Below, in pieces: positions 1 to 64,000 of a stretch of DNA of 64,000 nucleotides. Position 1 is the stretch's first letter. Every line of letters begins with the position of its first letter. The notes below the pieces were generated by a model. It searched no databases. It was given only the letters and a program-made list of their open reading frames with translations, and was not told where the DNA came from. Position numbers and translations under genes: made by a program. Origin of the DNA: Planctomycetota bacterium (lineage in GTDB: Bacteria; Planctomycetota; UBA1135; UBA2386); NCBI GenBank assembly GCA_016794425.1, contig JAEUHR010000058.1, positions 124,001 to 188,000 of the forward strand, in the 5' to 3' direction.

Positions 1-2
1 CC

Positions 3-1928
3 GACGCCGAGTTCCTCGACGTCGACGCGTCGGCCGGCACCTGGGCTGCTGGCGCCGCGTCGTTCGCGCGCATCGGCGGCGACGGTCGCCACGGCGACTT
101 CGACACGTCGATCGCGGTCGACAACGGGTCGGTGAACGGCAAGCGCCAGTTCACGATCAACACCGACAACACGATCATCCCGGCCAGCAAGACGTTCGGC
201 GGCGCCGCCGTCGCGGTCACCGACGGCCGCTTCTTCTTCAGCAAGATGGTGGTGCCGAGCGACGTGCGCCTGAAGTTCACCGGCGCGAATCCGCCGGTCA
301 TCACTGTCGCCGGTCGCCTCGACGTGCTGGGTGAGATCGACATCTCGGGCCAGTCGGTGTTGGCGCCGACGCCGACGCAGATCTCGCAGACGGCCGGCCA
401 GCCGGGCGGCACGGCCGGCATCTTCGGCGGCGCTGGCGGCAAGGGCGGCGACCGCGGCAACGGCCTCACGGCGCAGGCGGCGAACAACGGCCAGAACGGC
501 GGCGATGCCCGGCTGCTGGCCGGCCACGCCTATGCCGCGACGGTGGCGAACAGCGGCGGCCGCGGGTCGCCGATCTTCCCGGCCAGCGGCCTGTCGTCGG
601 CGCTGGTCTATCCGACCCCGTTGCCCTCGCTGGCCTACACGCCGTCGGCGACCGCCGGCGGTGGCGGCGGCGGCAGCTGGCAGCCCGGCGTCAACGGGCG
701 GGTCGTTGCCAACAACCACCTCGACCCGGGCCTGACCAACATCGCGGTGACCACCGCCGGCGCGGACTTCGTCGAGAACGCCGGCGCCAACTGGATCCCG
801 AACCGCTACGTCGGCCGCACGATCACGACCAACCCGCCGACCGCGGGCGTCTACACGATCGTCGCCAACACCAACAACCGCATCACCGTGAACCCGGCCT
901 GGTCGACGGTGCCGGGCGGCGGCACGTTCAGCGTGCCGCTCGGCCCGACGCCGAACGTGGATGCGATGGGACCGCCGGCGGCGGGCGGTGCGGCGGTGCA
1001 GCTGTTCCCGTTCCCGGCCCTGACCGGCACGAACCGCAGCTCGCTGCACTTCCTGGTCGGCGGCGGCGGCGGCGGTGGCGCCGGCACGCACGCCTGCCTG
1101 GCGCTGCACCTGGTGCGCACCTGGTGCATCGGCGGTGGCGGTGGTGGTGGCGGCGGCGCGATCGCGCTGCGCGCCGGCAACCTGCTGCGCCTGGCGCCGG
1201 GTTCGTCGGTGCTCGCCAAGGGCGGCAGCACGCCCAACAGCAGCGGCATCGCCACCAGCTCGCAGCCGGCGCCGGGTGGCGCGGGTGCCGGCGGCTCGGT
1301 CGTGCTGCAGGCCGGCAACGGTCTCGATCTCAGCGGTGCGGTGGACGTCCGCGGCGGCACCGGCGGCCTGTTCAACCGCAACGCGAACGGCAGCCCGGCC
1401 GGCGTGCCGAACAGCGCCACCGTGCAGATCGCCGGTGGTGATGGTGCGCCGGGCTTCGTCCGCCTCGAAGCGCCGGGCACGCCGACGACGGCGTTGCTGA
1501 CCGGCATGCTGCCGCCGGCGACGGCGCAGAACGTCGCCCCGCTCGAGGAGCGCGACGACACCGTCAGTTTCCGTTCGTTGTGGTACGACACCGACCTGCT
1601 GTTCGGCCCCGAGTACCTGCGCTACGTGATCCACGCCACCGTCGACGGGGTGCCGGTCGTCTTCAGCGACGACCCGGCGGTGTCGACGATCGCGGCCGGG
1701 CCGGGCGCGGCGCTGCGCGTGTTCTTCCAGGCGGCGACGCTGGATCCGGTCACGGAGCTGCCGACCGAGACCCGTCCGTGGCGCACCTCGGTGCGCACGC
1801 AGGGCAACCAGACCGGTATCGCCAGCGACGGCCTGACCGCCTTCCGCTACGTGATCGTGCTCGACCAGGCCGTGGCCCAGACCGTCACGGTCGAGGAGCT
1901 CGAGGTCTTCTACCAGAGCTCGACGTGA
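3..1928 (+). CDS. Glycine-rich surface protein, 5' end outside window
   Basis: The frame is open from the first base, so only the last 641 residues are visible. The first in-window GTG at 132 is probably not the start, because coding similarity to the next gene begins before it. Residues from about 30 onward match the C-terminal half of the downstream gene block by block: a GDGRHG element, a DGRFFFS strand, an LKFTGANPP strand, long glycine runs and a C-terminal LTAFRYVIVLDQ strand. It is therefore a paralogue of that lipoprotein and probably surface-exposed. A segment at about residues 240-300 (near 735-930) is absent from the paralogue. No enzymatic motif is visible. Function is unknown. 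Confidence 0.75.
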   Translation, partial: DAEFLDVDASAGTWAAGAASFARIGGDGRHGDFDTSIAVDNGSVNGKRQFTINTDNTIIPASKTFGGAAVAVTDGRFFFSKMVVPSDVRLKFTGANPPVITVAGRLDVLGEIDISGQSVLAPTPTQISQTAGQPGGTAGIFGGAGGKGGDRGNGLTAQAANNGQNGGDARLLAGHAYAATVANSGGRGSPIFPASGLSSALVYPTPLPSLAYTPSATAGGGGGGSWQPGVNGRVVANNHLDPGLTNIAVTTAGADFVENAGANWIPNRYVGRTITTNPPTAGVYTIVANTNNRITVNPAWSTVPGGGTFSVPLGPTPNVDAMGPPAAGGAAVQLFPFPALTGTNRSSLHFLVGGGGGGGAGTHACLALHLVRTWCIGGGGGGGGGAIALRAGNLLRLAPGSSVLAKGGSTPNSSGIATSSQPAPGGAGAGGSVVLQAGNGLDLSGAVDVRGGTGGLFNRNANGSPAGVPNSATVQIAGGDGAPGFVRLEAPGTPTTALLTGMLPPATAQNVAPLEERDDTVSFRSLWYDTDLLFGPEYLRYVIHATVDGVPVVFSDDPAVSTIAAGPGAALRVFFQAATLDPVTELPTETRPWRTSVRTQGNQTGIASDGLTAFRYVIVLDQAVAQTVTVEELEVFYQSST

Positions 1929-1999
1929 TCCCTGCGCCGCCCCGCACTGCACCGACTCTCGCGACGAACCAGTTGGCACCGAATCCGACGCTGTCTCCC

Positions 2000-4735
2000 A
2001 TGCGCAAACCACTGACCCTCTTGCTGCTGTCCGGCCTCCTCCTGTTCGCCGGTGCAGCTTGTTCCAGCGGCTCGAAGGAGGAGACCGGCGACCTGACGAT
2101 CAAGTGCCTGAACGGCGAAGGGTTCTGCCTGGTCAGCTGCGACCTCGGCTGCAGCCAGGTCGGCTGCGCCGTGACCGAGATCGCCGAGAACCAGCGGCTG
2201 CGGTTCGTGTTCTCCGATCGGATCGACCCGGGCTCGGTCAACTCCGCCAGCCTGTCGATCCGCACCGCCTCGGGCGTGCAGCCGGACGGCGACTACCTGG
2301 TGCAGGGCCGCGAACTGACGTTCGTGCCGCGCGTCAGCGTCGTCAACGGCGTCAGCACGTTCGGCTTCCTGCGCAACGAGAGCTACATCATCACCCTGAA
2401 CACCGGTGCGTCCGGGCAGGGTGTGCGCAGCATCGCCGGCGACGGCCTGACGCGCTCGCTGTCCTGCACGGTGCTCGTGTCGCGCGGCATCCAGGACGAA
2501 GACCTGCTGCCGCCGACCGTGGAACTGGTGGCGCCGACCGACCTGACGGCCGTGCCGCGCCAGCCGACCGTCGTGCTGCGCTTCTCGGAGCTGATCGACA
2601 CGACGGCGCTGCAGGGCACGTTGACCGCCTCGTCGCCGGTGCAGTTCATCCTGAAGGGATCGAAGATCGAGGGCGGCGTGCGCGTCTGCGATTCGCTGCA
2701 GGCCGGCACCGTGCTGAGCGGCATCCCCATCCTCAGCACCGAGTTCGTCGCCGGTCGCCCGGTGACCGTGCTCGCGTTCACGCCGTCGTCGCAGCTGCCG
2801 GGCAACTACTGCCTCGCGGTGGTGGTGTCGGCCGACGTGCGGGACCTGTCCGGGCGGCAGGGACCGCCGGCGCAGTTCGAGATGTTGACCGAGGCCGGCG
2901 CGTCGCAGGCGATCACGATCACCGAGACGTTCGCCAACTCCGGCAACCAGGAACTGGCGGCGTCGACGACCGAGTGGTCGTCCGGTGCGCGGCCCGGCCT
3001 GATCGGCAACGACGGCCGGCACGGCTCGTTCGACGTCACGCTGGGCAATCCGCTCGGTGCCGGCGTCTACGAGTGGAACACCGACAGCTTCACGATCGCC
3101 GCCGATCGCAGCCTCACGGGCGATCAGTACCTGATCACCGACGGCAAGTTCTACTTCTCGGACTTCAACCTGCCGGCAGGCACGACGCTGCGGTTCACCG
3201 GCACGGTGCCGCCGCAGATCTGGGTGCGCGGCTCGGCCAGCATCGCGGGCACGATCGACATCCGCGGCGGCGACCTGCCGTTCTACGTGCCGCCCGTCGG
3301 TCCGGCCGCGAACCAGCGCGTGCTGAACTACAACGGCGTCGGGCCGACCAACCAGCTCAACCAGTACCCGACGCCGGACGGCCAGCCGGGCAGCGCGGGT
3401 GGCATCGGCGGCGGGCGCGGCGGTGACGGCGCGCGCGAGTGCCGCGGTGACGGCGACGTCACGCAGACGATCGGCCTCGAAGTCGTGCACATCTACTACG
3501 GCCGCAACGGCGAGAACCTGAAGCTGCAGGCCGGACACGCGTATGCCGGCAACACCGCCAACACCGGCGGCAAGGGCGCCGTGCTGCGGCCGGCTGCGGG
3601 CACCTTCGCGGCGGCTTCGACGCCGCTGATCGGCATCATCTACCGCGGCCACTTCTCGCCCGGTGGTGGTGGCGGTGGCTTCACGATCCCCGGCACGACG
3701 GCGGCGATCACGACACAGCCGTCCGCGGCGACGGTCGGACCGATCCAGGCCGGCGGTGTCGCGCTGCCGGCACTGCTGCCGGTGCCCGGTACGTCGACCT
3801 CGCTGAACCACTTCCTGATCGGCGGTTCCGGCGGCGGCGGCGGCGGTTCGCACGCCTACGGTTCGCTGAACAACGCCGCGATCGGCTACTACACAGCCGG
3901 CGCCGCCGGCACCGGTGGTGGTGGCGCGCTGGCGCTGCGCGTCGGCGGAGACCTCACGGTCGCGGCGACCGCGGTGCTGACCGCGCGCGGCGGCGACGGT
4001 GCGCTGATCACCGGCGACGATCCGATCAGCGCCACGACCGCCGACGTCAACTGGGGCGCTCTGTCCCCGGGCGGCGGTGGCTCGGGCGGTTCGCTCCTGC
4101 TGCAGGCCGGCGGCTCGCTGACCTACGACGGTTCGATCGACGTCCGCGGCGGCAAGGGCTCGACGACCGGCAGCATGTCGGTGGTCGCACTCTCGGCCGG
4201 CACGCCGGCGGCGTTCAACATCGTCAGCCGTGGTGGCGACGGTTCACCGGGCTTCTACCGGCTCGAGTCCGGCGAAGGGGTGCCGAGCTTCACCGGCACC
4301 GCCGCCAGCGGCACGCCGGCCTACGTCGCCGGCACCAACGGCGACGTGCTGATCGACCGCGACGAGCTGAGCGGCAGCATGTCGAAGTGGCGTTCGTCGG
4401 GTCAGGTGTTCCCGCCGACCTGGCTGCGCTACGAACTCGATGTCGACCTCGATGGCGACGGCGACGTCGACGAGACCTACACCGACAGCGGTGCTGCGGG
4501 CACGCAGAAGGCCGACGACCCGAACGGGCCGGTGCAGATCCGCTTCCAGGGTGCGGTGCTGGACCAGAGCGGCGTGCCCACCGACCTCGGTGACTGGTAC
4601 GACGGCGTCGGCAGCGGCAGTGGTCCCGGCATCTACCAGGACTCGGTGACGGCGTTCCGCTTCCAGCTGCTGTTCAACCGCGCCGCGAACCCGAACACGG
4701 TCGTGCGCGCGCTGCGCGTGTTCGCGCAGACGTGA
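2000..4735 (+). CDS. Glycine-rich lipoprotein with Ig-like domains
   Basis: 911 residues. The ATG at 2000 gives a clean lipoprotein signal (LLLLSGLLLFAGAAC) with Cys21 as the lipidation site; the frame is open further upstream but that part overlaps the previous gene. Residues about 55-120 and 170-240 each resemble bacterial Ig-like (Big_5/SbsA) domains, seen in strands such as LRFVFSDRIDPGS and VVLRFSELID. Residues about 300-460 are beta-rich, 465-750 are glycine-rich with runs of G, and near residue 815 there is an aspartate-rich DLDGDGDVD stretch of the calcium-binding type. The C-terminal part is homologous to the preceding gene, 71 nt upstream. Likely outer-membrane or cell-surface structural/adhesive role (inference). 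Confidence 0.75.
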   Translation: MRKPLTLLLLSGLLLFAGAACSSGSKEETGDLTIKCLNGEGFCLVSCDLGCSQVGCAVTEIAENQRLRFVFSDRIDPGSVNSASLSIRTASGVQPDGDYLVQGRELTFVPRVSVVNGVSTFGFLRNESYIITLNTGASGQGVRSIAGDGLTRSLSCTVLVSRGIQDEDLLPPTVELVAPTDLTAVPRQPTVVLRFSELIDTTALQGTLTASSPVQFILKGSKIEGGVRVCDSLQAGTVLSGIPILSTEFVAGRPVTVLAFTPSSQLPGNYCLAVVVSADVRDLSGRQGPPAQFEMLTEAGASQAITITETFANSGNQELAASTTEWSSGARPGLIGNDGRHGSFDVTLGNPLGAGVYEWNTDSFTIAADRSLTGDQYLITDGKFYFSDFNLPAGTTLRFTGTVPPQIWVRGSASIAGTIDIRGGDLPFYVPPVGPAANQRVLNYNGVGPTNQLNQYPTPDGQPGSAGGIGGGRGGDGARECRGDGDVTQTIGLEVVHIYYGRNGENLKLQAGHAYAGNTANTGGKGAVLRPAAGTFAAASTPLIGIIYRGHFSPGGGGGGFTIPGTTAAITTQPSAATVGPIQAGGVALPALLPVPGTSTSLNHFLIGGSGGGGGGSHAYGSLNNAAIGYYTAGAAGTGGGGALALRVGGDLTVAATAVLTARGGDGALITGDDPISATTADVNWGALSPGGGGSGGSLLLQAGGSLTYDGSIDVRGGKGSTTGSMSVVALSAGTPAAFNIVSRGGDGSPGFYRLESGEGVPSFTGTAASGTPAYVAGTNGDVLIDRDELSGSMSKWRSSGQVFPPTWLRYELDVDLDGDGDVDETYTDSGAAGTQKADDPNGPVQIRFQGAVLDQSGVPTDLGDWYDGVGSGSGPGIYQDSVTAFRFQLLFNRAANPNTVVRALRVFAQT

Positions 4736-5937
4736 GCGCCGGCATGCGCACCGCGGCCGGCCGGCTGGCGGTGCGCTGCATCGTGCTCGACGACGAGCAC
4801 GTGCTGGAGCCCGGCGAGATCGCCTGGGACGCCCGCGGCCGCATCGTCGCCCTGCGGCGGTCGCGCCGCGCGGAGCGCGACCTGTGCCTGCTGCCCGGCC
4901 TGGTCGACGCGCACGCGCACCTGCAGCTCGCGCCGTTGCCGGCGACCGCGCCGCGTGCGTTCGTGCCGTGGGCCGAGGCCGTCCTCGGCGCGCAGCGCGG
5001 CGCGACCGCCGCGTCCTGTCGGCGCCGCCTGCGGCAGGCCGTGCGGGAACTGCTCGCCGATGGCGCCACCGCGTTCGGCGAGATCGACACCAGTGGTCAC
5101 GGCGCGGCGGCGCTGGCGCAGCTGCCGGTGGCGGGCCGGTGCTACCGCGAACTGACCGGCTTCCACCTCGACCGGGCCGGCAGCCGCCAGCTCGTGCGCG
5201 AACGGCGCGCGGCCGGCCGCGGCGCGGTCGCGGCCGGGCTGTCGCCGCATGCGCCGTACTCGGTCGCGGCGGACCTGTTCCGGGCCGCGTTCGCCACCGG
5301 CCAGCCGCTGGCGATCCACTGCGCGGAGACGCCGGCCGAACAGGAGTTCCTGCGCCGCGGCCGCGGGCCGTTCCGCGACCTGCTGGCGCGGCTCGGTCGC
5401 CTGCCCGCGGACTTCGTGCCGCCCGGCGTCGGCGCGGTGCGCTGGCTCGAACGGCTCGGCGTGCTCGGGCCCCGCACGCAGCTCGTGCACTGCCAGGAGC
5501 TCGAGCGCGGCGACGCGGCCCGCATCGCGGCGGCCGGCGCGTCGATCGTCGTCTGCCCCGGCACGATTGCCTGGTTCGGGCGCACGCCGCCGCCGGTGCC
5601 GGCCTGGCTCGCCGCCGGCATCCCGGTCGGCCTCGGCACCGACTCGCGCGCCAGCAACGACGGCTGGTCGCTGCGCGGCGAGCTGGCGCAGGCGGCGCGG
5701 CTGTGGCCCGGCCTCGCGCCGGGCCGGCTGCTGGCGATGGCGACGCGGTTCGGCGCGCGGGCGCTGGCCCGGCCGGGGCTCGGCCGGCTGCGGCGCGGTG
5801 GCCGCGCCGACTTCGTCGCGATCGATGCGGCGGCGCGGCCGCAGCAGGCGATCGAGGCGTTCGTGCACGGGCAGCGGCTGCCGCGCTTCGTCGTCGCCGG
5901 CGGTGTTCGGGTGCCCGCGGCGCGGGCCCGCCGTTGA
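4732..5937 (+). CDS. Amidohydrolase, MTA/SAH deaminase-like
   Basis: 401 residues of the metal-dependent amidohydrolase superfamily. Visible metal ligands are HAH (61-63), H196 in IHCAET, H253 in VHCQE and D304 in GTDSRASN; SPHAPYSV at 171-178 is typical of the branch holding methylthioadenosine/S-adenosylhomocysteine deaminases and aminofutalosine deaminase. It probably deaminates a purine nucleoside; the exact substrate cannot be told from sequence. The GTG start overlaps the stop of the lipoprotein gene by 4 nt; an ATG at 4744 is an alternative start. nrnA follows after a 51-nt gap. Confidence 0.8.
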   Translation: MSAGMRTAAGRLAVRCIVLDDEHVLEPGEIAWDARGRIVALRRSRRAERDLCLLPGLVDAHAHLQLAPLPATAPRAFVPWAEAVLGAQRGATAASCRRRLRQAVRELLADGATAFGEIDTSGHGAAALAQLPVAGRCYRELTGFHLDRAGSRQLVRERRAAGRGAVAAGLSPHAPYSVAADLFRAAFATGQPLAIHCAETPAEQEFLRRGRGPFRDLLARLGRLPADFVPPGVGAVRWLERLGVLGPRTQLVHCQELERGDAARIAAAGASIVVCPGTIAWFGRTPPPVPAWLAAGIPVGLGTDSRASNDGWSLRGELAQAARLWPGLAPGRLLAMATRFGARALARPGLGRLRRGGRADFVAIDAAARPQQAIEAFVHGQRLPRFVVAGGVRVPAARARR

Positions 5938-5988
5938 GCGCCTGTCCGGCGGGCTCTACAGTGCGACGCTGGCCTCCGTGAGCATCCG

Positions 5989-6972
5989 TTGACGCAATTC
6001 ACCGACCTGCTGCGCCGCACCGACCGCCTGCTGTTGACCGGGCACGAGAACCCCGACGGCGACTGCCTGGGTGCGCAGGTGGCGCTCTGGCACCTGTTGC
6101 GTGCGCTCGGCCGTTCGCCGCGCATCGTCAATCCCGATCCGATCGGCAAGGCGCACGACTTCCTGCTGCGCCACACGCCGTTCGAACACGCGCGCGGCGA
6201 GTCCCCGTTGCCGGAGTTCGACGGCGTCGTGCTGCTGGACTGCGCGCAGCTGTCGCGCGTGGGCCAGCTCGGCGAACGGCTGCGCCAGTCCGGCAAGCCG
6301 ATCGCGGTGATCGACCACCATGTCGGCAGCGAGCGCGGCGATGGCGTCGTGCACATGGTCGACGCGACCGCCGCGGCGACCGGCGCGTTGGTCTGGCGGC
6401 TGTTCCGCGAGTTCGGCGTGCCGTTGAACCAGGCGGCGGCCGAGGGCGTGTTCCTGTCGCTGGTGTCGGACACCGGCTGGTTCCGCTACTCGAACGCCGA
6501 TGCCGAGGTGTTCGCGATCACCAGCGAACTGGTCGCGGCCGGCGTCGACGCGAGCCTCGTGTTCGACAGCCTCTACCGGCGCAACCACCCGGACTCGGTG
6601 CGGCTGCTGGCCGACGCGATGCAGCGCTCGCGGCTGCTGCACGGCGGCCGGCTGGCCATGGTCGCGCTCGACCGCGCCTGGATGGACCGCGCGTCGGCCG
6701 CCGACTTCGACACCGACATCGTGCTGGACCCGCTGCGTTCGATCGAAGGCGTCGAGGTCGTCGCGCTGCTGAAGGAGCGTTTCGACGGCGCCGTCAAGGC
6801 GTCGCTGCGGGCGCGCCGCGACGTCGACGTGCAGGCGATCGTCGCCGCGTTCGGCGGCGGCGGGCACAAGAAGGCGGCGGGGGCGACGATGCGCATGTCG
6901 CTCGGCGCGGCCGAGTCGGCGATCGAGCAGGCGGTCGCGGCGGCGCTGGCCAAGGCAGGGCTCGGCCGGTGA
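5989..6972 (+). CDS. nrnA: DHH phosphoesterase, NrnA-like oligoribonuclease/PAP phosphatase
   Basis: 327 residues. Members of this family remove nucleotides from 2-5 nt RNAs (nanoRNase) and dephosphorylate 3'-phosphoadenosine 5'-phosphate. The DHH domain shows GHENPDGDCLG (19-28), D84 and the DHH triad at 109-111, followed by DTGWFRYSN; the C-terminal DHHA1 domain carries the glycine-rich FGGGGHKKAAG motif. The start is TTG at 5989, because the nearby GTG at 5980 reads into an in-frame stop. The stop overlaps the next start by 4 nt (GTGA). Confidence 0.9.
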   Translation: MTQFTDLLRRTDRLLLTGHENPDGDCLGAQVALWHLLRALGRSPRIVNPDPIGKAHDFLLRHTPFEHARGESPLPEFDGVVLLDCAQLSRVGQLGERLRQSGKPIAVIDHHVGSERGDGVVHMVDATAAATGALVWRLFREFGVPLNQAAAEGVFLSLVSDTGWFRYSNADAEVFAITSELVAAGVDASLVFDSLYRRNHPDSVRLLADAMQRSRLLHGGRLAMVALDRAWMDRASAADFDTDIVLDPLRSIEGVEVVALLKERFDGAVKASLRARRDVDVQAIVAAFGGGGHKKAAGATMRMSLGAAESAIEQAVAAALAKAGLGR

Positions 6973-7718
6973 GCTCGCTGGCGCTGATCTCCGACCTGCA
7001 CGCGAACCTGGAAGCGCTCGACGCCGTGCTGCGGCGCATCGACGCGCTCGGCGTCAAGGAGATCGCATGCCTCGGCGACGTGGTCGGCTACGGCCCGGAC
7101 CCGCTGCCGGTGACCCGGCTGGTGATGCAGCGCTGCCTCTGGACGATCAAAGGCAACCACGACTGGGGGCTGTTCCACGCGCTCGACGACTTCAATCCGC
7201 TGGCGCGCGAAGCGCTGGTCCACAGCCGCCGGCTGCTGCAGCCGTCGCTGCTGCGGCCGCGGCGCCGCCAGGCCTGGGAGTTCCTGCGCGACCTGCCCGA
7301 ACGCATGGAGGCGCACGGCTTCCTGTTCTGCCACGGGTCGCCGCGCGATCCGGTCATGGAATACGTGCTGAAGAGCGACGGCTTCCTCGAGCCGGACAAG
7401 ATGCAGCAGCTGTTCGCGCTGATCGACCGGCCGTGCTTCGTCGGCCACACGCACTGGCCCGGCGTGCACCGCGCCGACTACCGCTTCGTGCAGGCCACCG
7501 ACGAGCAGCGCGAGTTCCGCCTCGAGGGGCCGTGCATCGTCAACGTCGGCAGCGTCGGCCAGCCGCGCGACGGCGATCCGCGTGCCTCGTTCGCGGTCGT
7601 CGACGGCGATCGCGTCGAGATCCACCGGGTGCCGTACGACTTCCGCCGCACGCAGGCGAAGATCCTGGCCGCCGGCCTGCACCCGGCGCTGGCCGAACGG
7701 CTGGCGCGCGGAAAATGA
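6969..7718 (+). CDS. Metallophosphoesterase (calcineurin-like)
   Basis: 249 residues. Shows the full metallophosphoesterase signature: SDLHAN at 8-13, GDVVGYG, KGNHDWG, CHGSPRDPV and GHTHWPG. The type is close to the Metallophos_2 group (YfcE-like and diadenosine-tetraphosphatase-like proteins), which hydrolyse phosphodiesters or phosphomonoesters with a dinuclear metal site. Substrate unknown. It starts inside the nrnA stop and ends inside the cutA start, so it is translationally coupled on both sides. Confidence 0.85.
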   Translation: MSSLALISDLHANLEALDAVLRRIDALGVKEIACLGDVVGYGPDPLPVTRLVMQRCLWTIKGNHDWGLFHALDDFNPLAREALVHSRRLLQPSLLRPRRRQAWEFLRDLPERMEAHGFLFCHGSPRDPVMEYVLKSDGFLEPDKMQQLFALIDRPCFVGHTHWPGVHRADYRFVQATDEQREFRLEGPCIVNVGSVGQPRDGDPRASFAVVDGDRVEIHRVPYDFRRTQAKILAAGLHPALAERLARGK

Positions 7719-8062
7719 CGGCGGCCGTGGTCCTGGTGCTGTGCACCGCGCCGGCGAACGGCCAGCGCGGGCGGCCCGGCGCCGAGGACCTCGCGCGTCG
7801 GCTCGTCGACGAAGGGCTGTGCGCGTGCGTCAACGTCGTGCCGGGCGTGCGGTCGTTCTTCCGCTGGCAGGGGGCGGTCGACCGGGCCGAAGAACTGCTG
7901 CTGCTGGCCAAGACCACCGCGGCGCTGGCGCCGCAGCTGCGGCAGCGCATCACCGAACTGCATCCGTACGAGGTGCCCGAGGTGCTCGAACTGCCGGTGG
8001 CGGCCGGCCTGCCGGCCTACCTGCAGTGGGTCGCGGCCAGCGTGCAGGACCGGCGGAGCTGA
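7715..8062 (+). CDS. cutA: Divalent-cation tolerance protein CutA
   Basis: 115 residues, the usual CutA size. Family features are LCTAPANGQ near the N-terminus, the GLCACVNVVPGVRSFFRW block and the late ELHPYEVPEVLELPV block. CutA forms a small trimer with a ferredoxin-like fold and is linked to copper/divalent metal tolerance, though its biochemical role is unsettled. The ATG start overlaps the stop of the metallophosphoesterase gene by 4 nt (ATGA). Confidence 0.93.
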   Translation: MTAAVVLVLCTAPANGQRGRPGAEDLARRLVDEGLCACVNVVPGVRSFFRWQGAVDRAEELLLLAKTTAALAPQLRQRITELHPYEVPEVLELPVAAGLPAYLQWVAASVQDRRS

Positions 8063-8064
8063 AC

Positions 8065-9654
8065 GTGGGGCCCGCTGCCGCTGCCACCAGCCGATCGCAG
8101 CCGGGTGCCGACGAGGTGCACGGCCCGCGGCTCGCCGCGGCGATCGCGATCGGGCTCGTCTGCGCGTGGCTCGGCACCAGGCTGCCGCTGCCGGCCGACA
8201 CGCCGGCGGGGCCCGCGTGCCGGCTGTTGTTCGTGACTGGCCTGACGACGGCCTGCTGGCTGCTGCACGCGCTGCCGATCGCGGCGGCGTCGCTGCTGCC
8301 GCTGGCGCTGCTGCCGCTGCTCGGCGTCGCGTCGACCGCGGAGCTGACGCGCGGCTACGGCGACCCGATCCTGTGGTTGTTCGGCGGCGGTTTCGTGCTG
8401 GCGCAGGCGATCGAACGCGCCGGCCTGCACCGCCGGTTCGCGCTGCGCGTGGTCGCCGCGCTGGGACCGCGGCCGCGCCGGCTGGTGACCGCGTTCCTGC
8501 TGGCGGCGGTCGCCGTGTCGATGTGGATCAACAACACCGCGGTCGCGCTGCTGCTGCTGCCGATCGGCAAGGTGCTGGTCGACCGCATCGCCGCGGCCGG
8601 CGACCTCGCGCCGCGTGCGCAGGCCAACTTCGGCGCCGGCGTGATGTGCGCGATCGCGTTCGGCGCTTCGATCGGCGGCATCGGCTCGCCGATCGGCACC
8701 GCGCCGACCGCGCTGTTCTTCGCGGCGCACGAACCGCTGGTCGCGGCCGGCGCCACGCCGGTGTCGTTCCTCGCCTGGGTGCTGGCGTTCGCGCCGTGCG
8801 CGCTGCTGCTCGGCGCCGCGGCGGCGCTGGTGCTGGTGCGCGTGGCGCTGCCGGTGCCGGGCACACCGCTGGCGCACGGCGACGACCTGCTGCGCGAGGC
8901 GCGCGAACTGCCGCGCTGGAGCCCGGCCGAGCGCCGCACCGCCTGGTTGTTCGGTGTCGCGGTGCTGCTGTGGACCACGCGCGGCGACCTGCAACTGCAC
9001 GGCGGCGAGGTACTGCGCGGCTGGGCGCACTGGCTGGTGCCGGCCGGCGAACGCGACCGGTACATCGCCGACGGCAGCGTTGCGGTGCTGGTCGCGATCG
9101 CCGCGTTCCTGATCCCGGCCGGTACGCCGGACCGGGCGCGGCTGGTCGACTGGGCGACGGTGCGCCAGATGCCGTTCGACTTGCTGCTGCTGCTCGGCGG
9201 CGGCATCGCGATGGCCGCGGCGTTCGGCCCGACCGGGCTCTCGGCGGCGTTCGGCGAACTGCTGCGGCCGCTGGTCGGTGCCGTGCATCCGGCGCTGCTG
9301 TTGCTGATCCTGCTGGCGTCGATCACGCTGCTGTCCGAGGTCGCCAGCAACACGGCGGTCGCCACGCTGCTGCTGCCGATCCTGCGCGACGGCGCGGTCG
9401 CGGCGCACGTCGACCCGCTCGTGCTGATGGTGCCGGCGGTGATCGCCGCCTCGTGCGGCTTCATGCTGCCGATCGCGACGCCGCCGAACACGATCGTGTT
9501 CGCGTCGCGGCAGATCACGTTCGGCCAGATGGCGCGCGCCGGGGCGTGCATCGACCTGCTGGCCGCGCTGCTGCTGCTGCCGGCGCTGTGGTGGTGGGCG
9601 CTGCCGATGCTCGGCGTCGATCCGGCCGCCACGGCCTCCGGAGGCGGCCGATGA
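8065..9654 (+). CDS. SLC13/DASS-family anion:sodium symporter-like transporter
   Basis: 529 residues, strongly hydrophobic, with about 11-13 probable membrane segments. The inverted-repeat signature of the divalent-anion:Na+ symporter family is visible: WINNTAVALLLLPI near 154-167 and a second SNTAVATLLLPI near 430, each followed by a conserved small-residue loop (GGIGSPIGTAP in the first half, LPIATPPNTIV in the second). Likely inner-membrane uptake of a dicarboxylate, sulfate or similar anion; the substrate is not predictable. GTG at 8065 is chosen because a GGAG lies at 8055-8058 and it starts just after the cutA stop. Confidence 0.85.
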   Translation: MGPAAAATSRSQPGADEVHGPRLAAAIAIGLVCAWLGTRLPLPADTPAGPACRLLFVTGLTTACWLLHALPIAAASLLPLALLPLLGVASTAELTRGYGDPILWLFGGGFVLAQAIERAGLHRRFALRVVAALGPRPRRLVTAFLLAAVAVSMWINNTAVALLLLPIGKVLVDRIAAAGDLAPRAQANFGAGVMCAIAFGASIGGIGSPIGTAPTALFFAAHEPLVAAGATPVSFLAWVLAFAPCALLLGAAAALVLVRVALPVPGTPLAHGDDLLREARELPRWSPAERRTAWLFGVAVLLWTTRGDLQLHGGEVLRGWAHWLVPAGERDRYIADGSVAVLVAIAAFLIPAGTPDRARLVDWATVRQMPFDLLLLLGGGIAMAAAFGPTGLSAAFGELLRPLVGAVHPALLLLILLASITLLSEVASNTAVATLLLPILRDGAVAAHVDPLVLMVPAVIAASCGFMLPIATPPNTIVFASRQITFGQMARAGACIDLLAALLLLPALWWWALPMLGVDPAATASGGGR

Positions 9655-11408
9655 CCGCCCGACGGCAACCGTGGTGGGTGTGGCTGCTGGCTTGGGTGGG
9701 CACGCTGTGCGGCTTCGGCCTGGTTGCGCACGGCAACCTCGAGTCGACCGACTCGGTGGTGACGATGCACGCCGCCCGCGTGCTGTGGCAGCACGGCGAC
9801 AGCGGCCTGCGGCGCGAGGACCAGGGCGGCGAACTGCTCGGCGAGCGCATCGCCGCCGAGTTGATCCCGAGCCGCGGCGCGCTCGGCAAGGTCGGCGTCG
9901 ACGGCCGCGTCTACGTCTGGTTCCCGGTCGGCCACGTGTGGCTGCTGGCACCGCTGACCGGGCTCGGCGAACGGCTCGAGGCAGCGTTCCCCGACGTCGA
10001 CCGGCGCTGGCGCGAGATCGCGGCGCCGGGCGCCGACGCGGCGCACCTGCGGTTCGCGAACGGCTACGTCACGAGCCACCCGGTGCTGATGCAGGGTCTG
10101 ATCGCGCTGTTGCTGCCGCCGGCGTGTGCGGCCTGCGGCGCTCTGCTGCTGTTCCTGCTGGCGCGCACGCTCGGCGCCGCGCCGCGCGACGCGGTGCTCG
10201 GCACGCTGACGATCGCGCTCGGCACGCAGTGGTTCGCGTTCGGCCGCGAGACGCTGTCCGATGGACCGGGGCTCTGCATGCTGCTGGCGGCGCTGCTGGT
10301 CGCGGTGCGCGTGCACCTGGGTCGGGCCTCGGCGCTGCTGGCCGTCGCTGGCGGGCTGGCGGCCGGCGCCGCGGTGTCGCTGCGCTACCAGAACGCGGTC
10401 GCGGTCGCGGTGCTGCTGGTCGTGGTCGCGCTGGCGAGCCGGCGCACGCGCAACTGGCGGCCGGTGGTCGCGTTCGCGCTCGGTGGCGCGCCGTTCCTGG
10501 TCGCGCTGCTGGCCAGCAACCACGCGCGCTTCGGCGACCTGTTCGACACCGGCTACCCGAAGGTCGCCGACTGGTACACGCAGCCGCTCTGGCTCGGCCT
10601 CGCCAAGATGCTGTTCGCTGCCGGCCGTGGCGTGATGTGGCTGTCGCCGGTGCTGTGGCTGCTGCTGCCGCTGGCGGCGCAGCGGCAGCGCATGCCGCTG
10701 TTGCGCGGTGTCGCCTGGGTGCTGTTCGCGGTGCCGTTCCTGTTCTTCGCCGCCGCGAAGGGCTGGCAGGGCGGCGAGTGCTGGGGCGCGCGCTACGTGA
10801 CGCCGGGCGTCGTCGTGCTGGCGGCGCTGGCGCTGCCGCAGGTGCAGCCGTGGCAGCGCTGGCCGCGCACGTGGACCACGCTGCTGGCGGTCGGCATGTT
10901 CGTGAACCTGACCGCGGTGGTGGCGCCGGTGCGCGGGCAGGTGCAGCTGGCGACCCAGGCGGCGGTCGCCGAAGCGCTGCATGCCGGCCGGTCGCTGGAC
11001 GCCGACGCGGCGGCCGACGTGGTGTCGTGGCATCCGCGCTACTCGCCGCTGCACTCCAACTGGAGCTACCTGGTGCGGTCGTGTGTCGGCGGCTTCGAGG
11101 ACGAACACGGTGCGCCGCGGCACGGCAGCGCCAACACGATCGAGCCGCTGTTCGGCGTGGCCGGCCTCGAGCCGCTGTTCGGCGCCAACGGTGAGACGCT
11201 GCCGGGTCGCGGCTACGCGCCGTGGCGCTGGGAGGACCGCCTGGGCCGGCACCTGTGGTGGCGGTTCTGGGCCGACCTGCTGCAGGTGCCGTCGTGGCTG
11301 CTGCTGCTGCCGCTGCTGGCGGTGGCCGTGCTGGCGGGCGGCATCGGCTGGCGCCGCCTGGCCGAGGCGTCCGGTTCGGACCCTGCCGATGCCCCGATCG
11401 GCGCCTGA
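9651..11408 (+). CDS. Multi-pass membrane protein, GT-C glycosyltransferase-like
   Basis: 585 residues with an N-terminal membrane segment (WWVWLLAWVGTLCGFGLVA), an external loop beginning NLESTDSV and about 10 further hydrophobic segments, the layout of GT-C (ArnT/PMT-like) glycosyltransferases. An acidic pair right after the first membrane helix is typical of this fold, but the usual DE/DD spacing is not exact, so the call is tentative. ATG at 9651 overlaps the transporter stop (ATGA) and has a strong GGAGG at 9640-9644. It is the last gene of the coupled run that begins near 2000. Confidence 0.55.
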   Translation: MTARRQPWWVWLLAWVGTLCGFGLVAHGNLESTDSVVTMHAARVLWQHGDSGLRREDQGGELLGERIAAELIPSRGALGKVGVDGRVYVWFPVGHVWLLAPLTGLGERLEAAFPDVDRRWREIAAPGADAAHLRFANGYVTSHPVLMQGLIALLLPPACAACGALLLFLLARTLGAAPRDAVLGTLTIALGTQWFAFGRETLSDGPGLCMLLAALLVAVRVHLGRASALLAVAGGLAAGAAVSLRYQNAVAVAVLLVVVALASRRTRNWRPVVAFALGGAPFLVALLASNHARFGDLFDTGYPKVADWYTQPLWLGLAKMLFAAGRGVMWLSPVLWLLLPLAAQRQRMPLLRGVAWVLFAVPFLFFAAAKGWQGGECWGARYVTPGVVVLAALALPQVQPWQRWPRTWTTLLAVGMFVNLTAVVAPVRGQVQLATQAAVAEALHAGRSLDADAAADVVSWHPRYSPLHSNWSYLVRSCVGGFEDEHGAPRHGSANTIEPLFGVAGLEPLFGANGETLPGRGYAPWRWEDRLGRHLWWRFWADLLQVPSWLLLLPLLAVAVLAGGIGWRRLAEASGSDPADAPIGA

Positions 11409-11477
11409 GCCGGCGCCGGGGCGCGCTCAAGGCGATGGCATGGGCGGTTCGATAGACCGCGCGGAGATCGAAGCCGC

Positions 11478-12965
11478 ATGCATGTCCCGCTGTCGCTGAT
11501 GTTGTGCCTGTGCCAGGGCCCCGGCCCGCAGTCCGCGGCGCCACCGGCGCTGGACGTCGTCGTACTGAAGAACGGCGACCGGTTCGAGGGGCGCATCACG
11601 GCGCACCTCGACGGCTACGTCGAGGTGCAGCTCGAGGCCGGCGCGGTCGTCGGACTCAGTACCGCCGAGATCGCCGCCGTGCACCGCGGCGCCGGGGCGC
11701 CGTCGGCGTCGGCGCCGGCGCTGCTGTCGCCGAGCGACGAGTGGTTCGTGCTGCACGATGCGCGCGGCGAGGCGGTCGGCTGGCTGCATGCCGCGGTGCA
11801 GGCGACCGCCGACGGCGGCGCCTCGATCAGCGAGGAATACGAGTTCCACCAGGGGCGCCGGCGCTACCAGGTCACCTCGCTGTGCACGGCGGCTGCCGAC
11901 GGCACCCCGCGCAGCAGCTACTTCCGCGAACGCGTCAGCGAACCGCTGCTGGGGCTCGCGGCGTTCCCGGTCGACGGCTCGGGCCAGGCCGAACGCATCG
12001 TCGACGAACGCATCGTCGAGGCCGTGCGCGACGGCGACCGGCTGGTCGTCACGCGGCTCGACGCCAACGGCCGCCGCGAGCGCACGCTGCCGCTGCCGGC
12101 CGGCGCCACCTTCCCGCTGCTGGCCCGGGCCCGCGCGCGGGCTTCGGGCGCGGCGCTGTCGGACGCGCTGTTGTTCGATGCGGCGACCGAGGAGCTGGTC
12201 GTGCGCACGTTCGCGCCGGCCCGGCACCGGCGCGTCACCGTCGACGGCGAGCCGCTGCAGGTCACCGAATTGGTCGAGGAATCGCCGCACGGGCGCAACT
12301 GCCTGTGGCTCGACGCTTCGCTGCGCACCGTGCGACGCGAACTCGCCGGGCCGGCTCTGGTCGCGATGCCGAGCCACCGCGACAGTGCCCGCATCGCCGC
12401 ACACGGCACGTCGATCGCCAGTGCGATCGTCGCCGAGGCGGGGGGCGCGTTCGGCCTGTGGTCGCCGAACCCGGCCTGGACGCCGCGCCCGGACCTGCCG
12501 GCCGGCCAGGTCGTGCTGACGTGCAGTGCGCACGACGCCAGCGCGGCGCTGACGCAGCTCGACCACCTCGAGCCCGGCACGCCGCTCGAGGCCGCCGCCG
12601 ATGCGGTCGCGAACTGGTTCCGCCTGCTGCATCCGGACCTGACGATCGACGGTCGCACGCGCACGCAGCTGCGCTCGGCCGACGTGGTGCGGCTCGCCGC
12701 CAGCGGCGGCAGTGGCGCCAACAGGGTGCAGGCCACGGTCGACGTGGTGCCGCACCGCGGCCACTTCCTGGTGCTGGTCTGCCGGGCGCCGGCGGCGGCG
12801 TGGGACGAACTGGCGGCGGACTTCGCGTTCCTGCAGCGCTCGGTCGAACTGGAGCCGCAGGCACTGACGCCGACGCTGCAGGGCCCGGTGGCCGCGCGCG
12901 AAGCGCCGGCCGCGAAGGCGAACGCACCGCGGGCGGCGGCGCCGGTCGTGCGCATCCCCGAGTGA
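11478..12965 (+). CDS. Exported protein of unknown function
   Basis: 495 residues. A short hydrophobic N-terminus (MHVPLSLMLCLCQG) suggests export. It is followed by a small beta motif, VVVLKNGDRFEGRITAHLDG, of the kind found at the N-terminus of many planctomycetal secreted proteins. The middle (about 90-350) is beta-rich, and residues about 350-480 contain a transglutaminase-like spacing that cannot be confirmed. The C-terminus is rich in A, P and K. GGAG at 11463-11466 precedes the ATG. It does not overlap the upstream operon and converges on the comM gene. No function assigned. Confidence 0.7.
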   Translation: MHVPLSLMLCLCQGPGPQSAAPPALDVVVLKNGDRFEGRITAHLDGYVEVQLEAGAVVGLSTAEIAAVHRGAGAPSASAPALLSPSDEWFVLHDARGEAVGWLHAAVQATADGGASISEEYEFHQGRRRYQVTSLCTAAADGTPRSSYFRERVSEPLLGLAAFPVDGSGQAERIVDERIVEAVRDGDRLVVTRLDANGRRERTLPLPAGATFPLLARARARASGAALSDALLFDAATEELVVRTFAPARHRRVTVDGEPLQVTELVEESPHGRNCLWLDASLRTVRRELAGPALVAMPSHRDSARIAAHGTSIASAIVAEAGGAFGLWSPNPAWTPRPDLPAGQVVLTCSAHDASAALTQLDHLEPGTPLEAAADAVANWFRLLHPDLTIDGRTRTQLRSADVVRLAASGGSGANRVQATVDVVPHRGHFLVLVCRAPAAAWDELAADFAFLQRSVELEPQALTPTLQGPVAAREAPAAKANAPRAAAPVVRIPE

Positions 12966-12969
12966 GTGG

Positions 12970-14502
12970 TCACGGCGCCGCGGCGGCATCGTGGTGCAGG
13001 CCGCGCAGCGCCGCCGCTTCGAACACGTCGTCGGCGGTGATCGCGGCGCGGTCGTCGAGGTCGGCCAGCGTGCGGCACAGCCGCAGCAGCCGGACGCGGC
13101 CGCGGCCACCCTGGGCATGGCGGTGCAGCACGTCGTCGAGCGCGCGCAGCACGGGTTCGGTCGCCGCGCACGCCTGCAGCAGGTCGCGGTCCGACAGGCG
13201 CGCGTTGTCGGCGACGGTGCCGCCGCGCTGCCGCGAGGTCTGCCGCGCGCGGGCCACCAGCACGCGTTCGGCCAGGGTCGCGGTGCTGCCTGCGGGATCC
13301 GGGTCGGCGCGCAGTTCGTGCGGCAGCAGGCTCGGCACCTCGACGCGCAGGTCGATGCGGTCCAGCAACGGGCCCGACAGGCGCGCGCGGTAGCGGGTGA
13401 TCGCCGGTGGCGTGCACGTGCACGGCCGCAGCCGGTCGCCGTGGTGGCCGCACGGACACGGGTTCTGCGCCGCGACGAGCAGGAACTGCGCCGGCATCGT
13501 CACGGTCTGGCGCGCGCGGCCGACCGTGACGATGCCGTCCTCGAGCGGCTGCCGCATCGCTTCGAGCGTGTCGCGGCGGAACTCGGGCAGTTCGTCCAGG
13601 AACAGCACGCCGCGGTGCGCCAGCGTGACCTCGCCGGGCCGCACGTCGGCGCCGCCGCCGAGCAGGCTCGCGGTCGAGCTGGTGTGGTGCGGCGCGCGGA
13701 ACGGCCGCCGGTCCGGCGGCGGCAGCGGCAGCCCAGCGGCGGCGTGCACCTGCAGGATCGCCAGCCGTTCGCTCGGCGACGGCGGCGGCAGCAGGCCTGG
13801 CAGCCGCCGCAGCAGCGCGCTCTTGCCGGTGCCGGGCGGGCCCGTGAACAGCAGGTTGTGGCCGCCGGCGGCCGCGACCGCCAGCGCGCGCTTGGGCGTG
13901 CGATGGCCGCGCAGGTCGGCGAGGTCGGGCACCGGCGGGCTCGGTCGCGATGGCGGCGGGGGTGGCGGTGGCAACTCGCGCCGGCCGGCGAGCCAGAACA
14001 CCGCGTCGGCGAGCGTCGCCGCGGCCGCCAGCGGCAGGCCGTCGACGCCGGCGCAGGCGGTCGCGTCCTCGGGGCAGCAGACCAGCGCCCGGGCACCGTC
14101 GCGGCGCGCGGTCAGCGCGACGCTGACCACACCGCGCGCCGGCAGGATCTGGCCGCGCAGGCCGATTTCGCCGAATGCGAACAGCCGCGCCGCGCGTTCG
14201 GGCGCGTAGAGCCCCGCTGCGCCGGCCAGCGCGAGTGCCAGCGGCAGATCGAACCCGCTGCCGTGCTTGCGCAGCGCGGCGGGCGCGAAGTTGACCGTCG
14301 TGACGCCGCGTGGCTGCGGCAGTCCGAGCGCGAAGAACGCCTGCAGCACGCGGTGGTAGGCCTCGCGCACGCAGGCGTCGACGAGGCCGAGCAGGCGCGG
14401 CGTGCCGTCGCCGGCGTGCCGCGCGGTGGCCTCGACCTGCACCGGTACCGCATCGACGCCGAGGACCAGGCCGCAGCCGATCGTGATCGTGGGAGATCGC
14501 AC
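12970..14502 (-). CDS. comM: YifB/ComM-family Mg-chelatase-like AAA ATPase
   Basis: 510 residues, the normal ComM length. Order: N-terminal ChlI-like subdomain (1-170), proline-rich linker (178-192), AAA domain with P-loop GPPGTGKS at 221-228 and Walker B GVLFLDELPEF, a CPCG cysteine cluster, LSGPLLDRIDLRVEVP, and the C-terminal Mg-chelatase helical domain. In naturally transformable bacteria ComM is a hexameric helicase promoting branch migration during recombination; here that role is inferred from family. The GTG start at 14502 gives the standard N-terminus. Its 3' end lies 5 nt from the end of the convergent gene. Confidence 0.93.
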   Translation of the reverse strand: MRSPTITIGCGLVLGVDAVPVQVEATARHAGDGTPRLLGLVDACVREAYHRVLQAFFALGLPQPRGVTTVNFAPAALRKHGSGFDLPLALALAGAAGLYAPERAARLFAFGEIGLRGQILPARGVVSVALTARRDGARALVCCPEDATACAGVDGLPLAAAATLADAVFWLAGRRELPPPPPPPSRPSPPVPDLADLRGHRTPKRALAVAAAGGHNLLFTGPPGTGKSALLRRLPGLLPPPSPSERLAILQVHAAAGLPLPPPDRRPFRAPHHTSSTASLLGGGADVRPGEVTLAHRGVLFLDELPEFRRDTLEAMRQPLEDGIVTVGRARQTVTMPAQFLLVAAQNPCPCGHHGDRLRPCTCTPPAITRYRARLSGPLLDRIDLRVEVPSLLPHELRADPDPAGSTATLAERVLVARARQTSRQRGGTVADNARLSDRDLLQACAATEPVLRALDDVLHRHAQGGRGRVRLLRLCRTLADLDDRAAITADDVFEAAALRGLHHDAAAAP

Positions 14503-14554
14503 GCTGCACTGGTGGCGCGATCGGCCCCGCGGGCGCAGGAATTCCGGCGGCGGG

Positions 14555-16174
14555 TCACCATTCCGCGGCGGCGGCGATCGCGGCGCGTTCGGCGATCGCG
14601 TGCGCCAGCTGCCGCGCGTCGGCGAGCGTCAGGTCCGGCAGGCGCGTCGGCGAACCGCCCATCACGTAGACCGTCAGGTCGGCGAGGCCGAGCAGCTGCG
14701 CGAACGGCCCTTGCCCGACCACGACGGCCTGCACGCGGGCGGTCGGCACGTAGGCCAGATGGCGGCCGACGATGCCGTGGCGCAGCGCCAGGAACGGCCC
14801 GCCGAGCGCGAAGCCGAGGTTGATCCAGGTCAACAGGCCGAGCAGCGCCCACAGCGGCACGAACAGCAGCGCGGCCAGCGCGATGCCGGTGCCGGCGCCG
14901 GCGCCGAGCGCCGCGGCCCCGGCGAGCAGCGCCAGCACGACGCCCTGCAGCGCGAGCCGCGCGATCAGCCGCCGCGAGCCGCGCTGCCACGCGAACGCCT
15001 GGCTCTCGAGGCCCGGCAGCAGCGCCGGCAGCAGCGCATCGGCGTCCGGCAGCCGCGTCAGCGGCACGACGACGTCCCAGCCGCCGCTGGTGTCTTCGCC
15101 CTGCGTACGGCTGCCGCCGGCGGAGTCGGCCTTCACCGACGCGACGCCGAGCAGGCGCCGCAGCCACGGCTGCTCGACCGTCACGCGCTGGATGCGCGCG
15201 CGCGGCAGCGTCTTCTGCCGCGTCGTCAGCAGGCCGTAGCGGCGCTGCAGCACGTCGCCGCGCAGCACCAGCACGAAGCCGTGGAACTGCACCAGGTTGC
15301 CGAGCGTGGCCGTGACGACGCCGAAGCCCAGCACCAGCACGACGACGCCGATCAGGATCGCCACGGTGACGACCGGCGGGAACTGCGTGACCCAGTCCTG
15401 GGCGCTGTCGACGACGCCGGCGATGCGCGCCGCGAACCCGAGCTGGTCCAGCAGTTCGATCGCCGCGAAGCCGGTGATCACGAACCCGCCGAGCCGCAGG
15501 TCGGTGAGGCCGCGCACGAACAGTTCGCCGGCGCGGCTCTGGTGCACGAGCCACTCCGGCTCCGGCGCCGGCGCCGGCAACGCCGCGGGCGCACCGCCGG
15601 CATCGGCCACACCGTCGGCGGCAGCCGACGCGGTGGCCGGTGCGGCGGCCAGCCGTTCGCTGCGGGCAGCCAGCAGCACGTCGCGCAGGTGGTCGGCATC
15701 GGCGCGCGACAGCGCGTCGAGCCGCGCCTCGACGCCGCGGCCCGACGCGGTCTCGACCAGCACGACCGTGAGCCCGAGCGCCCGGCGCAGCAGCGTCGAC
15801 TCGAGGCCGAGATCCTGGATGCGATCGAGCGGGATGCGGCGTTCCTGCCGTTCGAGGATGCCTTCGCGCACGCGCAGCTCGTCGGCCGTCAGCGTGTACT
15901 CGAGCGTCAGGTAGCGCGCGACCGCGTAGCCGAGCTGCAGCAGGAACGCGACCAGCGCGACCACCAGGAACCAGCGCTCGACGACCAGGCCGACGACCAG
16001 CAGGAAGCCGACCTGCCGCAGCACGTCGAACAGCCGCAGGATCAGGATCGCCGGATGCAGGTGGCCGCGCGCCAGCACCGCGGCTTCGGCGCGGGCCGGT
16101 GGCGGCGGCGAGGTGGCCGGTGCATCGGCCGGCGGCGTGCCGGCCGGCAGCGGCTCAGGACCGGCGTCCGTCAC
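14555..16174 (-). CDS. YdbT-like membrane protein with three bacterial PH domains
   Basis: 539 residues. Three bPH_2 (YdbS/YdbT) domains can be read: about 75-150 (YTLTADELRVREGILERQ), about 290-370 (LRGDVLQRRYGLLTTRQKTLP) and about 445-520 (LALRHGIVGRHLAYVPTARVQ). Each is preceded by one or two hydrophobic segments. Bacterial PH-domain membrane proteins of this type occur in pairs, and this one starts (GTG) 20 nt inside the end of its partner, so the two are coupled. Function in Gram-negative relatives is unknown; a role in membrane/envelope stress is inference. The first domain is separated from the second by an A/P-rich stretch. Confidence 0.8.
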   Translation of the reverse strand: MTDAGPEPLPAGTPPADAPATSPPPPARAEAAVLARGHLHPAILILRLFDVLRQVGFLLVVGLVVERWFLVVALVAFLLQLGYAVARYLTLEYTLTADELRVREGILERQERRIPLDRIQDLGLESTLLRRALGLTVVLVETASGRGVEARLDALSRADADHLRDVLLAARSERLAAAPATASAAADGVADAGGAPAALPAPAPEPEWLVHQSRAGELFVRGLTDLRLGGFVITGFAAIELLDQLGFAARIAGVVDSAQDWVTQFPPVVTVAILIGVVVLVLGFGVVTATLGNLVQFHGFVLVLRGDVLQRRYGLLTTRQKTLPRARIQRVTVEQPWLRRLLGVASVKADSAGGSRTQGEDTSGGWDVVVPLTRLPDADALLPALLPGLESQAFAWQRGSRRLIARLALQGVVLALLAGAAALGAGAGTGIALAALLFVPLWALLGLLTWINLGFALGGPFLALRHGIVGRHLAYVPTARVQAVVVGQGPFAQLLGLADLTVYVMGGSPTRLPDLTLADARQLAHAIAERAAIAAAAEW

Positions 16175-16658
16175 CGCGGGCCTCGACGATCTGGTCGCGC
16201 AGTTCCTGCGCGCGGGTGGCCGACAGTCCGGGCACGCGGAACGCGGAGCCCTCGTTGCCGGCGGTGAACACGACCAGGGTCGCGAGGCCGAACAGGCGTT
16301 CGAGCGGGCCGCGCACCAGGTCGACGTGCTGCATGCGGCGCACCGGCACCGCGCGTTCTTCGACGAACAGGATGCCGTAGCGCATCAGCAGCAGGTCGCC
16401 GAGGTAGCCGAAGCGCCAGCGCGCGTAGGACAGCGGCGGCGTCAGCACGGCCAGCGCGACCAGACCGAGGCAGATGCCCAGCAGCACGTTGTCCCAGGCG
16501 GGCGACCAGCCGTCCCAGTACTTCGCCAGCAGCGGCCGACCGAGGTACCACGCCAGGGCGCTGACCACGAGCGAGCTGAGGCCGTCCGCCAGCAGCCAGT
16601 AGGGCACGACGCGCGGCTGCAGCCGTTCGTGCGGGCGCGGGGTCGCCGCTGGTTCCAT
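16155..16658 (-). CDS. YdbS-like bacterial PH-domain membrane protein
   Basis: 167 residues from ATG at 16658. A longer reading to 16895 adds 79 low-complexity residues that run into the divergent promoter region and are rejected. Two hydrophobic segments (about 25-40 and 58-75) precede one bPH_2 domain with GDLLLMRYGILFVEERAVPVRRMQHVD split across residues 90-120 and PLERLFGLATLVVFTAG. It overlaps the three-domain partner by 20 nt, which is the standard YdbS-YdbT gene order. The partners probably act together in the inner membrane (inference). Confidence 0.78.
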   Translation of the reverse strand: MEPAATPRPHERLQPRVVPYWLLADGLSSLVVSALAWYLGRPLLAKYWDGWSPAWDNVLLGICLGLVALAVLTPPLSYARWRFGYLGDLLLMRYGILFVEERAVPVRRMQHVDLVRGPLERLFGLATLVVFTAGNEGSAFRVPGLSATRAQELRDQIVEARGDGRRS

Positions 16659-16886
16659 GGCGCGAGCGTGCCCGACCCGGGCGCGGGGCGCAATGCCGCG
16701 CTGCGCCGGCGTCGGCGCCGAGATCCCGATGCCGGCGGCGGTGGGTGCGACCGCACCCCGGGGCGCTGGTGCCTGCCGTGGAACGAGGCTGCCGGCGGTG
16801 CAGCGGTCGGCGGTGTACTCCACTCCGGCGGGCCCGGCCCGTGCGTGGTCCGCGGCCAGCCCGTGTCCCGGGGCCGCGCAAACCCC

Positions 16887-16914
16887 TTGCCTCACCGGGC
16901 CGGCTTGCTATCTT
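16887..16914 (+). promoter_or_regulatory. Promoter upstream of rpmB
   Basis: TTGCCT at 16887-16892 and TATCTT at 16909-16914 with a 16-bp spacer, ending 33 nt before the L28 start. Good match to a sigma70-type promoter. The divergent PH-domain gene starts at 16658, so this 288-nt region serves both directions. Prediction from sequence only. Confidence 0.55.
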
Positions 16915-16946
16915 CCTCGCCCCTTCCTTCCCCACGAGCCGCCGCC

Positions 16947-17264
16947 ATGTCCCGAGTCTGTGCAGTCACCGGTCGTCGCACCCGCATTGGTCACCAGGTC
17001 AAGCGCCGTGGTCTCGCCAAGAAGGACGGCGGTGTCGGCCGCCGCGTCACGGGCCGCAGCAAGCGGACCTTCAAGCCGAACCTGCAGCCGGTCCGCATCC
17101 TGACCCCCGAGGGCCAGGTCGTGACGCTGAAGCTGGCGACCAAGGTCATCAAGCGCGGCGTCATCACGCTGAAGAAGCAGGGCAAGGCGGTGTCGTTCCC
17201 GCTGGTCAAGGCGGTGCGCGGCCGCAACCGCGCGTTCACGAAGGCGCAGAAGACGACCGGCTGA
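16947..17264 (+). CDS. rpmB: 50S ribosomal protein L28
   Basis: 105 residues. MSRVCAVTGRR at the N-terminus, the RTFKPNLQPVRI block and the C-terminal RNRAFTKAQ make this L28 of the large subunit. It carries the longer loop between the first strand and the FKPNLQ block (GLAKKDGGVGRR) and lacks the zinc-binding cysteine pairs. The ATG at 16947 follows the promoter at 16887-16914. The next gene begins 6 nt after the stop. Confidence 0.95.
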   Translation: MSRVCAVTGRRTRIGHQVKRRGLAKKDGGVGRRVTGRSKRTFKPNLQPVRILTPEGQVVTLKLATKVIKRGVITLKKQGKAVSFPLVKAVRGRNRAFTKAQKTTG

Positions 17265-17269
17265 GAGCC

Positions 17270-17749
17270 GTGACGGCCTCGCCTCCTCCCGAGCCGCCGG
17301 CTGGGGCCGGGCCCGGGCCCGACCTGGCGCGGCCCGACGACACGTTGCAGGCGGTGGGGGCGGTTGCTTTGCGGCTGCTGGCCGGCGCGGTGCCAAAGCG
17401 CACCCTGGAGCAGCTGCAGCGCACGGTGCAGGAGAGTCCGAGCGAGTACCCGTGGCAGGCGGTGGTGCGCACCGTGCTCGCCGAGCCGGTCGACGACCAG
17501 AAGCTCGTGCAGCAGGGCCTGCAGGCGCAGCGCGACTGGATCCTGCGCGGTGGCCGTGAGCGGCCGGCGCCGCCCGTGGGGCAGCGCGCGAAAGGGCTGC
17601 TGGCGCGGCTCGTGGCGCAACTGATCGTCTGCACGATCGGCACCCTGCTGGTGATCGGCGCGCTGCTGCTGGTGAAGTACCGCTGGCCCGAGTGGGACAT
17701 CTACCGGGTGCTGGGCTGGATCCAGGACCTGGCGCAGCGGCTGCGCTGA
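17270..17749 (+). CDS. Small membrane-anchored protein of unknown function
   Basis: 159 residues from GTG at 17270. The first 30 residues are rich in P, G and A; residues about 30-100 are helical and polar (VPKRTLEQLQRTVQESPSEY); residues 116-135 form one membrane helix (LVAQLIVCTIGTLLVIGALL) with a short C-terminal tail. No family recognised. It is probably cotranscribed with rpmB. Confidence 0.6.
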   Translation: MTASPPPEPPAGAGPGPDLARPDDTLQAVGAVALRLLAGAVPKRTLEQLQRTVQESPSEYPWQAVVRTVLAEPVDDQKLVQQGLQAQRDWILRGGRERPAPPVGQRAKGLLARLVAQLIVCTIGTLLVIGALLLVKYRWPEWDIYRVLGWIQDLAQRLR

Positions 17750-17904
17750 ACCGGGCCAACGGCGCGCGGGGCATGCGAGTCGTTGTCCACACCGCGGACG
17801 CCGGTGGGGCAACTGCCGCTGCCGTGGAGCCTTCGGCACCGTCGGCTTTCCACGCAGCTTTCCCCATCGAGGCCGCCATCTGTCCAAAAACTCAGGACGG
17901 GGTG

Positions 17905-17933
17905 TTGAAATCCGGTGGAGTCCTGGGCATGAT
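17905..17933 (+). promoter_or_regulatory. Candidate promoter of an ncRNA
   Basis: TTGAAA at 17905-17910 (5 of 6 to the -35 consensus) and CATGAT at 17928-17933 (4 of 6 to the -10 consensus) with the ideal 17-bp spacer. It points toward the terminator at 18202-18241 with no gene in between. Confidence 0.45.
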
Positions 17934-17939
17934 CCCACT

Positions 17940-18241
17940 CCTGGCTCGCGGGGATCCTGGCTAGCCTGGCCGGGGTCGACGCGGACCGGTGGGTGGTGGC
18001 TTCGGCTGCCGCCGACTGCGAAACGCTCTCTGAATGTCGGTTCGAACGACTCGTCACCCCGACTGACCATCGGGATGGCGCGGAAGCGGACTTCGGTCCG
18101 GTTCCGGTTCCAGCAGACACGAGTCGGGTCTTGGCTGTGTGGTGGAGACCAGTATCCCCCTCCCTAACCGCCCTCTCCATTGCGTAGCCTGACCCGCATT
18201 CACGGGCCACAGTTCTGACCGGCTGTGGCCCGTACTTTTTT
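17940..18241 (+). ncRNA. Candidate non-coding RNA of about 300 nt
   Basis: Bounded by a good sigma70-like promoter (17905-17933) and a strong intrinsic terminator. The interval has no plausible reading frame and no Shine-Dalgarno/start pair of note. I checked by eye for the conserved blocks of RNase P RNA, tmRNA and SRP RNA and did not find them; 6S RNA or a leader for the GGDEF-like gene starting at 18363 cannot be excluded. The 5' end is inferred from the -10 element. Confidence 0.4.
18202..18241 (+). terminator. Intrinsic terminator
   Basis: Perfect 11-bp stem (ACGGGCCACAG at 18202-18212 with CTGTGGCCCGT at 18223-18233), a 10-nt loop, then AC and six T (18236-18241). T-tract orientation shows it acts on plus-strand transcripts. 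It is the clearest plus-strand terminator in the window. Confidence 0.85.
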
Positions 18242-18362
18242 CTGCGCCGGGTTGCGAAGGAGCAGGCCCGGCCCGGCTGCCGCGGACCCGCGGTAGCGCC
18301 GGTAGCACGGGATCGCCGCGGCACTAGGAGCGCCGCCGGCCGATAGACGAAGCCGCACGCTG

Positions 18363-18971
18363 ATGACCAGACCTGGTTTTCGCAGGGGACGCCCGGGAGG
18401 GGCTACGGCGAAGCCCGCCGCCGACCATGGCGACGGCTTCCTCAGCGCTTCCTTGTTCTCGCAGGCGCAGATCCTGCACCTGATGAAGAACGAGTTCGCG
18501 CGCGCGCGCCGGCACGGGGTGCCGCTCGGCTGCGCCCTGATGCAGGTCGACCGGCTGCACCAGCTCGTCGATCTGCACGGCGTCGAACTGCGGCATGCGG
18601 TGCGTTCGGCGCTGGCCCAGCTGGTGCGCGAGAAGACGCGCGGCGCCGACCTGCTCGGCGCGACCAACGACGATCGCTACCTGTTGATCCTGCCCCACAC
18701 CGATCTGGCGCAGACCCACGTCGTCGCGGGGCGATTGCAGCAGCTGTTCGGCGAACTCGAGATCCGCGTCGACGGCCGCGAGCTGGTGCTGTCGCTGTCG
18801 GTCGGTATCACGGCCTGCACCGACCAAACCACGCTGTTCTTCGACACGTTCGTGGCCCAGGCCGAGGCGGCCCTCGACTACGCACTGGCGCACGGCGGCG
18901 ACCAGGTGGTGTCGTTCGGCGAAGTGCAGCTGCGCAGCGACGGCGAAGCCGGCGAGCAGGACCAGCGCTAG
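18363..18971 (+). CDS. Degenerate GGDEF-domain protein
   Basis: 202 residues; after about 30 disordered residues the rest is one GGDEF-type fold: LFSQAQILHLMKNEFARAR, LGCALMQVDRLHQL, then GATNDDRYLLILP where the GG(D/E)EF active site should be, and LVLSLSVGITAC. TNDDRY replaces the catalytic signature, so diguanylate cyclase activity is not expected; it may be a non-catalytic c-di-GMP- or partner-binding module. No other domain is attached. It lies 119 nt upstream of an NtrC-type response regulator and 121 nt downstream of a terminator. Confidence 0.75.
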   Translation: MTRPGFRRGRPGGATAKPAADHGDGFLSASLFSQAQILHLMKNEFARARRHGVPLGCALMQVDRLHQLVDLHGVELRHAVRSALAQLVREKTRGADLLGATNDDRYLLILPHTDLAQTHVVAGRLQQLFGELEIRVDGRELVLSLSVGITACTDQTTLFFDTFVAQAEAALDYALAHGGDQVVSFGEVQLRSDGEAGEQDQR

Positions 18972-19090
18972 GTTCCGCGGGTAGGGGCGGCGGCGTTCCG
19001 CGGCCGGCGGTAGATTGCCGCGTCGATGAGGCGACCCACCGAGTTCGTGTCCGCGTCCGATTGCCAGCAAGGCCGTGCGAGGTGCCGGCG

Positions 19091-20451
<1,361 letters not shown>

Positions 20452-20455
<4 letters not shown>

Positions 20456-22557
20456 GCGGCCGGTCGGGATGCGGCTTCGGCGCGGTGCTGGCGGCCGTGC
20501 TGGAGATCGGGGTCGCGGTGCCGGCACAGGCACCACCGCGGTTCCACGCCGTGTTGTGGTGCGGCGATCCGGCCCGCGCTGCGGTCGCGCGCGACGTCGG
20601 CTGCGACGCCGTGCAGCTGCCGCGCGGCGGCGATCCGGCGCCGTTGGCCGAACTGGGGCTCGGGTACTACCTCGACCAGCCGATCGGCAAGGGGCTGCTG
20701 GAGCTGCGCGACGCCGAATGGCAGCCGCTGCTGCAGGCCTACGAACGCGCGCGCGATCCGGCCGCGCTGGTGCGGCCGACGTGCTTCGCGACGCCGGGCC
20801 TGGTCGCGGCGCGCGCGGCCGAGGCGGCGGCCGAAGCGGCCCGCGTGCGCGGCCCCGGCCTGCGCTTCGTCGCGCTTGCCGACGAAGCGTCGGCCACGCG
20901 GCACGACGCGCCGCTCGACACCTGCCGGTGCGAACACTGTGCGGTGGCGTTCCGCGAGTTCCTGCGGCGGCGCCTGCAGTCGCTCGACGCGGCCAACCAG
21001 GCGCTCGGCACGTTCTACGCGAGCTGGGACGACGTCGCGCTGCCGACCACCGACCAGGTGCGGCGGCGCGAACTCGGCGACGTGCAGCTGCCGGCAGACC
21101 TGCGGCCGTTCGCGTTGCGGCAGGAGTTCGTCGACGAACAGTTCGCCGCGGCCGTGCAGGCGATCGCCACCGTCGTGCGCACGGCCGTGCCCGACGTGCC
21201 CGTGGGCCTCACCGGCCTGCAGGTGCCCGGTGCGTTCGGCGGCAACGACCTGGCGCGGCTCGCGGCGGCGCTGACGCTGGCCGAACCGTACGCGATCGGC
21301 GGGGCGCCGGAGCTGGTGCGCGCGTTCGCGGTGCCCGGCACGCAGCGCTACGCGACGCTGTTCGCGCCGGCGGCCGACGCGCCGCCGTCGCTGCCGCTGG
21401 CGGCGTTCGTGCGCGGCCATCTCGCGGCAATGGCCGTCGACGGCCTCGCCGGCTGCGTGGTGTGGAACGATGTCGCCGTCGCCGGACCGGATCGGGCACC
21501 GACGCCGTTCGGCATCGCGCTGCGCGACGAACTGCGCGCGCTGCGGCCGGTGCTCGACGCGTGCGCCGGTGCGACCGTGGTGACCGATGCGGTGTGGATG
21601 GTCGAGTCGCAGGCGTCGGTGCGCGTGTGGTGGATGCTCGATTCGGCGCAGGACGGGCTGACCTGGATCCGGCGCCTGGGTTCGTACGAACGCGAGCACA
21701 GCACCAGCCAGGCCGCGCGGCTCGGCTGGCTCCGGCTGCTGCAGGACCTCGGCATCGAGCCACGCATCGTCGCCGAGTCGGACCTGCCCGAGCGGCTGTT
21801 GCGCGAACGGCCGCGCTGCCTCGTGCTGCCGGCGACGATCGCGCTCAGCGATCGCTGCGTGCAGGCGATCGAGGCGTGGGTGCGGGCGGGCGGCACCCTG
21901 CTCGCGGACCACGGCGCGGCGCTCTACGACGACACGCTGCGGCGGCGCGACGCGGGTGGGCTCGACGGCGTGTTCGGCATCACCGAGCGCAGCCTCGCGT
22001 GGCGCGACCTGCTGGTGCGTGAGGGCCGCAGCACCGCGCGCGAGCGCGGCCTGCCGCTGGCCGAGCTCGGCCTGAAGGGGGGGCTCGGCGAGCGGCGCTC
22101 GGGCGGCGAAGCGTTCCTCGAGGCGGTGCTCGGCCGCGGCCGCGCCGTCTACCTGAATGCGCCGGTGTGCGGTTACGACCGCTGGCGCCTCGACGAGGCC
22201 ACGATCGAGCCGGCGCACGAACTGCGCCGCCGTGTGCGGGCGGTGCTGCAGCTCGCGTCCGTCGAGCCGCGGTTCGACGTGCGCGGCGACGGCCTGCCGA
22301 CCTGCCTGCTGCGCCGCACGCTGCGGCTCGGCGACGGGCGCGAAGTGCTCGCCGTCCGGCTGCAGGCCGACGCGGCGCCGGCGCTGCTGCAGCGGCTCGG
22401 CGCCGAGGGTCCGCGCCGGGTGCAGCTGCTGCTGCGCGGCGAGCGGGAACTGCGGCGGCTCGATGCCGTGCCCGGCGAAGGCGTGCTCGGCAACGCTGCG
22501 CGCTTCGACCTCGACCTCGATCCGTTCGGCGCGCTGCTGCTCGAGGTCGTTCGGTGA
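20452..22557 (+). CDS. Exported GH42-like (beta-galactosidase-type) protein
   Basis: 701 residues. ATG at 20452 overlaps the regulator stop. A signal peptide is likely (GAVLAAVLEIGVAVPAQA). Residues 158-170 (CRCEHCAVAFREF) and 177-195 (SLDAANQALGTFYASWDDV) match the conserved cysteine cluster and the following segment of glycoside hydrolase family 42, and a later block, PRCLVLPATIALSD with AWVRAGGTLL, fits the GH42 trimerisation domain. The catalytic glutamates cannot be fixed by eye. Probably acts on a glycan outside the cytoplasm. Coupled start and stop suggest that the NtrC-type regulator and this gene are one transcript. Confidence 0.65.
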
Positions 22558-23363
22558 CCCGAGTGCTCGGCACGCAGCTGTTCGCGGGCGACGACGCGCC
22601 CGCGGCGGTGCTGATCTCGGACCTGCACGTGCCCGCCGACGGGGGCGCCGTCGTCGCCCACCTCGACGCTGCGCTGCGCGCGGCGGCGGCCGCGCAGGCG
22701 AAGGTGTTCGTGCTGGGCGATCTGTTCGATTCGTACGTCTCGGCGCGCCAGGTGCGCACCGGCGTCTGGCGCGACGTCGCGGCGCGCTTCGCCGCCGCGA
22801 CCGCCGCCGGTACGGAGATCGTGCTGCTGCACGGCAACCGCGATTTCCTGCTCGGGCCGGAGTTCACTGCGGCCAGCGGCGTGCGCCTGGTGCCCGGCGG
22901 TCTGCAGGTCCGACTCGCCGGCGTGCCGACGCTGCTGCTGCACGGCGACGAGCTGTGCCAGAACGACGTGCCGTACCAGCGTGCCAAACGATGGCTGCGG
23001 CACCCGTGCACGCGTGCGCTCGCGCGGCGCTTGCCGCTGCGCTGGGCGCTGGCCGCAGCGGCGCGTGCGCGGGCACGCAGCCAGGCGGTCGTGCAGGCGG
23101 GCGACCAGACCCGGTTCCTGCCGACCATCTCGGCAGTCGGCGCCGCGCTGGCTGCCAGCGGCGGCCGGCTGGTGTTCGGCCACATCCATCACTTCGCCCA
23201 TGGCGAGATGGCTGGGCGCCACTACTGGGTCCTGCCGGCCTTCGATGCCGATCCGATCGGCTTGTGGGCCAGCGACGGCCGGCTCGAGCCGGTGCGGTTC
23301 GAGCCATCCGGCCATTGGGCGCGCGTGCCGACGCCGCGGCCCTGCCCGTTGGCCGCGAGCTGA
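22554..23363 (+). CDS. LpxH-like metallophosphoesterase (UDP-2,3-diacylglucosamine diphosphatase family)
   Basis: 269 residues. Metal-site motifs in order: SDLH (22-25), GDLFDS (55-60), HGNRDFLLG (93-101), HGDELCQND (130-138) and GHIHH near 217. GDLFDS and GNRDFL are characteristic of LpxH, which makes lipid X in lipid A synthesis at the inner face of the membrane. The protein is slightly longer than typical LpxH and its neighbours are not lipid A genes, so the substrate is inferred. GTG start overlaps the GH42-like stop by 4 nt. Confidence 0.75.
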   Translation: MTRVLGTQLFAGDDAPAAVLISDLHVPADGGAVVAHLDAALRAAAAAQAKVFVLGDLFDSYVSARQVRTGVWRDVAARFAAATAAGTEIVLLHGNRDFLLGPEFTAASGVRLVPGGLQVRLAGVPTLLLHGDELCQNDVPYQRAKRWLRHPCTRALARRLPLRWALAAAARARARSQAVVQAGDQTRFLPTISAVGAALAASGGRLVFGHIHHFAHGEMAGRHYWVLPAFDADPIGLWASDGRLEPVRFEPSGHWARVPTPRPCPLAAS

Positions 23364-23558
23364 CCGCCCAGGCGACTCGTGCTTGCCGTGGAACGGGTGC
23401 GCCGCGGTGCGGGCGGGGCCCGGTCCGGGCAGGGCCGCGGCGGGGCTGCCACGGGCTGTGCCAGGGAAAGCACCAGTTGGGGGAAGGGTAGGTCTGATTG
23501 GGGTGGAGCGGGGTGTGGCTACCAGCGGTGGTGGGTGGAGCCCGGGTTGCTCCCGCCA

Positions 23559-23579
23559 AGCCCCGGCCGCAGCGGGGCT
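23559..23579. repeat. Short hairpin
   Basis: AGCCCCG at 23559-23565 and CGGGGCT at 23573-23579, perfect 7-bp stem with 7-nt loop, 6 nt before the long inverted repeat. Confidence 0.6.
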
Positions 23580-23585
23580 CATTCC

Positions 23586-23727
23586 GGAACTGATGACTTG
23601 CGTGGATCACCGGCCCGGACGCTTCGGGAGGTGGCGGTTGCCCGGCGCTGACCGGACCGGTCTGCGCCCCGCAGCCCCCGTCGAACCTGGACCGGCTGGG
23701 CCGTGATCCACGCAGGTCATCAGTTCC
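23586..23727. repeat. 25-bp inverted repeat around a 92-nt core
   Basis: Left arm 23586-23610 begins GGAACTGATGAC, right arm 23703-23727 ends GTCATCAGTTCC. They are complementary at 24 of 25 positions; the one mismatch would be a G-U pair in RNA. GGCCC (23612-23616) and GGGCC (23698-23702) extend the stem inward past a one-base bulge. The core codes for nothing recognisable. Confidence 0.85.
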
Positions 23728-23918
23728 CCTCGGCCCGCGGAGTGCTGCCGGCAGTGTCGGCAGATCGGGGTTGCGGCCGATGTCCGCACCCGGCTAGACT
23801 CCTCGCCCCTTTCGTCGGACGGGTTCCGACGCCGGATCGTCGGCCGCGGTCGCGGTCCGGCCGCGATCTTTTCCAAATCGGATCGACCGTACTCCACGAA
23901 CTCTCCCCGCTCCACCGC

Positions 23919-24656
23919 GTGTCCTCTGCCGCTGCCGACACCCATCCGCTCGCACCGACGCAGGTCGTTGCCATCGATGGACCGTCCGGCGCCGGCAAGA
24001 GCACCGTCGCGCGGCTGCTCGCGCGCGAGCTCGGGTTCGCGTTCCTCGACACCGGTGCGATGTACCGCGCGGTGACGTGGCACTTCCTGCAGGCCGGTTG
24101 TGCGCCGGCCGAGTGCGCCGACGAACCCGACCGCGGCGCCGAACGCATGCGGCGCGCATTGTCGGGTGCTCGGCTGGAACTCGACGCGGGCCGCGTGCTG
24201 CTGAACGGACGCGACGTCACGCACCACCTGCGGGTGCGCGAAGTCGAATCGCAGGTCAGCGCCGTCTCCGCGCTGCCGTTCGTCCGCACCGCGATGCGCG
24301 ATCTGCAGCGCGGTGTGGCCGTCAAGGGGCCCGTCGTGGCCGAAGGCCGCGACATGGGCTCGGTGGTGTTCCCGCGGGCCCGGTGGAAGGTCTACCTGGA
24401 CGCCGCGCCGAGCGAACGGGCGCGCCGCCGCAGCCGCGACTTCGAGCGGCAGGGGCGGCAGGTGAGCGCCGAAGACGTTCTCGACGAGATCAACGTGCGC
24501 GATCGGCTCGACAGCACGCGCTCCGATGCGCCGCTGCGGCAGGCGCCGGACGCGCTCTACGTCGACACCACCGGTCTCACGACCGAGGCCGTGGTGGCGA
24601 AGCTGCTCGAGTTCGTCCGCACCAGCAGCTCCGAACGGCTGCGGGAGGCGCGATGA
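23919..24656 (+). CDS. cmk: Cytidylate kinase
   Basis: 245 residues. Phosphorylates CMP/dCMP to the diphosphate. P-loop GPSGAGKST at 21-29, FLDTGAMYRAVTW after it, EGRDMGSVVFP in the NMP-binding region and a C-terminal YVDTTGL. GTG at 23919 puts the P-loop at the usual distance from the N-terminus; the frame is open upstream to 23703 but that part lies in the inverted-repeat region and looks non-coding. The order cmk, plsC, rpsA is a common one. The stop overlaps the plsC start (ATGA). Confidence 0.93.
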   Translation: MSSAAADTHPLAPTQVVAIDGPSGAGKSTVARLLARELGFAFLDTGAMYRAVTWHFLQAGCAPAECADEPDRGAERMRRALSGARLELDAGRVLLNGRDVTHHLRVREVESQVSAVSALPFVRTAMRDLQRGVAVKGPVVAEGRDMGSVVFPRARWKVYLDAAPSERARRRSRDFERQGRQVSAEDVLDEINVRDRLDSTRSDAPLRQAPDALYVDTTGLTTEAVVAKLLEFVRTSSSERLREAR

Positions 24657-25396
24657 CCGCCGAAGCGACGCGTCCGGCGCCCAGCGCCGAGGCCGAGCCG
24701 CGCGGTGGCCGCGCGCCGTTGCGGCGCGTGCAGCGCAGCGCGCTGGTCTGGAACCTGTCGAAGTACCTCGTGCTGGCGTTCAGCAAGGTCTGGTTCCGGC
24801 TCCGCGTCGAGCACCGCGATCGGTTGCCGGCCAGCGGGCCGGTGCTGATCGTCGCCAACCACTCGAGCTACCTGGACCCGCCGCTGATCGGCATCACGGC
24901 CAGTCGCTGGGTCGGCTTCCTGGCGCAGGCCGGGCTCGCGAAGCTCGGGCCGATGCGCTGGTGGCTGGCGCAGGTCGGCGTCACGCTGATCGACCGCGAC
25001 GCGCCGTCGAAGGACGCGATGCGGCTGGTTGCCGACTGCCTGAAGGCCGGCGAGGTCGTCGGCATCTTCCCCGAGGGCACGCGCAGCGCCGACGGTTCCG
25101 TCGCGCCGTTCCGCACCGGCGTCGAGTTCCTGGTCCGCCGCACCGGCGCCCCGGTGCTGCCGGTCGGCATCGACGGCGCGAGCCGCGCGTTCCCGCGCAA
25201 GGCCTGGCTGCCGCGGCCACGCAAGGTCGTGGTCCGCTTCGGTCAGCCGTGGTCGGCGGAACGGGTGCTGGCGCCGGGTGGCGTCGAGGCGCTGCGGCGC
25301 GAAGTCGCGCAGCTGGCGCATGCGCCCTTGCGCGAGGTGGCAGCCGCTGCCGATCGATCCGAATCCAAATCGTCTTCCGCCGGTGGCGGGGCATGA
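24653..25396 (+). CDS. plsC: 1-acyl-sn-glycerol-3-phosphate acyltransferase
   Basis: 247 residues. LPLAT-family motifs: NHSSYLDP with H70 and D75 (HX4D), FPEGTRS at 139-145, and VLPVGIDGASRAFP for motif IV. Transfers an acyl chain to lysophosphatidic acid at the inner membrane. Hydrophobic segment near 31-45. Strong GGGAGG at 24643-24648 before the ATG. Lies between cmk and rpsA. Confidence 0.92.
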   Translation: MTAEATRPAPSAEAEPRGGRAPLRRVQRSALVWNLSKYLVLAFSKVWFRLRVEHRDRLPASGPVLIVANHSSYLDPPLIGITASRWVGFLAQAGLAKLGPMRWWLAQVGVTLIDRDAPSKDAMRLVADCLKAGEVVGIFPEGTRSADGSVAPFRTGVEFLVRRTGAPVLPVGIDGASRAFPRKAWLPRPRKVVVRFGQPWSAERVLAPGGVEALRREVAQLAHAPLREVAAAADRSESKSSSAGGGA

Positions 25397-25535
25397 GCCT
25401 CGTCACCGACAACCGGTGTCCGGATGGTCCGGCCGCCGGCATTGTGGTCGCACCTCGCCCCGGCAACTTCGCCGTCGGTGCGGTGCAGCTTTCCGTCGGT
25501 TGTTTCCCCTCCTCCCTTCAACCCCGTTTCGTTTG

Positions 25536-27331
<1,796 letters not shown>

Positions 27332-27332
<1 letters not shown>

Positions 27333-28381
27333 TGCCGCGCCGGCGGCGCTTCCTCGGTGCGCAGGTCGCGGCGCTGGTCGCCGCGGCTTGCGTGACGACC
27401 TACGAGGAAGCGCCGCTGTTGACCGACGTGAAGGTGCCGGCGGTGCCGGCCGTCGCGCAGACGATCCCGTTCGGCGACACCGTCGGCGCCGACCAGACTC
27501 TGCTGTTCGAGTTCTACGGCAGCCTGTTCCAGCGGCTGCAGGCCGCGGTCGACGACCGCGACCGCGTGCAACTCGAAGCGCTGCTGGCCGCCTACGATCG
27601 CCCCGACCTGCCGCCGCGCATCGCCGAAGTCGTGCGCGGCTACGGCGCGGTCGCCCGCGCGCTGCGCTGGCAGGAGCACCTGCTCGCGACCGCGACGCTG
27701 GCATTGCCGCCGGCCGACGGCGGTGCGCCGGCGGCGCCGGTGCTGGGCCAGCGGTTCTCGTTCGACCTGACGCTGCCGGCACCGCCGATGCCGGTGCGAC
27801 TCGGTGGTCGCGGCGACGACGACGCGTGCGGCTTCGCGGTCGCGATCACGCTCGACGACACGTTCGTCGACGGCAGCACGCGCTCGACACACACGCAGGA
27901 GTTCGCATGGCTGCCCGAAGCCTGCGCGTTCGCGGGCGGCGAACCGCTGGTGGTGCCGATCGAACTCGACGTCGCCGCCGGTTTCGCGGTGCGCCGCGTC
28001 GTGCACCTGCGCGTCGACCTGATGCCGGGCCACGTCGAGGTCGAGGGGGCCCGCGCGCCGGTCCAGCGCACGGGCATCGCGGCGGCGACGCTGACCCTGT
28101 GGCCGGCCGGCCACGAGGCGATCGCGCGGGCGCCGCTGGCGACGCTGCGCGAGGCGCTGCGGCGCGGCGACGCGGCGCACTTCGCGCACGTCTTCGTCGC
28201 GGCCTGCTTCGTGCCCGCGGCCGACCGCGACGCCGCGACCGACCTGCTGGTCGAGCAGGTGCGATTCGGCCGCCAAGAGCAGGCGCTGGTGGCGATGGCG
28301 GCGCTGCAGGAAGTGACCGGCGTGCGGCTGCCGGCGGGGGATCGCGATGCGTGGCTTGCCTGGTGGCAGGCGCGCCGCTAA
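27332..28381 (+). CDS. Lipoprotein of unknown function
   Basis: 349 residues. ATG shares its A with the rpsA stop (TGATG). N-terminal RRRR then a hydrophobic stretch ending LVAAAC, with Cys20 as the lipidation site. Residues 55-120 are helical; 120-250 beta-rich; the C-terminal 80 residues are helical and end with LAWWQARR. No family recognised. Coupling to rpsA may be incidental. Confidence 0.65.
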
Positions 28382-28390
28382 GCAGCGGGC

Positions 28391-29602
28391 GTGAACTTCC
28401 CTCCCGTCGAAGAGCAGCTGGCGGTGCTGCGTCGCGGCACGGTCGACCTCGTCGACGAGAGCGACCTGCGGCAGCGCCTCGAAGCGAGCCGCCGCGAAGG
28501 GCGGCCGCTGCGCGTCAAGTTCGGCATCGACCCGAGTTCGCCCGACATCCACCTCGGGCACACGGTGCCGCTGCGCAAGCTGCGCGACTTCCAGCGTCTC
28601 GGCCACCGCGTGATCGTGCTGTGGGGCACCGCGACGGCGATGGTTGGCGACCCGTCGGGCCGCAACAAGACGCGGCCGCCGCTGACCCGCGAGCAGGTCG
28701 AAGCCAACAAGCGCACCTACCGCGAGCAGGTCGGTGCCGTACTCGACATCGGCAACATCGAGGAGCGCGAGAACGGCGAGTGGTTCCACCGCCAGTCGTT
28801 CATGGACTGCATCGCGCTGGCGAGCCGCTACACGGTCGCTCGCATGCTCGAGCGCGACGACTTCCAGAAGCGCCATCGCGAACGGCAGCCGATCGCCGTG
28901 CACGAGTTCCTCTACCCGCTGCTGCAGGGCTGGGACTCGGTGGAACTGCGCTGCGATGTCGAGATCGGCGGCAGCGACCAGCTGTTCAACCTGCTGGTCG
29001 GCCGGGATCTGCAGAGCCAGGAGGGCCAGAAGCCGCAGGTGTGCCTGACGATGCCGCTGCTCGAGGGCCTCGACGGCAGCCAGAAGATGTCGAAGTCGCT
29101 CGGCAACTACGTCGGCATCGCCGAGCCGGCACCGGTGCAGTTCGGCAAGCTGATGCGCGTGCCGAACGACCTGCTCGGCAAGTACTTCCTGCTGCTCACC
29201 GACGAGCCGGCCGAACGCGTCGAGGCGCTGTGCCGCAACCCGCTCGAGGCCAAGTTCGCGCTCGCGGCGGCGGTGGTGGCGGGCTACCACGGCGCTGCGG
29301 GCGCCGAAGCGGCGCGCGCCGAGTACGACCGCGTGCACCGGGACGGCGGCCTGCCGAGCGACCTGCCGACCGTGGCGGTCGACGCCGGGCTGATGCGCGA
29401 CGGCACCCTGTGGCTGCCCGCGGCGCTGGCCGTGGCCGGTCTCTGCAGCTCGAACAGCGACGGCCGTCGGCTGGTGCAGGGCGGCGGTGTCCGGGTCGAC
29501 GGCACCGTCGTGAACGATCCGAAGGCGCAGCTCGGGCCGGGCAGCTACGTGCTGCAGGTCGGCAAGGCCAAGGCGGCGCGCGTCGTCGTGCCGGGCGGCT
29601 GA
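28391..29602 (+). CDS. tyrS: Tyrosyl-tRNA synthetase
   Basis: 403 residues. Class I synthetase: HLGH (54-57) as HIGH, KMSKS (232-236), FGIDPSSPDIHLGH and EIGGSDQLFNLLVGRDLQ in the catalytic core; C-terminal S4-type domain about 340-400 (SSNSDGRRLVQGGGVRVDG). Attaches tyrosine to tRNA-Tyr. GTG start at 28391, 9 nt after the lipoprotein stop. Confidence 0.96.
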   Translation: MNFPPVEEQLAVLRRGTVDLVDESDLRQRLEASRREGRPLRVKFGIDPSSPDIHLGHTVPLRKLRDFQRLGHRVIVLWGTATAMVGDPSGRNKTRPPLTREQVEANKRTYREQVGAVLDIGNIEERENGEWFHRQSFMDCIALASRYTVARMLERDDFQKRHRERQPIAVHEFLYPLLQGWDSVELRCDVEIGGSDQLFNLLVGRDLQSQEGQKPQVCLTMPLLEGLDGSQKMSKSLGNYVGIAEPAPVQFGKLMRVPNDLLGKYFLLLTDEPAERVEALCRNPLEAKFALAAAVVAGYHGAAGAEAARAEYDRVHRDGGLPSDLPTVAVDAGLMRDGTLWLPAALAVAGLCSSNSDGRRLVQGGGVRVDGTVVNDPKAQLGPGSYVLQVGKAKAARVVVPGG

Positions 29603-29779
29603 CCGTCCGCGCGCCGGGCGGAAGCGTCGGGAGGTTTCGTCGCTGCGCTGCGTTCGCGCTGCACCTGGTCAACATCGAATGCCGATGCTGCGCTTCGGTG
29701 CGTTCCCGGTAGGATGCTGGCCTGGGTGGGTGTGGCGCCGACCAGCCGGCGCAGGCAGTGTGGAGGCTCGTAGCGCGCG

Positions 29780-32563
29780 ATGGCGGTGACGAAGGTGCAT
29801 TGGCTCGTTCGGACGGCGACCGCGGCCGGGTTCGCCCTGGCCCCGTTGCCACCGTTGCGTGCGCTGCCGGCCGTGCCCGCGCTCACGGTGCAGGTGTCGG
29901 CGCCACAGGAGCCGCCGCTGGTGCAGGACCTCGAGCGCCTGCGCGAGATGCTGAACCGCTCCGGCATCGACGGCCGCGACGCGCGCGAGAGCGCCACCGC
30001 GACCCTGCTCGGCCGCAGCGACGCGGCTGCGCACCGTGTGCTGCAGGAGTTCCTGCTGCGGCGCGAGGATCCCGATCAGGTGCGCGAGACGATCCTGACC
30101 GCACTCGGTCAGCACGTGCTCGGCCCGGTCAAGGGCTGGTTCGGCGGCGCCACCGACCAGGTGCGACGGCAGGTGCTGGCCGGCTACCTCGATGCGCTGG
30201 CTCCGCTGTGGGCGGAGATCGGACTGGCGCTCGACGACCGCACCGTGAATCCGGTCCGCGCGGCCGCGCGGCAGTGCCTGCGGCGCGTGCCGGCACGCGA
30301 ACTCGAGTTCGCGGCTCGCCTCGTGCTGCCGGCCTGCAGCGTCGAGACGCGGATCGAACTGCTGCGGTGCCTCGCCGACCTGCAGCAGGTGTCGCTGGCG
30401 CAGGTGATCGCCGACCACCTCGAAGCACCCGAAGAACCGGTGCGCACCGAAGCGCGGCGCGCGCTGCAGTGGCTGACCTACCACGACGCGGAGTTCCAGA
30501 CCAAGGCGCAGTTCGAGGCGTGGTTCCAGCAGAACGGCGACGTGCGCTACGTCGACCTCGCCGAACACGCCGCCCGGCTCGGGCCGCGGCCGCTCGAGCG
30601 CCTGCGCGCCGAGCTGGCGCAGATGCGCATCGAGATGGCGCGCGAGTTCGTGCGCGCCCACGCCGCGAGCACGCCGGGCATCGACTGGGACGCGATCCAG
30701 GCGCGCACGCTGGTCGACGATCCGGCCGTGCTCGACGCGTGCCTCGCGGAGCTGCAGGCGGCGCTCGCGGGCGGCCTGCCTGCCGAAGGGCAAGCGGCAC
30801 CGCGCCAGGCGTTCTGCCGCGCGGTGCTGCAACGCTTCCGCATCGTCGCCCCCGAGCAGGCGAACCGGCGCGCGCTGCTGCTGGAAGTGGCGGCGTACCT
30901 GAGCCGCAGCGACGAAACCGAACTCGCCGCCGAAGTCACGACGCAGTTGCTGCAGCAGTTGGACGGGGCCGACGTCGAGCTGCAGCTCGCGGCGCTGCGG
31001 GGTCTGCGCCGGTTCCCGAACCTCGAGACGCGCGGACGGCTCGTGCGCCACGCGATGGCGCTGTTGCGGCGCGGTGCCGAAGTCCGCGCGCAGCTGCTCG
31101 CGACGCTGGCGACGCTGTCGTCGCGCGGCGTGCCGCGCTGGACGGCCCCGACCGCGAACGATCCCGACAAGGAAGCGTGGCTCGCGCTGGTCGATGCCGC
31201 GTGCCGGACCGCCGCCGACGCCGAGGTCCGCAGCGCGGGACTGCTGCTGGCACAGACGCTCGATGCGGCCGAACAGCGGGTGCCGGAGTTGTTCGAGTTG
31301 CTGCTGGCGCTGGTCAAGGATGCGAGCCAGGAGACGAAGTTCCGGTCGACCTGCCTGATCCAGCTGCGTGGTTGGCGCAACCAGGAGAGTGCTGCCGAGG
31401 CCTGGGTGGCAGCGATGCAGGAGTTGCTGCAGGATCCCGCCGACGACCTGCGCCTGCAGGCGGCGGAGTCGTTGGTGCGGCTGCCGGAGTCGCTGGACCC
31501 GCGCCGGCTCGACTGGATCCGCGACACGATCGCGGTGCTGCGCGAGCGCATCCGCGGCGAAGCGAACCCGGCCGTGTTCCGTTCGCTGGTCAGCTGCTTG
31601 CTGGCCTGCGGCCGCGAGCCGGCGATGGCGGAGAACGCGATCGGGGCGCTGAACCGATTGCTGACCGAGCCCGCCGAGGCCGCTGCGGCGGACCGCGAGC
31701 AGCGCATGGAGCCGCTGCTGCAGGCTCTGGCGACGATCGCCGCGGGTCAACTGGCCGAGCGAGGCCAGTGGATCGCGGCGACGCGGACCCTGGTCGCGTT
31801 CGAGAAGCGGCAGAGCGCGCGGCTGGTGCTGCAGAACCACGGTGCGGCAGACCTGGCGCGGCACGTGAACGGCAGCGACGCCTCGTTGGCCGAGGTCAGC
31901 CGCATGGCGATGCAGCTGATCATCCAGACCGCGCGGCTGAAGCCGGCGAAGGAGTCCTGGACCAGCAGTGAAGCCCTGCAGCAGGAAGCCCGCGACGTGC
32001 GCATCGCCTTCGGCGCGCTCGATGGAGTCGACGAAGCCCAGCGGCTCGACGAGTCGTCGCACCGGTTGCTGCGGCTCGAAGTCGAGCTGGCGGGCGGCAA
32101 GTTCGCCGAGGCGGCCCAGCGCGCGAGTGTCTGGCTGGCGAACGGCTCGGGCCGGACGCCGATGAGCGTGGCCGAGCGGGATCGCATGCGGGTGCTCGCC
32201 GCCGAGGCCCAGCTGGCCCTCAACAAGCCCGACGCCGCCGCGAAGTGGATCAGCGAGCTGTCCGTGCAGCCGCCGACGGACCCGTCGGTGCTGGACCTGC
32301 AGTCGCGCATCGCGCGCGTGTGGTTCGCGACGGACAAGGCCGCGGCGCTGGGCCTGTTCCTGGCGATCTGGAAGGCGACTCCGCCCGAAGACCTGGCGTT
32401 CCGCCCGCGGCTGCTCGAGTGGATGCAGCACGTGAAGAAGGTGAACCCCGACGCGCAGGGTGACCTCGTGGCGCAATCGGAGCCCTACGTCGGGCTGTTC
32501 TCGGCGGGGGACTGCCCGGCGGAGCTGCGGACGCAGTTCCAGCAGCTGCGGGGCGCGAACTGA
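29780..32563 (+). CDS. Large exported helical-repeat (HEAT-like) protein
   Basis: 927 residues. The N-terminus (VRTATAAGFALAPLPPLRALPA) looks like a signal peptide. The rest is almost wholly alpha-helical with repeated pairs of amphipathic helices of HEAT/Armadillo type, for example LVLPACSVETRIELLRCLADL-type units at about 175-250, 390-470 and 560-640. The last 150 residues look TPR-like (AAEAQLALNKPDAAAKWISEL). No enzymatic motif. Probably a periplasmic scaffold (inference). It is followed by tRNA-fMet. Confidence 0.65.
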   Translation: MAVTKVHWLVRTATAAGFALAPLPPLRALPAVPALTVQVSAPQEPPLVQDLERLREMLNRSGIDGRDARESATATLLGRSDAAAHRVLQEFLLRREDPDQVRETILTALGQHVLGPVKGWFGGATDQVRRQVLAGYLDALAPLWAEIGLALDDRTVNPVRAAARQCLRRVPARELEFAARLVLPACSVETRIELLRCLADLQQVSLAQVIADHLEAPEEPVRTEARRALQWLTYHDAEFQTKAQFEAWFQQNGDVRYVDLAEHAARLGPRPLERLRAELAQMRIEMAREFVRAHAASTPGIDWDAIQARTLVDDPAVLDACLAELQAALAGGLPAEGQAAPRQAFCRAVLQRFRIVAPEQANRRALLLEVAAYLSRSDETELAAEVTTQLLQQLDGADVELQLAALRGLRRFPNLETRGRLVRHAMALLRRGAEVRAQLLATLATLSSRGVPRWTAPTANDPDKEAWLALVDAACRTAADAEVRSAGLLLAQTLDAAEQRVPELFELLLALVKDASQETKFRSTCLIQLRGWRNQESAAEAWVAAMQELLQDPADDLRLQAAESLVRLPESLDPRRLDWIRDTIAVLRERIRGEANPAVFRSLVSCLLACGREPAMAENAIGALNRLLTEPAEAAAADREQRMEPLLQALATIAAGQLAERGQWIAATRTLVAFEKRQSARLVLQNHGAADLARHVNGSDASLAEVSRMAMQLIIQTARLKPAKESWTSSEALQQEARDVRIAFGALDGVDEAQRLDESSHRLLRLEVELAGGKFAEAAQRASVWLANGSGRTPMSVAERDRMRVLAAEAQLALNKPDAAAKWISELSVQPPTDPSVLDLQSRIARVWFATDKAAALGLFLAIWKATPPEDLAFRPRLLEWMQHVKKVNPDAQGDLVAQSEPYVGLFSAGDCPAELRTQFQQLRGAN

Positions 32564-32590
32564 CGCGCCGGCAGAATGCCGAGAACTCGC

Positions 32591-32618
32591 TTGTGTCGGG
32601 ATGGGGACGCAGTATTGT
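32591..32618 (+). promoter_or_regulatory. Promoter of tRNA-fMet
   Basis: TTGTGT at 32591-32596 and TATTGT at 32613-32618 with a 16-bp spacer, 14 nt before the tRNA. Same spacing as the rpmB and tRNA-Gln promoters. Confidence 0.55.
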
Positions 32619-32632
32619 CTTTGCCTCGACGA

Positions 32633-32709
<77 letters not shown>

Positions 32710-33141
32710 CTCAGATCGAAGCGAACGCCCTGGAGCCGAAAGCCCCGGGGCGTTGTGCTGTACGAAGGGTGCGTAGGTCGGCCGCAGGCGGGTGTATGCG
32801 GCGATGGGGGTTCCGGGAATGACGGCCGTGGCGCGAACCCGGGTCAACAGGTCGAGAGCCGAAACCGGCCGGGAGTGCTCTCGGACTCTGAGAGGGGGCG
32901 TCTGGGTTCATGACCCGAGAGCCGAGAACGGGGGGTCGAGCTGGATGCTCTTCGTAGCTCGGCGGTGCGCGCCGTCGGCGACCGCGGTGCCGCGATCTTG
33001 TCAGCCGGAAGCGATTGGTTGGGTTCCAAGATCGCCGACATTCGTTCGGAGCAGGTTGCCGTGACGAGACAGGAGCCAGGCAAGTGGATCTTCAGGCACC
33101 CCTGACCGTGTTCAACGACGGCAGTTTCATCCGAGGACACC
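32710..33141. other. Non-coding stretch after tRNA-fMet, 432 nt
   Basis: Apart from the hairpin next to the tRNA I see no gene, no integrase remnant and no toxin gene. Base composition is visibly less GC-rich than the core genes on either side, as in the next two genes' flanks. Confidence 0.5.
32724..32754 (+). terminator. Hairpin after tRNA-fMet
   Basis: AACGCCC at 32724-32730 with GGGCGTT at 32748-32754, 7-bp stem, 14 nt after the tRNA. No T-tract longer than two, so terminator function is only probable. Confidence 0.4.
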
Positions 33142-33483
33142 ATGAGTGCACCGTCAACCTGGCGAGAGTTCCTGGAGCGCCGAGGGGTGTCTCTCGGTGC
33201 GTTTGGTCCGGACGAGAGGGCCTTGGGTCGTGAGGACGCTCTGCGAGCAGTCGACCTCGTGGAATCCGAAGGGGACACGATCCTCGGAGGCGATGTCTAC
33301 GTAGCGGATGGGGGGAGGACCGTGAGCGCCTTGGCGAACTGGTACTCGGAACGCCGCGGCGATGAGTCGATCCAGTCGTTCGCGTCGCGCAGCTGCGCAG
33401 AGAGCCGCTCCTACATCATGGAGGACCCGGACCCACCTAGGGGTCAGGCGCTGTTCGTGCTCGTGGTGGCGGAGCGCGCTTAG
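33142..33483 (+). CDS. Orphan immunity protein, Imm40 family
   Basis: 113 residues. It reads like the Imm40 family of polymorphic-toxin immunity proteins: helical N-terminus (WREFLERRGVSLGAFG), EDALRAVDLV at 31-40, the hallmark ILGGDVY at 47-53, NWYSE at 66-70, a helix ending SYI (90-92) and a final FVLVV strand (105-109). Such proteins neutralise a cognate secreted toxin inside the cell. No toxin gene adjoins it here, so the target is unknown. Codon third positions hold more A and T than in neighbouring genes, consistent with recent transfer. Confidence 0.7.
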   Translation: MSAPSTWREFLERRGVSLGAFGPDERALGREDALRAVDLVESEGDTILGGDVYVADGGRTVSALANWYSERRGDESIQSFASRSCAESRSYIMEDPDPPRGQALFVLVVAERA

Positions 33484-33846
33484 CGACCCTTTGAAAAAGG
33501 GCTCTCCTGACGTTCGTGTGGGTGCCTGAAGGCAATGTCCTGGCGCGCGCCATCGCCTGATCGCTCTCGGGGAACCGTGCTGTCCGGAAACCCAGCCGAG
33601 GCAGTTCGAGTGCGAATTGGCTGCTCCGTGGCCGCCGATGACCGAGTCCTGGAGGCGAGTTCGCGCCGAGCGGGCAGACCGGTGTCCCGGTGCGAGGTCG
33701 AATCCCTGCTCTTCGCGATGCGGGCCGGGCGGCGTGCAGAATCGGCGGAGAATCCAGCGGCGGGTCGACTGCTGCGGCACGCGTTCCCCGGTCCCGGACG
33801 TTGTCCTTGCAGGGCCGCATCGTCGCTCCGATGCTGCTGCCGCACC
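33484..33846. other. Non-coding stretch before FRG gene, 363 nt
   Basis: Open frames exist on both strands but none has family features or a start signal; a decayed gene is possible. A short perfect hairpin CCCTTT-GAA-AAAGGG lies just after the Imm40 stop (about 33486-33500). Confidence 0.45.
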
Positions 33847-34800
33847 ATGAGCACCGCCGGCCTCGAAGTGCGTGCGTTCGCGACGGCGCGCGAGTTCCTC
33901 GACGCCCTCGACGTGTCGCGGGCCGAATGGAACGAGGGCGGCGGGTTCGCCAGTCGCTGGCTGTTCCGCGGTCAGGGCGACTCGCGTTGGCGGCTGCAGC
34001 CGAAGGCGTGGCGGGCCGACCAGGCCAGGCCCGACGGGTCGCTCGGCCGCATGCGCGCGACCCTCGAGGCGTTCGAGCCCGGGCGACCGGCCGAAGGCAC
34101 GATCCAGCACCGCTTCCACGAACTGTGGCTCTTGGTGCAGGCGGAGATCGCGGTCGTCAGCGCCTTCGCTTCGCTCGCCGACGACCTCGGCATCCCCGTG
34201 CCCGACCACGACCAGCTGCCGACGAAGTTCGATCCCGGCGATCCGCACTGGCGCGAAGAACTGCTCGCGATCGCGCGCCCCCACGTGCGCCACGACGAGC
34301 GGGCATCGCGTAAGAGCCCGCTCGCCGCGAACAGTGCGTTCGCGCTGGCGCAGCACCACGGCATCCCGACGCGGCTGCTCGATTGGACGCGCGATTCCGC
34401 CGTGGCCGCGTTCTTCGCCGCCGAGAACGTGCCGCGCGACGGGACCGGCGTGCTCTCGGTGTGGGCGATCGATCGCGTGCGGGCGCGCGAGAGCGGCGAA
34501 CTGGCGCTGGTGCAGGTGCCGCGCAGCCACGTGACGTTCCTGCACGCGCAGAGTGGTCTGTTCCTGCTGCATGCGCATGCCGAGTCGCACTTCGAAGCGG
34601 ACGGCGCGTGGCCCGACCTGCTGGACGCCCTGCAGTGCCTCGGGCCCGGCACCGTGCGCCGCTTCGACCTGCCACACGCCGAGGCGCGCGAACTCAGCCG
34701 CATCCTGTGGCGACGGCGGATCTCGCGTGCCCACATGATGCCGACTTACGACTCCGTGACGACGACGCTGCAGCGCGAGTGGGAGCTGTTCGGTCCGTGA
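33847..34800 (+). CDS. FRG-domain protein
   Basis: 317 residues. The FRG domain fills the protein: WLFRGQGDSRWRLQPKAW at about 38-55 contains the name-giving FRG motif, and AQHHGIPTRLLDWT at about 168-181 is the second conserved block, followed by AAFFA. FRG-domain proteins are of unknown biochemistry and are often found in accessory and defence-associated loci. ATG at 33847 is the first start that gives the standard N-terminus; the frame is open upstream to 33535 but without conserved features. No partner gene except the Imm40 gene 363 nt upstream. Confidence 0.8.
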   Translation: MSTAGLEVRAFATAREFLDALDVSRAEWNEGGGFASRWLFRGQGDSRWRLQPKAWRADQARPDGSLGRMRATLEAFEPGRPAEGTIQHRFHELWLLVQAEIAVVSAFASLADDLGIPVPDHDQLPTKFDPGDPHWREELLAIARPHVRHDERASRKSPLAANSAFALAQHHGIPTRLLDWTRDSAVAAFFAAENVPRDGTGVLSVWAIDRVRARESGELALVQVPRSHVTFLHAQSGLFLLHAHAESHFEADGAWPDLLDALQCLGPGTVRRFDLPHAEARELSRILWRRRISRAHMMPTYDSVTTTLQREWELFGP

Positions 34801-34856
34801 TCGTCCGGCGTGCGCGCCGAGCCGGCCCTGCACCCAGCTGCTCGTGAGCAAGTCGC

Positions 34857-34880
34857 CCGTGCCGCCGGCACCGGGCACGG
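34857..34880. terminator. Hairpin between convergent genes
   Basis: CCGTGCC at 34857-34863 with GGCACGG at 34874-34880. Lies between the ends of the FRG gene (plus) and the HbpS/GlcG-like gene (minus); no T-tract, so only a possible factor-independent terminator. Confidence 0.35.
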
Positions 34881-34921
34881 TGTGCTGCATCGGGTGCGCT
34901 GCGACGACATCCCGTGAGGTC

Positions 34922-34946
34922 TTCGGCGCCGGCGCGCGGCGCCGAA
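34922..34946. terminator. Hairpin after the HbpS/GlcG-like gene
   Basis: Perfect 9-bp stem TTCGGCGCC (34922-34930) with GGCGCCGAA (34938-34946), 8 nt past the stop of the minus-strand gene. No T-tract follows. Confidence 0.4.
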
Positions 34947-34954
34947 ACCGCCGG

Positions 34955-35734
34955 TCAGCGGGCGATCGGATGCGTCGTCGGCAGCGCGTTGACGATCTTC
35001 GTCGCCTCGGGCGTCGTCGCCGCGTGGCCCCAGCCGCTGGCGCTCTTGCCGTTCTCGAAGTCGATCACCATGTTGTCGTCCTTGGTCGGGCTGACGCCAC
35101 CAGGCACGAAGTCGAGCCCGAGCCGCTTGCGCAGCTTCCACGCGATCACGTGGTCGGCGACCGAGCTGTCGCCGCTGAGGCCGATGCCGCCGAGCAGCAC
35201 CTGACCCTTGCCGTAGAGCGCGAGGCCGCCGCCAAACACGTTGACGCCGCCGATCCGATGGCCGACCAGCGGATCGTGCGCGGTGCCGAACATCGCCGCG
35301 TCACCGGCATAGGCGGCAGTGGTGTCGACCGGGTTGCTCTCCTGCAGCCCGAACAGGCTGTTGCCCGGCTGCACGGCGGCGAACAGGTTGGCCGTCGACA
35401 GCGACAGGCCCGGCAGCGAGAACGCGTTGGCGGTGTTGGCCTTCTGGGCCGAGATCACGCGGCTGCCCGGCCACTGGTCGCCGCGGTCCGCGCCGCTCCG
35501 GGCGACGACGTGCACGACGCCGTCACGATCGACGATCGTCGCCCACATCTGCAGGCCGAAGCCGCCGTTGGTCTCCGCCACGACTTCGCGCAGCGCCGCG
35601 GTGACGGTCGCGTGGTCGGGCAAGGCGCTGCGGTTCGGTGCGGCGCGCAAGGCGGCGGCCGTGTTCTCGCAGCCGGCCAGGAACAGGGCTGCGAGGGCGA
35701 GGACGGAGGGCGAACGGGACGAGGTGGTGGTCAT
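34955..35734 (-). CDS. HbpS/GlcG-family (DUF336) lipoprotein
   Basis: 259 residues from ATG at 35734, giving a lipoprotein signal (VLALAALFLAGC, Cys22). The body is the heme-degradation HbpS/GlcG fold: AALREVVAETNGGFGLQMWATIVDRDG is seen in two parts, SRVISAQKANTANAFS, FGGGLALYGKGQVLLGGIG and GLSGDSSVADHVIAW. Family members bind heme or small cofactors and often accompany oxidoreductases; no such partner is next to it. It is divergent from the next gene, sharing a 135-nt promoter region. Confidence 0.8.
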   Translation of the reverse strand: MTTTSSRSPSVLALAALFLAGCENTAAALRAAPNRSALPDHATVTAALREVVAETNGGFGLQMWATIVDRDGVVHVVARSGADRGDQWPGSRVISAQKANTANAFSLPGLSLSTANLFAAVQPGNSLFGLQESNPVDTTAAYAGDAAMFGTAHDPLVGHRIGGVNVFGGGLALYGKGQVLLGGIGLSGDSSVADHVIAWKLRKRLGLDFVPGGVSPTKDDNMVIDFENGKSASGWGHAATTPEATKIVNALPTTHPIAR

Positions 35735-35869
35735 CGAGGGGCGTTCTGTAGCGGTTCGGCGGACGGCGCGCCACAGGCTGCTCGGGCACGCGATGGGCTC
35801 GCGGCCGGGGAATCGGCGGTGTTCGACGGCCGTCGCGCTACGCTGCCGCGCCGCGGAGGAAACGCCCGA

Positions 35870-36754
35870 ATGACCGTAGTGCACTGCCTGCCGTTCTGGT
35901 TCGTCATGCTGTCGATCACGCTGCCCGCGCAGAAGGAGGAAGCGACGTTCGAGTGGGCGAAGCGGACGGCGAAGATCGGCTACGAGTCGTTGCCGGTCGG
36001 CCAGCACTCGCTCGACGAGCTGAAGGTCGGCGCGCCCTGGCGGCTCGGCGCGTCGCACGACGCGAGCACCCTGCAGTCGGCGATGCCGATCCTGGTCGGC
36101 GACCGGTGGATCGCGCCGGGGGCCTACCGCATCACGCTGCTGCGCCAGGACGCGACCAAGTGTGTGGTCGTCGCCGACGGCAGCCATTCGGCGCTGGGCG
36201 GCGGCGAGGCGGTCCAGATCCCCGGCGCGCTCGGCAAGACCAACAAGCCGGCCAAGCGGCTCGCCATCGAGCTCGGCAAGAAGGGGGCGGCCGTCGCCGG
36301 CAACCAGCCGGCGCAGATGGTGATCCGGTTCGGCGCCGACGAATGGCGCGGCGACGTGCTCGTGCTCGGCAACAAGACGGTGTCGGTGACGGGCGGCAAG
36401 CTGGCCGTGTTCACCGTGCCGACCACCAACCTCGAACGGGGCGCGGTGCCGATCGCGTCCCTGGTGCTGGGCAAGGGCGTCGCCGACGCCTGGAACGTGG
36501 TCCTCGACGGCGACAAGGTACGCCTGGTCCCGTGGATGCAGGCGCCGAAGACGCTCGAAGCGCCGGTCATGGCCCCGGACAGCGCGGGCATCGTCGAGGG
36601 TACCGTGGCGCCGGTCGAGGCGACCGTCACCACGGAAGCCGAGGTGCTCGAGCTGCGCGAAGCCGCGCTGGCGAAGGGCGAACTGCGTCTGGTGGTCGCA
36701 TTCGGCGCGAAGGTGCTCGAGTGCATGCTGCCCGAGCCGAAGCGAGGCAAGTAG
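35870..36754 (+). CDS. Exported DUF2911-like protein
   Basis: 294 residues. N-terminal hydrophobic segment (LPFWFVMLSITLPAQ) suggests export. Residues about 45-100 (VGAPWRLGASHDASTL, MPILVGDRWIAPGAYRITLL) resemble the DUF2911 core, in which a protein is described by a WRLGA-type turn and an APGAYRI strand. The rest is beta-rich with no recognised motif. Strong GGAGGA at 35855-35860 decides the ATG at 35870. Function unknown. Confidence 0.6.
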   Translation: MTVVHCLPFWFVMLSITLPAQKEEATFEWAKRTAKIGYESLPVGQHSLDELKVGAPWRLGASHDASTLQSAMPILVGDRWIAPGAYRITLLRQDATKCVVVADGSHSALGGGEAVQIPGALGKTNKPAKRLAIELGKKGAAVAGNQPAQMVIRFGADEWRGDVLVLGNKTVSVTGGKLAVFTVPTTNLERGAVPIASLVLGKGVADAWNVVLDGDKVRLVPWMQAPKTLEAPVMAPDSAGIVEGTVAPVEATVTTEAEVLELREAALAKGELRLVVAFGAKVLECMLPEPKRGK

Positions 36755-37024
36755 CGCGACGGCCGGCTCGCCGGCGGGCGGGCGCAGCGTGGCGAACTCG
36801 CGCCGTCGCCGCGGTCCGCGTGCGGACCTGCAGCTCCGCGCCGGGCAGGACGAGAGCGTTGGATGCGGCTCGTGGCGCTGCTCAGCGATCGCGGTGTCGC
36901 GGCTGTGGCCTCGGTGCCTGGGTGCCGGCAGGTCGAAGACCGTCGGCGCTCGATCGTGGGTTCCACTGCAGTGTTCGCGGCGTGCCGGGCGAGTCGGGTC
37001 GACGATGCGAGGGTGCCGGCCTGC

Positions 37025-38446
37025 TCATTGGATGACGTCGCGGACCGCGTTGCTGAGGCAGGCGGGAAGCAGCGGATCGACCACGACGGCCTGGTAGTGC
37101 AGCTCGGTGCCGATCAGCGCTGCCAGGTTCGGGATCGTCCACGTGATCGTCTCCAGGCCCGTCGTCGAGACCAGCGTCCACAGCGGCACGGCTCCCACCG
37201 GATCCAGCCGCAGCATGCCCTGAAAGCCGGGCAACGGCTGCAGGCCACCCTGATTGGCGACGCCGGGTCCCCAGAACACCGGCGACGGGCGTACCGGTGC
37301 GAAGTACTGGATCGAGTATGGACTGCCGAGTGTCGGGGCGACCGGTGTGTGCACCTGGTGGAAGAAGTTGGTCAGCGAGCGTCCGCCGCTCCACGAGACG
37401 CTGACTGCATCGGCATCGCCGTCCCCGTCGAGGTCCGCGACGCAGGCCGTGTCCTGGTGGAGCGTCAGCGAGTGCGCGATCGGCGTGAAGGCGCCGGTGC
37501 CGTCGTTGACCAACAGCGCGTTCGCACCGAGCAGGTCGACATCGCCGTCACGATCGAAATCGGCGCTGGTCACGACCGAGCCCGGCAGGTTGACGGCGGG
37601 CGAGAAGGTGAGCCCGCCGAGGTTGCGCAGCAGCTTGGTGCCTTGGGTGATCAGGTCGGGTCGGCCGTCACCGTCGACGTCGGCCGCGAACACGAGCCCG
37701 CTGAGCGGCGGCGCGGCCGGCAGCGCGGTGAACATGGCGCCGCCCTGGTTGACGAGGATCCGCGGAGTGGCTCCGTACCATCCGCCGCCACTGAGCAGCA
37801 CGTCGAGGTCACCGTCCTGGTCGAGGTCCACAGCGGAACTCCGGTTGTCGCCGGACATGCCAGTCGGCACGCTGCCGGCTGGCGCGTCGGCGAACACGCC
37901 GGCGCCGTTGTTCAGCAGCAGCCGAACGTAACCCAGGTTGCAGACCATCCAGTCGACGTCGCCGTCGCCGTCGAAGTCCGCGACCACCTGGTCGACGCCG
38001 TAGTCGACATGGGCGGGGGCCGCGGTTGCCGTCACATCGGTGAAGAAGCCCTGGCCGTTGTTGGTGTAGACCCAGTCGACGACGTCGTGGTCGTTGGTCA
38101 CGAGCAGATCGAGGTCGCCGTCGCCATCGATGTCCGCGAGGTCGACTTCATATGTGGAGTTGGACCAACCCTGCGGACTCGGCGTCGACGGCGTCACCAG
38201 GCGGCCCGCCGTCGCGTCGACGAATCCGCCCCGCCCATCGTTGAGGAACAGCTGGTTGGGGTCGTGGTCGTTGCCGATCACGAGGTCGACGTCGCCGTCA
38301 CCGTCGACGTCCCCGGTGCAGACGTCGTATCCGACCGTGACTTGGGCCATCGGCGCATTTCGGTTGTACCGGAACGGGCTCTGGGCCCGGGCAGGCGTGG
38401 CAATGCAGAGCAGGGACAGGGCGAACGAGAGGGCGCGCAGGGACAT
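37025..38446 (-). CDS. Secreted FG-GAP/VCBS repeat protein
   Basis: 473 residues from ATG at 38446 with a signal peptide (LSFALSLLCIATPARA). Seven or more aspartate-rich repeats of the FG-GAP type (DVDGDGDVDLVIGND, DIDGDGDLDLLVTND, DFDGDGDVDWMVCN, DLDQDGDLDVLLSGG, DVDGDGRPDLITQG, DFDRDGDVDLLG, DLDGDGDADAVSVS) at about 40-aa intervals predict a calcium-binding seven-bladed beta-propeller. A C-terminal 100-residue beta domain follows. Likely surface or extracellular adhesion/carbohydrate-binding role (inference). Confidence 0.85.
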   Translation of the reverse strand: MSLRALSFALSLLCIATPARAQSPFRYNRNAPMAQVTVGYDVCTGDVDGDGDVDLVIGNDHDPNQLFLNDGRGGFVDATAGRLVTPSTPSPQGWSNSTYEVDLADIDGDGDLDLLVTNDHDVVDWVYTNNGQGFFTDVTATAAPAHVDYGVDQVVADFDGDGDVDWMVCNLGYVRLLLNNGAGVFADAPAGSVPTGMSGDNRSSAVDLDQDGDLDVLLSGGGWYGATPRILVNQGGAMFTALPAAPPLSGLVFAADVDGDGRPDLITQGTKLLRNLGGLTFSPAVNLPGSVVTSADFDRDGDVDLLGANALLVNDGTGAFTPIAHSLTLHQDTACVADLDGDGDADAVSVSWSGGRSLTNFFHQVHTPVAPTLGSPYSIQYFAPVRPSPVFWGPGVANQGGLQPLPGFQGMLRLDPVGAVPLWTLVSTTGLETITWTIPNLAALIGTELHYQAVVVDPLLPACLSNAVRDVIQ

Positions 38447-38799
38447 GACACCTCGAGGATGGAACCGCCCGCACCTTCGCAACCGTCGTTCCCGGCGCCG
38501 TGACGGACAGGCGCGCCCCGCGGGCGCCGCGGCAGTGTTCCTGCGCCGAAGCGCTGCGTCACGCTTCGGTGCCAGTTCGCGTCGTGCGGCGGGGTCGCGG
38601 ATCCGCGGGCGCGGCCGGGCAACCCGAGCGCCGAGCCCCGATCGAGTGCTGGGGCAGATCCTCGGGGCCGGCCGAGGCGCGTCCGCGGACTCTCGGCGCC
38701 TCGCCGGACCTCCTTGTCGCCGACTACCGCGCCCGGCTACCGTGCCAGTGGACCGGGGAGCCGCCCGCTCGCCGAGGTCTCTCGCGCCTCGCCGTCGCC
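38447..38799. other. Divergent promoter region, 353 nt
   Basis: Separates two divergent secreted-protein genes. Contains an 11-bp hairpin (38543-38572). No gene is convincing and no clear promoter could be fixed. Confidence 0.5.
38543..38572. repeat. 11-bp inverted repeat
   Basis: GCGCCGAAGCG at 38543-38553 pairs with CGCTTCGGTGC at 38562-38572 (one G-T pair), loop 8 nt. Between divergent starts; possible operator or RNA hairpin. Confidence 0.55.
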
Positions 38800-40632
38800 A
38801 TGCCGTACCGCTCGATCGTCGTCATCGTCAGCCTCGTCCTGTCGGTGCCTGCCGCGGCACAGTGCCTGCCCACGGCAGGGCTGCCCGTCGCGCTTGCCAA
38901 TCGCGACGAGGCGCTCTCGGCGCCGGTCGCGTTGGGGTTCACGTTCCCGATGGCGGGCGCCGTCGGCGGCCCGTTCACGCACGCGGTCGTCGGCACCAAC
39001 GGCGTCGTGTTCTTGACCACCGGCAGCGCGGCCACCGACGCGTCGCCGGCACAGCACGGCAGCGTCGCGGAATTGCGCGGCCAGAGCGGTGCGTCGCCGC
39101 GGCTGGCGCCGTTCTGGAGCGATCTGTGGGACGCGTTCTTCCCCGGCGTCGACTGGAGCGTGACGATCGACACCGCGGTGCCCGGGCGCTGCGCGATCGT
39201 GTGGCGCGACTGCTGCGAGTGGCCGCTCGACGCGCCGCCGGTCTCGTTCGGGCTCGAACTGTTCGATAGCGGGGCAGTGGCGTTCGCGTACGGCGCGTGC
39301 GACACCGGCAGCTACTTCCTGGACGCCGTCGTCGGCGTGTCGGTGGGGAACGCGATCGCCGATACGGGCCCGCTCGACCTGTCGAGCGCGGCCGCGAGCG
39401 GCACGGGCCTCGCCTATGAAGTGTTCGCGCCCGGCACGTTCGATCTCGCGTACCGGACGATTTCGTTCGTGCCGGCCGGCCTCGGCTACCGCGTGACGAC
39501 GTCGTGCCAGCAGGCGCCGGCCTCGCACGCGTCGGTCGGCGAGGGGTGTTATGCGCACAGTGACTCGCTGTACCAGTTCTTCGCCGATGCCAGCGCAGCC
39601 GCGACGGCGCTGTCGGGACAGTCGATGCAGCTGCTGCCGACCGGCAGCGGCTACACGGTGGCGTGGGGCGGCGCGACGTTCGATCCGCCGTCGACGCCGA
39701 TCGTGCTGCCGCTGACCGACGATGGCGAAGTCTCCTACGTGCCGTCGTCGCCGCTGCCGACGCCGTGGGGGCCCGCGGCGAGCCTGCGCGTGCACGAGAA
39801 CGGCGTCGTGTCGCTGGGGTCGGCGCCGCAGACGTTTCCGGGCTCGGTCCGCTATCAGCCCACGCCGTCGGCGATGCTGGGGGCCGCGGCGCCGGCATTC
39901 TGGTCGTGGCACGACTTCCGCGTCGACGAGCCCGGCAGTGGTCTGATCAAGGCAGAAGAGAAGGTCGTCGGCGCCGACACGATGCTGTACCTGACCTGGG
40001 ACGCGGTCGAGAACTACGCCGAACCCGAACTCGCGAATCCGAGCTCGCTGCAGTTCCAGTTGAACCTGCGCACCGGCGCGGTCGCGATCGTCTGGCTGAC
40101 GATCGACGCCGATGCCAGCAGCCAGTTCGGCTCGGCCCACCTGGTCGGTGTCTCCCCGGCCGGTCCCTCACCCGACGGCGGCAGCCTCGTGCTCGCCACG
40201 GCGCTGCCCGTGCGCACGACGGCGGCGATGTTCCCGCTGCAACTCGACGCGGATCCGGCGCCGGTGTCGACGCCCACTGCCGGCACGTTGGTCACGTTCA
40301 CGACCAGCAACTTGTCGGAGGCGGCGCCGGGGTTCGGGGTCTACGTCGGCGTGCACGCGATCGGCTTCGGTCCGGCTCCGGGCGTCGACCTCGCCGGGTT
40401 CGGTGCCCCGAACTGCCGCGCCTACCTGGCCAGCCTCGACATCGTCACCGGCATGCTGCCCATCACGCCGACCACGGCGATCACGTTCTTCGTGCCTCCT
40501 GGCGTGCCGGCCGGGCTCGAGTTCTGGTCGCAGAGCATCTGTCTGGTCGTGCCACAGTCGCTGCCGAACGGCGCCAATGCGGCCGGCATGACGACCAGCA
40601 ACGGCGTGCACAGCATCGTGGCGCCGTTCTGA
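38800..40632 (+). CDS. Secreted protein with nidogen-like beta domains
   Basis: 610 residues with signal peptide (IVVIVSLVLSVPAAAQ). Two nidogen-like units: about 40-220 (PFWSDLWDAFF, CAIVWRD, DSGAVAFAYG) and about 280-450 (APAFWSWHDF, MLYLTWDAVENY, LRTGAVAIVW). The C-terminal 110 residues carry GFGAPNCRAYL...PAGLEFWSQSICLV...MTTSNGVHSIV, a block also present at the end of the gene at 44399. Probably extracellular. Start ATG 38800 gives the signal peptide directly. Confidence 0.75.
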   Translation: MPYRSIVVIVSLVLSVPAAAQCLPTAGLPVALANRDEALSAPVALGFTFPMAGAVGGPFTHAVVGTNGVVFLTTGSAATDASPAQHGSVAELRGQSGASPRLAPFWSDLWDAFFPGVDWSVTIDTAVPGRCAIVWRDCCEWPLDAPPVSFGLELFDSGAVAFAYGACDTGSYFLDAVVGVSVGNAIADTGPLDLSSAAASGTGLAYEVFAPGTFDLAYRTISFVPAGLGYRVTTSCQQAPASHASVGEGCYAHSDSLYQFFADASAAATALSGQSMQLLPTGSGYTVAWGGATFDPPSTPIVLPLTDDGEVSYVPSSPLPTPWGPAASLRVHENGVVSLGSAPQTFPGSVRYQPTPSAMLGAAAPAFWSWHDFRVDEPGSGLIKAEEKVVGADTMLYLTWDAVENYAEPELANPSSLQFQLNLRTGAVAIVWLTIDADASSQFGSAHLVGVSPAGPSPDGGSLVLATALPVRTTAAMFPLQLDADPAPVSTPTAGTLVTFTTSNLSEAAPGFGVYVGVHAIGFGPAPGVDLAGFGAPNCRAYLASLDIVTGMLPITPTTAITFFVPPGVPAGLEFWSQSICLVVPQSLPNGANAAGMTTSNGVHSIVAPF

Positions 40633-40641
40633 CCCAGTGCG

Positions 40642-43600
40642 TCAGGGCTGCAGCCGCAGCTCGAGCTGCGGCGCGACGGCGCTGCCGCTCTCGGTCGCCA
40701 ATGCCGTCCGGCGACCCCAGCCCTCGACGATCAGCACGACGCGGCCGCCCTTCTGCCAGCCCGGGCGCTGCAGGATGCAACGCAGCAGCGGCGCCAGATC
40801 CGGCGAGCGTTGCGCGGCGCCGGCCTCGCCGGGCGTGGTCCATTCCGGCGGATGCCACGTCACGGTCTCGGTCAAGCGCGAACGCGCGCTGATGTCGTTG
40901 GCGTTCGCCATCAGCGCTGCCGCGTCGTCGGCGTCGTGGGCGGAGATCGTCAATGCCGCCGGCCCGACGTCACCGCCGGCGGCGGTGAACTGCAGCCGTG
41001 CCGACTCGAGCCTGCCGTCGTCGACCAGCGGCAGCGCGAACGCGAACGCCGTCGCCCGCGCGAAACCGACGTCTTCGCCGAGCGGCAGCGACGGTGCTGC
41101 CAGGTCGACGTTGCCCGAACCGAGTGTCTCGCTGCCGTCCGCGTCGGCCGGCAACGGCAGCGAGTCGGCGACCGGTGGCAGCCACTCGATCGTCAGGGCG
41201 GGCCCGGTCATCGGGTCGCCGTTCCAGGTCACGGCCCGGCGCACACCAGAGCCCTTCAGCAGCAGCAGCAGGGAACCGTTCCAGCGTGGGTCGAGGACCA
41301 GTGTCTGGACCAACGGGCCGAGGTCCGGGGTGCGCTGCGCCGCGCCGCTGGCGCCGGCCAGCCAGGCGTCGGGCTGCCACGACACGGCGCCCGGCAGGGT
41401 CTTGCGCTGGCGCAGGTTGCCCGGCGTCGCCGCGATCGGCGGGGCGTACGGGTTGCGGTCGCACGTGAGCAGCAACGACGCCGCGGCACTGTCGGTCTGC
41501 GCGGCGCGGAACGCGACGGTCGCCGTGCGCACGCGGGCGCCGATCGGCAGCGCCGGCACCATGAAGTGCAGGCCCGTGCGCCAGGCGGTGCCGTCGTCGC
41601 CGAGCACCAGCGAGGTCGCGTTGGCGATCGGCACGCTCGCGGCGGCCGTCGCTTCGATCGCGTCGGCCCACGGTCCCTTGCCGCGCACGCGGGTCACGAT
41701 CGGCGCCACGAACTGCAGCGCGACCCCGTCGCTGTAGCTGCTGGTGCCGTCGTCGGCGATCGCCATTGCGACCGCGGTCGCGGGCCCGGACGCGGTCGGG
41801 GTCCATGCGACCTCGTAGGGCGGCGCCGTCGCGACGCCGACCTGCGTACCGTCGACGTAGTATTCGACGGCAAGCACGGTGCCGGTGGTAAGCGCTCGGA
41901 ACACGACCGGCACGCCCGGCTCGAAGCGGTCGCCGCCGGCCGGCGACGTCATCCAGACCGCCGACGACGCGCCGCTGCTGTCGGGGAACAGCCAGTGCCG
42001 CGCCAGCGTCGCGAGGCCGCCCGCATCGGTGACCGTGAGGTCGACCCGACAGGCGTGGAAGTGGTTGCCCGCCGGGGCTGGCGCCAACGCGACCGACGTC
42101 ACCGGCAGCGGGTCCGCCGGGTCGGCGTAGACCTGCTGTTCGTGGTGCCGGAACACCTGCCACGCGTACGTGAGCTGGGCCGGTCCGTGTTCGGCGTCGC
42201 TGACGTTCGCTGCCAGCGGCACGGTTGTCGGCCCGGTGCTCGAGTAGCGGGAACCGTTCGCGAACGAGGTGATCGCGACCTGCGGCGGCGTGTTGGCGAA
42301 GCCGATCGGCAGCGACTGCGTGGTGCTGGCGCCGGCCGTGTCGGTCACGGTCAGCTGCACCTGGTGCAGGAACGGCGTACCGGTCGCGTGGAACGTCGCG
42401 CCGAGCTGCGGCGACGTGCTGGTGCGTCCGTTGCCGAGGTTCCAGAACCACGTCAGGGGCTGCCCTTGCGGGTCGTACGAGGCGCGCGCATCGAGCTGCA
42501 CGTCGAAGCTGCCCGAACCGAACGCGGCGTCCGCGCTCGCGATCGCGACCGGCGGCGGCTCCAGGCCGAACGACAGCCTGCGCAGCTGCTCGGACAGGCT
42601 GACGTAGACGAGGCTGTGGTCGCCCGGGTGCTCGCCGAGCATCATCACCAGCGGCGCCGTCGCGAACTCGTGTACCGCGACCAGCTCGTCGTTCGCATCG
42701 AACTCGAGCCGGCGGATCCAGCCTTCCAGGAAGTCGGCCAGGTAGTACGACGGCCCGAACGGGCCGGGGAACGTGAGGCCGCTGTGCCAGCAGCCGCCGA
42801 CCACACAGGAGCCGCGGAACTGCGTGCCCGGAACGCCCGCGGCCGGTGTGCCGAGCTGGCGCGCGACCAGCACGCCGGACTCGAACACCGGCACCCGGGC
42901 GTCGAGGTTGTTGTGGTGCCAGTCCAGCACCGGCGGCGTGTGCACGAACGTCGGCGTCGACGCGGCGATGCCGACGGCCGGGTTGCACGGGTTCGGGAAG
43001 AACGGTGCCGGGTTCGGGGTCGCCTGCTGCAGCAGGTCGTGGAAGCGGAACCGCGGCTGGCAGCTGCCGCCGGCGAGCGGGTTGGGTGCGTCCGGGTTCG
43101 CGACCAGCAGCGGCGCGAAACCCGGCTGCGGCTCGATGCCTTCGTAGATCGGCCAGCCGAAGTTCTGGCCGCCGTGGCGCACGACGTTCAGTTCCTCGCG
43201 CGTGGCCCAGCCGACGTCGCCGACGTAGATCGTGCCCGGGTTGCCGAACGCGGGATCACTGGCGCCGGTGCCCGGGCGCACGGACAGTCGGAACGGGTTG
43301 CGCAGACCGAGCGCCCAGACGCGCGAGCGCGGCGAGCGCGGCGCGTTGGCGTCGTAGAAGGGATTGCTCGGCACGCCGTCGCCAGTCGCCGGGTCGAGGC
43401 GCAGGATCTTGCCGCTGCAACTCGTGATCATCTGCGCGCGGAACGCGCCGACGTTCTCGTCCGGTCGCAGGATGCCGTCGGCGAGCGCCTGCAGGTAGTA
43501 GGTCGCGGCATGGCTGCCGCCGTCGGGCACGACGCCGAAGCCGGCGCCGTCGCCGATGCCGACCAACAGCGTGCCGTCGCTGCCGAATGCGAGCTGGCCC

Positions 43601-44124
43601 GATCCGTGGCCCTCGAACGTCAGCGGTGCACCGGTCGTCGCGGTCTCGCCGAACAGCACCAGCCGCGAGCCCGGCACGGTGGTGGTGAAGCCCGTCGTCG
43701 AGTCGGCCGTGTAGCGCGCCACGCGGACGATGCTGGCGGCGTAGTACTCGTCCTGCGTCGGGTTGTAGCCCGGTGTGCCGTAGTGCAGCAGATGGTGGCG
43801 GTCGACGGCGTAGCAGAGGTAGTAGTGGCCGTTCGCGGCGAAGGCGGGATCCAGTGCGAAGCCCAGCAGACCGAAGTCGCGCCAGCCGCCGACTTCCTGC
43901 TGCAGATCGATCAGCGGGGCGGCGAGCATCGTGCTGCCCTGGCGCACGCGCACGCGGCCGCCGCGTTCATAGACGAACATCAGGTCGTTGCCGTGGCAGA
44001 CCCAGCCGACCGGCAGCGCGAGGCCGTTGGCGACCAGCGTGTTGGTCGGCGTCTGTGCGGTGAGCGGCGACACCGACGCGAGGCCGATGGCGACGGCGAG
44101 GGGGATCAACGAGGCAGGTCGCAT
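40642..44124 (-). CDS. Secreted glucose/sorbosone-dehydrogenase-like propeller with PKD and repeated C-terminal domains
   Basis: 1160 residues. Signal peptide (LIPLAVAIGLASVSPLTAQ) from ATG at 44124. Residues about 28-500 are a PQQ-dependent sugar dehydrogenase-type propeller (ALGLRNPFRLSV, GDVGWATREELN, GQNFGWPIYEG). About 515-680 contain a PKD-type domain (ASYDPQGQPLTWFWNLGNG) and a further Ig-like one. The last about 330 residues hold two tandem copies of a domain ending GAAQR(T/S)PDL...G.G.RRA. Probably a periplasmic or surface oxidoreductase or sugar-binding protein; catalytic residues were not verified. Confidence 0.82.
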   Translation of the reverse strand: MRPASLIPLAVAIGLASVSPLTAQTPTNTLVANGLALPVGWVCHGNDLMFVYERGGRVRVRQGSTMLAAPLIDLQQEVGGWRDFGLLGFALDPAFAANGHYYLCYAVDRHHLLHYGTPGYNPTQDEYYAASIVRVARYTADSTTGFTTTVPGSRLVLFGETATTGAPLTFEGHGSGQLAFGSDGTLLVGIGDGAGFGVVPDGGSHAATYYLQALADGILRPDENVGAFRAQMITSCSGKILRLDPATGDGVPSNPFYDANAPRSPRSRVWALGLRNPFRLSVRPGTGASDPAFGNPGTIYVGDVGWATREELNVVRHGGQNFGWPIYEGIEPQPGFAPLLVANPDAPNPLAGGSCQPRFRFHDLLQQATPNPAPFFPNPCNPAVGIAASTPTFVHTPPVLDWHHNNLDARVPVFESGVLVARQLGTPAAGVPGTQFRGSCVVGGCWHSGLTFPGPFGPSYYLADFLEGWIRRLEFDANDELVAVHEFATAPLVMMLGEHPGDHSLVYVSLSEQLRRLSFGLEPPPVAIASADAAFGSGSFDVQLDARASYDPQGQPLTWFWNLGNGRTSTSPQLGATFHATGTPFLHQVQLTVTDTAGASTTQSLPIGFANTPPQVAITSFANGSRYSSTGPTTVPLAANVSDAEHGPAQLTYAWQVFRHHEQQVYADPADPLPVTSVALAPAPAGNHFHACRVDLTVTDAGGLATLARHWLFPDSSGASSAVWMTSPAGGDRFEPGVPVVFRALTTGTVLAVEYYVDGTQVGVATAPPYEVAWTPTASGPATAVAMAIADDGTSSYSDGVALQFVAPIVTRVRGKGPWADAIEATAAASVPIANATSLVLGDDGTAWRTGLHFMVPALPIGARVRTATVAFRAAQTDSAAASLLLTCDRNPYAPPIAATPGNLRQRKTLPGAVSWQPDAWLAGASGAAQRTPDLGPLVQTLVLDPRWNGSLLLLLKGSGVRRAVTWNGDPMTGPALTIEWLPPVADSLPLPADADGSETLGSGNVDLAAPSLPLGEDVGFARATAFAFALPLVDDGRLESARLQFTAAGGDVGPAALTISAHDADDAAALMANANDISARSRLTETVTWHPPEWTTPGEAGAAQRSPDLAPLLRCILQRPGWQKGGRVVLIVEGWGRRTALATESGSAVAPQLELRLQP

Positions 44125-44361
44125 GACGAGGAGGACTGCTTGGTTGCCAGGTCGGGGCGAGGCGCCGCGACTCTCCGAGGGGCATGGTCTGGATCGCCCC
44201 GCCTCGCCGCAAGGGGTGCGCGGTGGAATCGCGGCACTGGGTCGGCGCGGCGCGGGGCGTCGCTCGCGCACTGTGGCCTGCCATCCGTGCCGCGCCGCGG
44301 TTGGCCGGTTGCGAGGGTGGCGGGTGGCGACAGTGCGTACGAAGCGATAGCCTCGCGCGGA

Positions 44362-44370
44362 CCCCCCCCC
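44362..44370. repeat. Homopolymer of nine C
   Basis: C9 at 44362-44370, 28 nt before the ATG of the next gene, in its likely 5' leader. The only such long homopolymer seen in the window. Confidence 0.9.
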
Positions 44371-44398
44371 GTACCCCTCTCCTCCACGAGGTTCGCTC

Positions 44399-46627
44399 AT
44401 GCGCGTCTGCTCTCTCGCGGGACTGTTGCTCGCTGCGCCGCTGTTCGCTCAGGCCAACGCGGTGCCCGGGCTCGACATCGGCATGTACGACTTGACCGAC
44501 ATGTCGTTCCAGGGGCGGCGCGGCGCCGCGTATCCGAACGGTGAAGCCGGCTTCATGGTCGGCCATTCCTGGTGCAATGGCGGCACGGTCAACCTGCCGT
44601 GGGTCTCGCAGGCCGGCGGTGTGATGGTCGACCAGTACCCGCGGATCTGCTGGCTGCTGGCGCGCGAGAGCGGCGGTCGCATGGTGCAGGTCTCCGGCCG
44701 CAGCTTCTGCAAGCACTCGCCGACTGCCTACAACTTCTCGAGCGGCCCGTGCGCGCCTTGCAACGTCGGCTCGGGCTCGTACTTCTTCGTCGGCTGCTCC
44801 GACACCTACGGCAGCGGCATCAACAGCAGCCAGCTCGCCCTCGGTCCGACCGAGGAGATCAACCCGTGGCTCGGCACGTGGAACCCGTCGGGCAGCTACT
44901 TCGACCGCGGCGATCCCGCGGCGACCGGTGCCACCGCGGTCGACTCGGTGCGCACGCTCGACTGGACGCAGGTCCAGGCGTTCGATGCGGTGAAGAACCG
45001 GATGATCGTGCAGGAGGGCCAGCTGCTTGCCAACGCGAACTACTTCGCGCAGGTCCAGGCCGTGGTGCAGGGCGAACCGGTCGCGGCGCGCGGCAACAAC
45101 ATCATGAACCGCCAGTTCTCGATCACCGGCAGTGGTGGTTCGTGGTCGGCCAGCGCGATCGGGAACTCACTGCAGGGTTCGGTGCTGACGCGCTGGCAGG
45201 GTGCCACGTGGCAGGTCGGCGGCAACGGCGGCGATGACGGGCGTTTCCTGGTCGCGGTGAAGGTCACCGGTCCGACCGGCGGCCTCTACCACTACGAGTA
45301 CGCGATCCACAACCTCGACAACATGCGCGGTGGCGCGTCGTTCCGGGTGCCGATCGCGCCCGGCGCAGTGGTGCAGAACGCGGGCTTCCGCGACATCGAC
45401 GCGGATCCGCTGAACGACTGGAGCTCGGCGCAGAACGCCAACGAGATCACGTTCACGGCACCGGCCGGCAACGCGCTGCAGTGGAACACGATTTACAACT
45501 GCTGGTTCGACTGCTCGATCCCGCCCGGCGCCGGCGCCATGACGATCGATCAGGCGCTGCCGGGAGCCGGTGCGCTGAGCGTTTCGGTCACCAGCGTGGT
45601 GCCCAGCGGCATGCTGTTCGCCGCGAAGCAGCCGATCGGCGCGCCGTGCGGCCAGTGCCAGGGTTCGTTCCACCAGCTGTTCCCGGCGAGCTCGACGTTC
45701 GACCTCGCGGGCCGCTCGATGACGATGACGCTGGCGAACGGCGCCTACACGGTGGCCGAGACGCCGGTGGCGTTCGTGCCGGCCGCGGGCACCAACCTCG
45801 GCTTCGGCCTGAACGGGCAGGCCAGTGTGACGCTGCCGTTCGCGCTGCCCTACCCCGGTGGCACCACCACGCAGCTGCAGGTGCATGGCAGCGGCTACGT
45901 GTCGCCCGGCACCCCGAACCCGGCGCAGTTGCTGCCGTCGCTGACCAACTGGCTGCAGGGCCAGGCGCGGTGGGCGGTGGCGTGGACGCTGCTGAACCCT
46001 TCGGGCGCCGCGAACGTCTACTACGACGCGACCCCGGCGCGCGCGATCCTGACCTGGAACGCGGTGCCGATGCTGACCGGAACGGGCACCAGCACGTTCC
46101 AGCTGCAGCTGTTCCCGAATGGCACGGCACACGTCATCTGGCAGAACATCGCCGCGTCGACGTTCGCCGTGATGACCGGTTGGACGCCGGGCGGCGCGCA
46201 CAGCGATCCCGGTGCGGAGGACCTGTCGGCGTCGCTGTCGGCACCGCTCGCGCTGTGCGCCGCTCCATTCGACGGCCTCAGCCTCGACACCAACGCCAAT
46301 CCGGTGATCGGCACGACGTTCCAGTGGGTGGTCGGCGGCATTCCCGCTGGCACGGGCTGGGGTGCGCTGCTGTGGTCGCTGCAGCAGGCGACGCCGCCGG
46401 TCGACCTCAGCGTGGCCGGCATGCCGGGGTGTTACGCGCACGTGCTGGATCCGGTCTCGGTGGTGTTCGTCGGGCCGGGCGCGACCCAGAACGTCGCGCA
46501 GACGATTCCGAACGCGGCGTCGCTGAACGGCGTCGAAGTGTTCGGCCAGGCGGCGACGTTCAACCCGCCGCTGACGCCACTGGGCCTCGTGGCATCGAAC
46601 GGCCTGCGGCTCGTGCTCGGTCTGTGA
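44399..46627 (+). CDS. Secreted planctomycete-type beta-sandwich protein
   Basis: 742 residues with signal peptide (SLAGLLLAAPLFAQANA). N-terminal 430 residues contain many Cys and Trp (GGTVNLPWVSQ, CKHSPTAYNF, CAPCNVG) of unknown family. About 460-630 is nidogen-like (RWAVAWTLLNP, ARAILTWNAVP, FPNGTAHVIWQ). The C-terminal 90 residues (GMPGCYAHVL..NGVEVFGQAATF..LVASNGLRLVLG) match the end of the 38800 gene product. ATG at 44399 follows a C9 tract. Likely extracellular; function unknown. Confidence 0.72.
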   Translation: MRVCSLAGLLLAAPLFAQANAVPGLDIGMYDLTDMSFQGRRGAAYPNGEAGFMVGHSWCNGGTVNLPWVSQAGGVMVDQYPRICWLLARESGGRMVQVSGRSFCKHSPTAYNFSSGPCAPCNVGSGSYFFVGCSDTYGSGINSSQLALGPTEEINPWLGTWNPSGSYFDRGDPAATGATAVDSVRTLDWTQVQAFDAVKNRMIVQEGQLLANANYFAQVQAVVQGEPVAARGNNIMNRQFSITGSGGSWSASAIGNSLQGSVLTRWQGATWQVGGNGGDDGRFLVAVKVTGPTGGLYHYEYAIHNLDNMRGGASFRVPIAPGAVVQNAGFRDIDADPLNDWSSAQNANEITFTAPAGNALQWNTIYNCWFDCSIPPGAGAMTIDQALPGAGALSVSVTSVVPSGMLFAAKQPIGAPCGQCQGSFHQLFPASSTFDLAGRSMTMTLANGAYTVAETPVAFVPAAGTNLGFGLNGQASVTLPFALPYPGGTTTQLQVHGSGYVSPGTPNPAQLLPSLTNWLQGQARWAVAWTLLNPSGAANVYYDATPARAILTWNAVPMLTGTGTSTFQLQLFPNGTAHVIWQNIAASTFAVMTGWTPGGAHSDPGAEDLSASLSAPLALCAAPFDGLSLDTNANPVIGTTFQWVVGGIPAGTGWGALLWSLQQATPPVDLSVAGMPGCYAHVLDPVSVVFVGPGATQNVAQTIPNAASLNGVEVFGQAATFNPPLTPLGLVASNGLRLVLGL

Positions 46628-46637
46628 CCGGCCTCCG

Positions 46638-46657
46638 GCGCCAGCCCCGGCTGGCGC
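46638..46657. terminator. Hairpin after the secreted-protein gene
   Basis: GCGCCAG at 46638-46644 with CTGGCGC at 46651-46657, 11 nt after the stop and immediately before the -35 element of the tRNA-Gln promoter. No T-tract. Confidence 0.4.
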
Positions 46658-46685
46658 TGGACTTCGCGCGGGCGGTCGCTATCCT
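46658..46685 (+). promoter_or_regulatory. Promoter of the tRNA-Gln pair
   Basis: TGGACT at 46658-46663 and TATCCT at 46680-46685 with a 16-bp spacer, 13 nt before the first tRNA. Confidence 0.5.
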
Positions 46686-46698
46686 CCCGCGCCCTGGC

Positions 46699-46774
46699 TA
46701 CCCCGTGGTGTAATCGGTAGCACAGCAGGTTTTGGTCCTGTTGGTTCCTGGTTCGAGTCCAGGCGGGGTAACCA
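46699..46774 (+). tRNA. tRNA-Gln (TTG)
   Basis: 76 nt with encoded CCA. Acceptor TACCCCG/CGGGGTA, anticodon loop TTTTGGT with anticodon TTG, T-arm CCTGG-TTCGAGT-CCAGG. All arms pair. 72 nt upstream of the second tRNA-Gln. Confidence 0.96.
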
Positions 46775-46846
46775 GTTCCGTGCCCCGCGAGCCGGGGACG
46801 GTGTGCTCTTTGTCGGTTCCGACGGGCGTCACCCCGACGCTCCTGA

Positions 46847-46920
46847 TGCCCCGTGGTGTAACGGTAGCACAACAGGTTCTGGTCCTGTTTGTCTAGGTTC
46901 AAATCCTAGCGGGGTAACCA
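46847..46920 (+). tRNA. tRNA-Gln (CTG)
   Basis: 74 nt with encoded CCA. Acceptor TGCCCCG/CGGGGTA (one G-T pair), anticodon loop TTCTGGT with anticodon CTG, T-arm CTAGG-TTCAAAT-CCTAG, variable loop of four. Second member of a tandem glutamine pair. Confidence 0.95.
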
Positions 46921-46923
46921 CTT

Positions 46924-46958
46924 GCGAGCGCTGGCCCGAACGGCGGGCCAGCGCTCGC
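46924..46958. terminator. Strong hairpin between tRNA-Gln and dGTPase gene
   Basis: Perfect 14-bp stem, left arm 46924-46937 (GCGAGCGCTGGCCC), loop 46938-46944, right arm 46945-46958. Followed on the plus strand by GCCGTTTCG, so only three T. It can stop both the tRNA transcript and the convergent dgt transcript. Confidence 0.65.
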
Positions 46959-47007
46959 GCCGTTTCGGGGGTGGCCGCCGCGGGCGGCGTCGCCGCGCGC
47001 GCTCGGC

Positions 47008-48105
47008 TCACTGCGGCAACGCGTCGGTGGCGCGGTGCAGGAACCGGTCGGTCATGCCGGCGATGTAGTCGCAGATCGTGCGCTCGAGCCCGTCGCGCGG
47101 CAGGCGGCGCTGCGTCGTCTCGGGCAGATCCGACGGGTTCTGGCGGAGGTGCGCGAACAGGCGCCGGATCCGGTGCGCGCCGTCGTTCATCACGGCCAAC
47201 ACGCGGGGCGACCGGTAGAAGTGCACGCGCAGGAACTCGAGCAGCTCCTGCGCCAGCACCAGCATCGTGTCGCTGTGCTGCAGGCGCGGCGGCTTGCCGC
47301 TGCGCGGCGTGTCGGCGAGCGCCGCGTCGGCGGTCGCGAGCAGGTCGTGGATCAACAGCGAAGCGACTTCGCTGACCACGCGCTGGCGGTTCGTGCTGCC
47401 CGCCGACTGGCTCGCTTCGCGCCACAGGCGCAGCTGCGCGGCTTCGGACTCGCCGAACAGGCCGGCGCGCAGGCCGTCGTCGAGGTCGTGGCTCAGGTAG
47501 GCGATCTTGTCGCACAGGTCGACGATCTGGGCCTCGATCGGGACGTCGCCGCGCGGCTGCAGGTCGGCGCTGATCGGAAAGCCCTCCGGCACGCGACCCT
47601 TCAACAGGCCGCGCCGCAGCACCAGGGTCAGGTTCAGGCCGAAGCCGTGGCCGTAGCGGTCCTCGAGGTAGTCGACGATGCGGACGCCCTGCGCATTGTG
47701 GCGGAAGCCGCCGTGGCCCCGCATGGCCTCGTCGAGCGCCTCTTCGCCGACGTGGCCGAACGGCGGGTGGCCGAGGTCGTGCGCCAGTGCGATGGCTTCG
47801 GCGAGATCGTCGTTGCAGCGCAGCGCGCGCGCCACGCTGCGCGCCATCTGCGAGACCTCGAGCGAGTGGGTCATGCGGCTGCGGTAGTGGTCGCCCTCGA
47901 ACGCAGCCAGCACCTGCGTCTTGTGCTGCAGGCGGCGGAACGCAGTCGCGTGCAGCACGCGGTCGCGGTCGCGCTGGAACGCGGTGCGGAGCGGGTCGTC
48001 GGGTTCGGCCAGGCGTCGGCCGCCGGCGGCGCGGCTCGCGCTGCCCCATGGGCACAGCCACCGCAGTTCGCGGTCCTCGTGGTCTTCGCGGCGCAGCCAG
48101 ACCAT
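47008..48105 (-). CDS. dgt: dGTP triphosphohydrolase-like HD-domain protein
   Basis: 365 residues. HD phosphohydrolase with H80 (RMTHSLEVSQ), the HD pair H109-D110, H113 and H118 in HDLGHPPFGH, and a later D in LCDKIAYLSHD. The arginine-rich start AFQRDRDRVLHATAFRRLQHKTQV is typical of the dGTPase family (type 2, about 340-380 residues). Hydrolyses dNTPs to nucleoside and triphosphate in dNTP pool control. Start ATG at 48105; the tRNA-Glu gene lies 79 nt upstream on the same strand. Confidence 0.9.
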   Translation of the reverse strand: MVWLRREDHEDRELRWLCPWGSASRAAGGRRLAEPDDPLRTAFQRDRDRVLHATAFRRLQHKTQVLAAFEGDHYRSRMTHSLEVSQMARSVARALRCNDDLAEAIALAHDLGHPPFGHVGEEALDEAMRGHGGFRHNAQGVRIVDYLEDRYGHGFGLNLTLVLRRGLLKGRVPEGFPISADLQPRGDVPIEAQIVDLCDKIAYLSHDLDDGLRAGLFGESEAAQLRLWREASQSAGSTNRQRVVSEVASLLIHDLLATADAALADTPRSGKPPRLQHSDTMLVLAQELLEFLRVHFYRSPRVLAVMNDGAHRIRRLFAHLRQNPSDLPETTQRRLPRDGLERTICDYIAGMTDRFLHRATDALPQ

Positions 48106-48184
48106 GCGTCAGATGCTGCCGGCCGAAGCGGCGGCGGGGGCGGGGGGAAAGAAGACGCCCGGCGGGCAAGGCCCGCCGGGCGAC

Positions 48185-48260
48185 TGGTACCCCCTAGGGG
48201 ATTTGAACCCCTGTCGCATGACTGAGAATCACGAATCCTAGGCCGCTAGACGAAGGGGGC
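48185..48260 (-). tRNA. tRNA-Glu (CTC)
   Basis: 76 nt with encoded CCA, on the minus strand. Acceptor GCCCCCT/AGGGGGT, anticodon stem CGTGA/TCATG with loop TTCTCAG (anticodon CTC), T-arm AGGGG-TTCAAAT-CCCCT. D-arm GTCT/AGGA as usual for tRNA-Glu. Confidence 0.93.
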
Positions 48261-48276
48261 TCGTGCGAGGGCGAAG

Positions 48277-48305
48277 TTTGTAGGGAGCCGGCCGGTGGTG
48301 GTCAA
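48277..48305 (-). promoter_or_regulatory. Promoter of tRNA-Glu
   Basis: On the minus strand TTGACC (48305-48300) and TACAAA (48282-48277) with a 17-bp spacer; the -10 ends 16 nt before the tRNA. Best -35 match in the window. The downstream dgt gene may be read through from it. Confidence 0.6.
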
Positions 48306-48498
48306 GGGCGCGCCCCGTCTTCGCGGCGCGGCGATCACGGCGGCGGATCGCGCCGCGCTCGCCGCACGCAGGGCACCCCGGAACCCAGCCACGGCATCCC
48401 GGAATGTTCGCCCGCGCACTTCGTTGCGCGCGGCTGGCTCCGTAGCTTCCACCATGACGCGGCCCTCACCGGTTTCGCCTTCGTCCGAGGAACCTCCG

Positions 48499-49383
48499 AT
48501 GCATCCAGCTCCCTTGCGCCTCTCCCTCGCCTCCCTGCTGTTGACCCAGATCGCGCTCGGCCAGACGCCGGCCGCCGAAGGCTGGCTCGGCGTCTACCTG
48601 GCCGCGGACGAGGATGCCGCCGTCGTCGCCGAGCGCATCCCCGATTCGCCGGCGGCGCGCGCAGGTCTGCAGGCCGGCGACGTGATCCTGGCGGTCGACG
48701 GCAAGGCCGTGGCGTCGCGCGAAGCGCTGATCGACGCCGTGCGCGGACGCAAGGCGGGCGAGAAGATCCAGCTGAAGCTGCGCCGTGCCGGCAAGGAACA
48801 GACGGTTGCCGTCGAGCTGGCCGAGCGGCCGGCGACGATGCCGGCACCGGTGGCCGTCGAGACCCAGCCCGTGCAACCGCCGAAGGCGATCGCACCGCCG
48901 ACGCCGGTGACCGAGACGACGCCCGCGGCGCCGCCGCAGCGCCGCGCGTTCCTCGGCCTGCGCGTGCGCCAGACCGACGAGGGGCTCGTGATCGACGAAG
49001 CGCTGGCGGACGGTCCGGCGGCATCGCTCGGCATCCGGCCCGGCGAGCGCCTGACGCAGTTCGACCAGGCCGCAGTGCGCACGCTGGCCGAGCTGGACGA
49101 ACTGCTGGCCAAGAGCGCGCCGGGCCGCAAGGTGGTGCTCGGCCTGCGCAGCGCCGCGGGGGCCCGTTCGGTGACCGTCACGCTGGGTGAGGTCGGTGGG
49201 CGCGGCGGCGTGCAGCCGCAGCCGCGGCCGATCGAGCCGCCGCACGCCAAGCCGCCGACGCCGACGCCGCCGGGCTACGACGTCGAACGGGAGATCGAGG
49301 AGCTGCGCCGCGATCTGCAGGACCTGCGCCGCCAGCTCGAGGAGATGCGCCGCCAGCGCGACGGCCGCGGCGGTCGGGAATAG
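48499..49383 (+). CDS. Exported protein with two PDZ domains and a coiled-coil tail
   Basis: 294 residues from ATG at 48499 with a short signal peptide (LSLASLLLTQIALGQ). First PDZ domain about 28-105 (GWLGVYLAADED, AAGLQAGD-like AARAGLQAGDVILAVDG, KLRRAGKEQTV); linker rich in P and T; second PDZ domain about 152-225 (RAFLGLRVRQTDEG, ASLGIRPGERLTQFDQ). The last 40 residues are a charged coiled coil (EIEELRRDLQDLRRQLEEM). No protease domain, so it is a periplasmic adaptor rather than a DegP-type protease (inference). No partner gene identified. Confidence 0.82.
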   Translation: MHPAPLRLSLASLLLTQIALGQTPAAEGWLGVYLAADEDAAVVAERIPDSPAARAGLQAGDVILAVDGKAVASREALIDAVRGRKAGEKIQLKLRRAGKEQTVAVELAERPATMPAPVAVETQPVQPPKAIAPPTPVTETTPAAPPQRRAFLGLRVRQTDEGLVIDEALADGPAASLGIRPGERLTQFDQAAVRTLAELDELLAKSAPGRKVVLGLRSAAGARSVTVTLGEVGGRGGVQPQPRPIEPPHAKPPTPTPPGYDVEREIEELRRDLQDLRRQLEEMRRQRDGRGGRE

Positions 49384-49428
49384 CGCGCGCAGCCGCGCCG
49401 TCGCACGGCACGGAAAGCGCGCCCGAAC

Positions 49429-50535
49429 GTGGACTCGAGCCACGGCATGGCCGACGCTGTGCACGCGCTGCGCCACGATCCGACGATGCCACGCCCGCCG
49501 TTGTCCGCTGTCGAACCGCTGCTCCGTCGCACCGCTGGTGCCCGCGCCGTGGTCACCGGCGGCGCTGGCTTCGTCGGCTCGCACCTCGGCGAGGAACTCG
49601 TGCGGCGCGGCTGCTCGGTCCACATCGTCGACGACCTCTCGAGCGGGGACCGCGCCAACCTGGCGGCGCTGACGGGGTCGCCGCAGGTCCGCTGCACGTT
49701 CGCCTCGGTAGCCGATCCGATGGTGGCGCACGCGATCTGCGCGGACGCGGACGTGGTGTTCCACCTGGCCGGCACGGTCGGCGTGCAGCGGCTGGCGGCC
49801 GCGCCGCTCGAAGTCATGCAGCGCAACCTGCACTGCAGCGAGGCCATGCTGGCCGCCGCCGCCGCGCACGGCGTGCCGCTGCTGCTCGCATCGAGCTCCG
49901 AGGTCTACGGCGACGGACCGGTGCCGTTCCGCGAGCAGGATCCGGTGCGGCCCGGTGTGACCGAAGGACCGCGCGGCGGCTACGCCTGTGCGAAGGCGAT
50001 GGGCGAATGGCTGGCATTCGGCCACGCGGCGCGGACGGGCTGGCCGGTCGTCGTGGCGCGGCTGTTCAACACGGTCGGGCCGCGCCAGTCGGGGCGCCAT
50101 GGCATGGTGCTGCCGCGCTTCGTCGCCCAGGCGCTGCGCGGCGAACCGCTGACGGTCTATGGCAGCGGCGAGCAGACGCGCTGCTTCGCGCACGTGCGCG
50201 AGGTCGTGCGCGCACTGGTCGATCTCGCCGCGGCGCCGGGGGCGGCGGGCAGCGTGTTCAACGTCGGTTCCGAACTCGAGACGAGCGTCGCGGAGCTGGC
50301 AGCCATCGTGCGCGCCGCGGCCGGATGCGAGGCGCCGATCGTGCGTCTGCCGCTGGCGTCGGTGTTCCCGCCCGGCTTCGGCGACCCGCCGCGGCGTCGG
50401 CCGTGCCTCGATCGCCTGCGCCGCACGATCGGCTGGGTGCCGTCGATGCCGCTCCGCGAGATCGTCGCCGAATTGCTCGCGCTCGGCCGCGCCGGCGAGC
50501 GGTCGGTGGACTCGCTCAGGAACGTGGCGAACTGA
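49429..50535 (+). CDS. NAD-dependent sugar-nucleotide epimerase/dehydratase
   Basis: 368 residues of the extended short-chain dehydrogenase family. Cofactor motif GGAGFVG at 44-50, acidic D68/D69 after the second strand (NAD-type), SSSEVYG at 155-161 and the YxxxK pair Y185/K189. It would epimerise or dehydrate a UDP- or dTDP-sugar, substrate unknown. The start is uncertain among GTG 49429, ATG 49447 and ATG 49486; no clear Shine-Dalgarno exists at any. Its 3' end overlaps the convergent glycosyltransferase gene by 20 nt. Confidence 0.82.
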   Translation: MDSSHGMADAVHALRHDPTMPRPPLSAVEPLLRRTAGARAVVTGGAGFVGSHLGEELVRRGCSVHIVDDLSSGDRANLAALTGSPQVRCTFASVADPMVAHAICADADVVFHLAGTVGVQRLAAAPLEVMQRNLHCSEAMLAAAAAHGVPLLLASSSEVYGDGPVPFREQDPVRPGVTEGPRGGYACAKAMGEWLAFGHAARTGWPVVVARLFNTVGPRQSGRHGMVLPRFVAQALRGEPLTVYGSGEQTRCFAHVREVVRALVDLAAAPGAAGSVFNVGSELETSVAELAAIVRAAAGCEAPIVRLPLASVFPPGFGDPPRRRPCLDRLRRTIGWVPSMPLREIVAELLALGRAGERSVDSLRNVAN

Positions 50536-51904
50536 CCGCGCGCACCGCAGCGAGGTTGCGGTGGGCGGTTGCATCGTCGGGCAGCAATTCGACGGCGCGC
50601 GTGAAACACGCCTCGGCGCCGGCCGTGTCGCCGAGCCGATACCGGCAGATGCCGAGGTTCGTGTGTGCCAGTGCGAAGCCCGCGTCGGTGGCGGCGCGCA
50701 GCGCGAGTTCCGCTGCCTGCAGGTCGCCCGCCGCGAGTTCGGTGACGCCGAGCCAGTTCTGCAGCCGTCCGTCACCCGGCAACAGCTCGAGCGCGGCCAG
50801 GAAGTGGCGCCGCGCCCCGTCGTAGCGGGCGCCGTGGTAGTCGGCTTCGCCGAGTGCGTCGAGCAAGGCTGCCTGCTGGGGCGGTTCGAGGTGGAACTGC
50901 GTCGCCGTGGTGGCGGCCTGTCGTTCGCCGGCTGAGCGGTCGCCGGCAGCCAGCAGCGCCAGCGTCAGCGCCAGCGCCGCTTCGCTGTGGTGCGGGCAGC
51001 GTGACAGCAGGCGCTGCAGGCAGGTCGCCGCGCGGTGGGGTTCGCCGCAGTTGCTGTGCCAGCGCGCGAGATGCCAGTCGGCGTCGGGCCAGTTCGGCCA
51101 CGTGGCGCGCGCCTCGCGGGCGGCGGTGGCTGCGCCTTCGACGTCGCCATGCAGCGCGGCGATCGTCGCGCGGCCGGCCGGATCCCAACGCCACTTGGCG
51201 CAGAACTGCGCTCGGCGCCGCGTGATCTCGGCGCGCAGATCGAGTCCGAGCGCGCGGAACGTCGCGTGGCCCTCGTGGTGCAGGAAGGCGCGTCGGGCGA
51301 TCACGAGCCGCAGGCCGTGCAGCCGCAGCCGCAGGCTCAGGTCGTCGTCTTCGAAGTTGCCGTGCCCGAAACGTTCGTCGAACAGGCCTATGCGATCGAG
51401 CGTGCGCCGGTCCAGCAGCAGCGCGAGGCCGGCGAGCGTGTCGACGTCCTGCGCCGCCGTCGGCAGATCCGCCAGCGCGGCGGCAATGCTCTCGCGGCCG
51501 GCGGCGTCCTGACCCAGCGCGCCGACCGGGATGCGGGCCGGGCCCTTGACGTGGTTGCTGACCGGCGCGACGGCGCCGATCGACGGCGACGACAGCAGCA
51601 CGCGCTGCAGTTCCGCCAGCATGCCGGTCGCAGCCTGCGTGTCGTTGTTGAGGATCAGCACCAGGTCGCTCGCCGCGGCGCGAATGCCGACGTTGACGCC
51701 GGCCGCGAAGCCGAGATTGTGCGTCTGGCGCAGCACGCGGATGCGCGGGTCCAGCGACCCGAGCTGCGCGGTGCCGTCGCGGCTCGCGTTGTCGACCAGC
51801 AGGACTTCGCTCGGCGGTGACGGCACCTGCTGCAGCAGGCTCACGAGGCAGGCGCGCGTCAGTTCGGCGCCGTCATGGCAGGGGATCACCACCGAGCAGC
51901 GCAT
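50516..51904 (-). CDS. Glycosyltransferase family 2 fused to TPR repeats
   Basis: 462 residues. GT2 domain about 1-250: SVVIPCHDGAELT, VDNASRDG (37-44), the NND acidic motif at 86-88, and FGHGNFEDDDLSLRLRLHGL, as in rhamnosyl/WcaA-like transferases. Residues 255-455 hold four to five TPR units (for example AAELALRAATDAGFALAHTN and EACFTRAVELLPDDATAHRN). The TPR half may oligomerise or bind a partner. Preceded on the same strand by a 400-nt region ending in an intrinsic terminator 41 nt before the ATG, so expression may be attenuated. Confidence 0.82.
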   Translation of the reverse strand: MRCSVVIPCHDGAELTRACLVSLLQQVPSPPSEVLLVDNASRDGTAQLGSLDPRIRVLRQTHNLGFAAGVNVGIRAAASDLVLILNNDTQAATGMLAELQRVLLSSPSIGAVAPVSNHVKGPARIPVGALGQDAAGRESIAAALADLPTAAQDVDTLAGLALLLDRRTLDRIGLFDERFGHGNFEDDDLSLRLRLHGLRLVIARRAFLHHEGHATFRALGLDLRAEITRRRAQFCAKWRWDPAGRATIAALHGDVEGAATAAREARATWPNWPDADWHLARWHSNCGEPHRAATCLQRLLSRCPHHSEAALALTLALLAAGDRSAGERQAATTATQFHLEPPQQAALLDALGEADYHGARYDGARRHFLAALELLPGDGRLQNWLGVTELAAGDLQAAELALRAATDAGFALAHTNLGICRYRLGDTAGAEACFTRAVELLPDDATAHRNLAAVRAVSSPRS

Positions 51905-51944
51905 GGGTCCCCTGTCATCGGCCGTTCGCCGTCAGGCGGTGGCG

Positions 51945-51982
51945 AAAAAAAACCGCCCGACACCAGGGGGATGTCGGGCGGT
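51945..51982 (-). terminator. Intrinsic terminator before the GT2-TPR gene
   Basis: Minus-strand hairpin with an 11-bp stem: CCGCCCGACA (51953-51962) and TGTCGGGCGG (51972-51981) plus A52/T82, loop of 9 nt, followed on the minus strand by eight T (51952-51945). It ends 41 nt before the GT2-TPR start, so it ends a separate RNA or acts as an attenuator for that gene. Confidence 0.8.
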
Positions 51983-52330
51983 GGAATAGGGTCTTCGAAC
52001 CCTCATCCAGGGCTCGCCGTCACCGATCACTCACACTCGGAAACCTCACTCTCACCTCGTTAGGACGGCATGTCTCGCCAACGTGCCGCCACGTGATCGG
52101 TGCCGCCGAACCCAACGCCCAGACCGGTCTCGCCAACCGGCCTGCCAGCGTGAAGAACGTCGACCTCACAGCTCTCTGCTCCGCTGCTGACCGAGTGCGG
52201 CGCCGATGGGAGCGGCGCTGCGTCGCGGGCAATAGCGAATGCCATGGGGCCGGTAGCAAGTGGCATTCCAGCCGCTGCTGAATTTCCTGTAACAGCTGCA
52301 AACTGTTAATTGAAATAAGCTTACACTCAA
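51983..52330 (-). ncRNA. Candidate leader or small RNA upstream of the GT2-TPR gene
   Basis: About 350 nt between an AT-rich segment (52285-52345) and the terminator. No reading frame of merit. Repeated and paired elements: GAATGCCA/TGGCATTC (52237-52244 and 52261-52268), TAACAG/CTGTTA (52290-52295 and 52303-52308), direct repeats of an 11-mer (52072-52082 and 52127-52137) and an 8-mer (52083-52090 and 52100-52107). A T-loop-like GGTTCGAAG occurs near 51998, but the flanking bases do not form a tRNA or tmRNA arm. Not matched to a known family. Confidence 0.35.
52237..52268. repeat. 8-bp inverted repeat
   Basis: GAATGCCA (52237-52244) and TGGCATTC (52261-52268), perfect, 16-nt loop. Part of the candidate leader RNA. 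Confidence 0.6.
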
Positions 52331-52469
52331 TTACGCTTTTGCGTCTCGAGTTGGAATCCCGGAAATGGGAGGAAGTGGGCGGGAGTGGCGCTCCATGGGA
52401 CCGGCTGGGCGGCGCGTTCCGCGCCATCCGGCGGTCGGGCGGGCGCTTGGGCAGGCGCCGATCCACGCA

Positions 52470-52545
52470 AAGCACCAGTTACGGGAAGGCCGGTCAGGGG
52501 CGGCTGGCGGGGGTTGAGCGGCCCGGGGCAGCCCGTATGGTGCTT
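52470..52545. repeat. Two-part stem immediately before the pseudouridine synthase start
   Basis: AAGCACCA (52470-52477) pairs with TGGTGCTT (52538-52545) and ACGGG (52481-52485) with CCCGT (52532-52536). The right arm ends 5 nt before the TTG start at 52551, so the structure would affect translation initiation of that gene. Confidence 0.55.
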
Positions 52546-52550
52546 CCCCC

Positions 52551-53525
52551 TTGGTTGCACCCGCGGCGCAGTTGCTGATCGTGGACGAGCCGCTCGCGGG
52601 GATCCGGTTGTCGGACTTCCTCGAGCGCAGTTGCCCGGGCGTCAGCCGCGCCGACCTGCGGTGGCTGGTCGCCGACGGCCGCGTGCGGCTGAACGGCCTG
52701 CCAGCCGGCGCGCAGAAGCGTCTGCGCCCCGGTGACGTGGTGCAGGTCGAAGCCCATGTGGTCGCCGCGCGCCCACCGGCGCCACCGCCGCCGGCGCTGG
52801 TCGTGCTGCACGAGTCGGCCACCGAACTCGTGCTCGACAAGCCGGCCGGACTGGCGACCGTGCCGGACCGCAGCGGGCGCGATACCGGTGTGCACGGCCA
52901 GCTGGGTGCCCTGTGGCCCGAGCTCGACCTGCGCATCGTGCACCGCCTCGACCGCGACACCTCGGGTTGCCTCGTGCTCGCGATCGGCATCGACGCCGCG
53001 CGCCACTTCGATCGCCTGTTCCGCGATGGGGCCGTGCGCAAGACCTATGTCGCGCTGGTCGAAGGCGTGCCCGAGCAGGACGAGTTCTCGATCCACGCCT
53101 GGCTCGGTCCGGATCGGCGGCGGCCCGGCAAGGTCGTCGCGGCCGATGCACCGGGGCCGGGCCGGCGCGAGGCGCACACCGACGTCGTCGTTCGCCGCCG
53201 CTTCCGCCGCCACGCGCTGCTCGAACTGCGGCCGGCGACCGGTCGCAGCCACCAGCTGCGCGTGCATCTGGCTTCGGTCGGCCACCCGATCGTCCACGAC
53301 GAGGACTACGGCGGATCACCGCTGTTGCTCTCGGCGCTGAAGAACGACTACAAGCTGCGCCGGGGCGTTGCCGAACGTCCGCTGCTGCGGCGCATGTTCC
53401 TGCACGCGGAGCGGGTCGCGTTCGTGGCCCCGGACGGAGCCGACGTCGAAGTGGCTGCGCCGATGCCGGCCGACCTGGCGCAGGCCATCAAGAAACTCGA
53501 GAGCTTCGACGAGCGGCGGAGGTGA
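52551..53525 (+). CDS. RluA-family pseudouridine synthase
   Basis: 324 residues. N-terminal S4 RNA-binding domain about 10-70 (LSDFLERSCPGVSRADLRWLV), catalytic domain about 90-310 with HRLDRDTSG (131-139; D134 catalytic) and TGRSHQLRVHLASVGHPIV. Modifies uridines of rRNA or tRNA, site unknown. An in-frame stop at 52515 limits the start; there is no ATG or GTG after it until 52579, so TTG 52551 is taken. The stop is 4 nt before the truD start. Confidence 0.88.
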   Translation: MVAPAAQLLIVDEPLAGIRLSDFLERSCPGVSRADLRWLVADGRVRLNGLPAGAQKRLRPGDVVQVEAHVVAARPPAPPPPALVVLHESATELVLDKPAGLATVPDRSGRDTGVHGQLGALWPELDLRIVHRLDRDTSGCLVLAIGIDAARHFDRLFRDGAVRKTYVALVEGVPEQDEFSIHAWLGPDRRRPGKVVAADAPGPGRREAHTDVVVRRRFRRHALLELRPATGRSHQLRVHLASVGHPIVHDEDYGGSPLLLSALKNDYKLRRGVAERPLLRRMFLHAERVAFVAPDGADVEVAAPMPADLAQAIKKLESFDERRR

Positions 53526-53529
53526 GCTG

Positions 53530-54810
53530 GTGCGACTCAAGGTGACCCCCGAGGACTTCCGGGTCCGCGAACTGCTCGAATGGGACGAAGTCCGCGACGG
53601 CGGCTTCGTCGTGCATCGACTGCGCAAGTCGAAGCTGTCGACGGCCGAGGCGCTGGCGCTGATCGCGCGCGAGTGCGACGTCGACCGCAGCGAGCTGGCC
53701 TACGCCGGCCTGAAGGACCGGCAGGCGGTCACCGAGCAGTTCGTGACGATCCCGCGCCGCGCCGTGGAACTGAAGCTGGCGAACCTGCAGCTGCTGCCGG
53801 TCGGCTCGACCGATCGGCCGATCACGAGCCGGCAGAGCCGCGGCAACGCGTTCGAGATCGTCGTGCGGGATCTGACGCCGGCGCAGGGTTCGCTGCTGCG
53901 CCGCAATCTGCCGTCGCTGGTCAAGACGGGGTTCCCGAACTACTTCGACGACCAGCGCTTCGGCAGCGTTCGGCACGGCCAGGGTTTCCCGATGCGCAAC
54001 GTGCTGCGCGGCGACTTCGAGCGCGCGCTGCAGCAGCTGATCGCCGAGCCGTCGCCGGTCGCGATCACCGGCGACGTGAAGCTGAAGCGCACGCTGCAGC
54101 TGCGCTGGGGCGACTGGGAGGCTTGTGCCCGCATCGCGCGCGGCCCGGCCTACGAGCGCCTGTTCGACCACCTGCTGGCGCAGCCCGACGACTTCCGCGG
54201 TGCGCTCGAGTTCGTGCCGCTGCGGACGCGCGTGATCCACGCGTTCGCCTACCAGTCGCTGCTGTGGAATCGCGCCGTCAGCCGGCTGCTGCGCGGCGGC
54301 GTGTTGTCGGCCCAGCGGTTGCGCATCGCCACCCTGGCCGGCGACCTGATGGCCTGGAAGTACCTGGCGCCCGAGCGCGAGCAGAAGCTGCTCGCGATGC
54401 AGACGCCGCTGTACGGGCCCGACGGTACCGGCGGCAGCGAGCCGTTCCGCCGCGCGATGTCGGCGGAACTCGAGGACGCCGGCCTCACGCGCGAGGACTT
54501 CCTGCGCAACGAGGTGCCCGGCATGGTCTGGAAGGAGGAGCACCGCGACGTGCTGGTCAAGCCGGCGGCGGTGCAGGAGGTGCGCGTCGGCGCCGACGAA
54601 CTGCACCCCGGGCGCGTCTGCGCCGCGCTGGCGTTCGAGCTGCCGCGCGGCAGCTACGCGACGATGCTGATCAAGCGGCTCCTGGCGCCGGCCTGGTACG
54701 ACGACCGCGGCGACGATCGGCCGCGCGACCACGCGCCAGTCGGCCGGCCGCGGGGCCGTGCGCGCGACCAGGAGCGCCACGACCACGACGGCGACGAGGA
54801 TCGAGCATGA
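53530..54810 (+). CDS. truD: tRNA pseudouridine(13) synthase TruD
   Basis: 426 residues. TruD signature GLKDRQAVTEQ with catalytic D63, and the family blocks FPNYFDDQRFGSVRHGQG and LRTRVIHAFAYQSLLWNRAVS. Makes pseudouridine 13 in tRNA-Glu in relatives. The GTG start has GGAGGTG at 53518-53524 overlapping the end of the previous gene. The last 30 residues are rich in R, D and H, unusual for TruD. The stop overlaps the mtnP start. Confidence 0.92.
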   Translation: MRLKVTPEDFRVRELLEWDEVRDGGFVVHRLRKSKLSTAEALALIARECDVDRSELAYAGLKDRQAVTEQFVTIPRRAVELKLANLQLLPVGSTDRPITSRQSRGNAFEIVVRDLTPAQGSLLRRNLPSLVKTGFPNYFDDQRFGSVRHGQGFPMRNVLRGDFERALQQLIAEPSPVAITGDVKLKRTLQLRWGDWEACARIARGPAYERLFDHLLAQPDDFRGALEFVPLRTRVIHAFAYQSLLWNRAVSRLLRGGVLSAQRLRIATLAGDLMAWKYLAPEREQKLLAMQTPLYGPDGTGGSEPFRRAMSAELEDAGLTREDFLRNEVPGMVWKEEHRDVLVKPAAVQEVRVGADELHPGRVCAALAFELPRGSYATMLIKRLLAPAWYDDRGDDRPRDHAPVGRPRGRARDQERHDHDGDEDRA

Positions 54811-55676
54811 ACGAACCCACCCTCGGCATCATCGGTGGCTCCGGCATCTACGACCTGCCGGGACTCGAGAATCGGCAGCAGGTCACCGTCGAGACGCCGT
54901 TCGGCCTGCCCAGCGACGACCTGGTGACCGGCACGCTGTTCGGCGTCCGCATGGCCTTCCTGCCGCGGCACGGCCGCGGCCACCGGCTGGCACCGCACGA
55001 GCTGCCGTACCGCGCCAACCTGCACGCGATGAAGCAGCTCGGCATGGGCTGCGTGGTCGGCATCTCGGCGGTCGGCAGCATGCGCGAGGAGATCCGGCCG
55101 GGGCACCTGGTGCTGGTCGACCAGTTCCTCGACCGCACGCGCGGGCGCACACAGGAATCGACGTTCTTCGGCGACGGCTGCGTCGCGCACGCGCACTTCG
55201 CCGACCCGGTTTGGGAACCGCTGCGGCAGCTGGCGCTCGGCGCCGCGCGCGCGGCCGGCGCGGTGGCACACGACGGCGGTACCTACCTGTGCATGGAAGG
55301 GCCGCTGTTCAGCACGCGCGCCGAGTCCCGCCTCTACCGCAGCTGGGGCGTCGACGTGATCGGCATGACCAACCTGCAGGAGGCGAAACTCGCGCGCGAA
55401 GCGGAGATCGCCTACACGACCGTGGCCCTGGTCACCGACTACGACTGCTGGCACGAGGAGGAGGCCGACGTCGACGTCGCCGCGGTGCTGGCCGTGCTGA
55501 AGCAGAACGGCGACCTGGCGCAACGCGTCGTGCTCGAACTGGCGCGCGCCATCGCCGCGGCGCCGACGATCTCGGCCGCGGGCTGCATGCAGCACGCGTT
55601 GATCACGCACCCGAACGCGGTCAGCGCCGACGCGCGGCGCCGGCTGCAGCTGCTGATCGGCAAGTACCTCGGCTGA
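54807..55676 (+). CDS. mtnP: S-methyl-5'-thioadenosine phosphorylase
   Basis: 289 residues. GIIGGSGIYDLPGL at the N-terminus, LPRHGRGHRLAPHELPYRAN as the phosphate-binding block in two parts, MEGPLFSTRAES and GMTNLQEAKLAREAEIAYTT, the pattern that separates MTA phosphorylases from other trimeric nucleoside phosphorylases. Cleaves methylthioadenosine to adenine and methylthioribose-1-phosphate in methionine salvage. ATG overlaps the truD stop (ATGA). Confidence 0.93.
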   Translation: MNEPTLGIIGGSGIYDLPGLENRQQVTVETPFGLPSDDLVTGTLFGVRMAFLPRHGRGHRLAPHELPYRANLHAMKQLGMGCVVGISAVGSMREEIRPGHLVLVDQFLDRTRGRTQESTFFGDGCVAHAHFADPVWEPLRQLALGAARAAGAVAHDGGTYLCMEGPLFSTRAESRLYRSWGVDVIGMTNLQEAKLAREAEIAYTTVALVTDYDCWHEEEADVDVAAVLAVLKQNGDLAQRVVLELARAIAAAPTISAAGCMQHALITHPNAVSADARRRLQLLIGKYLG

Positions 55677-55700
55677 GATGCGCGCCAGGCGCCGCGCCGG

Positions 55701-56447
55701 TCACCGCGTCGGACCCGGTCGCAGCCGGCGGCGGAACGCGCGGATCGCCACCAGGTAGCGCCAGACGTCGCGCACGACGCGCACGGTCGAGGCCTTGTCC
55801 GCGCGGCGTTCGAACCGCACCGGCACTTCGGCGATGCGCAGGCCGGCGCGGTGTGCGAGCACCAGGATCTCGCTGTCCCAGAACCAGCCGCGGTCACGGG
55901 TCTCCGCGACCACCGGCAGGATGCGGTCGCGCACGAAGAACTTGAAGCCGGCCTCCGGGTCGCGGAACGGCACGTCGAACAGGCGCCGGAACAGCCACCG
56001 GTAGCCGCGGCTCAGCACGGTGCGCAAGAGCGCGGCCGGCCGCCAGCGCACGTCGTACTCGCGGAACGCGGTGGCGCCGTCGGCGCCGTCGGCGATCGCG
56101 GCCAGCGCCGTCGGCAGATGGCGGCAGTGCACCTCGAGGTCGATGTCGAGGAAGCCGACGATGCGGCCCTGCGCCAGCGCGAAGCCTTCGGCGACCGTGC
56201 CGCCGCGGCCGACGTTGTGGTCGTGGTAGACCGCGCGCCGGTGCGGCGCCTCGCGCACGAGTTCGGCGACGATCGCCGCGGTGCCGTCGCCGCTGCAGTC
56301 CTCGACGAACACGAGTTCGCAGGCGAGGCCGGTGGCGGCCAGCGTCGCAGCCAGCTGCGCGACCGAGTCCCGCAGGTGGCCCTCCTCGCGGTAGCAGGCG
56401 ACCACCACCGACAGGTCGTAGGGCGTGGGCGACGCCACCGACGTCAC
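55701..56447 (-). CDS. GT2 polyprenyl-phosphate glycosyltransferase (DPM1-like)
   Basis: 248 residues. GT-A fold: SVVVACYREEGHL, VEDCSGDGT (48-56), FLDIDLE with the DXD motif at 101-103, and GFKFFVRDRILPVVAETRDRGWFWD. No membrane segment in the C-terminus, so it resembles the soluble DPM1-type branch, which makes polyprenyl-phosphate-linked sugar for membrane glycosyltransferases. The ATG overlaps the stop of the GT39 gene (ATGA), which could be the user of its product. Confidence 0.85.
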   Translation of the reverse strand: MTSVASPTPYDLSVVVACYREEGHLRDSVAQLAATLAATGLACELVFVEDCSGDGTAAIVAELVREAPHRRAVYHDHNVGRGGTVAEGFALAQGRIVGFLDIDLEVHCRHLPTALAAIADGADGATAFREYDVRWRPAALLRTVLSRGYRWLFRRLFDVPFRDPEAGFKFFVRDRILPVVAETRDRGWFWDSEILVLAHRAGLRIAEVPVRFERRADKASTVRVVRDVWRYLVAIRAFRRRLRPGPTR

Positions 56448-58105
56448 GGCCGGATCCTGACCTTGCGGACCACGATGCCGACGAACTCGTGCGTCTCGAG
56501 CACTTCGACGCGCGGGTGGCGCAGCAGCGCCTCGTGCGTGCCGTCGACCGACTCGTTGGGGTGCCAGAGGTCGCGCACCAGATAGCAGACGTCGTCGGGC
56601 CCGCGTTCGGCGAGCCGCAGCTCGGCCGGATCGGCGGCCGTGCGGTAGACGCGCAGTTTCGCACCGTCGAGCAGCCGCCGGTTGTGCGCAGCGAAGTCCG
56701 CGAACACGCGTTCGGCCCAGCCGCCGAGCGCGTCACCGAGCCGCCGCCGCACCTTGGCGCCGATCGCCGCCGGCTCGGCCGGCGGCGTCAGGTTCTTCAC
56801 GTCCTGGATGCGTTCGTCGTAGTAGCTCAGCGAGCGCGGGTTCGGCGTCGGCGTGAACACCGGTCGGCCGGCGCCGCCCTGGTCGATCTCGTGGCCGAGC
56901 CAGGCTGCTGCCGCGCGCCAGTCGGCGTTCGGCTTGTAGACGGTCCAACGGTCGGTGTGGTGCCGGAACAGTGCGACCAGCACCGCGGTCGCCATCACCA
57001 GTACCGCGACACCGAGCCAGCGCGCGAGCGTGGTCGGCAGCGCCGTCAGGCCGCGGCCGGCCAGCAGGAACACGAACGGCAGCGACGCCAGCGCGCTGCG
57101 TTCGGTGTAGGTGCGGCCGAGGTCGGCCCACGCCGCCACCAGCAGGAAGCCCGGAATCGCCAGCAGGCACGCCGGGACCAGCAGGCCGAGCGGCCGCTCG
57201 CGGCGCGCGCGCCAGACGCCGAGCAGACCGGCGCTGCAGAGCACGATGCCGAGGGCCTGGGCGCCGAGGTGGGCCAGCGCGTCGACGTTCGTGCCGACCG
57301 CCGGCAGCGTGTGGCCGGTCCAGCACCACTCGAACACGAACGCGAACAGTTCGTCCAGCGTCATCGCGCGCAGATAGTCCTGCGACGTCTCGAACTCGCC
57401 GAGCGCGCGCTTGCCGAGCACGAAGGCGCCGAGCACCAGCAGACCGATCGCGTGCACGACCATCAGCCGGCGGGTCGCCGGCGTGAGTCCGCGCAGCAGC
57501 GGCACGAGCACCGCGAACAGCGCGACGAACACCGCCAGGTAGTAGTGCAGGGCCAGCATCACGGCCGTGTTGGCGGCGTGCAGCCACCACAGGCGCGGCT
57601 GGCGCGGCGCCGCCGGGTCGGTCAGGCGATCGACGCAGCCGACCGCGAGCAGCGCGCACAGCACCATCGGCGCGTAGAGCCGCGCCTCGACCGAGTACCA
57701 CACGTGCACCGGCGACAGCGCCAGCAGCGCCGTGGCCCACAGCGCCGCGCCGCGGCCGACCAGCCGGTGGCCGGCCCAGAACAGCAGCGGGATCGCGGCC
57801 AGCCCGCACAGCAGCGGCGGCGTCCGCATCGACCAGGCATGGTCGCCGAACACGCCGTTCCAGCAGTGCATGAACGTCACGTACAGCGGCGGATGGATGT
57901 CGACGTACAGCGTCGCGAGCAGCTGTGCCCAGGTGCCGATGCGCTGGTCGGACATGCACGCTTCGTCGAACCAGACCGCGCGGTCCATCAGCGGCAGCCG
58001 CAGCGCGAGGCCGACTGCGACCAGCAGCACGAGCAGCCAGCGGGCATCGCGGCGGGCGACCGTAGCCGGGTCGTGCACGGTCGATGGTGGGGGCAGGTCG
58101 CGCAT
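56444..58105 (-). CDS. PMT/GT39-like membrane glycosyltransferase
   Basis: 553 residues from ATG at 58105. About 10-11 membrane segments. GT-C motifs: WFDEAC with D47/E48 after the first helix and DIHPPLY at 69-75. Dolichyl-phosphate-mannose-type mannosyltransferases and ArnT share these; they transfer a sugar from a polyprenyl carrier to a protein or lipid on the outer face. The C-terminal 150 residues are a soluble domain. Coupled to the GT2 gene downstream. Confidence 0.82.
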   Translation of the reverse strand: MRDLPPPSTVHDPATVARRDARWLLVLLVAVGLALRLPLMDRAVWFDEACMSDQRIGTWAQLLATLYVDIHPPLYVTFMHCWNGVFGDHAWSMRTPPLLCGLAAIPLLFWAGHRLVGRGAALWATALLALSPVHVWYSVEARLYAPMVLCALLAVGCVDRLTDPAAPRQPRLWWLHAANTAVMLALHYYLAVFVALFAVLVPLLRGLTPATRRLMVVHAIGLLVLGAFVLGKRALGEFETSQDYLRAMTLDELFAFVFEWCWTGHTLPAVGTNVDALAHLGAQALGIVLCSAGLLGVWRARRERPLGLLVPACLLAIPGFLLVAAWADLGRTYTERSALASLPFVFLLAGRGLTALPTTLARWLGVAVLVMATAVLVALFRHHTDRWTVYKPNADWRAAAAWLGHEIDQGGAGRPVFTPTPNPRSLSYYDERIQDVKNLTPPAEPAAIGAKVRRRLGDALGGWAERVFADFAAHNRRLLDGAKLRVYRTAADPAELRLAERGPDDVCYLVRDLWHPNESVDGTHEALLRHPRVEVLETHEFVGIVVRKVRIRP

Positions 58106-58155
58106 CCGGACGGGCGGCAGGATATCGGAAACCGAGCGCGCTTCGCCTGTGCGAT

Positions 58156-60030
58156 TCAGCGTTCGAGTCCCAGCGTCTGCCGCACCCAGCGCGGGTAGTC
58201 GCGATCGAACGCGAACGTGACCGGCCGCCGCGTGCGCCGGGTCGCGACGAAACGATCGCCGGTGATCGCGCCGGTTTCGAGCAGCACCGGGAACGCAGGC
58301 GACAGGTCGATCGTGGTCGGCACCTCGAGGCCGCGCATCACGAACGCGTCGCCGAGCGCGTAGGTCGTGGGCCGCACGGCCCATTCGCCGGACGGCAGCG
58401 GCCGGCCGAGGAAGAACGCCGCCAGGTCGATCGTGCCAAAGGCGGCGTCGGCGGGCCCGTGGTCGGGCACGAGGCAGCACAGGTAGCCGGTGGCCGTGAA
58501 CAGCGTGAGCCGGAACCACGCCGGCCGTTCGCCGCGCGCCCGCAGCACCAGTGGGCGGCTGCCGTCGACTGCGGCGGTGAGGCGTGGCCGCGACAGGTCG
58601 ACGACCCCGTCCGCGCCGATGTCGCCGTCGAGCGTCAGCTCCGGCAGCGGCGGCGGCGGCGCGATGGGCGCGAGCGCCCGGTCGGCGATGCGCCACGCCG
58701 AGCCGAGCGGGGGCGCGACATCGGGTTCGAGCCGGAACACGCCGGGGCCGTCGACGATCGGCCGCAGCGCGAACAGCGCCGTGCCCCGGGAACGGAACGG
58801 CGGCTGCAGGACGCGGTCGATGCCGAAGTGGAACTGCAGGCTGGTGCCGGTGGCGTTCGTGCGCGGCAGTCCGGCCACGAACAGCGGCGCCGCCGCGCCG
58901 CCGTCGGCGAGCTGCTGCAGCACGGCGTCGATCGCGCGCGACTCGCGGTCGGCGCGCACGACGTCGGCGCGGATCTGCCACAGCGGCCAGGCCCAGCTCG
59001 TCAGCACCAGCGCCGTGACGACGCGACCCGGCGCCGCCAGCAGGCCGACCAACGCCGCGGTCGGCAGGTACCAGTAGCGCAGGTTGTGCACGTTGTCGGC
59101 GCTGGCGAGGAACGTCGCCATCGGCGCGCAGGCGACCACGAACAGCGGCACCGCGACGAGGCGCTGCGGCGCCCGCAGCGCCAGCACCAGCGCGGCCAGC
59201 ACCGGCAGCGCCGCCAGCCACGCCGCTGCCGTCCCGCCGCCGCTCCAGCGCATCGGCACCAGCAGGTCGGCCGCCGTGCGCGCGAGCCCCGCGGCCATCG
59301 TGCCCGGGTCGAACTGCATCGCGTCGTAGCCGCCGACGATCCGACCGAGCACGAACCAGCGCCAGCCGAAGTGCAGCGCGAGCAGCACCCACAGCGGCGC
59401 CGTGGTGCGCCCGGCCGTGCGCAGCCGGGCCGCCAGCGCCCCCTCGGCGCGCAGCGCGACCAGGGCCACGGCCACGAGCGGCACGATCCACGCGAGCTCC
59501 TTGCTGCACAGTGCGCCGGCGAACGCGACCAGCATCGGCCACGCCGGCCCGCGCCGTTCCACGCGGCGCAGCACCAACAGCAGTGTCGCGAAGCACCAGA
59601 CTGCCGTGTGGCTGTCGACGCGACCGACCGCCCAGACGATCGACGCCTGGTGCCCCGGCATGCAGGCCCACAGCAGGCCGCTGGCGAACGCGCGGCCGTC
59701 CGGCAGGAAGCGGCGCCACAGCAGCGCGACCAGCAGCGCGTTCGCCGCGTGCGCGAGCACGTTGCCGAGGTGCGAGACGAACGGCGACGGCCCGCCCAGG
59801 CATTGGTCGGCCCAGAAGCTCAGCGTGATCAGCGGCCGGTAGAACCACCACACGTCGGTGGCCCCGTACTGCGGCCCCGTGAAGTCGGCCAGCGCCCGGC
59901 TCAGGTGCTGCGCGTAGTGCAGGGCCAGCCAGTCGTCGCTCTTCCAGAACGGGTCGACCGGCCACCACACCAGTGCGGCCAGCAGCGGCAGCAGCAGGAA
60001 CCAACGCGGCAGCGGCGGGGGAGCGGTCAC
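58156..60030 (-). CDS. GT-C-like membrane protein
   Basis: 624 residues from ATG at 60030. First helix (FLLLPLLAALVWW) then FWKSDDW with D32/D33, and about 10 more hydrophobic segments over 400 residues; LCSKELAWIVPLVAVALV follows. The layout suggests a GT-C glycosyltransferase related to the TMTC/oligosaccharyl type. The last 170 residues are beta-rich and soluble. The start is 4 nt after the stop of the FabZ-like gene. Specificity unknown. Confidence 0.7.
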   Translation of the reverse strand: MTAPPPLPRWFLLLPLLAALVWWPVDPFWKSDDWLALHYAQHLSRALADFTGPQYGATDVWWFYRPLITLSFWADQCLGGPSPFVSHLGNVLAHAANALLVALLWRRFLPDGRAFASGLLWACMPGHQASIVWAVGRVDSHTAVWCFATLLLVLRRVERRGPAWPMLVAFAGALCSKELAWIVPLVAVALVALRAEGALAARLRTAGRTTAPLWVLLALHFGWRWFVLGRIVGGYDAMQFDPGTMAAGLARTAADLLVPMRWSGGGTAAAWLAALPVLAALVLALRAPQRLVAVPLFVVACAPMATFLASADNVHNLRYWYLPTAALVGLLAAPGRVVTALVLTSWAWPLWQIRADVVRADRESRAIDAVLQQLADGGAAAPLFVAGLPRTNATGTSLQFHFGIDRVLQPPFRSRGTALFALRPIVDGPGVFRLEPDVAPPLGSAWRIADRALAPIAPPPPLPELTLDGDIGADGVVDLSRPRLTAAVDGSRPLVLRARGERPAWFRLTLFTATGYLCCLVPDHGPADAAFGTIDLAAFFLGRPLPSGEWAVRPTTYALGDAFVMRGLEVPTTIDLSPAFPVLLETGAITGDRFVATRRTRRPVTFAFDRDYPRWVRQTLGLER

Positions 60031-60034
60031 GCGC

Positions 60035-60514
60035 TCACAGCATCGTGCCGAGCAGCTCGAGTTCGAGCGTCATCTGGCCGTTGCAGAACGCCTGCGCCGG
60101 CATGCGCGCGAGCCGACGGCCCGAGACCTTCATGTCGCCCGACACGAAGTACATGCGCGCCGGTGGCACGATCATGCCGCGGAAGCGCACCTCGTTGAGT
60201 CCGGCGAGGCCGATGAACCGGTCGATCTCCCACTCGCTGGTCAGCTTGATCAGCACGGTCGCGATCTGCGCCGCGCCCTCGATCATCAGCACGCCCGGCA
60301 TGATCGGCTTGCCGGGCACGTGGTCCTTGGCCCACCAGGCGTCGGCGGTCCAGTCCTTGTAGCCGACCGCGAGTTTTCGCTCGCGATCGAAGTGGCAGAT
60401 GCCGTCGAGCAGCTGGAACGTGCCGCGGTGCGGCAGCAGCGAGCGCAGTTCCTCCTGCGGCAGCACGTCGCGGCTCAGGTCCAGGGCGTTCAGGTCGACG
60501 AGAGGTTGGCCCAT
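60035..60514 (-). CDS. fabZ: FabZ-like 3-hydroxyacyl-ACP dehydratase
   Basis: 159 residues, hot-dog fold. LLPHRGTFQLLDGI for the first block and HVPGKPIMPGVLMIEGAAQ, where H65 and E79 are the likely catalytic pair. Dehydrates (R)-3-hydroxyacyl-ACP in fatty acid synthesis; in this position, ahead of lipid-linked glycosylation genes, it may serve a special lipid. The long N-terminal extension (1-20) is a little unusual. Confidence 0.82.
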   Translation of the reverse strand: MGQPLVDLNALDLSRDVLPQEELRSLLPHRGTFQLLDGICHFDRERKLAVGYKDWTADAWWAKDHVPGKPIMPGVLMIEGAAQIATVLIKLTSEWEIDRFIGLAGLNEVRFRGMIVPPARMYFVSGDMKVSGRRLARMPAQAFCNGQMTLELELLGTML

Positions 60515-60577
60515 GGCGGGCGCAATCTAGCGAACCGCGCGGTCGCCCGGAAGCCGGAAGCGCGTGCCCGCCGTCGG

Positions 60578-61693
60578 TCAGCGCAGCCGCACCAGCTGGA
60601 ACTCGACCGGGTTGGTCGGCTCGCCGTCGCGCAGCGTCACGATGCGGTGGGTGCGCTGGAAGCCGTCCTTGAACACGTCGATCTGCCAGCGCCCGGGCGG
60701 CAGGTGTTCGAACTTCACGTTGCCGCCGAAGTCGGTCGGCAGCTCGACCTCGGTCAGGCGCGGCCGATCGGTCGCGGTCGCCTTCACGGTCGCTTCGGCG
60801 ATGCCGTAGCCGATGGTGTCGTGCACGCGCACCGCCAGCGCGATGCCGCGCGGGATCGTCAGCGTATGACCCTGGCCGCGCACCGACGCCTGGAAGGTCG
60901 TATGGCCCGGCTGCACGCTGAGCCGCTGCGGTTCGCCGATCTTCTGGCCGCCGATGCTGGTGTGCACGTCGTAGTCGCCGGCCAGCACGTCCTCGAAGAC
61001 GACGCTGCCGAAGTTGTCGCTGGTGCCGGTATGGCGCTGGCGGCCGAGCGGTTCGCCGACCGGCAGCATGTGCACGTCGACGCCGATGCACGGCCCCTGG
61101 TCCTGGTCGCGCAGCAGCAGCGAGAACGGTGCGCCCGGCGTGATCGTCAGCACGACGTCGTCGACCAGCGGCGTGCCGGCGTCGATCGTCAGCGTGCGCC
61201 GCGAGCCGTTCAGGCCCGGCGAGAACACCGTGACCACGTACGGGAACTCCGAGAACGGCACGTCGCGCACTTCGAACGTCGGCGTGCCGGCACCGCGCTG
61301 CACCGGCACGATCGTGCGCCACGGATTGCGGAACACGCCGCCGGTGACGGCCTGCCGCGCTTCTTCGACGGCGACCGAGATCGACTGGATCCGGTCGAGG
61401 GCCGACACGGCCAGCTGGATGTCGCCGCGGATCACGCCCGAGGTCCAGCCGGCGGTGTCGACGCGGCGGTCGTGGTTCGCTTCGACCGCGACCGCGGCGG
61501 TCGTCGGCGCCGTCGCTTCGCTCGGGGCCGCGACCGTGTCGCCATCGTGCGCGACCGCGTCGGCCGGCACTTCGCCCGCAGGGCTCGACGGAGGCAGTTC
61601 GACGGCGAGGCTGTCCTGTGTCGCCAGCAGGATGCCGGCGGCGGCGCACAGGGTGAGCACGCCGAGCAGGATCAGGGTGTCGCGGAGTCGCAT
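60578..61693 (-). CDS. Membrane-anchored protein with carboxypeptidase-regulatory-like domains
   Basis: 371 residues. One N-terminal membrane helix (LILLGVLTLCAAAGILLA, about 7-24), a low-complexity linker (A, P, V, E) and then beta-sandwich units: about 145-250 (FEVRDVPFSEFPYVVTVFS) and about 280-360 (GIAEATVKATATDRP, LPPGRWQIDVFKDGF), the latter typical of CarboxypepD_reg-like domains. Likely periplasm-facing. Transcribed divergently from the gene at 61838. Confidence 0.65.
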   Translation of the reverse strand: MRLRDTLILLGVLTLCAAAGILLATQDSLAVELPPSSPAGEVPADAVAHDGDTVAAPSEATAPTTAAVAVEANHDRRVDTAGWTSGVIRGDIQLAVSALDRIQSISVAVEEARQAVTGGVFRNPWRTIVPVQRGAGTPTFEVRDVPFSEFPYVVTVFSPGLNGSRRTLTIDAGTPLVDDVVLTITPGAPFSLLLRDQDQGPCIGVDVHMLPVGEPLGRQRHTGTSDNFGSVVFEDVLAGDYDVHTSIGGQKIGEPQRLSVQPGHTTFQASVRGQGHTLTIPRGIALAVRVHDTIGYGIAEATVKATATDRPRLTEVELPTDFGGNVKFEHLPPGRWQIDVFKDGFQRTHRIVTLRDGEPTNPVEFQLVRLR

Positions 61694-61837
61694 CGGGGTG
61701 GGGCGGGGGCTGCTGCGCACCGAATAGTAACCCGCGAACCGACGGCAACCGATCGCGGTGGCCGCGGGCGGCCCGCCGGCCGCATCGGCGTCTCGCGCTG
61801 AGACAGGTCGTTGTGGGGCTCGGCTACGATCGCGCCC

Positions 61838-63376
61838 ATGGTTCGGCGACTGTCGGTTCTCGCAACGCTGTGGCTCGGCGGGGTGGTCGGTACCGCCGCG
61901 GCGCAGGCGGATCCGAGCCCGCTGTTGGCCCTGGTGCCCGACGACGCGGTCGCCGTCGTCGTGGTCGCGGCGCCGGTGCCGCTGCAGCGGGCCCTGGCCG
62001 CGCTGGTCGAACCGCTGCCGGCGGAACTGCCCGACGAACTGCGGGCGCAAGTGGGTCTGGGCCTCGTCGCGCTGCGGCGCGCGCTCGGTGGCCCGGTCGG
62101 TGCCTGGCTCGAAGGTGTCGCCGGCGGCGGTGCCGTGCTGGCGTGGCGTCCCGCGGCGACCGGGCCGCGCTGGTGGGGCGCGCTGCGGCCGACCGATGCC
62201 GCCGCAGCGGCGGCGTTCTGCGACGCGCGGCTGCCCGGAGTGCGGCGCACGCTGCGCGACGGCCTGCTGGTGCTCGGCGACGACACTGCCGCGACGACCG
62301 GCCGTTGGCCGCGCACCGACCTCGCCGCGCGCGCGGCCGTGACCGTGGGTGCGGTGGCCGCGGTCGATCTGGCGGCGCTGCGCGATCGCTTCGGCGGCGC
62401 GGCGCTGGCGCGGCAGGATGCGCGCACGTTCGCGCTGGCGCCGATCGTGCACGCGCTGCAGCACGCCGACTGGCTGCAGCTGCAGTGGACCGCGGCGGGC
62501 GACCGCACCGAACTGGTTGCGACCGCCGCGGCGGCGTGGCCGCAGGCCACCGTCGTCCCGGTCGCGGCCGGCGCGCCGTCGTTCGAGGTGCTGGCCGCCT
62601 TGCAGCTCGACCGCGACGTGGCGGCGCTGCTGCGCGAACCCGAGCGCTGGCTCGATGCCGACGGCGTGCAGGCGGTGCGCAGCTTCCTGTCGATCGCCGA
62701 CGGGCTCGACGGACCGCGGTCGTCGTTCGTCGACGACCTGGTCGCGCAGCTGCCGGCGCCGTGGTCGCTGCACGTGCTGGCAGCCTCGCCCGGCGACGCG
62801 GACGACGACGCGCCGCCGATCGAGCTGCCGGAGTTCGTGCTGTCGGCCGCGGTCGCCGACGAACGCGCGGTCGCGGTCGCGCTGCGCGCCGCGGGCCTGC
62901 TGGCGACGATCGCCAACGCCGAACGCGCACAGCGCGGCCAGGCGCCGTTCCTGGTCCGCACGTGCCGCGACGAACAGGGCCACGGGCTCTGCGCCGAGCC
63001 GCCGCCGTGGCGGGGCCCCGGCGCGCCGCCGACCGAGCAGGGGCTGTCGCCGACGCTGTGGTACGGCGGCGGCCGGCTGGCGCTGGCGAGCACGCAGCGG
63101 GCGGCGCGCCTGGTGTGCTCGGCGGCGGCGCTGCCCGGCAACGGGCCCGGCGACCGGCTCGTGCTGTGCGGTCCGCTGCTGGCACGCGCGATCACGGCCA
63201 ACCGCGACGTGCTGGCGCTGGCGCGCATGCTCGACGAGGGTGAGGATGCGGCGGTTGCGCAGCGGTTCGTCGCCACCTTCGCGGCGGTCGCGGATGCGAT
63301 CGCCGGCGTCGAGGTCGCGGTGACGCAGGACGGCGCCGCGACCCGGATCGCACTGACCGCGGAGCGCCGCCGATGA
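61838..63376 (+). CDS. Exported protein of unknown function, possibly leaderless
   Basis: 512 residues. Signal peptide LSVLATLWLGGVVGTAAAQA, then LLALVPDDAVAVVVV as in DUF3352-like proteins. Mostly A, R, L and V; no catalytic motif. The ATG at 61838 is only 7 nt after a -10-like TACGAT (61825-61830) and has no Shine-Dalgarno. The frame extends upstream to 61811 without a better start. The stop overlaps the start of the DUF1800 gene. Confidence 0.6.
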   Translation: MVRRLSVLATLWLGGVVGTAAAQADPSPLLALVPDDAVAVVVVAAPVPLQRALAALVEPLPAELPDELRAQVGLGLVALRRALGGPVGAWLEGVAGGGAVLAWRPAATGPRWWGALRPTDAAAAAAFCDARLPGVRRTLRDGLLVLGDDTAATTGRWPRTDLAARAAVTVGAVAAVDLAALRDRFGGAALARQDARTFALAPIVHALQHADWLQLQWTAAGDRTELVATAAAAWPQATVVPVAAGAPSFEVLAALQLDRDVAALLREPERWLDADGVQAVRSFLSIADGLDGPRSSFVDDLVAQLPAPWSLHVLAASPGDADDDAPPIELPEFVLSAAVADERAVAVALRAAGLLATIANAERAQRGQAPFLVRTCRDEQGHGLCAEPPPWRGPGAPPTEQGLSPTLWYGGGRLALASTQRAARLVCSAAALPGNGPGDRLVLCGPLLARAITANRDVLALARMLDEGEDAAVAQRFVATFAAVADAIAGVEVAVTQDGAATRIALTAERRR

Positions 63377-64000
63377 GCGATCCGCTGGCGCGCTGGGAGC
63401 CGACGGCCCGCGATCCGTTCGACCTGGCCAAGGTCGGCCACCTGCTGCGGCGCGCGGGCCACGGCGCGCCGCTGCGCACGCGCCGCGAGCTGGTGCGCGC
63501 CGGTCTCGACGCAGCACTGGCGTTCGTCGCCCCGCCGCCGGCCGAGGCCGCGCCCGTCGACCTGCTGCTGCGCGAGGCGATCGCGTTCGCCGACGCGGAC
63601 CGCGTGCGGGCCTACCGCGTCTGGCTGGTGCTGCAGGGTGCGCACCCGCTGCGCGAACGCACCAGCTGCTTCTGGCACGACCACTTCGCGACCGGCAACC
63701 AGAAGGTGCAGGACCCGCGCGCGATGGCGCTGCAGCTGGCGACCTTCGATCGCCTCGGGCTCGGCTGCTTCGACGACCTGCTGCGCGCGATGTGCCGCGA
63801 TCCGGCGCTGCTGCGCTGGCTCGACAACGACCTGAACACGGCGCGGCAGCCGAACGAGAACTTCGCGCGCGAACTGTTCGAGCTGTTCACGCTCGGCCGC
63901 GGCGCCTACGGCGAGGCCGACGTGCGTGAGGCCGCGCGCTGCTTCACCGGCTGGCACGTGCGCGACGGCGTCTTCCACCTGCAGCCACACCTGCACGACG
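63373..64000 (+). CDS. DUF1800-family protein, 3' end outside window
   Basis: 209 residues visible, no stop before the window ends. Family landmarks: HLLRRAGHGAPLRTR near the N-terminus, RTSCFWHDHFATGNQKV, NENFARELFELFTLGRG and CFTGWHV. DUF1800 proteins are common in Planctomycetota and usually neighbour a DUF1501 gene. No signal peptide is seen. ATG overlaps the preceding stop (ATGA), so both are translationally coupled. Confidence 0.88.
   Translation, partial: MSDPLARWEPTARDPFDLAKVGHLLRRAGHGAPLRTRRELVRAGLDAALAFVAPPPAEAAPVDLLLREAIAFADADRVRAYRVWLVLQGAHPLRERTSCFWHDHFATGNQKVQDPRAMALQLATFDRLGLGCFDDLLRAMCRDPALLRWLDNDLNTARQPNENFARELFELFTLGRGAYGEADVREAARCFTGWHVRDGVFHLQPHLHD

Follow-up and report, generated by a model that had tools for sequence, protein, structure and literature searches.

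A candidate sigma-54-dependent structured small RNA beside a GT2-TPR glycosyltransferase gene in Planctomycetota

Comparable known RNAs and the locus

Qrr and CrcZ/CrcY are sigma-54-dependent small RNAs, terminated and stand-alone, that work with or on Hfq; CrcZ acts through repeated motifs. The candidate RNA described here resembles them as a probably terminated and stand-alone RNA whose dependence on sigma-54 is predicted, and its repeated loops recall the repeated motifs of CrcZ. It differs in its motifs and structure, in having no Rfam match, and in residing in a genome in which Hfq was not detected. GlmY of E. coli is a sigma-54-dependent decoy RNA that takes part in the control of cell-envelope precursors (PMC7073468). 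The present RNA would likewise be a structured intergenic small RNA with a sigma-54 promoter (here predicted), whereas it has no Rfam match, adopts another fold, belongs to an unrelated phylum and has no partner protein assigned to it. Candidate structured RNAs have also been obtained by comparative genomics, partly in planctomycetes, among them Rhodopirellula-1 (Weinberg et al. 2010; PMC2864571); the RNA motif reported here was derived in the same manner but is found only in one family. A survey of sigma-54 regulons that covers Planctomycetia leaves non-coding and small RNAs unmentioned (PMC12316311), and a search of one literature library for sigma-54-controlled small RNAs in Planctomycetota found no paper on the subject.

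The locus lies in a contig of a Planctomycetota bacterium, in a 64,000-nucleotide stretch that was analysed as a whole and is referred to as the window. An earlier note, made from the sequence alone, had drawn attention to a terminator-bearing leader ahead of a gene for a GT2-TPR glycosyltransferase and had offered three readings of it: a transcription attenuator, a riboswitch, or the 3' end of a small RNA. Of these, the third is best supported, and the region is probably the gene of a stand-alone, sigma-54-dependent, structured and terminated small RNA of ~300 nt that acts in trans. Its functional unit is best read as running from the promoter (from 52270) to the terminator (51945), inside the interval first singled out. 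The features of the locus are collected in Table 1.

Table 1. Features of the RNA locus and its flanking genes, in window coordinates.
Feature	Position	Strand	Basis or remark
Predicted sigma-54 promoter TGGAATG-CCAC-TTGCT (TGGAATGCCACTTGCT)	52255..52270	-	GG-N10-GC; 10/12 consensus positions
Expected transcription start	52244..52245	-	Inferred from usual -12 spacing
5' hairpin P0, CUCCCAU loop	52200..52218	-	Sequence
Conserved 5' box GCAGAGAGCUGUG	52167..52179	-	Sequence comparison of relatives
Hairpin P1, WGGCGAG loop at 52129-52135	52116..52150	-	Folds and covariation
Junction stem P2, 5' strand	52093..52113	-	Inverted repeat, fold, covariation
Hairpin P3, second WGGCGAG loop at 52074-52080	52064..52090	-	Fold; RNAalifold on model-free alignment
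P4 arm of three-way junction, variable	52030..52059	-	Comparison with relatives
Junction stem P2, 3' strand	52010..52030	-	Inverted repeat, fold, covariation
Hairpin P5, GGAU..GGG/CCC..AUUCC	51983..52008	-	Covariation and RNAalifold
Intrinsic terminator P6 and T-run	51945..51982	-	Terminator search, repeats, covariation
GT2-TPR glycosyltransferase gene, downstream; dispensable for RNA retention	50516..51904	-	ORF and synteny
Divergent RluA-family pseudouridine synthase; most constant neighbour	52551..53525	+	Synteny

Little has been reported on post-transcriptional regulation in Planctomycetota. An RNA family that covaries, sits at a fixed locus behind a recognisable switch and occurs where Hfq goes undetected would offer a handle on the regulatory RNAs and RNA-binding proteins of the phylum. 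The Rfam scan proposed in the earlier note placed no Rfam 15 family over the RNA at the gathering threshold, and relaxed thresholds gave only weak, sub-threshold chance matches of the terminator type. We class the RNA as a putative new family, its general kind being the 'sigma-54-dependent structured sRNA'. Here 'new' is relative to Rfam, and Rhodopirellula-1 carries no Rfam accession in the table of PMC2864571.

Terminator, fold and distribution of the RNA

The sequence elements on which the earlier note was built were confirmed. The GC-rich terminator stem occupies 51982-51952 (-) and is followed by eight T at 51952-51945, leaving 40 nt to the start codon of the GT2-TPR gene at 51904 on the same strand; it consists of 11 perfect pairs, or 13 when the inner pairs are counted. 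The 11-mer GTTGGCGAGAC is present twice (as GTCTCGCCAAC, at 52072 and at 52127), and the two arms of the 21-nt inverted repeat are 86% complementary. In the fold, the 11-mer accounts for the loops of hairpins P1 and P3 (WGGCGAG plus the pairs that close it), and the inverted repeat supplies P2.

The terminator is the sole site of its kind within 51000-53000, and shuffled sequences already give 0.6 +/- 0.8 per 2 kb, so that the bare match is unremarkable. Were this all, one might read the region as an ordinary terminator and a GC-rich spacer structured by chance, the more so as terminator stems like this one are found in other parts of the phylum. This reading is contradicted by covariation and by model matches in 17 genomes, which leave it highly implausible. 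The terminator stem itself is kept in 17/17 homologues; 99.5% of its cells are paired, and 9 of its 13 pairs show two-sided changes.

For 52310-51944 the predicted folding energy is -173.4 kcal/mol, compared with -149 +/- 5.4 in shuffles (z -4.5), and separate folds of eight leaders yielded one common architecture in most of them. Comparison shows a conserved predicted fold composed of the P1 hairpin, the P2 stem with a junction bearing P3 and P4, the P5 hairpin, and the terminator, P6. The covariation that the earlier note had asked for in relatives is present: two-sided changes were found in 30 of 43 pairs and 91.1% of cells are paired, figures obtained on an alignment that was fitted to the covariance model and hence leans towards the structure. 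The covariation score was 0.434; none of 500 shuffles was as good on any measure, and slid versions of the structure were 40-50% paired. On a MAFFT alignment made without the model, RNAalifold recovered P1, P3, P5 and P6, with two-sided changes in 21/30 pairs; P3 is absent from the covariance model, yet it emerged from this model-free alignment. RNAalifold additionally joined the U-run to the 5' GAGAG box, a pairing regarded as probably spurious. A CCC-containing hairpin occupies the place of P0 in several homologues by sequence comparison. A protein-coding reading was rejected on three grounds: there is no frame of consistent length, length differences are not in threes, and base-pair covariation is strong.

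Orthologues of the GT2-TPR protein are present in other Planctomycetota MAGs, and the same conserved words recur in 7 of 9 usable regions upstream of them: a sigma-54-like TGGCACR-N4-TTGC, GCAGAGAGCTGTG, two GGCGAG loops, GGAT..GGGG..CCCC..ATTCC, and the terminator. A covariance model (R1), built from 8 leaders, matched 17 of the 34 family genomes, each with a single copy (E values from 2.5e-56 to 1.4e-17), a count that rests on R1, since genomes without a match may hold diverged copies. Three more family genomes (L077, L079 and L080) indeed carry such copies beside the same genes; initially missed by R1, they retain the GGCGAG loops and the AGCGAGGTGTG motif in the P4 arm, and a refined model, R2, gave E 4e-14 for L077 and 5e-6 for L079. 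A simple BLAST search of 60 relatives with the leader as query returned fragments only, which makes the RNA family nearly invisible to sequence search alone.

Model searches outside the family, in the order (154 genomes) and in an even draw of the phylum (392 genomes), gave nothing convincing. The weak matches that did appear there (L057, L058, L088-L092) were rejected as terminator stems that lack the two-loop fold and lie mostly at unrelated gene ends. No convincing second copy was found in the window's genome by pattern and model search. A pattern search for the P4 motif returned one clear true match and apparent chance sites, and a phage collection contained no match to the RNA.

In deeper relatives (L077, L079, L080; L036, L044, L046), the P4 arm carries another strongly conserved motif, AGCGAGGUGUGCAWG...UGCAGGYGAGAGCU (GAGCGAGGUGUGCAWG), which is largely lost in the window's lineage. 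Elsewhere in the window, a terminator-like stem at 48156-48182 (-), directly 3' of a tRNA gene (48260-48188, -), matches the terminator part of R2.

The predicted sigma-54 promoter

A GG-N10-GC element precedes the RNA in 17/17 copies, agreeing with TGGCACGNNNNTTGCW at 9-12 of 12 positions and lying 72-134 nt 5' of the GCAGAGAGC box. At least 10 of the 12 positions are matched within 200 nt in 14 of the 17 copies, as opposed to 2% of dinucleotide-shuffled upstream regions. The RNA is, by this comparison, preceded at a near-constant distance by a predicted sigma-54-type -24/-12 promoter. Given the usual spacing between the -12 element and the start at sigma-54 promoters, the promoter at 52270-52255 puts the expected start near 52244 and implies a transcript of ~300 nt, from about 52244 to 51945. 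The window's genome has two RpoN genes, recognised by the Sigma54_DBD domain (L086 and L087, on contigs C58 and C56 of G000).

Separability from the GT2-TPR gene and possible mode of action

The GT2-TPR gene follows the RNA in 14 of the 17 copies. In most genomes the terminator lies close before this gene, in common synteny and in the manner of a leader, and this counts against a stand-alone RNA. The alternative is a cis-acting attenuator or riboswitch, in which the sigma-54 promoter would drive a leader and a ligand, a protein or a translation event would set read-through into the GT2-TPR gene. Position, strand, the strong terminator 40 nt ahead of the start codon, the structured leader and the frequent synteny all fit such a device. 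However, no antiterminator pairing was seen in the minimum-free-energy folds or consensus folds of the leader RNA, and no Rfam riboswitch matched.

The two elements also come apart. In genus g7, the GT2-TPR gene is missing or reduced to a stub in three genomes in which the neighbours and the RNA stay: L043 (1411-1500) has no remnant of it before the convergent epimerase gene, L041 (1781-1975) has ~16 codons left, and in L038 (1730-1941) its first codons are fused to the last TPR. The sigma-54-type site (11-12 of 12) persists in all three, as do the two loops and the terminator; together with a sister that bears the glycosyltransferase gene, these genomes display 17 base pairs with two-sided changes. 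Since the RluA tree nests g7 among lineages that bear the GT2-TPR gene, a secondary loss of the gene, with the RNA kept, is probable. The opposite case is found in five family genomes (L061, L070, L074, L075 and L076), where the gene is present and the RNA could not be recognised. RNA and GT2-TPR gene are therefore separable both ways, each occurring without the other, and the RluA gene is the steadier neighbour. This separability argues against an obligatory cis attenuator, although regulated read-through may occur where both are present. The attenuator and riboswitch readings of the earlier note are for these reasons unlikely.

A dual-function RNA would combine both roles: it would be terminated and act in trans as a small RNA, and where gene and RNA occur together some read-through, under regulation, would feed the GT2 gene. 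It would suit the 14 genomes that retain RNA and gene together, and one genome without the RNA (G022; L070) has a sigma-54-type site ~215 nt before the GT2-TPR gene, a hint that the gene may at times be served by this promoter, and one that weighs against the stand-alone reading. Against it stands a TGCCGATnnCA-type element (TGCCGATnnCAnGG; 51906-51923, -) that nearly all orthologues carry immediately ahead of the GT2-TPR start, both in genomes with the RNA and in those without it, and that suggests an expression signal of the gene's own, possibly a promoter, a hairpin or a translation signal. We consider the dual-function reading quite improbable.

The preferred reading is thus a stand-alone RNA that probably regulates by itself and is more than a leader of the GT2-TPR gene, because it is kept after loss of that gene; its survival without the gene is also the reason to propose action in trans. 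An enhancer-binding protein together with RpoN would switch on transcription at ~52244, and RNA polymerase would be halted by the terminator (51945). Once released, the RNA would act in trans, either by pairing with mRNAs or by binding a protein via its repeated purine-rich loops. The paired WGGCGAG loops, as the most constant exposed elements, are the likeliest contacts for protein or mRNA. No match to PF17209 (Hfq) was found with Pfam in the window's genome, which is 93% complete; a diverged Hfq might have escaped this search. The negative result counts against the preferred reading, and we do not assume a partner of the Hfq type. By analogy with CrcZ and GlmY, the RNA might, though this is rather unlikely, sequester an RNA-binding protein through the paired WGGCGAG loops displayed on the three-way junction; it would then be a new sigma-54-controlled class in planctomycetes and an Hfq-independent counterpart of these decoys that possibly controls surface polysaccharide synthesis.

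On the other side of the locus, a sigma-70-like promoter, TTGagc-N17-TATggT, is located at 52514-52541 (+) of the window, directly before the RluA-family gene, and relatives have a similar sequence there.
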